From: a virus
Virus record (IMG/VR): IMGVR_UViG_3300028553_000074
Span: 1-39,122 of that record
Length of the DNA stretch: 39,122 nt
Direction: 5' to 3' (one strand)
Under the pieces are notes generated by a model. The model searched no databases. It saw only the letters and a list, made by a program, of their open reading frames with translations, and had not been told where the DNA came from. Below, piece by piece: positions 1 to 39,122 of the stretch. The translations under genes were made by a program, and so were the position numbers. How positions within the stretch are numbered: position 1 is the stretch's first letter; each line of letters begins with the position of its first letter.

Positions 1-727
1 CATGTTCGTCACCAACGTAAGTGGCAGTACCTGAAACAGTTGCTTGGTTGAATGTGAATTCAGTTGAAGCAAGAGTTGCAAGTGAGAGCAAGATTTCTTG
101 GTCGATTTCAGCAGTGATTTCTTGTGCAAGAGCAGCCATGATTTCTGCTTCTACGTCGATACCGTGCTGTGATTGTGCGTCCTGTGCAGCTTCGAAAGTC
201 CAACGAGCTTGTAGCTTGCGTGACTTGGCTTCTACGGCCTGACGAAGGATCTGAACAGAAATCTGCTTACCACCGTTACCTTCTAGTGAAGCAGTATCAG
301 CACCAGTGTAGAAGTTAGTGCTTGTTGCATCTAGAGGAACGCGTGAGTATGCCTGTGCAATCTTGAACGGTGATAGTGCTTCTTCACCAGCAACTACTGA
401 AGTTGCTGCTGCTGAGTTATCAGTCAAGCTATTTGCATAGCGAACACGTAGAGTGTGAATCTGACCAACTGGGCCAGTCATTGGCTGAACGCCGACGAGT
501 TCGTTTGCGATAACAGTTGGCATGACACGACGAATTACTGGAAGAATAACGCGGTTAAGTGTTGCGATATTACCAGCAGTTGTAGTACCAGCTGAGCTTT
601 CAGCGAGCAACTGCTTCTTTGTATTTTCTAGCAATACGCTCATCGTTGATTTGCGATTGCCTTTCAAGCCTTCAAGCAGGGCGTCTTTAGTCTCTCCCCA
701 ACGGCTTTCTAAGAGTATTTTTGACAT
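1..727 (-). CDS. 23: major capsid protein, gp23 type (5' part; C-terminus outside window)
   Basis: This gene builds the hexameric shell of the phage head. Translating the minus strand from the ATG at 727 gives 242 open codons that run off the left edge of the window. The stretch KLQARWTFEAAQDAQ, followed by HGIDVEAEIMAALAQEI, is the conserved core pattern of T4 gp23-type capsid proteins. A Shine-Dalgarno sequence (AGGAG, complement of 737-741) lies about 9 bases before the ATG, which fixes the start. Around residues 40-43 there is LLAE followed by a small-residue stretch. That fits the L/I-x-x-E type site where the prohead protease removes the N-terminal peptide; the site is inferred. The gene follows scaffold and protease in the usual T4 order. 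Only the N-terminal half can be judged. Confidence 0.93.
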   Translation of the reverse strand, partial: MSKILLESRWGETKDALLEGLKGNRKSTMSVLLENTKKQLLAESSAGTTTAGNIATLNRVILPVIRRVMPTVIANELVGVQPMTGPVGQIHTLRVRYANSLTDNSAAATSVVAGEEALSPFKIAQAYSRVPLDATSTNFYTGADTASLEGNGGKQISVQILRQAVEAKSRKLQARWTFEAAQDAQSQHGIDVEAEIMAALAQEITAEIDQEILLSLATLASTEFTFNQATVSGTATYVGDEH

Positions 728-754
728 TATGTTATTCTCCTAAAATATGTCTAA

Positions 755-1864
755 TTAAAGCCCTGCCAGGCGCTTAATATCGATTACATTATCTGTGTCA
801 TACGAATCGATTTCTTCAATTTTCTTGGCAGCTTTATTACCAGTAGCTTCTCCAATAACAGATTCATTCAAAGTCTTCTTCATTGAAGTTGGCTGTGTTG
901 AACCGTTATTAAGGACTGCTGGCAAATACTTATCGAATGCGGCAGACAGTTTTGGTGTCTGGACGCTTTCTAGTAAAGTCTTCATTACTGAGGCCTTCTC
1001 AGCATTCAGAGTTCCTAGGAGCTTGCCTAGTTCTCTTTCACGATGAGTTGATTCCTTGATAATTCTGACTTCACGATCCTTGCTTTCAACCAACTTAGTT
1101 GTTTCTGACAATCTATATTTGGCTTCGGCAAGTTGACGGTCTTTGTATGCAAGTGCCTTCATCACCTTACGAGTCTCTGCCTTATCATTTAGATGAGTTA
1201 CAGAGAATTCGCTTGCGAATGATTCAAAGATCCTGCGACCGAAATTGTTTTCTTTGGCGAGCTTGATATCTTCCTTAAGCTGAGATAACTCAGCCTTGAG
1301 ATGTGATGTGACGACTGAACTGACTCTCTTTGCGCTTTCTGCAATGAATCTTGCTTTGAGTGCATTAAGTTGCTTGCGGCCTTCAGTAACGAGCTTGACT
1401 TTAGCTTCCACAACTGCTTGTCTATCTTGAGAGAACTCTTTGATTTCACGAGCTAAAGCATGAACAATGAATTGTTCTAGCTTCTTGTTGTTTTCTGTCT
1501 GAAGCTGGCGATCAGAACGCAATTCTCTGATTTCTTCGGCTAGTTTAGTAACCATGAAGTCATTGAACTTTGTTGCATTTTCGCGTAGCTTTAATTGAGC
1601 TTTTACACGGTCGTCGTTCATTGCTTTTCTTTCAGATGCAAATTCTGCAATTTCTTCTGAAAGATTTTCTGTCATCATCTTATCAAGGGCTTCGACCATC
1701 ACGCTACGATCATGCTCGTAGCGATTAGCAAACTCCTCATGGAGTTCTGCACGAATCTCATTGCGAGCTTCATTTAACTTAGCTTCCCAGGCTTCATTTA
1801 ACTGAACCCCGATATCTTCGTTAATAAGGCCGCTTTCGAGTAGTGGCTTGATAGCATCTAACAT
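755..1864 (-). CDS. 22: prohead core scaffold protein, gp22 type
   Basis: This 369-residue protein is the likely internal scaffold around which the capsid shell assembles and which the prohead protease later digests. The N-terminus (MLDAIKPLLESG, then an EAW..K motif and FANRYEHDRSVMVEALDKM) matches the opening typical of T4-like gp22 proteins. Most of the rest is charged, Glu/Lys/Arg-rich and predicted as long helices or coiled coil, as expected for a core scaffold. The C-terminus ends in DVIDIKRL-like sequence (residues about 355-369). A GGGGA Shine-Dalgarno lies 8 bases before the ATG. It sits between the protease and the major capsid gene, the same place as in T4. Sites of the I/L-x-E kind (for example VIGE) could be protease cuts; this is inference. 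Confidence 0.88.
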   Translation of the reverse strand: MLDAIKPLLESGLINEDIGVQLNEAWEAKLNEARNEIRAELHEEFANRYEHDRSVMVEALDKMMTENLSEEIAEFASERKAMNDDRVKAQLKLRENATKFNDFMVTKLAEEIRELRSDRQLQTENNKKLEQFIVHALAREIKEFSQDRQAVVEAKVKLVTEGRKQLNALKARFIAESAKRVSSVVTSHLKAELSQLKEDIKLAKENNFGRRIFESFASEFSVTHLNDKAETRKVMKALAYKDRQLAEAKYRLSETTKLVESKDREVRIIKESTHRERELGKLLGTLNAEKASVMKTLLESVQTPKLSAAFDKYLPAVLNNGSTQPTSMKKTLNESVIGEATGNKAAKKIEEIDSYDTDNVIDIKRLAGL

Positions 1865-1879
1865 GCTTTAATCCCCTTA

Positions 1880-2518
1880 TTATAATTTGAGTTCTGAGAT
1901 GAGACGTTTTACTTCTGCACCTAAGAATCTCTGTACTTTTCTGTCGCCGCCCGCTTCCTTAGCAATCTCAAGGATTTTATGACCATGCTTCATATTCATG
2001 ACGCCTTCATAAATTGCCTTAGGGTATGCGTTTGGTGCGCTTGGTTGAGCTACGATGTCTACAGTGATTATTTCAAAATCACTGACGCGGCCATCCACAT
2101 CGTTTACATTACCTGATCCACGACTGGATACGCCTAGTTTGACTCCTGATTCCAACATAGTCTTTACGAGTTGACCCATTGGAGTTGGGAGAATTTTCAG
2201 TTTCCCGAAACCATTGGGACCGTCCATCCACATACGAGTGATCATATGAGATACACGGTCCAAATTAATCTTTAAATCATCTGGGTGATCTACTTCACCC
2301 AACACCGAATAACCTTCTTCAATCTGCTTATTCAATGTATCTACTGCTGCTTGAATTTCATTGACGGGGTAAACACGCTCATTTGCGTTCTTTACCCCGC
2401 CTTGAATGAAAATCCCCTTCATATATAGGGTCTTTAGCTTGTCGTCGCCTTCTGTTACGGACTCGACAATCAACCCCGCCTTATCGAAGGTTAGATTTTC
2501 CCTAAGATACAAAGCCAT
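1880..2518 (-). CDS. 21: prohead core protease, gp21 type
   Basis: This 212-residue protein is the likely serine protease that cuts scaffold and capsid proteins during head maturation. The family signature is visible: GEVDHPDD around residues 74-81, with H78 as probable catalytic histidine, and GVSSRGSG around 129-136, with S131 or S132 as nucleophile. The later DFEIITVDIVAQPSAP stretch (about 147-161) is also conserved in T4-type prohead proteases. Length equals that of T4 gp21 (about 212). A GAG Shine-Dalgarno-like sequence precedes the ATG. It is placed between the acidic core protein and the scaffold, as in T4. The protease is probably inactive until enclosed in the prohead; that is family knowledge, not seen here. 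Confidence 0.93.
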   Translation of the reverse strand: MALYLRENLTFDKAGLIVESVTEGDDKLKTLYMKGIFIQGGVKNANERVYPVNEIQAAVDTLNKQIEEGYSVLGEVDHPDDLKINLDRVSHMITRMWMDGPNGFGKLKILPTPMGQLVKTMLESGVKLGVSSRGSGNVNDVDGRVSDFEIITVDIVAQPSAPNAYPKAIYEGVMNMKHGHKILEIAKEAGGDRKVQRFLGAEVKRLISELKL

Positions 2519-2534
2519 TTGTTCTCAGATTCCC

Positions 2535-3386
2535 TTAACGTGCTGGTCTACGAGCAGGTCTACGTGACTCTGCTACTGGACTCTTGGTGCCCGATGCTCC
2601 GTCTTTTGAGACAGGCTTTGGAGTCTTGTCTAGATCGAGGCCGCGATGCCCTGGTGCATTCTTGAACTTGCCTGCACCTGGAAGATTGCCTTCTCCCTTT
2701 GAATATGCATTGCTCGGAGCCTTCGGACCATTTGGAGCAGATTCAGTGTTGCCTGCAAATCTTACTGGCTTGCTTGCCATTCCTGCTTGACCTGCGTTAG
2801 CTGCCGAACCTACTGCACTTTTATTTTGTACACCGTTGTCACCGTGAGTTACAGAAACTTTCTGAAGCTGTACAGCTTCCATCATTGCTTCTTCGTCATC
2901 TTCTTCGTCATCGCCACCGAAGTCTTCATCACCGGCGCCCATCATTGCTTCATCGTCGCCTTCGTCACCGAAGTCGCCGCCGCCCATGATTTCTTCAAAC
3001 TCAGCCATCAATTGGTCAAGCTTGTCTTCGATGCGGATTACTGCATCTTCAACTTCTTCGTGTTCATAATCTTCGCCTTCGTCATTGTCCATTTCCATGT
3101 CATGAGTAAGGTCTTGTCCTGCTTCTTCAGCGTCATCATCAAAGTCAATGTCAGCTTCGTCATCGTCTTCCATAACGCCTGATTCTTCAGCATTGATTTC
3201 GTCAAGTAGATCACCTGTTTGGCCGCCCATATTTTCTTCCATAGAATCGTCCATGTCGTCGGCCATAATTGACTCGAAGATTTCACGAGACTTTTCAACG
3301 ACGATTTCGTGGAATAGTTCACGGGCCTGATCTACGTCCTCATTGATGATGAGATCGTGTAGTTGCGAAAATTTTCTAATATCCAT
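2535..3386 (-). CDS. acidic prohead core / head assembly protein (gp67/gp68 position)
   Basis: A 283-residue protein of strikingly uneven composition. Residues 1-45 form an ordinary helical domain. Residues about 45-170 are extremely acidic (runs such as DDDEADIDFDDD and GGDDEEDDEEAMM), interrupted by a short helical segment VEDAVIRIEDKLDQLMAEF. The last 110 residues are Gly/Asn/Ala/Lys-rich and end in a basic tail RRPARRPAR. The polar acidic and basic split suits a core protein that binds capsid or DNA and is degraded on maturation. Position between portal and protease equals T4 genes 67/68, but no direct sequence match to them can be claimed. AGGAG lies 10 bases before the ATG. Confidence 0.7.
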   Translation of the reverse strand: MDIRKFSQLHDLIINEDVDQARELFHEIVVEKSREIFESIMADDMDDSMEENMGGQTGDLLDEINAEESGVMEDDDEADIDFDDDAEEAGQDLTHDMEMDNDEGEDYEHEEVEDAVIRIEDKLDQLMAEFEEIMGGGDFGDEGDDEAMMGAGDEDFGGDDEEDDEEAMMEAVQLQKVSVTHGDNGVQNKSAVGSAANAGQAGMASKPVRFAGNTESAPNGPKAPSNAYSKGEGNLPGAGKFKNAPGHRGLDLDKTPKPVSKDGASGTKSPVAESRRPARRPAR

Positions 3387-3504
3387 TGATTTGTTTCTCC
3401 TGATATAAATGGCTTTGTATAAATTACTTATGCCGTAGTCAGGAAAACGTCGGATTAACTACTAGTTTTTTACGTTTCGGTTAACGAAATGGATTTACGT
3501 AGGA

Positions 3505-3738
3505 TTAGATTGAAGGGCCGCCGGCATCACCTGCAGCCGGTGCACCGTATTGTTTCTTTACTTTCTTAAGATATGTGGTACGTTCGTAGTTTCTAACGTC
3601 AAGCATTCGACGCAATTTGCGGATTTGCTTTAGTGTTAGTTTGGTTTTGCGGGATGTTCGATACACAGGTCTGCTATTGTCAGAATTGACATCTTGCATT
3701 CCTTGAACGGGCGGGTCAAACATCTCTAGCAGTCGCAT
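3505..3738 (-). CDS. small basic protein between portal and prohead core genes
   Basis: A 77-residue protein rich in Lys and Arg, centred on TLKQIRKLRRMLDVRNYERTTYLKKVKKQYG (about residues 36-66, quoted in part as LKQIRKLRRML). This looks like a helix pair that could bind nucleic acid or the acidic core protein. The C-terminus is a Gly/Ala/Pro tail. No catalytic motif is visible and the family is not recognised. Its place between portal and the acidic core protein makes a head-assembly role likely (gp67/68 neighbourhood). It has no clear Shine-Dalgarno; the ATG lies 4 bases after the stop of the upstream membrane protein, so translational coupling is probable. Confidence 0.6.
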   Translation of the reverse strand: MRLLEMFDPPVQGMQDVNSDNSRPVYRTSRKTKLTLKQIRKLRRMLDVRNYERTTYLKKVKKQYGAPAAGDAGGPSI

Positions 3739-3742
3739 AAGA

Positions 3743-3940
3743 TTATTTATCTTTCTGTGATTTATAATCTACCAAAAAGCCAATTGCAACCACGACATGC
3801 ATACCCAACGAAGCTATCAGCATATGAATGTCTTTATAGATTCCCATATGCATACTTAAATGCACATGTCCTACTATCCAAAATGGAATAGCTAAGTTTT
3901 GCGAAATCCATACCAAAAGGAATTTGACAAAACTTAGCAT
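3743..3940 (-). CDS. small two-segment membrane protein
   Basis: A 65-residue hydrophobic protein. Two probable membrane-spanning stretches are visible: about residues 4-25 (FVKFLLVWISQNLAIPFWIVG) and about 38-57 (DIHMLIASLGMHVVVAIGFLV). A His/Met-rich loop HVHLSMHMG lies between them and a charged DYKSQKDK tail follows. The ATG lies 3 bases after the portal stop codon, there is no Shine-Dalgarno, and the spacing implies coupling to portal translation. The family is not recognised. Being co-transcribed with portal, it could anchor the prohead initiation complex to the inner membrane, where T4-like proheads begin. That function is only an inference. Confidence 0.5.
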   Translation of the reverse strand: MLSFVKFLLVWISQNLAIPFWIVGHVHLSMHMGIYKDIHMLIASLGMHVVVAIGFLVDYKSQKDK

Positions 3941-3943
3941 TTG

Positions 3944-5740
3944 TTAGATTTGCATAGCGCCAGCTGCGCCGCCGCCTACGGGACCTGCACCAGCACCTGC
4001 TGCTGCTGCACCCTCTGGTCCTGCAACAGGGCCTGCGGTTTCAGGTGAGCCTGGCTCTTGTTCCATTTCTGCATTTTCAAGTTCGTCAGCAGTATCAGAG
4101 TCTGCTTGGAAGTCTCCAGTAGATACACCAATGTTTCTGAGATCAGAACCTTTAGGGTCTTGTACTACGTCTTCAGCATTTTCTTCTAACCAAAGCTGCT
4201 CATTCTTCTTGATTTCTTCTTCACTCAGTCCTAAGAATCTTTCGAGTGCAAAACGCTTTGAGATATAAGGGAACGCCTCCATGCTAGCAAACGTTGATAC
4301 TCTTGCGTTGTCCAGTTCACTCTGTCGATATGCAGCAAAGTTCTGAGGTGGATTGAACGTAATCTGGAATAAGCCAGTATCAATATTGAAACCTCTCCAG
4401 CGCAAGAACAGCTTGAATTCTTCATCAAGCTTCATAGCCATGTAGTTTTGTAGTCTTTCACAATACTGATTGAATCTGAATTCTTGAATCATCGCAGTAC
4501 CGACACGCCCGTCACTTAGTGGTGTGGTGTTATCATCTGGTCCAGTTGGCAAGTATGATGAAGGTACACGAAGACCACGAGCAAGACGATTGTTGAAGTA
4601 TTTCAAGTCATCGATTTCACCAAGATTCTGGCCGCCAGGAAGAACTTCGACTGATGATCCGCGACCTTCAGCAGTGACCGGGAAGAAGTAATCTTCGTTC
4701 ATTGATAGTGGATTGTACGAAGCATCAACGATTGACTGTCCACCGTATACTGAGGGAATTCTTCGTTGGTGAATCTCGTTCTTAACCCGCTCAACGAATG
4801 CCATTGCTAAGTGAGATGGCATGTTGCCAACATCGATCTTGAACATTCTACGTTCAGGAGCACGTTGTACACGATAGATAAGAACAGCGTCTTCTAGAAG
4901 TTCTTTCTGCTTGTAAACTTTAAAGATGTTCTCTAGAATCGATTGACCGAATGGCCAGAATCTATCAAGCCCTTCAGTAAGTGACAAGTGAACGATATGC
5001 TTTGCATCTACTGCTGATTCAGACTGACCCAAAGTAAATCTTGAACCAGATGTGTTATAGGGCATTGCAGGAACAGTATAGGGTGTGTTTGTTCCGCCGC
5101 CGCTGCCACCTAATCCAGTTGCTGGGTTAGCAGCAAAGTCAGTATTGGTTTTCTGTGCTACTGATAAGTTCTGTAGATTGATGTTGATATCTTTGATGAC
5201 ATACTGTTCCGGTTGCTTGCCTTCAGATTCATTAACAATAACCTTGATGACTTTTACCATATCAACCCAGTATAGCTTGAAGTTTTCTGGGTCACGGACA
5301 AAGACTTGGTCACCGTACTTTACAACGTTACGGAAAATCTTGAACATACGACCATCGAATTCATTAAGCTTGCACCACTGTTGTAGCTGCTTAGTGAGCA
5401 GTTCTACTTCACGCGGAGTAGGGTCATCTTTGTATTCGAAAGAGAACGGAGTCTTGTTGTGTTCGTTGCGCTGAGTGGAGAATTCTGCAAGAATGTCTAG
5501 ACACGCATTGATCTCAGCATCAACGTCCATCATCTCGTATTGATTATAACGTTCGATACGATTTGGGTGACCGGTATATACTTCCGGTAGTCTGGACATG
5601 TAGTTCTTATATCCAAACTCAGTACTGTTATACCCATCCTGAGTACCAGGTGAGTTATTCCAAGCTCCGGCGTTACTGTTCATGCCAGAGATCGGACTAG
5701 ATATACCGCTCTTGTTTAGGAATTTCTTCTTGTATGACAT
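3944..5740 (-). CDS. 20: portal vertex protein, gp20 type
   Basis: This 598-residue protein forms the dodecameric ring through which DNA enters the head and to which the tail joins. Conserved gp20 features are present: an N-terminal region with MSRLPEVYTGHPNRIERYNQYEMM, the EINACLDILAEF helix, DQVFVRD, the LLEDAVLIYRVQRAPERR segment with F.IDVGNMP following, and the YFFPVTAEGRGSSVEVLPGG stretch, then the RLARGLRVPSSYL region. T4 gp20 is 524 residues. The extra length is mostly a C-terminal Glu-rich then Gly/Ala/Pro-rich tail (from about 545). The AGG six bases before the ATG supports the start. It heads the head-gene operon. Confidence 0.95.
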   Translation of the reverse strand: MSYKKKFLNKSGISSPISGMNSNAGAWNNSPGTQDGYNSTEFGYKNYMSRLPEVYTGHPNRIERYNQYEMMDVDAEINACLDILAEFSTQRNEHNKTPFSFEYKDDPTPREVELLTKQLQQWCKLNEFDGRMFKIFRNVVKYGDQVFVRDPENFKLYWVDMVKVIKVIVNESEGKQPEQYVIKDININLQNLSVAQKTNTDFAANPATGLGGSGGGTNTPYTVPAMPYNTSGSRFTLGQSESAVDAKHIVHLSLTEGLDRFWPFGQSILENIFKVYKQKELLEDAVLIYRVQRAPERRMFKIDVGNMPSHLAMAFVERVKNEIHQRRIPSVYGGQSIVDASYNPLSMNEDYFFPVTAEGRGSSVEVLPGGQNLGEIDDLKYFNNRLARGLRVPSSYLPTGPDDNTTPLSDGRVGTAMIQEFRFNQYCERLQNYMAMKLDEEFKLFLRWRGFNIDTGLFQITFNPPQNFAAYRQSELDNARVSTFASMEAFPYISKRFALERFLGLSEEEIKKNEQLWLEENAEDVVQDPKGSDLRNIGVSTGDFQADSDTADELENAEMEQEPGSPETAGPVAGPEGAAAAGAGAGPVGGGAAGAMQI

Positions 5741-5764
5741 AGGTACCTGTTCTCTTATCGTAGT

Positions 5765-5772
5765 CTATTTAG
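5765..5772 (-). promoter_or_regulatory. possible late promoter -10 element before portal gene
   Basis: On the minus strand this reads CTAAATAG, about 24 bases before the portal ATG. It shares the TAAATA core with T4-type late promoters (TATAAATA). It overlaps the stop region of the upstream giant gene. The weak match makes it a suggestion only. Confidence 0.25.
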
Positions 5773-5774
5773 TG

Positions 5775-8700
5775 TCAAAGCACCTGTTTCAACAACTTCT
5801 TCTGAACTTGATCAGTGCTTTCTATCTTGTTGACTACACTATCAAACTTCGCAGACAATGCATAAATCATTTCTTTGCTGATTCCGACTGTTTTTTTAGG
5901 AATACCAGTAGTAGAAGTTGGTTTAGGAACAGCCTTGACACTCTTACGTTGCAAGTCTTTTGCTACAGCCTCTGCGCTGGTTGAAGCTAGTTTAGAAAGA
6001 ATTGAGTTGGAGTCGATTGGAATTATTAATTCAGTGCCGTGCAGTTCGATCGGGTATCCGGTTGAAGGACCTGACATTATTCCACCGTCTCTTGCCTGCA
6101 AGCTTCTCACAAAATCACTTCTGGATGTTAAACTATTGTTGCTGCCGACACCTGCATAGTAACTTCTACCATTTGGCATCGGCAAACTTGCCCACTCTTT
6201 TGCAAGATTATTTGCATATTGATCTACACCGAGTCTGCCGGATCGGAATCTCTCTCTGCCGCGCACATTCATCAGGTAAACCGCTGCCTTATCCTGCGTG
6301 GTTTCACTAAATTGATCATTGGGATTTACTGTTCCGGATCTGACTATGCCACCGAGAGTTCCTTTGATAATCTGATATTTTCCAAGAGCAGTTGATTCAT
6401 GTCCGTTATCCCTCATTGTATCTTGATAAGCCATTACCTGACCGACAGTCATACTGGTTAACGGAGGATCATTTTTTACCCTTCCGCCGACTAGCTTGTT
6501 ATAGTTGTTTCCTGATTCTATCCTACCTATAAAATTGAGAGCCGTGCTATCTGGACCGGGTCTAGTGAATAGACCCCTAGCAAAATCTCCTACTGCCGTA
6601 CCGACTTGCGTGACAAGTTCTCTGCCGCTATCTACTGTTCTTGCTACGGTTCTTGCTACAGGTTCTCTTAAGTTGCTAACTAAATTATTAAACCATCCTC
6701 CGCCACTGCCGCCTGAAAGCACTCCCATAGCCTTAGAGAAATTCAAGAATGCTTGTGAGTTTTCGGCCGCTTTTGGACCAACGTTTATAGCAGCAAAATT
6801 TTCGAAACTTTTGATTGGCCCATCCATCCCAAACAACATAGATAGCTTAGCTCCTGCAATTATACTAACTGCCTCTCTCAACCCCACGCCGCCTTTATAT
6901 GCTGCCATTGCACGAGAGAATTCTACAAACCCAGTTGCGTTGATACTAGTTTGTTTTGGATCAATCTTTAATTTCGAGAACTCTACGACTTGTTTTTCCG
7001 GTGGATTTGTGTTGAAGAAACTAACGGTTGCTTGTGCAAGTGAAGATGTTATTACGCTTAGTCCGTCTCCGTACCCGCTATAAGAAGCCATTGCACGAGA
7101 AAATTCTACAAATGAGTCTGAATTAATCTTTACTTTTGCCGGATCAACCTGTAACTGTGAGAACTTTTCTAAGTCTTTGTAAGGAGGGGTAGCACCAAAC
7201 AGCTTACCAATACCATCGTAATAACTTCGCATTGCGTCGGCGATTCCTGCTCCTGCTCCCAAAGCTGCCACTGCTGCCATAGCCTTAGCATATGCCATCA
7301 GAGATGCACCGTTGTCTTCAATTTTCTTTCTATCGAGGTTAACTGCTTGTAGTCGGAACAGCATTTCAGATGCTTGAGTTAGAGGGTCTTTGTCACCGGT
7401 GAAAAATCTTATGATAGTACCAAACGCTTGAGCCATTGTTCCCGCGCCCATCGCCAGAATGCCGATACCTAGCCCTGCCATACCTAGCCCTGCCTGTTGT
7501 AGATTTTTACCATCAAGATCATTAAATGCTTTTAGACCATTCGCTAGAGACGGAAGTGCTTTTCCGATGACTGCGACTGCACCTGCTATACCTGCACCGA
7601 AAGAAGCAATTGCAGTTGCTAATGCAGCCGCACCTAAGATAACCTGCGGGCCAGCTTTACCCGCATTTGACAACGCACTAGCGACAGATTGCAATGACGC
7701 ACCGAATCCTCCAGGTTTACCAACTTGTGCTGGGCCTCCTCCAGTAAGTTTAGCAATCCTTGCGCTTCTGGCTCCGCCTCTTAGAGGTCTACCGTTTTTA
7801 TCTAATAGTTGATCTTCTGCGATTTCTGCTACACTTGCGGCTGCTCCTGCGGCTGCTCCCCCGCGACCTAACAAGGCTTGTAGGCCTTTAGCTGCTACTA
7901 TAGTACCTAGTGCGATTGCTGCTGCTGACACCGCACCCATCAGTAATAAATTTTTGTTGAGAAATTTATCAATGAATGCTTTAATTGAGTCCGGTCCTTC
8001 AAGCAGGGCCGATTGTACATCAAGCAGGGCGTTTTGCACCTTACCTTGTACCTCACGCTCAACCGAGCGAGCCGTTTCAACGCTATTGGCTAGCGTGTCT
8101 GTATCTTCTTCGCTTTTAGCAGTAGCTTCGGCTAAGATTCTTGCAAAATCTTTTGATACGTCTATCCCTTGACGCCTCATCATAGCGCCCACTACTTGTT
8201 CTTCAGCTCCTACCTTTTTACCGAATTCGGATCCTAGCACCTCAAAAGCTACACTAAACGCTTCTGCATTTGCAGATATAGCACTATCTAGTTTTTCAGA
8301 GTACGCTAATAAGTCTGCTTGTGCGTTAGCTGATGTCTTCAATCCTTGAGTGAAGGATAGAGGATCAGATCCTCCCCTCATTTGTAGCATTGCTAAACCG
8401 GAAGTGAGCGAATCATAGTATCCAGTACGCATTACCCTTGCCATCTGGTTTGCTTTGTCTGGGCCATACAACGCAGTATATGTCTCAATCATTTTCTTGC
8501 GGTTGTCTTGTTCAAGCTTTAATGCAGCAGCCTCGCTGTGCCGACCCTCGTCCTGTAGCTTTCGTATTTTGGCATTTTCAGCCATAGTTGCAACCTGTTC
8601 TTCAAACACCAGTTGAACTTGATTTATTTCTTCTTGCAACGCATCAGCAGATTTACCAGTAAGAGATGACAACACCGTCATGTTCTTCGCATAAACAAGC

Positions 8701-9524
8701 GATTCTTTTTGAATTTGTTCTATTGACTTAGATTGATTTACATAAGCATTACCTGAAATAGCTTGAGTTTCTACATACTTTGCTTGCAGATGCAGCAATG
8801 CATCTTGGTTAATACCCATTCTACCAAATTCTCGACGAACATTGTCACTTACAGCCGCTATCTTCATGAATTTGACAGCACCTTCACCGGCATAACCGCC
8901 TAATCCTATCATCTTTCCACCGAGATTTTCCATCTCGCGGCCCAGCGTTGCCATATTATCAAGCGAAAATCTAGCATTTGCTGCTAATTTACCAATTTCT
9001 GTCATTGTTATCGGAATGATTCCGGATGTTTTTGTAAAATTATCTCTAATTCCAACAACACCGTCTGTGACCTTCAGTAGTTCGTTAACTACTTTACCAA
9101 ATACACTAAGGATTCCGCCCGCCGCCGTCCCCAAAAAACCAAAATTTTGACCAATGTTATAGGCACCGGTTCCTAAAGTATCTATAACATTACTATATTT
9201 GACCAAACCTTCTTGACTACTTAATACTGCGTTTTTAAACCCCATAAGCGCACTAACTCCGGTTCCAAACGCTTCTTTATAAATTTGAGATTTTTCGTTG
9301 ACAATAGACGCAGCTTTTGTGTTGGCTTCAGCAAATCTATCAATCACATTGTTGTTTTCTTTTTCTGCTTGAGTATTAGCAGTTTGAGCTTGTGTTCCGT
9401 TTTTTAGTGCAGGTATAGTATCGGCTAATGATTTGACCGTACCTCCCAACAAGGAAGTTTGCTGAGAAAGCAGCATACTAAGTTCACGCATTGCAGCTTG
9501 AATTTCTTGTTGTTCCGGATCCAT
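5775..9524 (-). CDS. tape-measure-like giant virion protein with lysozyme/transglycosylase-like domain
   Basis: A 1249-residue protein, paralogous to the neighbouring upstream gene. Residues about 1-480 are helical and align with the paralogue (for example ARFSLD, LGGYAGEGAVKFMK, RR.FGRMGI.Q). Hydrophobic Gly/Ala segments follow (about 515-560 and 640-720). Four imperfect repeats of about 70 residues around FVEFSRAMA lie at about 735-940. A cell-wall hydrolase-like domain spans about 995-1125: FIGRIESGNNYN with E as probable catalytic acid, then ALGKYQIIKGTLGG, TTQDKAAVYLM, LAKEWASLP and GRSYYAG. A GG..SGPSTGYP...LHGTELIIPI motif, common at tape-measure C-termini, follows, then a final helix. 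It begins 5 bases after its paralogue's stop, without a Shine-Dalgarno, so it is probably coupled. It could be an internal head protein instead, but the motif favours a tail role. Confidence 0.72.
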   Translation of the reverse strand: MDPEQQEIQAAMRELSMLLSQQTSLLGGTVKSLADTIPALKNGTQAQTANTQAEKENNNVIDRFAEANTKAASIVNEKSQIYKEAFGTGVSALMGFKNAVLSSQEGLVKYSNVIDTLGTGAYNIGQNFGFLGTAAGGILSVFGKVVNELLKVTDGVVGIRDNFTKTSGIIPITMTEIGKLAANARFSLDNMATLGREMENLGGKMIGLGGYAGEGAVKFMKIAAVSDNVRREFGRMGINQDALLHLQAKYVETQAISGNAYVNQSKSIEQIQKESLVYAKNMTVLSSLTGKSADALQEEINQVQLVFEEQVATMAENAKIRKLQDEGRHSEAAALKLEQDNRKKMIETYTALYGPDKANQMARVMRTGYYDSLTSGLAMLQMRGGSDPLSFTQGLKTSANAQADLLAYSEKLDSAISANAEAFSVAFEVLGSEFGKKVGAEEQVVGAMMRRQGIDVSKDFARILAEATAKSEEDTDTLANSVETARSVEREVQGKVQNALLDVQSALLEGPDSIKAFIDKFLNKNLLLMGAVSAAAIALGTIVAAKGLQALLGRGGAAAGAAASVAEIAEDQLLDKNGRPLRGGARSARIAKLTGGGPAQVGKPGGFGASLQSVASALSNAGKAGPQVILGAAALATAIASFGAGIAGAVAVIGKALPSLANGLKAFNDLDGKNLQQAGLGMAGLGIGILAMGAGTMAQAFGTIIRFFTGDKDPLTQASEMLFRLQAVNLDRKKIEDNGASLMAYAKAMAAVAALGAGAGIADAMRSYYDGIGKLFGATPPYKDLEKFSQLQVDPAKVKINSDSFVEFSRAMASYSGYGDGLSVITSSLAQATVSFFNTNPPEKQVVEFSKLKIDPKQTSINATGFVEFSRAMAAYKGGVGLREAVSIIAGAKLSMLFGMDGPIKSFENFAAINVGPKAAENSQAFLNFSKAMGVLSGGSGGGWFNNLVSNLREPVARTVARTVDSGRELVTQVGTAVGDFARGLFTRPGPDSTALNFIGRIESGNNYNKLVGGRVKNDPPLTSMTVGQVMAYQDTMRDNGHESTALGKYQIIKGTLGGIVRSGTVNPNDQFSETTQDKAAVYLMNVRGRERFRSGRLGVDQYANNLAKEWASLPMPNGRSYYAGVGSNNSLTSRSDFVRSLQARDGGIMSGPSTGYPIELHGTELIIPIDSNSILSKLASTSAEAVAKDLQRKSVKAVPKPTSTTGIPKKTVGISKEMIYALSAKFDSVVNKIESTDQVQKKLLKQVL

Positions 9525-9529
9525 CTACG

Positions 9530-12500
9530 TTACACCATTGAATGTCTAAGTATTTTAGATTGTGTACTATAACTGCTATCTAGCGCATTAAGCACGTTAT
9601 CTAATTTGTGTTGAATCATGTTATACAATTCTAAATTCATTGCACCTTGATCTTCTGCGGCGTAGTTATCAGTAGCAGAAGATGTAGAAGACGTAGACGA
9701 TGCCGCCGCCGGATTGAGTGATTCTGAACCAGTTTTAGCCAATTTCATCAACAACGAATCAAGTTTAAGTGGGCTAATCTTTTTGCCCTTATCAGAATCT
9801 GAAGGGAAACTTGCACCAGGGCCATCAAAAACGCCACCGTTTTCTGCTCGTTGCAGGCCTCCGGCGCGCAATAGATTAGAAATTGTTTTACCTTCATCAG
9901 GGTGTTTATGGCTGCTTGTTTCGCCGTGACCATAAACAGCACTAATGCCATATTTTCTCATTATTTGTTGGCTCAACTGAACTGCTGTTTGTTTTTGTGT
10001 TCTAGTTATGTCTTTGTCGTCTTTTGCTATTAGTGAGACACCTACTGTATTTCTATTACCTAAGTTTGGTTTTTTATCAGTTTTACCGGCATGCCATGTT
10101 ATTTGACTATCATCGACATAATTGACTACTGTACCATCTCTATCAACAAGATAATGATATCCTAATTTTCTTGCCCTTAGTGTATCAATCGCAGCTTGTA
10201 ACCCGCGGCCGCCTGTGTGGTGAACTATTAGTCCTTCTGTCTTTCTGCGAAGGCCACGAGCGCTACCTTCGCCAGCAGCACCTCCGGAAACCACCGCCCC
10301 AGCACCTTCGGATTGCCCGCCGCCACCGCCGCTAGCAGCACCACCGCTCGGGGTGTCCATGTCGCCGCCTTCACTAGGAGCGGCACCGCTGCCACCGCCA
10401 GAAGCACCTCCACCGCCAGAAGCACCTCCACCAGAAGCACCTCCACCTTCACCACCTCCTCCGCCACCGCCAGAAGCACCTCCGCCAGAAGCACCTCCGC
10501 CGGCCGGTGCAGCAGCACCAGGAGCCGTAGCGCCCCCATTCCTAAGCAGGTTTGCCGCTGTTGCATAGTTGAAGAATGCTTCTGAATTGTCTTTAGCTTT
10601 AGGACCAAAATCTCTTTGAGCAAATTTAGCAAATGCTTCGATTGGTCCATCTTCACCAAATATTTTATTGAGACCAGCACCAGCAAGGGCGCTGATGGTC
10701 GCCATTAAACCGGGGCCACCTCTATATTCAGCCATAGCATTAGCAAACGCGACAAATGATTTAGAATTTATTTCAGCTTTCTTTTCATTAATCGGAAGTC
10801 TAGAAAAATACGCAAACTGATCAACCGGTGGTCTCACACCAAAGAATTTTGCAGCAGCGTCACCCAATGTTGCAGTAAGTGCCCCGATGCCGTCACCGTA
10901 TCCTTCATAAGAAGACATAGCAGTACTAAATTCGACAAAAGCTTGTGCATTTATTTTGGTCTGTTTGTCATCAATCTTAAGTTCTGAAAATTCTACGAAT
11001 TTTTTTAGAGGTGGTGTTTTATCAAAGAAGCTCGCAACGCCGCCCGCAATAGCACCGCTGGCTTGTGCAACTGAACCAATTGCACTAATTGATGAAGCAG
11101 CGGCCATTGCTCTAGCGAATGATACCATTGCTTCTGAATTGTTTTTAACCTTTTCTTTATCAAAATCATAACCTTGAAGCTCGATTACCTGTGAAGATAC
11201 TTTTTTGATCGGGTCTTCACCGTCAACTAAGAAATTTATTACATTGCCGATAGCGCCAGCTACGTTTCCGGCACCCATTGCTAGAATTCCAGCGCCAAGC
11301 CCGGCCATTCCGAAACCTACTTGCAGGAGATTAGGTCCGTTTAATTTGTCAAATGCTTTCAACCCGTTTGCAAGAGAAGGCATTGACTTCCCTAAAATCC
11401 AAGTTGCACCCGCAAGGCCAGCACCAATCGCAGTGATAGCTGCACCAATTGCAGCGGAACCCGCTATAATATAAAAGGGAACAGGGGGTCTACCTGCTGC
11501 TGCTAGACCATTGACGATTCCCTGTAAGAATCCTCCCACCATGCCGCCTCCACCGGAAGCGGCTTTACTGAGATTTTGAATTCCTGCATCTGCGCCACTG
11601 ATTGCACCTGCTGCCTTTGCAGCACCTGCCGCACCACCTGCTGCCTTTGCGGCACCACCTGCTGCCTTTGCGGCACCACCTGCTGCCTTTGCGGCACCAC
11701 CTGCTGCCTTTGCGGCACCTGCCGCACCACCTGCCGCACCTGCGCCGCGATTAAACATTCCGCCTATACCGGGAATCTTAGACGCTAGACTACCCACAGC
11801 TATTGAACCTACTACTGCGGCTGCTCCAATAGCTGCGAACTTGAGTGCCTCCATTGAACCACGCAAAGGATCAATTGATTCTAAGAATGTTTGATACACA
11901 GATTTAGCCTCACGTTCCAATGATTTGACACCTTCGATAGCATCAGCAGTACGGTCTGTCCCTGCCTCACCCTTCTTCACCATGTCTGCTGTAATTTTTG
12001 CCCGATTCGCAGCCATAGCTCCGGGGCCGCCGCGTAGCGTTAGTCCAGTAATATACTCATTGCCGAAGCCACCGAAGCCTCGCGTAAACTCCTCGCCACG
12101 TGCCTGGATTGTGACCTGATATGCCGGGTTTGTAACAACTCCTACAATCCGATCCTCAAGCATTTGAGATGCTCTCGCTAAACTTTCTTCACCACCATCA
12201 CTCTTTTTGAAATCCTTGACAATGTCCGACATGCCTATGACAGACGACCCTGCTGTAGCTCCACTATAACCGCCCAAACGATATACTTTACCAGCAGTGC
12301 TTGCCTGCTCTTTGTCTCCTGTATCATATATTGCCTGAATGAAAGCTTGACGTTTTTTCTGTTCGTCTTCTATTCTTTGCGCTTCTTCTTGCGCCGCAGG
12401 GTCATTTGTCTTAGCCCTAAGTTCTGCTATTCGTTTATTTTCAGCAAGAGTTTTAACTTGTTCCTCATATTCAGATAGTGCTCCGACGCGTCCAGCTTGT

Positions 12501-13390
12501 AACTGATCAGCTTTTTTACCTGTCAAGGCGGACACTCTAATAAGATTTTCAGCATAAGCTAACGACTCTTGCTGCATCGTATTAACAGACTTACGTTGAT
12601 TGTGTAGAGCTTGACCAGAGACACTTTGTAACTCGACATATTTGGCTTGAGAATCAAGTAGTTGTTCTTGAGAGATACCCATTCTACCAAAACGTCTTCT
12701 TGTTTCGTCGGAAACATCAGCCAGCTTCATGAACTTGACTGCCCCTTCGCCGGCATAACCGCCCATACCGAGAAGACTTTGACCTAAACCATTAGTTGTC
12801 TTAGACAACTTCTTCATGTCATCAAGTGAGAATCTTGCTTGCTTTGCTAGATTTCCTATCTCGGTCGTAGACACAGGAAGAATTCCTGCAGTCTCCGTAA
12901 AACTATCTCTGAAGTCTATAATGTTATCATTAAGGCCAAATATTTCTTTAGTTAATGCACCAAATGCACCAAGGGCAAAGCCTAAAACTTGCCCCAAAGG
13001 TCCAAAGTTCTTACCAGCTTCATATGCAGCAGTTCCTAAACCTTCGGCGGCGTTACCATATTTGGATAACCCTTTTTCAGCACTTAGTAACGCATCTTTA
13101 AAACTTTTTAGTGATTGTACGCTTGTGGCAGATGCTTTTGAAAAGTTAGCATTAGATTCTTGTACGGTCTGTGCGGCTTGGGTATGAGCTTTGGCTAGCG
13201 GATCAACGCTGCTTGTACCTCTTTTGATAGATTCAGACTTTTTCTTTTCTTCAACCGTGTTGTCTCGGATTGAACCGACTTGCTGGTTTACAGCATTTAC
13301 CATTCCTGCCATGGTTGAGCTAAGGCTCGACAGTTGATCATTAAATGATTTAATCGAATCTTGTAGCTCTCTAAATACTTCTGGGTCCAT
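9530..13390 (-). CDS. tape-measure-like giant virion protein with N-acetylmuramoyl-L-alanine amidase domain
   Basis: A 1286-residue protein that resembles its downstream neighbour over most of its length. It has the same helical N-terminal half (FSLDDM, LGMGGYAGEGAVKFMK, RRRFGRMGIS) and the same hydrophobic block (SLANGLKAFDKLNGPNL, GMAGLGAGILAMGAGN). It also has four FVEFSTAMS-type repeats at about 745-945. A Gly/Ala/Lys repeat tract (about 550-590) and a long Gly/Ser linker (about 950-1040) are specific to it. Residues about 1050-1177 form an Amidase_2/PGRP-type zinc amidase: LIVHHTGG, HYLVDRDGTV, ITWHAGK, NTVGVSLI and GHGETSSHKHPDEGK hold the expected histidines. The domain would cut the amide bond between MurNAc and L-Ala. 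A GGVFDGPGASFP motif follows. The GGAA before the ATG is a weak ribosome site. Confidence 0.75.
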   Translation of the reverse strand: MDPEVFRELQDSIKSFNDQLSSLSSTMAGMVNAVNQQVGSIRDNTVEEKKKSESIKRGTSSVDPLAKAHTQAAQTVQESNANFSKASATSVQSLKSFKDALLSAEKGLSKYGNAAEGLGTAAYEAGKNFGPLGQVLGFALGAFGALTKEIFGLNDNIIDFRDSFTETAGILPVSTTEIGNLAKQARFSLDDMKKLSKTTNGLGQSLLGMGGYAGEGAVKFMKLADVSDETRRRFGRMGISQEQLLDSQAKYVELQSVSGQALHNQRKSVNTMQQESLAYAENLIRVSALTGKKADQLQAGRVGALSEYEEQVKTLAENKRIAELRAKTNDPAAQEEAQRIEDEQKKRQAFIQAIYDTGDKEQASTAGKVYRLGGYSGATAGSSVIGMSDIVKDFKKSDGGEESLARASQMLEDRIVGVVTNPAYQVTIQARGEEFTRGFGGFGNEYITGLTLRGGPGAMAANRAKITADMVKKGEAGTDRTADAIEGVKSLEREAKSVYQTFLESIDPLRGSMEALKFAAIGAAAVVGSIAVGSLASKIPGIGGMFNRGAGAAGGAAGAAKAAGGAAKAAGGAAKAAGGAAKAAGGAAGAAKAAGAISGADAGIQNLSKAASGGGGMVGGFLQGIVNGLAAAGRPPVPFYIIAGSAAIGAAITAIGAGLAGATWILGKSMPSLANGLKAFDKLNGPNLLQVGFGMAGLGAGILAMGAGNVAGAIGNVINFLVDGEDPIKKVSSQVIELQGYDFDKEKVKNNSEAMVSFARAMAAASSISAIGSVAQASGAIAGGVASFFDKTPPLKKFVEFSELKIDDKQTKINAQAFVEFSTAMSSYEGYGDGIGALTATLGDAAAKFFGVRPPVDQFAYFSRLPINEKKAEINSKSFVAFANAMAEYRGGPGLMATISALAGAGLNKIFGEDGPIEAFAKFAQRDFGPKAKDNSEAFFNYATAANLLRNGGATAPGAAAPAGGGASGGGASGGGGGGGEGGGASGGGASGGGGASGGGSGAAPSEGGDMDTPSGGAASGGGGGQSEGAGAVVSGGAAGEGSARGLRRKTEGLIVHHTGGRGLQAAIDTLRARKLGYHYLVDRDGTVVNYVDDSQITWHAGKTDKKPNLGNRNTVGVSLIAKDDKDITRTQKQTAVQLSQQIMRKYGISAVYGHGETSSHKHPDEGKTISNLLRAGGLQRAENGGVFDGPGASFPSDSDKGKKISPLKLDSLLMKLAKTGSESLNPAAASSTSSTSSATDNYAAEDQGAMNLELYNMIQHKLDNVLNALDSSYSTQSKILRHSMV
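10391..10503. repeat. 18-base degenerate tandem repeat encoding Gly/Ala/Ser linker
   Basis: Imperfect copies of a unit like ccgccagaagcacctcca run through this stretch. On the minus strand they encode the (GGGAS)n-like linker in front of the amidase domain of the giant virion protein. The unit lengths keep the reading frame, so copy-number changes would lengthen or shorten the linker without breaking the gene. Confidence 0.75.
11641..11718. repeat. 21-base tandem repeat inside giant virion gene
   Basis: The unit ctgcctttgcggcaccacctg occurs as three perfect tandem copies (11641-11661, 11662-11682, 11683-11703), followed by a partial fourth copy and flanked by decayed copies. On the minus strand each unit encodes seven residues of the pattern GGAAKAA. 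The tract lies in the middle of the amidase-bearing protein. Being a multiple of three, it can expand or contract in frame. Confidence 0.9.
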
Positions 13391-13453
13391 GCTCAGTTCC
13401 GATAAAATAAATAGCTAGGTTTTTTTTACCTACTAAATAGCATATGTATTTAG

Positions 13454-13461
13454 TATAAATC
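13454..13461 (+). promoter_or_regulatory. candidate late promoter before gp26-like gene
   Basis: TATAAATC lies 27 bases before the ATG at 13489 and differs from the T4 late -10 octamer TATAAATA only in the last base. A second TAAATA core (ACTAAATAG, 13432-13440) lies just upstream. The 98-base space between divergent genes should hold promoters for both, but nothing clear is seen for the minus-strand gene. Confidence 0.45.
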
Positions 13462-13488
13462 TAAAACCGAAATTTTAAGAGGAACTAC

Positions 13489-14316
13489 ATGGACAACAAC
13501 CCACTAAAACAGTATTTCAGAAGACCATCTGTATATATGAAGCTACCATCAAATGGTCAGGGCTATCCGGATGGAGCACTGGACATGCCCGAAATCGGCG
13601 AGATTCCAGTATATCCGATGACTGCTATTGATGAAATCACTGCTCGTACACCGGATGCGTTGTTTAACGGAACTGCAATTGCAGACTTGATCACAAGTTG
13701 TGTCCCCAATATCAAGGACCCATGGGCAGTGCCTAATATTGACCTTGACGCTATTCTTATTGCTATAAAAGCAGCCTCATCTTCTTCAGGTGAGATGGAT
13801 CTTACGTCAAGCTGCCCAAACTGTGAGGAAACATCTACTTATAAAATAAACCTAGTAGGCATTCTTTCGTCAATCAGCAGTCCTGATTTCTCAGAAGAAC
13901 TCAGCGCAGGTGATCTTAAAATAAAATTAAAGTCCGTTAATTTTAAAGAAATCAACGCAGCATCAATGAAACAATTTGAATTCCAAAGAGCAGCTTCTCA
14001 GATTGATTCTATCGAAAACGAAGATGATCGCAGCAAACTGATGAAGGAGTCATTACAGAAAATCACCGATCTTACTATGGATTTGCTGTGCCAAGCAATT
14101 GAATATATTCAGACTCCTACAATCAAAGTAGATCAGAAGGATTTTATTCTTGATTTCCTAAGACACTGTGACCGCAATGTTTATGTTACTATCCGAGATC
14201 GTAGTTCGGAACTACGTCAAGCTAGTGAGATTAAACCAATGAAGATCACTTGCGGAAGTTGCGAGCATGAATACGATCAGACAATCACACTGAACCCAAC
14301 GGATTTTTTCGACTAA
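13489..14316 (+). CDS. 26: baseplate hub protein, gp26 type, with zinc-ribbon cysteines
   Basis: A 275-residue protein of the T4 gp26-type baseplate family. The N-terminus has the family hallmarks: RRPSVYMKLPSNGQGY, then IPVYPMTAIDEI and RTPDALFNGTAI, followed by CVPNI.DPW. Two CxxC pairs, SCPNC (C109, C112) and TCGSC (C255, C258), probably form one split zinc site. gp26 helps assemble the central hub of the baseplate. T4 gp26 is shorter (208 residues). AGAGGA about 6 bases before the ATG is a good ribosome site. The last codons contain a T TTT TTC slippery heptamer, and a gp51-like frame follows in the -1 frame, so a longer fusion product may be made. Confidence 0.85.
   Translation: MDNNPLKQYFRRPSVYMKLPSNGQGYPDGALDMPEIGEIPVYPMTAIDEITARTPDALFNGTAIADLITSCVPNIKDPWAVPNIDLDAILIAIKAASSSSGEMDLTSSCPNCEETSTYKINLVGILSSISSPDFSEELSAGDLKIKLKSVNFKEINAASMKQFEFQRAASQIDSIENEDDRSKLMKESLQKITDLTMDLLCQAIEYIQTPTIKVDQKDFILDFLRHCDRNVYVTIRDRSSELRQASEIKPMKITCGSCEHEYDQTITLNPTDFFD
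14304..14310 (+). promoter_or_regulatory. candidate -1 ribosomal frameshift site (T TTT TTC)
   Basis: The heptamer lies in codons 272-274 of the gp26-like gene, two codons before its stop, with zero-frame codons TTT and TTC. It fits the X XXY YYZ rule for tandem -1 slippage exactly. After slippage, translation enters a frame open for 76 more codons. A weak hairpin (around 14322-14340) lies downstream, and no clear Shine-Dalgarno-like stimulator is seen upstream. Confidence 0.55.
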
Positions 14317-14540
14317 CGCTCCTCAGATCACCCCCTGAAGACATTAAGAAGCTGTTTGATAACTACGAAAACGATGTCTCAGGAATCAAAAAGTCAGCCC
14401 TAGAAATGGCATGGCACATGCGAGGGGGAGCGACGTACGAAGATATTCTGAATATGTCTTTTCAAGAAAGAGCAGACATAAACAAGATTATCGAAGAACA
14501 TCTTGAGATAACAAAGAAGTCACAACTTCCGTATTTCTAA
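14310..14540 (+). CDS. gp51-like baseplate hub assembly segment in -1 frame (no own start codon)
   Basis: After the heptamer, the -1 frame runs 76 residues: RLTLLRSPPEDIKKLFDNYE, then a helical part with EMAWHMRGGATYEDILNMSF, and a C-terminus ITKKSQLPYF. The pattern W-x-M-R-G-G followed by two helices and KKS.LP resembles the small hub-assembly protein encoded after gp26 in T4-like phages (gp51). No ATG, GTG or TTG lies before the conserved part. The first ATG (14406) would cut the protein to 44 residues and remove a conserved-looking helix. This makes a frameshifted fusion with gp26 the simplest reading. A CTG or ATT start is the alternative. Confidence 0.65.
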   Translation, partial: RLTLLRSPPEDIKKLFDNYENDVSGIKKSALEMAWHMRGGATYEDILNMSFQERADINKIIEEHLEITKKSQLPYF

Positions 14541-14541
14541 T

Positions 14542-14575
14542 AGAGGGAACTATTCATTTAGTTCTCTCTTTTTTT
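14542..14575 (+). terminator. Rho-independent terminator after gp26/gp51 region
   Basis: Arms AGAGGGAACTA (14542-14552) and TAGTTCTCTCT (14559-14569) pair over 11 positions with one G-T wobble and a 6-base loop. A run of seven T follows. The hairpin begins just after the stop codon at 14538-14540. Confidence 0.9.
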
Positions 14576-15069
14576 GGCTTCTATCATAGCTCTCATTCAG
14601 AGTTGTCCTTCGGACAACTTATACCTTACTCACTTCGTTCGTTTCGGTATATCCTTTTTCATTCTCTTTAATGGTAATGTCTAAGATAACTTGTTGAAGA
14701 TACTTGCCGGTTCAGAATCCATGGTAGTGCTATGTAGCACTACCAATGGTCTAGGACATTGCCATGGCCCGTCACCCTTGCTGTCTATTCCCCGTCAACC
14801 TAGCTTTTGATGCTGATTGACGCTACCGGTTGCCCTGTAAAGTTTACTGGGACTGTAGTGAGGCTATCTTTCGATTCCTCGGCAACGCATGTTCTGTGTT
14901 CTCAAGACAGAGTACGACACAGACTCATTTAGGGTTCGCTTAACCTAACGAGGGCCCTATCGGTATTCCATAGATGTAAACACCTATGCATTTTTGAAGG
15001 AATGCACCTTCGGCTCCAGATTCCGTTCGCAGTATTCCATGCGTCCTCAAGGAGAGTCGAGCAACCCCG
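14576..15069. other. gene-free, hairpin-rich region; candidate large structured RNA
   Basis: No open frame of useful length exists on either strand here. The stretch is full of paired arms: AGTTGTCC/GGACAACT (14601-14619), TATACC/GGTATA (14620-14651), GGTAGTGCTA/TAGCACTACC (14723-14744), CGTCAA/TTGACG (14793-14822, with AGC/GCT inside). It continues with GTTGCC/GGCAAC (14829-14886, enclosing two smaller hairpins), CTGTGT/ACACAG (14894-14922), CATAG/CTATG (14969-14988) and TGCATT/AATGCA (14987-15006). The strand is undecided. A minus-strand reading gives a GAAA tetraloop at 14866-14875, while a U-rich hairpin at 15070-15104 would suit a plus-strand end. No known RNA family was recognised. Confidence 0.5.
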
Positions 15070-15104
15070 ACCAAACAGCTATGTAGGATTCTGTGGTTTT
15101 GTTT
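15070..15104 (+). terminator. weak terminator-like hairpin with U-rich tail
   Basis: ACCA-CAG (15070-15078, two-base bulge) pairs with CTG-TGGT (15091-15097), followed by TTTGTTT. It touches the stop codon of the minus-strand nuclease gene, so it would stop plus-strand transcripts from running into that gene. The long 12-base loop makes it weak. Confidence 0.35.
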
Positions 15105-15666
15105 AGGTTTTGAGCGTTAGTACGTTAGCTGTAGACGCGGTGTCAAGGTTTGTATTAGGTGAGCCTGAGTAAACTTTAAGAAGGTCTTTGTTGAGCTTGA
15201 AGAAGTGTTGAAATTCGATGATGATCCAGTCCCCGAACTTAGCGGAACTGTAGTAAATGAAGTTGTCTGTGACCCAAGTACACTTTGCTTGTACAGCAAC
15301 ATACTTGCCTTTACGATTAAACTTCATGAATAGCACGTTGCAATCATCAGTTTCTGCTACAGCCATCAGTTGGTCTAGCCAACTGTCGATTTGTTTGCAG
15401 TCCCCGGATAAAAGAAGATGAAAAGGGAAGTCTGCATATGACTTACATTCTGCGTTGAATTTAGTGAAAGTCACGCCCGGAACGATGTCGCCCTTGAAGC
15501 TACGAATCTGACCCTCATCCAAATACTGTTTGCGGGATTGATTCTTACCGCCAATGTATGCACCTGAGCCGGGAGCCCTGATAAAACTTTCGTCATATGT
15601 CTTTGACAAGAAGGTTGCAACTTCTCGTTCGAACGATGAGCCTTTGGCTTTGCTAGGTGATGTCAT
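15103..15666 (-). CDS. PD-(D/E)XK nuclease, Holliday-junction-resolvase-like
   Basis: A 187-residue protein with the layout of a small PD-(D/E)XK nuclease. KGSSFEREVATFL gives a conserved Glu (E13), RAPGSGAYIGG follows, then FKGDIV gives D60, and FNAECKSY gives the E73-x-K75 pair. These residues would bind the catalytic metal. The order Glu, Ser/Gly loop, GD, ExK is that of archaeal Hjc-type resolvases and related phage nucleases. It lies directly downstream of gp46/gp47 on the same strand and probably acts in recombination or branch removal before packaging. The ATG has no clear Shine-Dalgarno. The exact substrate cannot be told. Confidence 0.75.
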   Translation of the reverse strand: MTSPSKAKGSSFEREVATFLSKTYDESFIRAPGSGAYIGGKNQSRKQYLDEGQIRSFKGDIVPGVTFTKFNAECKSYADFPFHLLLSGDCKQIDSWLDQLMAVAETDDCNVLFMKFNRKGKYVAVQAKCTWVTDNFIYYSSAKFGDWIIIEFQHFFKLNKDLLKVYSGSPNTNLDTASTANVLTLKT

Positions 15667-15705
15667 ATAATAACTTATGCTTTCTCATAGTGCCGGTAAT
15701 ATTTC

Positions 15706-17781
15706 TTATGTGATATCTGTCGTGGTATTGTAACTAGTAAACCCGTTTTCTTTAATCACCTTGAGAACGCTAGGAACGCGTCCTGCAAGTTCTTCTCGGT
15801 GACTGACGAGCCATATAGATTTACTGCGTCTACGTGACATTTCTTTTAGGATTGCCATTGCATTCTCGACACCTATGCTATCAAGTCCGCTGTCGATGAG
15901 TTCATCTATGAATAGCGTGTTGATCGGGAAGTATAGATTTTCCCACACATCACGGAATGCAAACGACAGACCAAGGATGAGACGATTGCGCTCACCCCGG
16001 GACAAATTGTCGAAATCCAACTCACGACCTAACTCAGTGATCTCAACTGAAAGGTCATTCATAAACACGACTGTATGTGGAAGACCGATCTTGTCAAGAT
16101 AGTGAGTCAGTCTTGCGTTAAGATACGACAAGTTCTGATCAATGATCTTCTTGCGAACGAAGCTATCCTTGCTAGTCAGCAAGTCAAGCAAGAACTTCAA
16201 GTGATCTCCTAACTTTGACAGTTCGTTGATGATTTCAAAGTCAATAGTCAGTAGAGCATTAGCTTCCATCTCTTTGATTTGGTCAACGTATGGGTCAATG
16301 TCTTCTGCCTTCTTCTCGATCTGCTTTAACAAGCTTGATACAACACTACGATGTTCGATTGCTTCTGCTTCTGTATCATAGTGAGTTACAGGCATAGTGC
16401 CAACGATCATGCAAGAATTCTCAATCAATTGTTCTACATACGGATCAGTCTCGGTCATCTTAGCGTGGATTTGGTTCTGAATGTTTTCAAGTTCAGAGCT
16501 ATGTTTGATTGCTTCTGCTTCAGTCTTGTAGTGAGTAACAGGAGAAAGTCCCAAAACGAACAATGAATTTTTATTTTTTTCTAGCTCGTTTTGGGTTTGG
16601 GCAAGTTCTGATCTTGCTGCGGCCAAAAGGTCACGCTTACTGTGTATGACACTGGTATGATTTTCATCGTGAAGATCCTGACCACAAGTATAACACTTGT
16701 TTTCTTCAAGTGTCCTGATCTCGCCCTCTAGTTTAGTTACAAGACTCTCATCCTTTTTTAGAGTTGCCTCTAGTCCAGCGATAGTCTTGTTGAGGGCAGC
16801 AAGTTCGATCTTGCTAGCTTCATATACCTTAAGGTCATAGTGAGACTGTAGTTCGGCCGTGATGTCAATATTGCTCTTTGTATCGTAGCTAGTTTGCAGA
16901 ACCTTAACATCAGCATCACGCTTCTGTAACCAAGCAGTTTGACGAGCTAGGATAGCTTCGTAACGCTCTTGCTTTTTCTTCTTTTCGTTGTAGATTGTTA
17001 AGTCTTTATGAGCTTGAAGTTCGGCAACGATATCAATCTTGCTTAGTTCATCGTAATCACTGACGAGCTTGTCGAGGTCTTCATTGTGCTTTGCATTCCA
17101 AAGACGCTGACGGCGGCGAAGATTCTCAATCTGTTCTTCAACTCGCTTGTTGGCTTCTTGGATAGTCTTAACTTTGAATTGCTCTTGCTCAATCGTTTCT
17201 TTGGTAGACTTGATTTTTGTTTTGATTGCTTCTGCTTTCTCCGAAAGCAAAGTAATACCGAGCAATTGCTCGATGATCTTACGCTGCTCACCTGCCCCTA
17301 AGGAAAGAAACGGTTCAGTATAGGTATTCAACGCTACGATATGCTTAAACATATCATGTGACATACCTAATGTACGTTCGATCTCTTTCTGTGTGTCCTT
17401 GTTCTCGCCCTGTGCAGTATCCTTGTCCTCAGACTGTTCAACCCCGTTGACGTAGAACCTAAGAGTGTTTGGTCGGCGCCCGCGTTCAATCTTGTAATCA
17501 ACGCCCCTAGAAGAATACTCTAGTGTAACCATCATACCCTTACCGTTGGTACGATTGATTAGATTATCCTTACGAATCTTGTTGATGGGGGCATCAAACG
17601 CAGCATAGGAAAGAGCTTGCATAAGCGAAGTCTTACCGGTACCATTGCGAGAACCATCTCCACCTAAATCTAGATTTTCACCTAGGATAAGCGTGAGTTC
17701 TTTGCTGTCGAAGTTGACAGCTTGTGTTACTGCACCAATTGATAAAAAGTTACGAAGGGTGATGTTCTTAAGTATGATCAT
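15706..17781 (-). CDS. 46: recombination endonuclease subunit, gp46 / SbcC-Rad50 type ATPase
   Basis: A 691-residue SMC-like ATPase that works with gp47 to resect DNA ends for recombination-dependent replication. Walker A is GDGSRNGTGKTS (residues 41-52, K50). Two long coiled-coil arms flank a zinc hook with CYTC (C363, C366). The ABC signature is NLSRGERNR (about 588-596) and Walker B is TLFIDELIDSGLD (about 619-631). A DYDELSKIDI / SYDTKSNIDI-like repeat in the first arm and a TPVTHY/MPVTHYDTEAEAIEH-like repeat in the second arm show internal duplication of coiled-coil segments. The ATG overlaps the gp47 stop as ATGA, implying coupled translation. T4 gp46 is 560 residues, so this one has longer arms. 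Confidence 0.95.
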   Translation of the reverse strand: MIILKNITLRNFLSIGAVTQAVNFDSKELTLILGENLDLGGDGSRNGTGKTSLMQALSYAAFDAPINKIRKDNLINRTNGKGMMVTLEYSSRGVDYKIERGRRPNTLRFYVNGVEQSEDKDTAQGENKDTQKEIERTLGMSHDMFKHIVALNTYTEPFLSLGAGEQRKIIEQLLGITLLSEKAEAIKTKIKSTKETIEQEQFKVKTIQEANKRVEEQIENLRRRQRLWNAKHNEDLDKLVSDYDELSKIDIVAELQAHKDLTIYNEKKKKQERYEAILARQTAWLQKRDADVKVLQTSYDTKSNIDITAELQSHYDLKVYEASKIELAALNKTIAGLEATLKKDESLVTKLEGEIRTLEENKCYTCGQDLHDENHTSVIHSKRDLLAAARSELAQTQNELEKNKNSLFVLGLSPVTHYKTEAEAIKHSSELENIQNQIHAKMTETDPYVEQLIENSCMIVGTMPVTHYDTEAEAIEHRSVVSSLLKQIEKKAEDIDPYVDQIKEMEANALLTIDFEIINELSKLGDHLKFLLDLLTSKDSFVRKKIIDQNLSYLNARLTHYLDKIGLPHTVVFMNDLSVEITELGRELDFDNLSRGERNRLILGLSFAFRDVWENLYFPINTLFIDELIDSGLDSIGVENAMAILKEMSRRRSKSIWLVSHREELAGRVPSVLKVIKENGFTSYNTTTDIT

Positions 17782-18794
17782 AGGTTACGGTAAATCTCTA
17801 ACAGTAGTTTTGGATCATAGAAATCACTCTCGATCTTCGTGATCTGATCAATAACGATTTGGTCTACGCTCTCAAAGTTCACCTCGCCGGGAGCAAGATC
17901 CTGCGCAAACTCTGTATTCTTGATAGGAATCAAAGACATTTCTCTTAGTCCATGTTTTGGAATGAGCGTTTCACGAATAAAGCTGGCTTCTTCATACGAA
18001 ATGTCAATGTCAAGATGTACTCTGACACTAGACTTAGGAAGAAGAAGACCCTCTGGGTTATCTAAGATATCACTTAGCTTGTATACACGAAAGATAGGTT
18101 GACCTGGCCATGAATGAAACTCGGGTTCACCGCCCCAGTCTAGAATCATCATGCCTCTTGCGTCGTCTCCCGCATCTGCGTAGTTATGGGGGAAAGCGTT
18201 ACCGATATACCAGATGTTCTTTCGGCACTGGCGCTTATGAAAGTGACCAGAGAAGACCCACTCGAATCCTGAAACGTATTCTGAGTTGATCTCCCCGTGG
18301 TCGGGCATCTCTATCATTGCATTCATATAAAAATGCGGCAATTCCAGATGAGCAAATAGGTACTTGCCCTTCATTTTGAGCAACTTCTTATAGTCATCAC
18401 CTACCAACCAAGGAGCAATTACTACATCACCTTGCTGAAACCAATCATTGACGATGGTAACGTTGGGAAGATGATTTGCCCATTCGACTGAGTGAATGTC
18501 CCGACGATCACGATAATAGAGATCGTGGTTGCCAGGGATAAAATATACTCGGTCAAATGCATCGTTCAGTTTTTCTAATGCACGAAGGCCAAACTGAAGG
18601 GTGTGCATGTTGATGCTTGATCTATGGTGATTGTAGTCACCTAAGAACAAACATGTCTCGCATCCCTCAGCCTTAGCTTTAGTGATGAACCAATCTACAA
18701 ACTCAATACAATCGGTATTGTGCTGTATGCTGTTACTCTTTAACCCAAAATGAATGTCCGTAAAGACTGCTGCCTTCTTGAATAGTTCTGCCAT
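17778..18794 (-). CDS. 47: recombination endonuclease subunit, gp47 / SbcD-Mre11 type
   Basis: A 338-residue metallophosphoesterase, nuclease partner of gp46. The five family motifs are visible: DIH (D13, H15), GDYNHHR (D53), PGNHD (N89-H90-D91), FAHLELPHF, and SGHFHKRQ. These coordinate the two manganese ions and bind DNA. Length equals T4 gp47 (339). It is followed by gp46 with a 4-base overlap and preceded by gp55, the T4 order 55-47-46. An AAGGA lies about 14 bases before the ATG, rather far, so initiation may depend on the upstream gene. Confidence 0.95.
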   Translation of the reverse strand: MAELFKKAAVFTDIHFGLKSNSIQHNTDCIEFVDWFITKAKAEGCETCLFLGDYNHHRSSINMHTLQFGLRALEKLNDAFDRVYFIPGNHDLYYRDRRDIHSVEWANHLPNVTIVNDWFQQGDVVIAPWLVGDDYKKLLKMKGKYLFAHLELPHFYMNAMIEMPDHGEINSEYVSGFEWVFSGHFHKRQCRKNIWYIGNAFPHNYADAGDDARGMMILDWGGEPEFHSWPGQPIFRVYKLSDILDNPEGLLLPKSSVRVHLDIDISYEEASFIRETLIPKHGLREMSLIPIKNTEFAQDLAPGEVNFESVDQIVIDQITKIESDFYDPKLLLEIYRNL

Positions 18795-18833
18795 AATCTT
18801 ACTATAATGTCCTTAGTTGCAAATAGCAATCAG

Positions 18834-19733
18834 TTAGGTAACCTTAACTTGTTTAGGTTTTACCTCACGCATTTGCCTCGTGAACGATGGGTTAAGACCA
18901 TTCATCTCAAGAATGTCATCGCGGATGTTTTGTGTTCGCTTTTCTGAATTTAGCACTCGGCAGAAGCTATTGGTGATAGCTGCTGTGTAGTATGCAAACG
19001 GATTAGAAGACTTTGCCTCATTGAATCGAAGGCCAACATAGGTCAACTGTAGAATAGCAGAGTTACGCATCTCGTCATTATATGTGTAGCCGCGCCAGTT
19101 GAATCTCATGGCATACTTCTCACAAAGCATCATGTACATACGAGCTAGTTTATTAGTGATGTTGCCGTGATCCTTAGAGAAATGACCATTCTCAATTCCA
19201 TCAACCCAATGCGACTTACCCACACACCTAAATGTGTTGGTTTCGTCTAACTTAAAGTGCTGGAAGGGAGGGAAGTTGACTCTAACGTGAACCATATCGT
19301 CAACTTCGGCCTTCGTGGTCTTGTCTTCTAAATCAGAAAAATCTTCCAACTCGTCATCTTCAAAAACGATGATGTCTTTGGCTGTTTTCTTCTTCGTAGT
19401 CTTACGAGGCTGCTTTTGAGCAACTGGGATATGGTCCCAAGTCATGACTCTGAAGATTAAATCTTCAGTTTTTACTGATTCTGGAAGAATCTTTTCTTCT
19501 GCCTGTAGTGAAAGCCAGACTGCTCTAGTTTGTTTAGCTGCTTGGATTTGTTCTGGCTTTATTGCAAAATCTAGACTAGTTTCTATGGGAGAATCGGGCA
19601 TGTCGATGATAAGATCATATCGATTGTATTCCGGTTCAGTGAAGTAACAGTACGAGTTCTTGCTCGCGTGGATTTCTTTAAGAATGTCTTTGTTATTTAG
19701 ATAATTAACAGGTCTCTTTGGTTTTGTTATCAC
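18834..19733 (-). CDS. 55: late transcription sigma factor, gp55 type, with long N-terminal extension
   Basis: Residues about 155-299 match the late sigma factor: VGKSHWVDGIENGHFSKDHG, NITNKLARMYMMLCEKYAM, WRGYTYNDEM and the strongly conserved KSSNPFAYYTAAITNSFCRVL. The protein directs host RNA polymerase to late promoters. T4 gp55 is 185 residues, this one 299. The extra N-terminal part (about 1-105, with YLNNKDILKEIHASKNSYCYF and YDLIIDMPDSP) looks like a separate folded module, joined by a Lys-rich then acidic linker (about 108-146). The start is GTG at 19733, with AAAGGA 6 bases before it. An ATG at 19735 overlaps but is followed at once by TGA. It heads the 55-47-46-nuclease run. Confidence 0.88.
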   Translation of the reverse strand: MITKPKRPVNYLNNKDILKEIHASKNSYCYFTEPEYNRYDLIIDMPDSPIETSLDFAIKPEQIQAAKQTRAVWLSLQAEEKILPESVKTEDLIFRVMTWDHIPVAQKQPRKTTKKKTAKDIIVFEDDELEDFSDLEDKTTKAEVDDMVHVRVNFPPFQHFKLDETNTFRCVGKSHWVDGIENGHFSKDHGNITNKLARMYMMLCEKYAMRFNWRGYTYNDEMRNSAILQLTYVGLRFNEAKSSNPFAYYTAAITNSFCRVLNSEKRTQNIRDDILEMNGLNPSFTRQMREVKPKQVKVT

Positions 19734-19750
19734 ATTGTATCCTTTACAGC

Positions 19751-19789
19751 AATACGTATTGTACTAATACTGTTGCATAAATGCAACAG
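19751..19789. promoter_or_regulatory. two perfect inverted repeats between gp55 and the baseplate operon
   Basis: AATACGTATT (19751-19760) is a perfect palindrome. CTGTTGCAT (19770-19778) and ATGCAACAG (19781-19789) form a 9-pair inverted repeat with two central bases. Both lie in the gp55 leader on the minus strand. They could be operators or an RNA hairpin limiting gp55 expression. No T run follows on either side, so termination is unlikely. Confidence 0.5.
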
Positions 19790-19819
19790 CATTGGGTAAA
19801 TTTAGCGGTTTTTTGAAAC

Positions 19820-19843
19820 GATAAATACTATTAAGTATTTATC
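19820..19843. promoter_or_regulatory. divergent late-promoter-like palindrome
   Basis: GATAAATACT (19820-19829) and AGTATTTATC (19834-19843) are exact inverted repeats spaced by ATTA. Each arm carries GATAAATA, one base from the T4 late -10 octamer TATAAATA, facing outward on opposite strands. The plus-strand copy lies 27 bases before the baseplate operon ATG at 19855, a normal distance. The minus-strand copy would transcribe gp55 with a leader of about 90-100 bases. The site could equally be an operator. Confidence 0.6.
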
Positions 19844-19854
19844 AGAGGTAAAGG

Positions 19855-20823
19855 ATGGCTACACCACAGAAAGCACCCGAGTCCACGACTGACCCATCTA
19901 GGTCTGCTGTCCCGAAAAATGTGAGGCCGCAAACAGGTGCTAATGCACCTTCGTCTCAGCCACCGAACACGGGTATAACAGGGGCAAAACAGAGCGCGAC
20001 AGCACAGGCAACTAAACAAGATCAAGCTAATTTCGCAGCAGCTAAGGATTGGAGAGTTCGTCTCGCCCTTGCTCCGGGGGCGACCTACCTGTATAAAGGA
20101 GATCCTCCCGGAATCTTGCAGCCACTCGTATCTACTGATGGTGTTATATTTCCGTATACACCCAATATCCAAGTGACATATGCTGCATCCTACGACGCAC
20201 AATCGGTAACTCATAGCAACTACAGAGTTTATCAATATCAAAACAGTAGCGTCGATTCAGTAACTATTGCAGGTGTTTTTACTTGTCAGGATGTGTTTGA
20301 GGCAAACTATCTTTTAGCTGTGATTCATTTCTTCAGATCAATGACTAAGATGTTCTATGGTCAAGACAGCAATCCAAAGAACGGAACTCCGCCGCCGCTG
20401 TGCTATATTTACGGGCTAGGTGGATACCAGTTTGACGCATTGCCTTTAGCCATTACGGGGTTTACATATAATTTACCAAACGATGTTGACTATATTCCTA
20501 CTACAGGTGCTTCTCCTGCAGGGTCACCTCAACCTTCAGTGTCAAACCACAATACTAATAAGTCAGCTAACTTTTTGTCAGGATCCTCAAGATTGCTGGG
20601 AATAAACGTCGGGCCAGGAGGTACTCCTCGTCCACCTTCATATCCGTCGACCCCGGCTTCTATAAATCAAGAGACAACTTGGGTTCCCACTAAGATTGAA
20701 CTTTCGATCACCTGTGCTCCGGTACTGAGCAGAAATATGGTATCGAACAAATTCAGTTTGAGAGACTACGGTACCGGGAAACTTCTTCGTGGCTCTCAAA
20801 ACCCAGGCGGAGGTATGTGGTAA
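19855..20823 (+). CDS. baseplate tail-tube cap-like protein (gp48/gp54 type)
   Basis: A 322-residue protein that heads the plus-strand baseplate operon. Residues 1-65 are a disordered Pro/Ala/Ser/Thr-rich tail. The folded core starts at about 65. It has VIFPYTPNIQVTYAASYD, then HSNYRVYQYQNSSVDSVTIAG.FTCQD, AVIHFFRSMTKMFYGQD and FTYNLPNDVDYIPT. This core resembles baseplate/tube-junction proteins of marine T4-like phages (gp48/gp54 type), which cap the baseplate and start the tail tube. A Pro/Ser/Gly insert lies at about 220-265. GAGG lies 6 bases before the ATG, and the late-promoter-like palindrome lies just upstream. Whether it is a gp48 or gp54 equivalent cannot be decided. Confidence 0.6.
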   Translation: MATPQKAPESTTDPSRSAVPKNVRPQTGANAPSSQPPNTGITGAKQSATAQATKQDQANFAAAKDWRVRLALAPGATYLYKGDPPGILQPLVSTDGVIFPYTPNIQVTYAASYDAQSVTHSNYRVYQYQNSSVDSVTIAGVFTCQDVFEANYLLAVIHFFRSMTKMFYGQDSNPKNGTPPPLCYIYGLGGYQFDALPLAITGFTYNLPNDVDYIPTTGASPAGSPQPSVSNHNTNKSANFLSGSSRLLGINVGPGGTPRPPSYPSTPASINQETTWVPTKIELSITCAPVLSRNMVSNKFSLRDYGTGKLLRGSQNPGGGMW

Positions 20824-21140
20824 TGTCAGGTAATCAGAATTTATATCCAAAAACGAGTCCTTACAACGAAACTAACGTGGTAAGTAACAAATTCTTAGAC
20901 GTTATGGTTTCTCGCAATATTCCAATGCTACCTAGCGATGTGTATATGATGCTGACATCAGCATATGAATACAGACCTGACCTACTAGCATATGACTTGT
21001 ACGGTGACCCTAAGTTATGGTGGGTGTTTGCCGCGCGTAATCCAAACAAGTTGGGTCCTGATCCGTACTTTAATTTCACGGCTGGCTCAGGCATATACAT
21101 ACCTAATATAGATACGTTAAGAACGGTATTAGGAACTTAA
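20823..21140 (+). CDS. 53: baseplate wedge protein, gp53 type
   Basis: A small wedge protein of 105 residues from the ATG at 20823. The core PSDVYMMLTSAYEYRPDLLAYDLYGDPKLWW followed by VFAARNPNKLGPDPYFNF is typical of short gp53-type baseplate proteins (Tyr-Arg-Pro-Asp-Leu, Leu-Tyr-Gly-x-Pro-x-Leu-Trp-Trp), ending in a LysM-like GSGIYIPNIDTLRTVLG. T4 gp53 is longer (about 196 residues). The ATG overlaps the stop of the preceding gene (TAATG), with GGAGGT 8 bases before it. A GTG at 20817 would be too close to that Shine-Dalgarno. Confidence 0.75.
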   Translation: MSGNQNLYPKTSPYNETNVVSNKFLDVMVSRNIPMLPSDVYMMLTSAYEYRPDLLAYDLYGDPKLWWVFAARNPNKLGPDPYFNFTAGSGIYIPNIDTLRTVLGT

Positions 21141-21141
21141 G

Positions 21142-23628
21142 ATGGCATTCACGAACCCACTCGTAGGAACAGCAGACGGTGATAGCGGGGCACCACAAGC
21201 ATCAGCGCCTGGAACTACTCCCAACTCTCCGGCAGGACCGCTGGGTGCAGGTGGAACCACTTCGTCTACTGCCACAAATAATTCGTCTACTCCTCCTCCT
21301 AGTGTACCGGAAAGCAATGAAAGCTCTACCCTTCCACCTAGTCCAACCGGATACCAATACCAAGCAAGCAGTGCTAGTACTCAGCAAGTAGCTTCGTTTT
21401 CAATGCCAGGTAGACGGTTAAAAAATCCTCTAGGAGAGTTTCCCACTTATACCTATCAGCTTAGTCTGTACATGATCACACCAGATGCGTATGAAGCATT
21501 TGTCGCTAGCGGTAGGACAAAGATTGATATATTTAATACGATGACTGCCGGAACCGACGCGGGTGGTGCTTTTCTTATTGCACAGAGCGGTGGAATCAAC
21601 AACACTACTAGCAAGAGAATGCCGGGATTCGACTTCGATTTTGGTATCGATAACTTAGAGATTTCGCAAGTAATCAACACTAAATCTACTCAAGACTCTG
21701 ATTTATCAAAGTTCGCCTTCACATTTCAAGTAATTGAGCCGTATGGGTTCTCGTTTATAACTAAAATTAGAGATGCAAATAGAATAATTACTGAATACAT
21801 GGGCGGGACAACTAATGCTCCTGAAAACGGGGTAAAGCAATTTTTCATATTAGGAATTAGATTTTTTGGTTATAACGTCGCAGGCGTCCCGGCTAAGCCC
21901 ACAGACACGATGTCGTATAACGGAGACAATGTAGGACAACCAAACGAGAATCAAACAATTGACCCCCTGTCACAAAGCGGAGCAATATTTGAACATTTCT
22001 ATGATTTAACTATGACAGGTATCAAGTTTAAAGTTGACGGAAAGATGACTGTTTATAATATTGAAGCTATCAACTCTGGGCAACAAGCAGGGTTCTCTAT
22101 AAAGCGAGGCATGATCAATTATACTAGACCTATCACAGGAACTCATGTAGGTGAGATGTTAGATAAATTAATGGTTGAACTGAATACTGAACAAGTTACA
22201 TTATCTGACGAACGCAAAATCAACACCCCCAACCATTATGAGATTGTATGGATGCCTGGTACTCAACAGATCATCGATGCGACTGTAATATCTCCTGCGG
22301 ATTTGGCTAAAGCTAAATCTCCGGGCAGTGGCGCAACTTCTACCCAAGGAGTTACTGTTGCTACAGAAACGCAAAATCAAACGGCTTTAAACGGCGTTGC
22401 ACAGTCGATAACGTTTTTACACGACACTAGTATTTTAGCTGCAATCAATCAAGTAATTGCACAGAGTTCTTATCTAGAAGACGCATTAAAAGTAGTATAC
22501 ACTACTGCATTAGAAGCTCCGACGACAACCGGGCCTCCTTCTGTAATTGATAACACTCAGCAAAAAAAGGTAAGTTGGTATAGTTGTACAGCGCAGATAA
22601 AGAAAATAGCGTGGGATAACATCGTGAACGACTGGGCCTATGATATCGCTTACATCATACAAAAATACGAAACTCCGGTTGTAGATAGTTCGCTTGTAAA
22701 ATCAGGAAGGTACTATCCGGGCCCACACAAGCGGTATGACTATTGGTATACTGGAAAAAATTCCGAGATTATCAGCTACGAGCAAACATTTGATAATCTA
22801 TTCTTTAATGTGGCATTGGATCCCGGTGAGGGTGCCGCTGCTGGAACCGGAGGATCCAGTCCAGCGGCTAATTCCAGTGATAATAATGCCAGCAATCCCA
22901 CCAATACCGCAATAGTTCCGGGAAAGTTTACTGCTCAACCTCGTATAGGTAAAACAGCTAACGGTATGGAAGCTCAAAATAATTACATAACGTCTCTATA
23001 TGATCCTGGCTCGTTTGCTCAAGCAAGCATCAGCATTTTAGGTGACCCTGATTATTTGATGGCTGAACCCACCTTCAGTGAAAGCGTGATATACGACCCC
23101 GTTTATGGTTCGAATGGGTATTCACTTAATCCAGGCGGCGGCCAAGTGTTTATTGAAATTGATTTTAAAGAAGCAGTAGACTACACTAGTCAAACCGGAA
23201 CTCTTAGTATCAATGACTCTATTCAATTTTGGAAATACCCTGAAAATCTTACTAAAGATAGAAAGATTAAAGGCGTGAGTTACATGCTCACTGAATGTTC
23301 TAGTAAATTTAGAAACGGGATTTTCAGGCAAGACCTAACAGCAACTATTAACGATTTTGAGGACCCTGGCATCGGAAACCCGGCAGCAGCAGACAGCGGC
23401 AGACCCGCTGGCCCGGTCGGCTCCCAAGGAGCCACTGGAACTGCAGGGGCTCAAGAAAGACGGGGCGCACAAGGCGCCCAAGGCACACTAGGTGATCGTC
23501 CTTATAATTCAAGTAACCCAACTAACCAGGCCACTAATACTAATAATCAGACTCCGGCAACACCCGTGACTATGACCGGTCCCGGAGGACAACCAGTTGC
23601 AAGTAGCGATGGATCACGGCGCGGATAA
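21142..23628 (+). CDS. baseplate hub-like structural protein with collagen-like tail
   Basis: An 828-residue protein between gp53 and the gp5-type spike. Residues 1-85 are Pro/Ser/Gly-rich and disordered. The core begins with GRRLKNPLGEFPTYTYQLSLYMITPDAYEAF and continues with MPGFDFDFGIDNLEISQVI and FAFTFQVIEPYGFSFI. Its C-terminal domain has FIEIDFKEAVDY, GVSYMLTECSSKFRNGIFRQDL. These fit hub components of marine T4-like phages and the position suits a gp27 role, the ring that holds gp5; that is an inference. Residues about 755-785 carry Gly-x-y triplets (GPVGSQGATGTAGAQ, GAQGAQG) like collagen, then an Asn/Thr/Gln-rich tail. The ATG lies two bases after the gp53 stop, with AGGA upstream. 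Confidence 0.55.
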   Translation: MAFTNPLVGTADGDSGAPQASAPGTTPNSPAGPLGAGGTTSSTATNNSSTPPPSVPESNESSTLPPSPTGYQYQASSASTQQVASFSMPGRRLKNPLGEFPTYTYQLSLYMITPDAYEAFVASGRTKIDIFNTMTAGTDAGGAFLIAQSGGINNTTSKRMPGFDFDFGIDNLEISQVINTKSTQDSDLSKFAFTFQVIEPYGFSFITKIRDANRIITEYMGGTTNAPENGVKQFFILGIRFFGYNVAGVPAKPTDTMSYNGDNVGQPNENQTIDPLSQSGAIFEHFYDLTMTGIKFKVDGKMTVYNIEAINSGQQAGFSIKRGMINYTRPITGTHVGEMLDKLMVELNTEQVTLSDERKINTPNHYEIVWMPGTQQIIDATVISPADLAKAKSPGSGATSTQGVTVATETQNQTALNGVAQSITFLHDTSILAAINQVIAQSSYLEDALKVVYTTALEAPTTTGPPSVIDNTQQKKVSWYSCTAQIKKIAWDNIVNDWAYDIAYIIQKYETPVVDSSLVKSGRYYPGPHKRYDYWYTGKNSEIISYEQTFDNLFFNVALDPGEGAAAGTGGSSPAANSSDNNASNPTNTAIVPGKFTAQPRIGKTANGMEAQNNYITSLYDPGSFAQASISILGDPDYLMAEPTFSESVIYDPVYGSNGYSLNPGGGQVFIEIDFKEAVDYTSQTGTLSINDSIQFWKYPENLTKDRKIKGVSYMLTECSSKFRNGIFRQDLTATINDFEDPGIGNPAAADSGRPAGPVGSQGATGTAGAQERRGAQGAQGTLGDRPYNSSNPTNQATNTNNQTPATPVTMTGPGGQPVASSDGSRRG

Positions 23629-23640
23629 TAGAAAGTAAAT

Positions 23641-26600
23641 ATGGCACAAGATATCATTAAAACAAGAGGTGTACCCAAATCTGCTAAACCAGATGCAGGC
23701 GGCGCCAATACAAACAACTTTCCGGTTTTTGGTATCGTAAAGGACAACATTGACCCTACCCGTGCCGGTCGTATCAAGGTACTATTAGCTGACAAACCAC
23801 CAAATGATTCTGACAATGCAGCAAACTGGGTAACAGTTAGCTTCTTGTCCAACTTCTTTGGTACAATCGGGGGTACTGCTGCTACTGGACCAGACGATAA
23901 CGGTACGTATAAATCAAATCCAACTTCGTATGGACAATGGCATGCTCCGCCGGATATTGGTACAAAGGTAATTTGTATCTTTATCAACGGTGACCCTAAC
24001 TACGGTTTCTACATAGGCTGCGTTCCTGAAGCAGAAACACTACACATGGTTCCCGCTATCGGCTCATCGGACAACGTTATTACTAACGAAGGTGAATCAA
24101 CTAGCTATGGCGGTGCAACCAGGTTACCGGTAACAAACTTTAATACTAATAATGCAACTAGTAATAATAGCACTACCTTTAATGACAGTCCTCGTCCTGT
24201 ACACAGCTACTCTGCTACGATCATGAACCAGCAAGGAATCATTCGTGATCCTATTCGCGGACCTATCTCGTCATCCGCGTCTCGTGAACCGGCATCTCGG
24301 GTCGGTTGGGGCGTCTCTACACCGGGTCGTCCTATCTATGAAGGCGGCTTCAATGATTCAACTGTAACAGAAAATTTAGATGAAAGTAGAAATCAACAAT
24401 TAAAAGTTGTGGCTCGTAGGGGCGGGCACTCAATCGTTATGGACGACGGTGACATCATTGGTCGTGATCAGTTAGTCAGAATCAGAACAGCATTGGGACA
24501 TCAAATCCTAATGTCGGACAATGGTCAGACTTTAATGATACTCCACTCTAATGGACAATCATATATTGAGTTAGGTAAAGAAGGTACAATTGATATGTAC
24601 TCTACTAACTCAGTAAACATTAGAACACAGGGTGATCTAAACTTGCATGCCGACAGAAACGTCAATATTCATGCTATGGAAAATCTTAACATCCAAGCAA
24701 AGAATATTCAAACTAATTCTGAAGAAAAAACTATGATGAGGGCTGGTAGCGACTTCAATATTGCCGCTACTGGTAAACTCACTGGATTAGCAGGCGGGCC
24801 TGTTGCATGGGCAGCAGGCGGAGATGCTTCTTTGGTCGGAGGAGGACAAGCATTTGTTAATGGAAGCAAAGTAAATCTAAACAGCGGCGCGCCGGGAACA
24901 TCCCCTGATGCAGTCAGCCCTATTCCTTTAATTGCACAGACTGACACCTTGTACGATGAAGGAAGAGGATTTATGGCAGCTCCCGGCAAACTGCTCACTA
25001 TTGTTTCTCGTGCTCCGGCACACGCCCCTTGGGCTAATGCAGGTCAGGGTGTTGATGCAAAAACAAATCTAGACGCTGCAAGTCAGCTTCCAGCCGCACC
25101 TAGTCCAGCAGTAGCTGCAACCACAGCAGCGGCCGCAAACACGGGAGCAACGCCTCCGGCAGTAGCTACAGTTGCTTCTGCTCCGGCGGGGGTACCGGCA
25201 ATCTCTGCGACCGTTGACCACAACACCACATCAGCAGCGTTGGGTGCAGTTGCAACTTCCGCAGCCGGAGGCCCGCTAGCATCCGCGGTAAATCAGGGCG
25301 CAGCAGTAGTATCAACTGGAACAGGGCTAGTTGCAGCAGTGGGTGCATTTGCACAAACTGCTTCCCAGTTAGCAGCCGGCGGCATACTAAAGCCGGGAGC
25401 AGCCACACTTGTTACTGGGTTAGTGCAAGCAGGAGCAAATATAGTTCAAGCGATGCCTGCGTCGTTGTTTACTGGTGCAGCGGGAGCTTCTAACCTAACA
25501 AGTCTAGTACAGAACACAACTGCACAAGCTAAGTCAGTTGTACACACAATGCAACAAGCGCAAACTGCATTAGGAAAAGTCGGTGCAATTACTGGTTCAG
25601 AGGCAGTAACGCAAGTTACAGGTATGGTAACTGCCGCAGCGACAGTTGGTTTGGGTCCAACTGTAGCAGCAATACAGCAAACAAGTAGGACAGCAAGCAG
25701 CGCGGGGTCCACAGCTATCAGTGCGACTAATTCGGCACCGCCGGCTGCCACCGCAAACGGTGAAGCCAGAAGAGAAGCAAGTGCAACATCAGATGGTGTT
25801 AGTGCGTCTGGCTCTTCGGCCGGTACAGCAAACTCACTTACCGGATCCTTGTCTGGTGCTGCTAACAACACATTGAGTTCTATTAGAACTGCACTAGAGG
25901 CGATTGGTTCAGGCGCAGCAGCAGCAGGATTAGCAGAATCTATCGGTGGACTGGGCGGTATTCAAAGCGCACTAACTGCGATGGGTAATGTTCCTAGCTT
26001 GGCTGGACTAATGGATCAAGCAAAAGGTGTAGCAGCATCAGCGTTTAATGCTATCAAGAATTCTTTCAAACCGTTTAAGGCTGGTGTGCCACAAAATCTA
26101 ACACAGATTGCAAAAGAAAATGCAGCAGCGGCCGCCGAAGTCGCCAATCAGACTACGCAAGCCGGTAGCAACCTATTAAATGATGCCGGCTCAATCGCAG
26201 GAAGAGCTTCCGGAACACCGGGCGGTGCATTAACAAGAGTTTCAGGTGCATTATCGAGAACTGCCGGAGTGTTGACGAATACCGCAGTTGCAATAAATTC
26301 AGTTGGAGGTGCAATCACTCGCACGACCGGCGCATTGAGTTCTATTGCAGGTTCGGTGGGCGGCGCCACTAATGCTACTACCTCAATAAACAATAGCGTG
26401 ACTAGCATTACAGGCGGTCTCACCGCTGCCACCAATGCTATAACTTCTGCCGTAGCGGTCGGAACCGCAGTTTCAACGACTATCAACAACGTTACTGCTG
26501 TTGCAAGCAGTGTCTCTAGGGCGGTCACCGGTTCTGCGTTGAACACTACGACCGGCGGCGTGCAAAATGCAGTGAACACAGTCAGCGCACTAGCAGGGGC

Positions 26601-27492
26601 CGGAACAACTACTGCCGCGGGCGGAACGGTTGCTCTAACTAATGCAGCCGTTTCTGTTCAACGCGGTGCCTCTGCTGCAACGTCGTCTGCCCTCGCAAGC
26701 GGGCTGAGTAATCTTCCGGGCGGTATAAACACTGTCAGTAATGTAATGAATCAAGCAGCAGGTGCAATCAATACCATTCCAGGACTCGGCCCGCTATCGG
26801 ACGCAATTCGGGCAGCGTCAAGTGCTGCAATGAACGGACTGCCTGCAGTAACTGCGGCAACAGGAGCACTATCTTCACTAGCCGACAATTTGGGTAGTTT
26901 GTCGGGTACATCAGGGGACGCTGCAAGCAGATTGGGCGGTCTAACAGCATTGGCTTCTGTTGGACTTCCGGTAGGTGCAGTCGCGCATTTGCAGTCGTCT
27001 ATTGCTGCATTAGCGGGCGGAACACCAGGGGCAATCGCACTTCCTTCTGTAGGATTTAATACAACGGACAGAACAGCTATTACTAGTCAGATTAATGCTA
27101 CGTTGGGTGATCCGGGTATTCCAACTCCTAACTTAGTTGGCTCAATTCCAGATACTACTATAGCCACGCTTGAGGACCGTATTCAAACAACACGAGCAGA
27201 AGCCCGTGCAGCCCGTGCAGCCTTTGTCAGCTTAGAGCAGGAAGCCAAAGTTTTGCTTGACGAATACAAGAGACTTGATAGAACATTGCCACCGGGAGAC
27301 CCCAAGATCGCTGAATCGTATCAGAAATATCGTGACTTTATATACAGCGCAGAATATAGGGCTGCATCTGATAGGGCATGGGCAGCACGAGGAGCAAATA
27401 GAGACGCCGAATTCGCTCTCCTTGATCGCCGGCGCGAGGAAACAGAAGTCGCACTGGAACGAGCCAGGGCGCGTTTAAATAGAGGAGGATAA
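23641..27492 (+). CDS. 5: gp5-type baseplate spike protein lacking a lysozyme domain, with giant Ala-rich extension
   Basis: A 1283-residue protein. Residues about 25-140 form the gp5 N-terminal OB fold: NFPVFGIVKDNIDPTRAGRI, VTVSFLSNFFGT, WHAPPDIGTKVICIFINGDP, GFYIGCVPE. Residues about 245-385 are the C-terminal beta-helix/prism: GHSIVMDDGD, VRIRTALGHQILMSDNGQ, GTIDMYSTNSVNIRTQGDLN and repeated N-hydrophobic strands. About 100 residues separate them, leaving no room for the lysozyme present in T4 gp5. Residues about 480-1150 are Ala/Thr/Ser/Gly-rich with helical periodicity. The end (about 1170-1283) is a charged coiled coil (LEDRIQTTRAEARAARAAF). The trimeric spike would puncture the outer membrane. 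T4 gp5 is 575 residues, so this is over twice as long. Confidence 0.85.
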   Translation: MAQDIIKTRGVPKSAKPDAGGANTNNFPVFGIVKDNIDPTRAGRIKVLLADKPPNDSDNAANWVTVSFLSNFFGTIGGTAATGPDDNGTYKSNPTSYGQWHAPPDIGTKVICIFINGDPNYGFYIGCVPEAETLHMVPAIGSSDNVITNEGESTSYGGATRLPVTNFNTNNATSNNSTTFNDSPRPVHSYSATIMNQQGIIRDPIRGPISSSASREPASRVGWGVSTPGRPIYEGGFNDSTVTENLDESRNQQLKVVARRGGHSIVMDDGDIIGRDQLVRIRTALGHQILMSDNGQTLMILHSNGQSYIELGKEGTIDMYSTNSVNIRTQGDLNLHADRNVNIHAMENLNIQAKNIQTNSEEKTMMRAGSDFNIAATGKLTGLAGGPVAWAAGGDASLVGGGQAFVNGSKVNLNSGAPGTSPDAVSPIPLIAQTDTLYDEGRGFMAAPGKLLTIVSRAPAHAPWANAGQGVDAKTNLDAASQLPAAPSPAVAATTAAAANTGATPPAVATVASAPAGVPAISATVDHNTTSAALGAVATSAAGGPLASAVNQGAAVVSTGTGLVAAVGAFAQTASQLAAGGILKPGAATLVTGLVQAGANIVQAMPASLFTGAAGASNLTSLVQNTTAQAKSVVHTMQQAQTALGKVGAITGSEAVTQVTGMVTAAATVGLGPTVAAIQQTSRTASSAGSTAISATNSAPPAATANGEARREASATSDGVSASGSSAGTANSLTGSLSGAANNTLSSIRTALEAIGSGAAAAGLAESIGGLGGIQSALTAMGNVPSLAGLMDQAKGVAASAFNAIKNSFKPFKAGVPQNLTQIAKENAAAAAEVANQTTQAGSNLLNDAGSIAGRASGTPGGALTRVSGALSRTAGVLTNTAVAINSVGGAITRTTGALSSIAGSVGGATNATTSINNSVTSITGGLTAATNAITSAVAVGTAVSTTINNVTAVASSVSRAVTGSALNTTTGGVQNAVNTVSALAGAGTTTAAGGTVALTNAAVSVQRGASAATSSALASGLSNLPGGINTVSNVMNQAAGAINTIPGLGPLSDAIRAASSAAMNGLPAVTAATGALSSLADNLGSLSGTSGDAASRLGGLTALASVGLPVGAVAHLQSSIAALAGGTPGAIALPSVGFNTTDRTAITSQINATLGDPGIPTPNLVGSIPDTTIATLEDRIQTTRAEARAARAAFVSLEQEAKVLLDEYKRLDRTLPPGDPKIAESYQKYRDFIYSAEYRAASDRAWAARGANRDAEFALLDRRREETEVALERARARLNRGG

Positions 27493-27495
27493 CCT

Positions 27496-27999
27496 ATGCC
27501 ACAATACATCGGATTCAGTACACAAAACGCTTGCTTACCGAGAAGCACAAACATGCAACTTAATAGTTCAATGAACCAGTCTGTTAGCATTAACGGTCTC
27601 AACATTAATGGCTACGGTATCCCCACAGGATACGGAAGAATTGGTAGCTCATTAATTCCTGGTAAAAAATTCACTTTAACTGACGAACAACTTGTGATCA
27701 GAGATTTCTTGAATGCGCTAAACATCCCGCTTGGAAGCAAAGTTGGTCAACCGCAATTAGGAACATCGCTTTGGTCTTTCTTGTTTGAACCAAATACAGC
27801 AGATGTACAATTTCAGCTAGAAAATGAACTTCGTCGGGTCGCATCACAGGATCCTAGACTTGCTCTCAACTTTGTTAAAGCCTTCCCACAAGAGCATGGT
27901 ATGCTGATAGAAATCCAATGTTCTATCGTTCCTTTTAACAACCCAGCGGTGTTGAACATTTTCTTTAACCAAGAAACTACGGTTGCTTCTCCGGTATAA
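27496..27999 (+). CDS. 25: baseplate wedge protein, gp25 type
   Basis: A 167-residue wedge protein of the gp25/lysozyme-like sheath initiator family, which starts sheath assembly. The family pattern is visible: QLVIRDFLNALNIPLGSKV, GTSLWSFLFEPNTADVQ, then FVKAFPQEHGMLIEIQCSIV. T4 gp25 is 132 residues; the first 55 residues here are an extra Asn/Ser/Gly-rich segment. AGAGGAGG 8 bases before the ATG is the best ribosome site in the window, suggesting strong translation. It lies between gp5 and gp6. Confidence 0.9.
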   Translation: MPQYIGFSTQNACLPRSTNMQLNSSMNQSVSINGLNINGYGIPTGYGRIGSSLIPGKKFTLTDEQLVIRDFLNALNIPLGSKVGQPQLGTSLWSFLFEPNTADVQFQLENELRRVASQDPRLALNFVKAFPQEHGMLIEIQCSIVPFNNPAVLNIFFNQETTVASPV

Positions 28000-28022
28000 T
28001 CAAAATACACTTTTTTGATAAT

Positions 28023-28030
28023 GATAAATA
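28023..28030 (+). promoter_or_regulatory. candidate late promoter before gp6
   Basis: GATAAATA lies 24 bases before the gp6 ATG at 28055, the usual distance for a late transcript with a short leader. It differs from the T4 late octamer at the first base only, and the same octamer recurs at 19820 and 31443. An A/T hairpin (27999-28019) lies just upstream. Confidence 0.5.
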
Positions 28031-28054
28031 TATTCATATCAAGAGAGTATAACT

Positions 28055-31000
28055 ATGGCATCAAGTTCCAGGCAATCAGCACTCTTCGGTCTTAATGACT
28101 GGAAGACCCTATATCAAACATACAATCAAGCTGACTTTCAGAGCTATGATTATGAAACCTTACGTAAGTCTTTCATTGATTACCTACGCCTATACTATCC
28201 AGAAACTTTCAACGACTACACTGAATCCTCAGAATTTATCGCATTGTTGGACGTTATTGCGTTCATGGGACAGGGTCTTGCGTTCCGTGATGATCTAAAT
28301 GCCCGTGAAAATTTTATTGATACTGCTGAACGCCGTGACTCTGTTATCAAGCTAGCTAATCTTGTCTCTTACACTCCAAAGCGCAACCTAGCTGGTCAAG
28401 GCTACCTAAAGGTTACTAGTCTTCAGACTACTCAGAACATCACTGATATTAACGGTATGAATTTAGGTAATCAGACCGTTCTTTGGAACGATCCTGCTAA
28501 CCCTAATTGGCTAGAACAGATGAATACCATTTGGAATGCTGCTCTGATCAACACACAGAGAATCGGCAGACCGGGCAACACGACTGATGTTCTAGGAGTC
28601 ACGACTAGCGAATACGCATTACAGATTCCTACTACATCTTTGCCAATCATCCCCTTCACATCTGTCATTAACGGCATGAACATGAACTTTGAACTAGTAA
28701 GTACATCTACTATTGGTGAAGACTATGTGTATGAAATTCCCCCGGCTCCGTCTGGCAGATTCAACATGTTGTATCGTAATGACAAGTTAGGATTTGGATC
28801 CCCTGAAACTGGATTCTTCTTCTACTTCAAGCAAGGTCAGTTGCAGAATTACGATTTCTCACTTCAACAACAAATTTCAAATCAAAATATCGGTATCGGC
28901 AATATCGAAGGTGTCAACAACACAGACACTTGGTTGTATCAGATCAATAGCAACAACACAAGAACCCTTTGGACTCAGGTTGCCAACATCTATGCTAATG
29001 CGTATCTGCAAACTGAAACTTCAGGAAGAAAAATCTTCTCAGTAAACTCAGGCTTCAATGATACGGTGTCTTATATTTTCGGCGATGGCGTCTTCTCTGA
29101 AATTCCTCTAGGAAATTTCAGAGCATATGTTCGCGCAGGAAACGCGCTAACATACACCATCGACCCAAACGAGATGAACGGTGTTACTATATCGTTCACC
29201 TATCTTGATAGAACAGGCAGACCGCAAACTCTCACTGCTGGCCTGACCCTCACATTAACAGTTTCCAATGCACAGGCACGTGAGTCTTTACAAGACATTA
29301 AGCAACGAGCACCAACACGTTACTACACCCAAAACAGAATGGTTAACGGTGAAGACTATAACAATTTCCCATATACGCTGTATAGCTCGATCATTAAGTC
29401 TAAGGCAATTAACCGTTCTTCTATCGGTGTATCAAAGAACTTAGATTTACTTGACCCTACCGGCAAGTACTCAAGCACCAATTCTTTTGGAAGCGATGGG
29501 GCATTGTTCCAAAGTGATGCAGAGGGGTTCTTAACTCTAACAATCAATAATAGCAGCGAAATCATTTCGTTCTTTACTAATACCCTAGCTTCAGTGCTAG
29601 CGTTGAACAGGGCTAATCAGTATTACATTCAGAACTATCCTAGATATACTGTAACAAATCCAGCGACTACACCTGCATCACAGGTCATCTATTGGAAGAC
29701 TAGTACAGTAGACACTAGTACTGAGTCAGGTTATTTTTATAACGTGCTAGGTGCGCTCGAAACACCACAGTCTGTAGGGACTTTTGCATCCACTAATCTA
29801 AAGTATGTCACTACCGGCGCCTTGTGTAAGTTCGTTGCACCATCTGGATTTTATTTTGATGCCAATAACAGATTGCAATCTGGTATTCCGGGTCCGGGTG
29901 ACTCTAGCTACATTTGGACTACTATATTGAATGTTGCAGGTGATGGTAGTAACAATAATCAAGGTAGCTTCGCCAACGGAACAGGGCCTATCAAGATTAG
30001 TGGATATTTGCCCAATGATGCGATTCTAGCGCAAGTAATTCCTGTATTTGATAATTCTATTCCTGCTGAGGTTATACAAGAATGTGCGTTGAGAATGGAA
30101 CTACAACAGGACTTCACTCTGCTATTTGACAATTCACTGTTGATCAATCAACAACGCTGGTCTGTCGCTAGGGCTGACAGAGAAAATTATTTTGTCAAGT
30201 TTGTGTGCACCGGAACTAATGCCTACACAATCACTTACCGTTCATTAGCATACTACTTTGGATCAGTAGCCGACACTAGGTTCACTTTTAACAGAGACGA
30301 GATCGTTTACGATCCTTTCTCAGGAAAAGTCATTCAAGATTTTGTTAACGTTCTTTCAGTAAACCCTCAACCTAATCCCAACTCAACGCAAGCATTAGGT
30401 AGAGACTACAAAATAAATGTTGTCGGTCAGACTACACAGAGTGACGGGTACATCAACGACTTTGAAGTAGAAGTTGCAGCCACCGACGTTAACAATCGTC
30501 AATTGATCGCAAACCCAGACTTCTTTAATGAGATCACTGGATATGTCACTCTAGGAACTAATGTAGGAATCTATACGTTCTTCGAAACAGTGATAGATCC
30601 ATTCAATTTGTCGAGGCAGTATGTTATTCCGTCATCTGACATCGTGTATGCATATTCAACACTCAATCAAATTGAAGTAGTGAAGTATGACTATCCTTTG
30701 GGACAAGTTTTTTATGCATTCGGTGAAGATAGATTCTATGCATCGGTGCAAGACCTTACTGTTCTTACTCCTTTTTATATCATGACGTTGCAACCACAGT
30801 ATTCTATGATGCCAGGTCGTCAAGGAATGTCCTTCCAATATAGACACAATTCCAATAATACGAACAGAATTGATCCTGCAACTACAAACATCATTGATAT
30901 GTATGTAGTGACTCAATCGTATTATACTGCCTATCAAAATTATATTCAAGACACCACCGGAACTATTCCTCTTCCGGAAAGCCCAACGATGACTGAACTT

Positions 31001-31441
31001 GGTCAAAACTACGGTCAGCTTCAAGATTATAAAATGTTGTCAGATTCGGTGATTCTAAATAGTGTCGTGTTCAAGCCTCTCTTTGGTCCTAAAGCTGCGT
31101 CTGCATTACAGGGTACTATTAAGGTCATCAAGGCAAGCAGCACAAATGCAAGCAACAGTGAGATCAGAAGTGCTGTATTAACCGCGATGAACGAATATTT
31201 CAATGTCAATAACTGGGACTTTGGGGACACATTCTACTTCTCAGAACTAAGTGCGTATCTTCACGCAGAGTGCGGCGATTTAATTAGCTCGGCTGTTCTT
31301 GTTCCCAATGACCCGCAAAAACCATTCGGGGACTTGTATGAAATCAAATGTTTACCGTACGAAATTTTCGCAAACGCAGCTACACCAAATGATATCGTAG
31401 TTGTGGCGGCGTTGACACCCGCAGAACTCCAAGTTGCATAA
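28055..31441 (+). CDS. 6: baseplate wedge protein, gp6 type
   Basis: A 1128-residue protein of the gp6/baseplate J family, which forms the iris ring that dilates when the baseplate fires. The N-terminus carries the family pattern: LYQTYNQADFQSYDYETLRK, YYPETFNDYTESSEFIALLDVIAFMG, NARENFIDTAERRDSVIKLA and YTPKRNLAGQG. The C-terminal part has LNSVVFKPLFGPKAA, VLTAMNEYFNVNNWDFGDTFYFSELSAYLH. T4 gp6 is 660 residues, so about 450 residues are extra, chiefly in the middle (about 500-850). GAGAG lies 7 bases before the ATG. It lies between gp25 and the giant gp7-position protein. Confidence 0.9.
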   Translation: MASSSRQSALFGLNDWKTLYQTYNQADFQSYDYETLRKSFIDYLRLYYPETFNDYTESSEFIALLDVIAFMGQGLAFRDDLNARENFIDTAERRDSVIKLANLVSYTPKRNLAGQGYLKVTSLQTTQNITDINGMNLGNQTVLWNDPANPNWLEQMNTIWNAALINTQRIGRPGNTTDVLGVTTSEYALQIPTTSLPIIPFTSVINGMNMNFELVSTSTIGEDYVYEIPPAPSGRFNMLYRNDKLGFGSPETGFFFYFKQGQLQNYDFSLQQQISNQNIGIGNIEGVNNTDTWLYQINSNNTRTLWTQVANIYANAYLQTETSGRKIFSVNSGFNDTVSYIFGDGVFSEIPLGNFRAYVRAGNALTYTIDPNEMNGVTISFTYLDRTGRPQTLTAGLTLTLTVSNAQARESLQDIKQRAPTRYYTQNRMVNGEDYNNFPYTLYSSIIKSKAINRSSIGVSKNLDLLDPTGKYSSTNSFGSDGALFQSDAEGFLTLTINNSSEIISFFTNTLASVLALNRANQYYIQNYPRYTVTNPATTPASQVIYWKTSTVDTSTESGYFYNVLGALETPQSVGTFASTNLKYVTTGALCKFVAPSGFYFDANNRLQSGIPGPGDSSYIWTTILNVAGDGSNNNQGSFANGTGPIKISGYLPNDAILAQVIPVFDNSIPAEVIQECALRMELQQDFTLLFDNSLLINQQRWSVARADRENYFVKFVCTGTNAYTITYRSLAYYFGSVADTRFTFNRDEIVYDPFSGKVIQDFVNVLSVNPQPNPNSTQALGRDYKINVVGQTTQSDGYINDFEVEVAATDVNNRQLIANPDFFNEITGYVTLGTNVGIYTFFETVIDPFNLSRQYVIPSSDIVYAYSTLNQIEVVKYDYPLGQVFYAFGEDRFYASVQDLTVLTPFYIMTLQPQYSMMPGRQGMSFQYRHNSNNTNRIDPATTNIIDMYVVTQSYYTAYQNYIQDTTGTIPLPESPTMTELGQNYGQLQDYKMLSDSVILNSVVFKPLFGPKAASALQGTIKVIKASSTNASNSEIRSAVLTAMNEYFNVNNWDFGDTFYFSELSAYLHAECGDLISSAVLVPNDPQKPFGDLYEIKCLPYEIFANAATPNDIVVVAALTPAELQVA

Positions 31442-31442
31442 A

Positions 31443-31450
31443 GATAAATA
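31443..31450 (+). promoter_or_regulatory. late-promoter-like octamer abutting the next start codon
   Basis: GATAAATA lies only 5 bases before the ATG at 31456, just after the gp6 stop. A -10 element this close would give a leaderless or nearly leaderless transcript. No Shine-Dalgarno is present in the 15-base gap. Confidence 0.35.
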
Positions 31451-31455
31451 TATAG

Positions 31456-34400
31456 ATGGCTAGAGTAAGAACACTTAATTTTCTTCCAGAGGTTTTTCAA
31501 ACCCCTCCCAACGCACAGTTTTTGGCAGCAACCCTGGATCAACTCGTAAATCCACCGAGTGTAGCAAACATCCAGGGCTATGTTGGTAGTACATTTGGAA
31601 CCGGTGTCAATGCAACAGATGCATACGTCACTGAACCTACTAAAACTCGCGCAGACTATCAGCTAGATCCTAGTGTTGTCTTTACTAAACCAAACGAATC
31701 TGCTGCTACAGATTTCATCACTTATCCTGGAATCATCGATGCTCTCAAGATGGAAGGTGGAATAACTGAAAACAATGACAGATTGTTTACAAGTCAATTC
31801 TATTCCTGGGATTCGTTCACTAATCTAGACGCCCTAATCAACTTCAATCAGTATTATTGGTTACCGGAAGGGCCTCCTTCTGTTCAGGTTGCAGCATCGA
31901 CTGTATTCTCAAGAGAAGCATTTGTTGTTACGGACAACACTAACACGTATAGTATCGTTAGAGAAGGTTCTACCAGATCAAATACTAATCCTGCAATCAC
32001 ATTATTGAGAGGCGGCACGTATACTTTTGAAGTAGACCAGACCTCCCCGTTTTGGATTCAGGGTGCTCCGGGCGTTTCTGGAAATAGCCCAACCCAGCCA
32101 AATCAATCAGTGCGCGACGTATACGGTGTAACCAATAACGGCGCCACTTCGGGTCTTGTTACTTTTGAAGTTCCGCAACGTAACGCACAAGACGAATATA
32201 TCTTCCCCACTACAGTTAACACTGATGTGATTAGCACTAGCTCCTTTGATGACATCAACGGTCAATTCGTAAACTCTTTCGAGGGAATCGACGGAATCAC
32301 ATCTTTGTTAGGATTGCGTGTTGCTTTCTATAACACCCCGCAACCAATTGCATATATTTCTTCTTACTTTGATGAAGTCGAATACGATACCAATGCTCCT
32401 GATTTAGTTGCACCTATCACACTCACTGTTGATAGTTGCGACCCTAGCGCATTTACTTTAGCTTCAGGTAGCACAAGCGGATTGATTGTGGGCGGCACAT
32501 TAACATTCACTGGAGCCAGCTTTGGTGGTATTAACATAGGACAAGTTTACTTCATTCAAAGTATTCCGAACTCAACGTCATTCACTATTTCAACTGCATT
32601 GAACGGGGACCCAATCACGTTGACTGCGGCTTCGGGTACAATGACAGTCAACGTCAATCAGGGTCTGTATGAAGATGGGTTTAATGTAAATGTAGGAAAC
32701 ACCTTCTTTGTAGTTACATATATCGGAGACCCAAACGACCCAATCATAAGATTGATTCCAGACGGAGCAATTCCGTCAGACACTCGCATCTTGCCCGTTT
32801 ACGGCACGGAATGGAATAATAGACCTTTCTATCTTAACGATTCGAACAACCTAGAACTGATTCCGTATATCAGCGCACCGCTCGACGTTCTCTACTATCA
32901 AGACGGAACCAATCCAAATAAAGTAGGTATTATTCGTCTCATCGAAGATAACTTGAATAATACTATCAATGTCGATACACAAATTCTAGGTCGCACAAAC
33001 TATACATCTCCTAACGGGGTTGTGTTTACTAATGGGTTGAAAGTAAGTTTTAACGGTGACGTTATCCCCACAAGCTATCTTACCGGAGAATACTACGTCC
33101 AGGGCGTAGGAACCTCAATTGATCTAGTACCTGTCGAAACACTCGTAGTACCGGAAGATTTCAGTGAAGGTGAATATAACGCATGGGATATCTTAGACTG
33201 GGATATCGGTAATTGGGATATTAGCCTTGATATTCCTGTTCAAGCTGACTATATTACCATTGCACGTAACTCAATTAACAAGAATGCATGGGCAAGAAGT
33301 AACCGCTGGTTCCACATCGATGTAATTACTGCGACTGCAACATACAACGATGATCCTACTATTGTGACAACATATGCAAATATTTCTCACAAAGCTGCAA
33401 GACCTATCATTGAGTTCTACCCAAACTTAAAGCTATTCAATTCTGGTGCAGTAGGTAAAGATCCAGTAGACTTCATTGATACCACTAACACCGACGCATT
33501 GTCAACTGTTCCTGGGTCACTAGCATATTACCCAGACATTGAAGTTTACTCAACTACAAACGCTGCAACAGTAACCAGTGTATCTGGGTCTCCAATCAAC
33601 GATGAGAGTTTTGTAGCCGGAAGATATTACGAAATTGCAGTATTAGGTACTACCAATTGGAATACTGTTGCCGGAACTACCGGTGTTACTTATGCAGTAG
33701 GTAATGTTGTTCTCTGTGTAAGTCCCGGAACAGGCACCGGCACTGCATATCAAGTTTCAACTACTGTTACTGTTCCAGTCAGTAGTATTACCGGAACACT
33801 GGCGCAATATATGTTTGTCGGAGATCAAAAGAATTATCTACCAACAAACAGCCAAATCAATAGTTTATCCTCTGATGGAACAAACTACACATTAGTGGTA
33901 ACTTGGCCAGTTGCTATTGCGGTTACGGGCGGTACCACTACGCTTGTTGCTAGCGATACTACTGTTAATAACTATAGTTTATTCCCTGGCGCTCGTGTAA
34001 TCTTTGCTGCTGACAATGATGTGAATGTAAGAAACAAGATTTATGTTTCTAACTTTTCGGTTGTCGCACCGTCAACGCAGCCGGTAATAACTCTTATCGT
34101 GGCTGAAGACGGGATAGTAGCTCCCGATACACAAACTGTAGTGACACGCGGCTTCGCAAACGCAGGGCTGAGTTATTGGTTCGACGGCATCGACTGGATG
34201 CAGTCACAGCAGAAGACACAATTAAACCAAGCTCCTGAATTCGACATTTTAGATGGAAACGGTATCAGCTTCAGTGATCCTGTTGTATACCCAAGTACGA
34301 CCTTTACAGGTTGTAAATTATTCAACTACACATTAGGGTCAGGCGCAAAAGATCCGGTGTTGGGCTTCCCAATTCGTTACAGTTCCGTATCTAACCTAGG

Positions 34401-37400
34401 TGACGTTAGTTTTGATGTCTCTCTGAACTCTGACACATTCTCGTACGTCTATGGCGGTAACCCATTCAATCAAAAAGTTAACACTGGGTATGTTTACAAT
34501 ATAACGTCTGATGTTTCATACACTAGATTGTTAGGTTGGGAAACCGCGATTGCACCTAGCCAGCAATATCAAATCTTCAATTTTGATTTCTCACTGACTG
34601 CACCAGCATATATCTTTAAATGCGACATCGCAGCACTGCCGGCACTTCAACCAGATGAGACGGGTTGGCCAAGAGTTAAGGTATACATCAATAACGTATA
34701 TCAAGAACCTTCTGATTACTCGGTAGAGATCGGAACCAACACGACAACAATACAATTGTTCACCCAAATCGATGAAAACACACTAGTGCAGGTACTATTG
34801 CTAAGTGATCAAGTCAGCAAGGTTGGATACTATCAAGTTCCTCTCAACTTGAGCAACAACCCACTCAATACAGACATAACTACTGTAAATACCGGTGACA
34901 TTAGAACACAGTATCAAGATATTTTCATCAATGCGCCTAATACAACAGGAACAATCTTTGGTTCAAATAACTTTAGAGACTGCGGTAACCTAAATCCATA
35001 CGGCACCAAGATCATTCAAAATAGTGCATCACTCGTGCTACCAGGAACATTCCTACGTAATCCGCAGTACAATCTGTTTAATGCGTTGCAATTCAACTCT
35101 CGTGAATATGTCAAGTACAAGCAACTGTTGGTAGATACAGTTCAGAAGACCCCTTACGAGCAGCGTTATACTCCAGCAGAAATTCTAGATGAAGCATTAG
35201 ATCAAATCACTGCGGCGAAGAGTGAAATCAATGCGTTCTTCTGGTCAGACATGTTGCCAAACAAGTCTTCGTACATTAGCAACTCCTACATATTCAACAA
35301 CGATTTAGATAGATCACAATATCCACTAAGTCATGTGTACAACTTTGAGACTGCAAACTATAATGGTGTTCTCGTATACATAAGTCGTGCGGTTGACAAT
35401 ATCATTGTTGAAAAGCAACTGCTTATTGGTACAGAGTATGTGGTTAGCACGGATTCACCTACACTTACTATCACTATCCCAATGCAAGATGGAGATATAG
35501 TAACTATCAGAGAATATAATCAGACTTACGGGTCATATGTTCCTAACACCCCAACTAAGTTAGGAATCTATCCTAAGTATATTCCTCAAGTAATCCTCGA
35601 CTCTAACTATTTGATTCCAACGTATTTCATTCTTGGGCATGATGGGTCGTATACTAAGTTGTACGGTGATTATATTCCTCAAGCTGACATCCTTGTTGAC
35701 TTCAGAGACCAAGCATTGCTAGAATTCGAAAAGAGAGTTTATAACAATCTCAAATTAAGTACTGAAACACCTATCACACGATATGAAGTTGTACCGGGCT
35801 TCTTTAGAGACCCTACTTATTCATGGGATGAATTCTTAAGAATTTACTCAACACAGTTCTTAAACTGGATTGGGCAAAATCGTATTGACTATAAGACTCA
35901 GTACTTCTCAAGAGTAAATGAATTTACTTACAACTATACAAATTCTACAAGTAAACTAGACAACAGTCCTATCCTTCAGGGTTATTGGAGAGGGGTGTAT
36001 GAGTATTACTACGACACTACTACTCCAGACACTACTCCCTGGGAAATGCTTGGCTTCACTATCATGCCGACTTGGTGGACTGCTCGTTACGGTCCTGCAC
36101 CCTACACTAGTGACAACGGCATTCTTTGGGATGATCTAGAGCAAGGCTTGATCTGGAACAATGGCGCCCCCTACATCAATCCTCTAGTAGCTCGCCCGGG
36201 CCTAACTACAATCATTCCTGTAAATTCGAACGGTGACTTGCTGTCACCATTCAAAGTAATAGTCAGTAACTACAACCCAAGCACTTTTAATAAAGATTGG
36301 GTTGTAGGAGATGACGGTCCTGCTGAGTTAAGCTATCGCCGTAGCTCGACTTTCCCGTTTGACTTAGCGAGAATTTTTGCGTTAACTCGTCCAGCCGAGT
36401 TCTACAATCTTTGCGTAGACCTAGACAACTACAAGTACAATGCAGAATTTAATCAGTACCTGTTCAATGACAGAAGCCATCTTGTACCTAGCAATATAGA
36501 AGTTTACGGCAATGGCACTCCAAAGACTAGTTACATCAACTGGATTGTTGACTATGAGAAGCAACAAGGCATTGATGCGACTACTGAGATTACCACAACA
36601 CTAGATAACCTAGACGTTAGACTGGTATATCGTCTCGCCGGCTACAGCGACAAGTCTATGCTGCAATTTTATGTGGAAAAGCCAACACCGTCTAGCACTA
36701 ATGCTTCGTTACTAATTCCAGACGAAAGCTACTCAATATTGCTGTATGACAATCAACCGTTTGATCGGCTGTTGTTCAGCGGTGTTATCATTCAACAGAA
36801 CCAAGATTATTGGACAGTATACGGTAACTCACAGAACATAGCTTACTTTGAAATATTAGATCCGGCTTTTAATGGCAATTTTACTACCCTTTCTCTTGAA
36901 AAACAAACAGTGCAGGTTGCTGTAAATTATACTACTGATATATCTTTCGTTCCGTATGGCACTAAGTTTTATACACCGCAGGACGTTGCTCAATTCTTGC
37001 TATCGTATGGTAAATACCTAGAATCAAAAGGCATGATGTTTAATGATGTTCAGAATGGCATTCCTATTACTTGGACACAAATGGTCTATGAATTCCTGTA
37101 CTGGATACAAACAGGATGGTCAAATGGCAGTGTCATCACGCTAAATCCTGCGGCAACAACATTAGATGTGAATCAGCCTAGTGCGCTCGTTCAACCATTA
37201 ACGATCCAGCAGCAGAACTTTGTTCTAAATCAGAACTTGTATCCGATCAGACTGAATGATCTTTGTGTTAACCGCGACGATACACTGTTCCACATGCATA
37301 CGCTTAACAGCGGCGATACAATGGCATATGCTCAGTTCAACTTTAGTAACTTTGAACACGGCATCGTGTTCGATAACACGACACTGTTTAACGATATCAT

Positions 37401-39122
37401 CTACAACTTGACCACTGGGTTGCGCCAAAATAGAATCTACGTTCGCGGTCAAAAGACTGCTGAATGGAACGGCACGGTCAATGCTTGGGGATTCATCGTT
37501 AATCAATCAGACATCCAAGAATTCAATTCCTTTATAAAGTATACCAAGAATGAAATCGTAAGATACAAGAATAAGTATTGGACTTCATTGACGATCATTG
37601 AACCATCTAACGTGTTTGACGAGACTAAATGGAAGCGCATAAATTATAGTGATATTCAGCAGGGAATGTTTGCTAACCCAAGCACCCGAGCATATGAAAG
37701 CACTCTTTATTACAACGCAGAAAAGGCTAATCTAGAAAAGGATGCAGACTTACTTGCATTCTCTTTGATTGGGTATAGACCAAGAGATTATCTCGCACTC
37801 ATTGACTTGACTAGTACTGCTCAGGTTCAAGTATACAAGAATCTAATCAAGAACAAAGGTACTCTTAACGCACTAAGTGCATTTAAAGGTGCTAATCTTC
37901 CTCAAGGTGGAATTCAATACGACATCTATGAAAATTGGGCGATCAAGTCCGGTGAGTACGGCGGAGTACTAAATGAAAACTTCGTAGAATTCAGAATCAA
38001 CCAAACGAGCATGACCGGCGATCCTGCTATCGTCAGTTTGACTAACGGTGAAAGCACCGAAGGGGCAATGCAAGAAATTCCTCTTTCTAACCTGTTCAAC
38101 TACGGTACTGCAATTAGCTCACCTAATATTCTTAGCACGACTACGCCATATGCGACTCAAGGTCTATACCCAAGCGCAGGTTACGTCAACTTCAATGACG
38201 TTAAGATGTCAACATATTTCTATGCAGGGTTGCCGACAGCAACTAACATCAACGGCACGATCATTCCTATTCAGAATTTCTATGTAGGTGAGTATCTTTG
38301 GATGGCAAACTTCAAAGAGAAGTGGGGCGTCTTTAGATGGAAAACCATCGGACAAGTAACTCAAGTTAGAAATAATCAAAATCAAACTGCTACCGTTACG
38401 TTCAGTGCACCGCACGAACTACAAAGACTAGATCCTATGGCAATCATCAATTTTGCCGCAAACATCGACGGGTACTACATCGTAACAGATATTGTTAATA
38501 TGAATGAAGTCATCATCAATCTTTCTGTTGTTGGGGCAAATCAATCTTCTGTACAAGGTAGAGGATTAGGATTTGCGTTTGAATCTCAGCGTGTAGCAAC
38601 CCCTAGTGAAATCGAAGCACTAGACCTAACTGAAAACGAATTCATTAAAAATACGGTTTGGGTTGATGAGAATAACGACGGTGGTTGGGCAGTTTATCGC
38701 AAGAGCATCAATTATCAATACGAAGCACAATTCCAGATTCCGCAATCGTCTACCTACGGTTCTGCTGTTGCATACACTGATCAAGCAGGGTACTTGATTG
38801 GAGATGCTGGAAGTAACGTAGTCTATAGATATTCGTATGATCCGATGAGCAATACCTCACAACTATATCAGACTGTAACTCCATACAGTCCTGCTGTAAG
38901 TTCAGGGTTTGGGTCATCTATCGCATATGCACAGAACGTTTACGCTATCGCTGCAAATGATCCTACATCAGGTACAAACAAAACTTATGTCTATGTGATC
39001 AATGATAGCATTGTTTCAAAATACATGTTGGAATATCAGCCGCCCATTTCTGGCTCAGTAAATGACATCGCAATGTCTGATGACGCCAACTGGATGTATC
39101 TCGGTATTCCTGATTCAAGAGA
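31456..39122 (+). CDS. giant baseplate/tail structural protein at the gp7 position (runs off window end)
   Basis: The frame is open for 2555 codons from the ATG to the window edge, with no stop. It opens with RTLNFLPEVFQTPPNAQFLA, and FTSQFYSWDSF, INFNQYYWLPEGP follow near residue 115, an opening style of large baseplate proteins in marine T4-like phages. Residues about 175-255 resemble a cupredoxin-like beta domain (LLRGGTYTFEVDQTSPFWIQ, GVTNNGATSGLVTFEVPQ). Residues about 715-775 carry a YYEIAVLGTTNWNTVAG... GTGTGTAY motif common in phage surface proteins. The last visible part (from about 2430) has YGSAVAYTDQAGYLIGD and GFGSSIAYAQNVYAIAA, like beta-propeller repeats. T4 gp7 is 1032 residues. 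It may be an enlarged gp7 or a fusion with fibre-like domains. Confidence 0.65.
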   Translation, partial: MARVRTLNFLPEVFQTPPNAQFLAATLDQLVNPPSVANIQGYVGSTFGTGVNATDAYVTEPTKTRADYQLDPSVVFTKPNESAATDFITYPGIIDALKMEGGITENNDRLFTSQFYSWDSFTNLDALINFNQYYWLPEGPPSVQVAASTVFSREAFVVTDNTNTYSIVREGSTRSNTNPAITLLRGGTYTFEVDQTSPFWIQGAPGVSGNSPTQPNQSVRDVYGVTNNGATSGLVTFEVPQRNAQDEYIFPTTVNTDVISTSSFDDINGQFVNSFEGIDGITSLLGLRVAFYNTPQPIAYISSYFDEVEYDTNAPDLVAPITLTVDSCDPSAFTLASGSTSGLIVGGTLTFTGASFGGINIGQVYFIQSIPNSTSFTISTALNGDPITLTAASGTMTVNVNQGLYEDGFNVNVGNTFFVVTYIGDPNDPIIRLIPDGAIPSDTRILPVYGTEWNNRPFYLNDSNNLELIPYISAPLDVLYYQDGTNPNKVGIIRLIEDNLNNTINVDTQILGRTNYTSPNGVVFTNGLKVSFNGDVIPTSYLTGEYYVQGVGTSIDLVPVETLVVPEDFSEGEYNAWDILDWDIGNWDISLDIPVQADYITIARNSINKNAWARSNRWFHIDVITATATYNDDPTIVTTYANISHKAARPIIEFYPNLKLFNSGAVGKDPVDFIDTTNTDALSTVPGSLAYYPDIEVYSTTNAATVTSVSGSPINDESFVAGRYYEIAVLGTTNWNTVAGTTGVTYAVGNVVLCVSPGTGTGTAYQVSTTVTVPVSSITGTLAQYMFVGDQKNYLPTNSQINSLSSDGTNYTLVVTWPVAIAVTGGTTTLVASDTTVNNYSLFPGARVIFAADNDVNVRNKIYVSNFSVVAPSTQPVITLIVAEDGIVAPDTQTVVTRGFANAGLSYWFDGIDWMQSQQKTQLNQAPEFDILDGNGISFSDPVVYPSTTFTGCKLFNYTLGSGAKDPVLGFPIRYSSVSNLGDVSFDVSLNSDTFSYVYGGNPFNQKVNTGYVYNITSDVSYTRLLGWETAIAPSQQYQIFNFDFSLTAPAYIFKCDIAALPALQPDETGWPRVKVYINNVYQEPSDYSVEIGTNTTTIQLFTQIDENTLVQVLLLSDQVSKVGYYQVPLNLSNNPLNTDITTVNTGDIRTQYQDIFINAPNTTGTIFGSNNFRDCGNLNPYGTKIIQNSASLVLPGTFLRNPQYNLFNALQFNSREYVKYKQLLVDTVQKTPYEQRYTPAEILDEALDQITAAKSEINAFFWSDMLPNKSSYISNSYIFNNDLDRSQYPLSHVYNFETANYNGVLVYISRAVDNIIVEKQLLIGTEYVVSTDSPTLTITIPMQDGDIVTIREYNQTYGSYVPNTPTKLGIYPKYIPQVILDSNYLIPTYFILGHDGSYTKLYGDYIPQADILVDFRDQALLEFEKRVYNNLKLSTETPITRYEVVPGFFRDPTYSWDEFLRIYSTQFLNWIGQNRIDYKTQYFSRVNEFTYNYTNSTSKLDNSPILQGYWRGVYEYYYDTTTPDTTPWEMLGFTIMPTWWTARYGPAPYTSDNGILWDDLEQGLIWNNGAPYINPLVARPGLTTIIPVNSNGDLLSPFKVIVSNYNPSTFNKDWVVGDDGPAELSYRRSSTFPFDLARIFALTRPAEFYNLCVDLDNYKYNAEFNQYLFNDRSHLVPSNIEVYGNGTPKTSYINWIVDYEKQQGIDATTEITTTLDNLDVRLVYRLAGYSDKSMLQFYVEKPTPSSTNASLLIPDESYSILLYDNQPFDRLLFSGVIIQQNQDYWTVYGNSQNIAYFEILDPAFNGNFTTLSLEKQTVQVAVNYTTDISFVPYGTKFYTPQDVAQFLLSYGKYLESKGMMFNDVQNGIPITWTQMVYEFLYWIQTGWSNGSVITLNPAATTLDVNQPSALVQPLTIQQQNFVLNQNLYPIRLNDLCVNRDDTLFHMHTLNSGDTMAYAQFNFSNFEHGIVFDNTTLFNDIIYNLTTGLRQNRIYVRGQKTAEWNGTVNAWGFIVNQSDIQEFNSFIKYTKNEIVRYKNKYWTSLTIIEPSNVFDETKWKRINYSDIQQGMFANPSTRAYESTLYYNAEKANLEKDADLLAFSLIGYRPRDYLALIDLTSTAQVQVYKNLIKNKGTLNALSAFKGANLPQGGIQYDIYENWAIKSGEYGGVLNENFVEFRINQTSMTGDPAIVSLTNGESTEGAMQEIPLSNLFNYGTAISSPNILSTTTPYATQGLYPSAGYVNFNDVKMSTYFYAGLPTATNINGTIIPIQNFYVGEYLWMANFKEKWGVFRWKTIGQVTQVRNNQNQTATVTFSAPHELQRLDPMAIINFAANIDGYYIVTDIVNMNEVIINLSVVGANQSSVQGRGLGFAFESQRVATPSEIEALDLTENEFIKNTVWVDENNDGGWAVYRKSINYQYEAQFQIPQSSTYGSAVAYTDQAGYLIGDAGSNVVYRYSYDPMSNTSQLYQTVTPYSPAVSSGFGSSIAYAQNVYAIAANDPTSGTNKTYVYVINDSIVSKYMLEYQPPISGSVNDIAMSDDANWMYLGIPDSR

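Follow-up and report, generated by a model that had tools for sequence, protein, structure and literature searches.

A predicted programmed −1 ribosomal frameshift at the end of a gp26-like gene would give short and long tail assembly chaperones in a T4-related jumbo-type myovirus

The locus examined here raises the question of how a −1 reading frame that runs on past the stop codon of a gp26-like phage gene is expressed, and what the resulting proteins do. The window, that is, the whole stretch of DNA analyzed, is a metagenomic viral contig of 39,122 bases and carries a T4-type late region with portal, head protease, baseplate wedge and late sigma factor-like genes. The original prediction had proposed that a programmed −1 frameshift fuses gp26-like and gp51-like hub proteins at this place. 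The elements concerned are listed below.

13489 to 14316, + strand: gp26-like (PF12322) tail assembly chaperone or baseplate hub assembly protein of 275 aa, the predicted short form (ORF, Pfam and PHROG)
14304 to 14310, + strand: slippery heptamer T TTT TTC in the 0-frame phase X XXY YYZ (gaT TTT TTC), read from the sequence
14314 to 14316, + strand: 0-frame stop codon TAA, one sense codon past the heptamer, read from the sequence
14310 to 14540, + strand: putative −1 extension, a short-gp51-like C-terminal domain, read CGA CTA ACG... after the slip, with its stop codon TAA at 14538 to 14540
13489 to 14540, + strand: predicted −1 frameshift product of 350 aa (274 + 76), deduced from the sequence elements above
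Predicted junction peptide of the window's fusion: ITCGSCEHEYDQTITLNPTDFFR

The gp26-like protein matched the Pfam family PF12322 (T4_baseplate) with an E-value of 6.4e-17 and a score of 62.4 bits, above the cut-off of 24.5, and PHROG 150 with an E-value of 9e-18. Its gene ends in GAT TTT TTC GAC TAA; a perfect T TTT TTC, as originally claimed, is thus present in register and is followed by a single sense codon and the stop. TTTTTTC occurs only five times in the window on both strands together, and among the 44 in-frame X XXY YYZ heptamers of the 16 likely window genes, the one at the end of the gp26-like gene is the sole TTTTTTC. The −1 frame contains no stop between 14271 and the TAA at 14538 to 14540, and the 76 codons past the heptamer and the 350-residue fusion given in the original prediction were both confirmed. 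The length of this frame alone is unremarkable, longer open −1 frames being found past the stop in two other window genes. The two slipped F codons and the 76 codons together form a domain of 78 aa (the FF-domain), for which AlphaFold gave an all-helical model with a pLDDT of 86.6; the pLDDT of the gp26-like short form was 86.7. The conserved pattern of the −1 domain is FFRxxLL..PE.I..W.MRGG.SYED.LNMS..ER, and the conservation spans the junction. Pfam and PHROG scans of the −1 domain returned no named family, and a Foldseek search against the PDB gave no significant match for the short form or the −1 domain, an absence that says nothing about a difference in fold. In BFVD, most matches were to T4-like proteins of the hub or baseplate or to proteins without a name.

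We are highly confident that one tail-assembly-chaperone gene of a T4-related jumbo-type myovirus makes up this locus and that programmed −1 ribosomal frameshifting is used to decode it. Most ribosomes would read the gp26-like frame to the stop at 14314 to 14316 and produce the 275-aa short form. A minority would slip back one base at T TTT TTC through tandem slippage of two Phe tRNAs, pass the 0-frame stop and add 76 residues, producing the 350-aa long form. If lambda gpG/gpGT is taken as the model, coating of the tape measure protein would fall to the short form, and the extra domain of the rare long form would recruit tail tube or hub components; the ratio of the two forms and these binding roles are modelled on lambda (PMC5009743). 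Both the slippage and the chaperone role are predicted from the sequence. Further features of the neighborhood are listed below.

9530 to 13390, − strand: large tape-measure-like protein with an Amidase_2 domain, divergent neighbor of the gp26-like gene
13454 to 13461, + strand: TATAAATC, upstream of gp26, resembling the T4-type late promoter (TATAAATA) on a reading by eye only
14542 to 14569, + strand: intrinsic-terminator-like hairpin with a T run just past the −1 stop (one match found, with 1.3 expected by chance)
18834 to 19733: gene for a late sigma factor-like protein, encoded in the window

The divergent neighbor is called tape-measure-like on the basis of its size, its position and the annotation of the RaK2 protein at the matching position as similar to a tail tape measure protein, not of a family match. 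The window contains two tandem large tape-measure-like proteins on the − strand (5775 to 9524 and 9530 to 13390), which are 38% identical over 971 aa, with Amidase_2 in the second, whereas a single large gene occupies this place in several inspected jumbo relatives. Because the terminator-like hairpin comes after the −1 stop, the gp26-like frame and the −1 frame probably share one transcript. Between this hairpin and a gene on the − strand for a RusA-like Holliday junction resolvase (15103 to 15666; PHROG 244, 1.8e-19) lie about 530 nt without a likely gene (14570 to 15102), and an Rfam scan, which covered this interval, found nothing credible. An endonuclease VII or RusA-like gene is also located near gp26 in several jumbo relatives, where the window has its RusA-like gene.

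It is conceivable that the frameshift is real and that its products are structural baseplate-hub proteins, as the original prediction had called them, instead of tail assembly chaperones. The database names of the families (PHROG 150, "baseplate hub"; PF12322, "base plate protein") and the genetic support for gp26 in the T4 hub noted in a review (PMC3004832) are in agreement with this view. However, T4 gp26 and gp51 are listed in the same review as hub assembly chaperones (PMC3004832). In addition, CBB_250, the gp26 homologue of phage CBB, was not found by text search in the CBB virion mass-spectrometry table, whereas its neighbor CBB_251 was represented there by 29 peptides, and short and long forms beside a tape-measure-like gene are the pattern of chaperones. 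We therefore consider a structural role unlikely, and the hub designation in the original prediction was probably incorrect. A G/GT arrangement is the simplest reading because it agrees with an abundant short form accompanied by a rare long one, with the T4 chaperone literature, with the tape-measure-like neighbor and with the failure to find CBB_250 in the virion table. Accordingly, the short and long forms would very probably be tail assembly chaperones, an assignment based on T4 homology and the literature.

Conservation of the heptamer in related phages had been named beforehand as a test of the frameshift. A tblastn search detected gp26 relatives in 61 phage records, all with less than 60% identity, and in Atu_ph07 and Phosso a homologous −1 domain lies in a frame with the same relation to gp26. 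Eighty IMG/VR contigs with relatives of the window gene (protein identity, 44 to 87%) were fetched, 79 of which reach the gp26 stop. The heptamer in phase and the −1 ORF were present in all 79 contigs with an intact gene end, and the ORF extended 74 codons past the stop, or 71 in two contigs, and reached the contig end in two. Both elements were also present in 16 of 16 inspected jumbo-phage relatives (Atu_ph07, Phosso, SCTP-2, CBB, PA5oct, PBECO4, Vibrio 2.275.O, XacN1, RaK2, XaC1, GAP32, BF, Munch, Hallingskeid, XbC2 and RAS14), most of which show 25 to 31% identity. In these, gp26 carries xxT TTT TTC (TTT as the last codon in XacN1 and RAS14) 1 to 11 codons before its stop, and the −1 ORF is 69 to 80 codons long. 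A cyanophage gp26 query gave another 80 contigs, and all 78 with an intact end have xxT TTT TT(C/A/G) there, with TTC in 74 and TTA or TTG in four. The heptamer was thus kept in all inspected lineages except that of Pseudomonas phage Cygsa01. In the cyanophage-type loci L187 to L190, the 3' end of the gp26-like gene carries U UUU UUA or U UUU UUG, which changes the amino acid and keeps the slip, and a strong hairpin was seen directly past the heptamer in L187, L189 and L190 when these were folded.

A second alternative is a conventional small gene in the −1 frame, independent of gp26, whose translation begins by reinitiation or translational coupling once the gp26 stop has been reached. An ATG is located shortly past the heptamer in Atu_ph07, Phosso, PBECO4 and many cyanophages, and the −1 ORF is annotated as a CDS of its own in many public records; a joined CDS was annotated in none of the approximately 20 records inspected. 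The distantly related Cygsa01 (L107, 2800 to 2982) appears to use such a gene: it has no heptamer, and the ATG of its C-domain overlaps the gp26 stop (TAATG), a third arrangement of the same two parts. On the other hand, no start codon precedes the conserved part in the window and in most jumbo-type relatives, and any ATG, GTG or TTG within the first 15 −1 codons was found at only 16 of 88 loci. As originally stated for the window, its −1 frame has no ATG, GTG or TTG before the conserved part; the first is the ATG at 14406, residue 35 of the 78-residue FF-domain, and a start there would cost 34 conserved residues. In about half of the contigs, a −1 frame stop (TGA) directly 5' of the six T limits entry into the −1 frame to approximately 10 nt before the gp26 stop. 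A separate gene leaves this upstream stop, the frozen codons of the heptamer (see below) and the residues conserved across the junction unexplained. The chance that it is the correct explanation therefore seems slim. Separate initiation was rejected for the window, which has no start codon for it; it is possible in some relatives, in which an ATG near the heptamer could allow the C-domain to be expressed by reinitiation as well. In S-SCSM1 (L104, approximately 3188 to 3210), which has an intact heptamer, the −1 frame is open for only 4 codons, and an apparent 11-nt insertion past the gp26 stop places the C-domain in the +1 frame. An error in sequencing, disruption of the gene or a different mode of decoding could account for this frame change.

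The programmed −1 frameshift was further examined at the codon level using 64 non-redundant gp26 genes with a median pairwise DNA identity of 58%. F273 is TTT in all 64 genes and F274 is TTC in 63, which makes them the most synonymously frozen codons in the gene; the next codon column reaches only 86%. The overall Phe usage in these genes is 63% TTT and 37% TTC. Across the lineages compared, the codon preceding the TTT always ends in T, although it encodes D, H, N, S, Y, A, T or R, and the variants TTC, TTT, TTA and TTG of the last codon all preserve X XXY YYZ. Judging from these patterns, it is the bases rather than the amino acids that are conserved at the heptamer. The Arg codon of the −1 frame alone could hold TTC, which likewise presupposes −1 translation through the site.

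RNA structure downstream of the heptamer was analyzed in the relatives and in the window.

14318 to 14352, + strand: position in the window of the stem-loop of its relatives, with the outer arms at 14318 to 14323 and 14347 to 14352
14334 to 14383, + strand: a different hairpin, lying further downstream, predicted from the window's own sequence (−14 kcal/mol; not significant, with a z of −1.4)

In the window's clade, the stem-loop starts 7 nt past the heptamer and consists of an outer stem (GCUUCU/AGAAGC), an inner stem of 7 bp and a 7-nt loop. Pairing in the stem was 77.9%, compared with 38.8 to 55.7% when the partner strand was slid, and 50 double-sided changes were counted. The covariation score of the stem was 0.208, against 0.154 in shuffled alignments, and none of 500 shuffles reached the observed value. 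The mean folding z of the 46 nt at +7 past the heptamer was −2.70 in the window's clade (n = 56) and −2.28 in cyanophages (n = 32), whereas the means at other offsets were between −0.8 and +0.4 in both groups. RNAalifold predicted no consensus pairs on an alignment of 53 sequences, and the support for the stem consists for this reason of the per-sequence folds, the slid controls and the pair counts. The window's own copy is degenerate, with one C-A mismatch in the outer stem, the inner stem lost and a z of about 0. The predicted stem-loop is therefore well supported for the relatives and not for the window, in which the efficiency of frameshifting may be low or may depend on another element because of this degeneration.

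Some genes make use of slippage by RNA polymerase, and such slippage on the run of six T at the junction could in principle generate mRNAs joining both frames. However, six T is short for efficient transcriptional slippage, the run is hardly ever longer in the relatives, and its codon phase is constant in every case. Furthermore, a covariation-supported structure 7 nt downstream fits ribosomal slippage instead. Transcriptional slippage is thus even less probable than a separate gene. Although the window is a metagenomic contig and long open −1 frames past stops occur in other window genes too, conservation rules out that the frame break is a pseudogene, an error of sequencing or an open frame arisen by chance: more than 150 contigs, and isolate genomes as well, carry the same break at this position, and the protein sequence is conserved in both frames. 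Programmed −1 frameshifting, in favor of which the conserved heptamer, the −1 ORF and the frozen codons argue, is by far the best explanation, as the original prediction had suggested.

How the locus relates to T4 was examined through the copy number of PF12322. T4 gp26 and T4 gp51 are both full-length PF12322 proteins encoded on opposite strands, and gp51 has about 48 extra residues forming an additional C-terminal domain. The family is present in two copies in T4 and RB43 (gp26 short, gp51 long) and in a single copy in 15 complete genomes outside Straboviridae, 14 of them with the heptamer and one, Cygsa01, without it. SCTP-2 gave no PF12322 match above the threshold, yet its homologue aligns by tblastn. 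A profile of the cyanophage −1 domain matched the C-terminus of T4 gp51 (19 bits) and RB43 gp51 (21 bits) and did not match T4 gp26; the −1 domain of the jumbo-type phages (the window's clade) matched the same place of T4 gp51 weakly. The name "gp51-like" in the original prediction therefore holds for the short cyanophage gp51 and does not hold for the whole of T4 gp51, of which the window's domain appears to correspond to the C-terminal end only.

According to the PRFect paper (PMC10885494), which cites Vladimirov et al. 2022, T4-like phages have one short gene and one long fusion gene and no frameshift. Chaperone genes of this kind in T4-like phages are named, and poly-T slippery sites mentioned, in two papers (PMC10885494, PMC12846349) that cite the same work (Vladimirov, Gautam & Davidson 2022, Virology 566:9). 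Together with the PF12322 matches and the −1 domain profile, these citations lead us to read T4 gp26 as the short chaperone and gp51 as the long one. The locus had been described as recalling lambda G/GT at a different gene pair; it looks instead like the G/GT equivalent itself, as T4 gp26 and gp51 both belong to PF12322. The deep branches of the gp26 tree are weak, and frameshift-type genes lie on both sides of the T4 sequences, which fits, without proving, the view that the frameshift is ancestral and that the two genes of T4 are derived. We tentatively propose, as one possible history, that a U UUU UUN −1 frameshift with a conserved stem-loop is a widespread and perhaps ancestral route to two PF12322 chaperones outside Straboviridae (jumbo phages, cyanophages and vibriophages), that T4 gp26/gp51 would have arisen later by duplication and in-frame fusion, and that the cyanophage "gp51" would not be an independent gene. 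It has been reported as a puzzle that cyanophage gp51 is without its first ~200 residues (PMC3037559); these would be missing because the short gp51 would be the frameshifted tail of gp26.

Both the mechanism and the role as chaperones are of kinds already known, and frameshifting in part of the PF12322 family may already have been reported by Vladimirov et al. 2022, a work represented here through the papers citing it. In the literature examined, with that work represented in the same way, we did not find how widely the site is spread over jumbo phage and cyanophage lineages, the freezing of its codons, the covariation of the stem-loop, the contrast between single-copy and two-copy genomes, or an explanation for the "reduced" cyanophage gp51. 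Under the present reading, a core tail gene would need to be reannotated in a great many phages, in which the small downstream gene, where annotated, would be the frameshifted tail of gp26. It would also link the two-gene solution of T4 to the one-gene solution of the lambda type, and the many natural variants of the U UUU UUC site and its covarying stem-loop are useful material for studies of bacterial −1 frameshifting.

Among known systems, lambda G/GT (Levin 1993; Xu 2004, 2013; as described in PMC5009743) shares with the window a short form and a −1-extended long form, a heptamer at the 3' end of the short gene and, as a probable parallel, a tape measure gene or, in the window, a tape-measure-like gene nearby. 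In the window, the long form is a prediction; the locus differs from lambda in the protein family (PF12322, 275 + 76 aa), in its T TTT TTC site and in a tape-measure-like gene that is divergent and not downstream. T4 gp26 and gp51 are homologous PF12322 proteins, gp26 resembling the short form and gp51 the fusion with the C-domain; being two separate genes on opposite strands, they need no frameshift. The gp26 and short "gp51 hub assembly catalyst" of Kyanoviridae (PMC3037559) have in common with the window and its relatives the heptamer, the −1 relation, the downstream structure (degenerate in the window itself) and a single PF12322 copy, whereas their C-domain is shorter (~62 codons) and only weakly similar, and an ATG is often located a few codons past the heptamer. 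Rak2-like and other jumbo phages (RaK2, PBECO4, CBB, PA5oct, Atu_ph07 and Phosso) share the heptamer and the −1 domain and, in most cases, the portal, tape-measure-like and gp26 genes as neighbors; they differ in showing 25 to 31% identity and in a stop 1 to 11 codons past the heptamer. In Vandenendeviridae and Andersonviridae, represented by phage Adele (PMC12846349), a poly-T −1 site likewise ends the short chaperone gene and is followed by a −1 ORF of more than 200 bp, but the motif is GTTTTT and the chaperone gene lies upstream of the tape measure gene.
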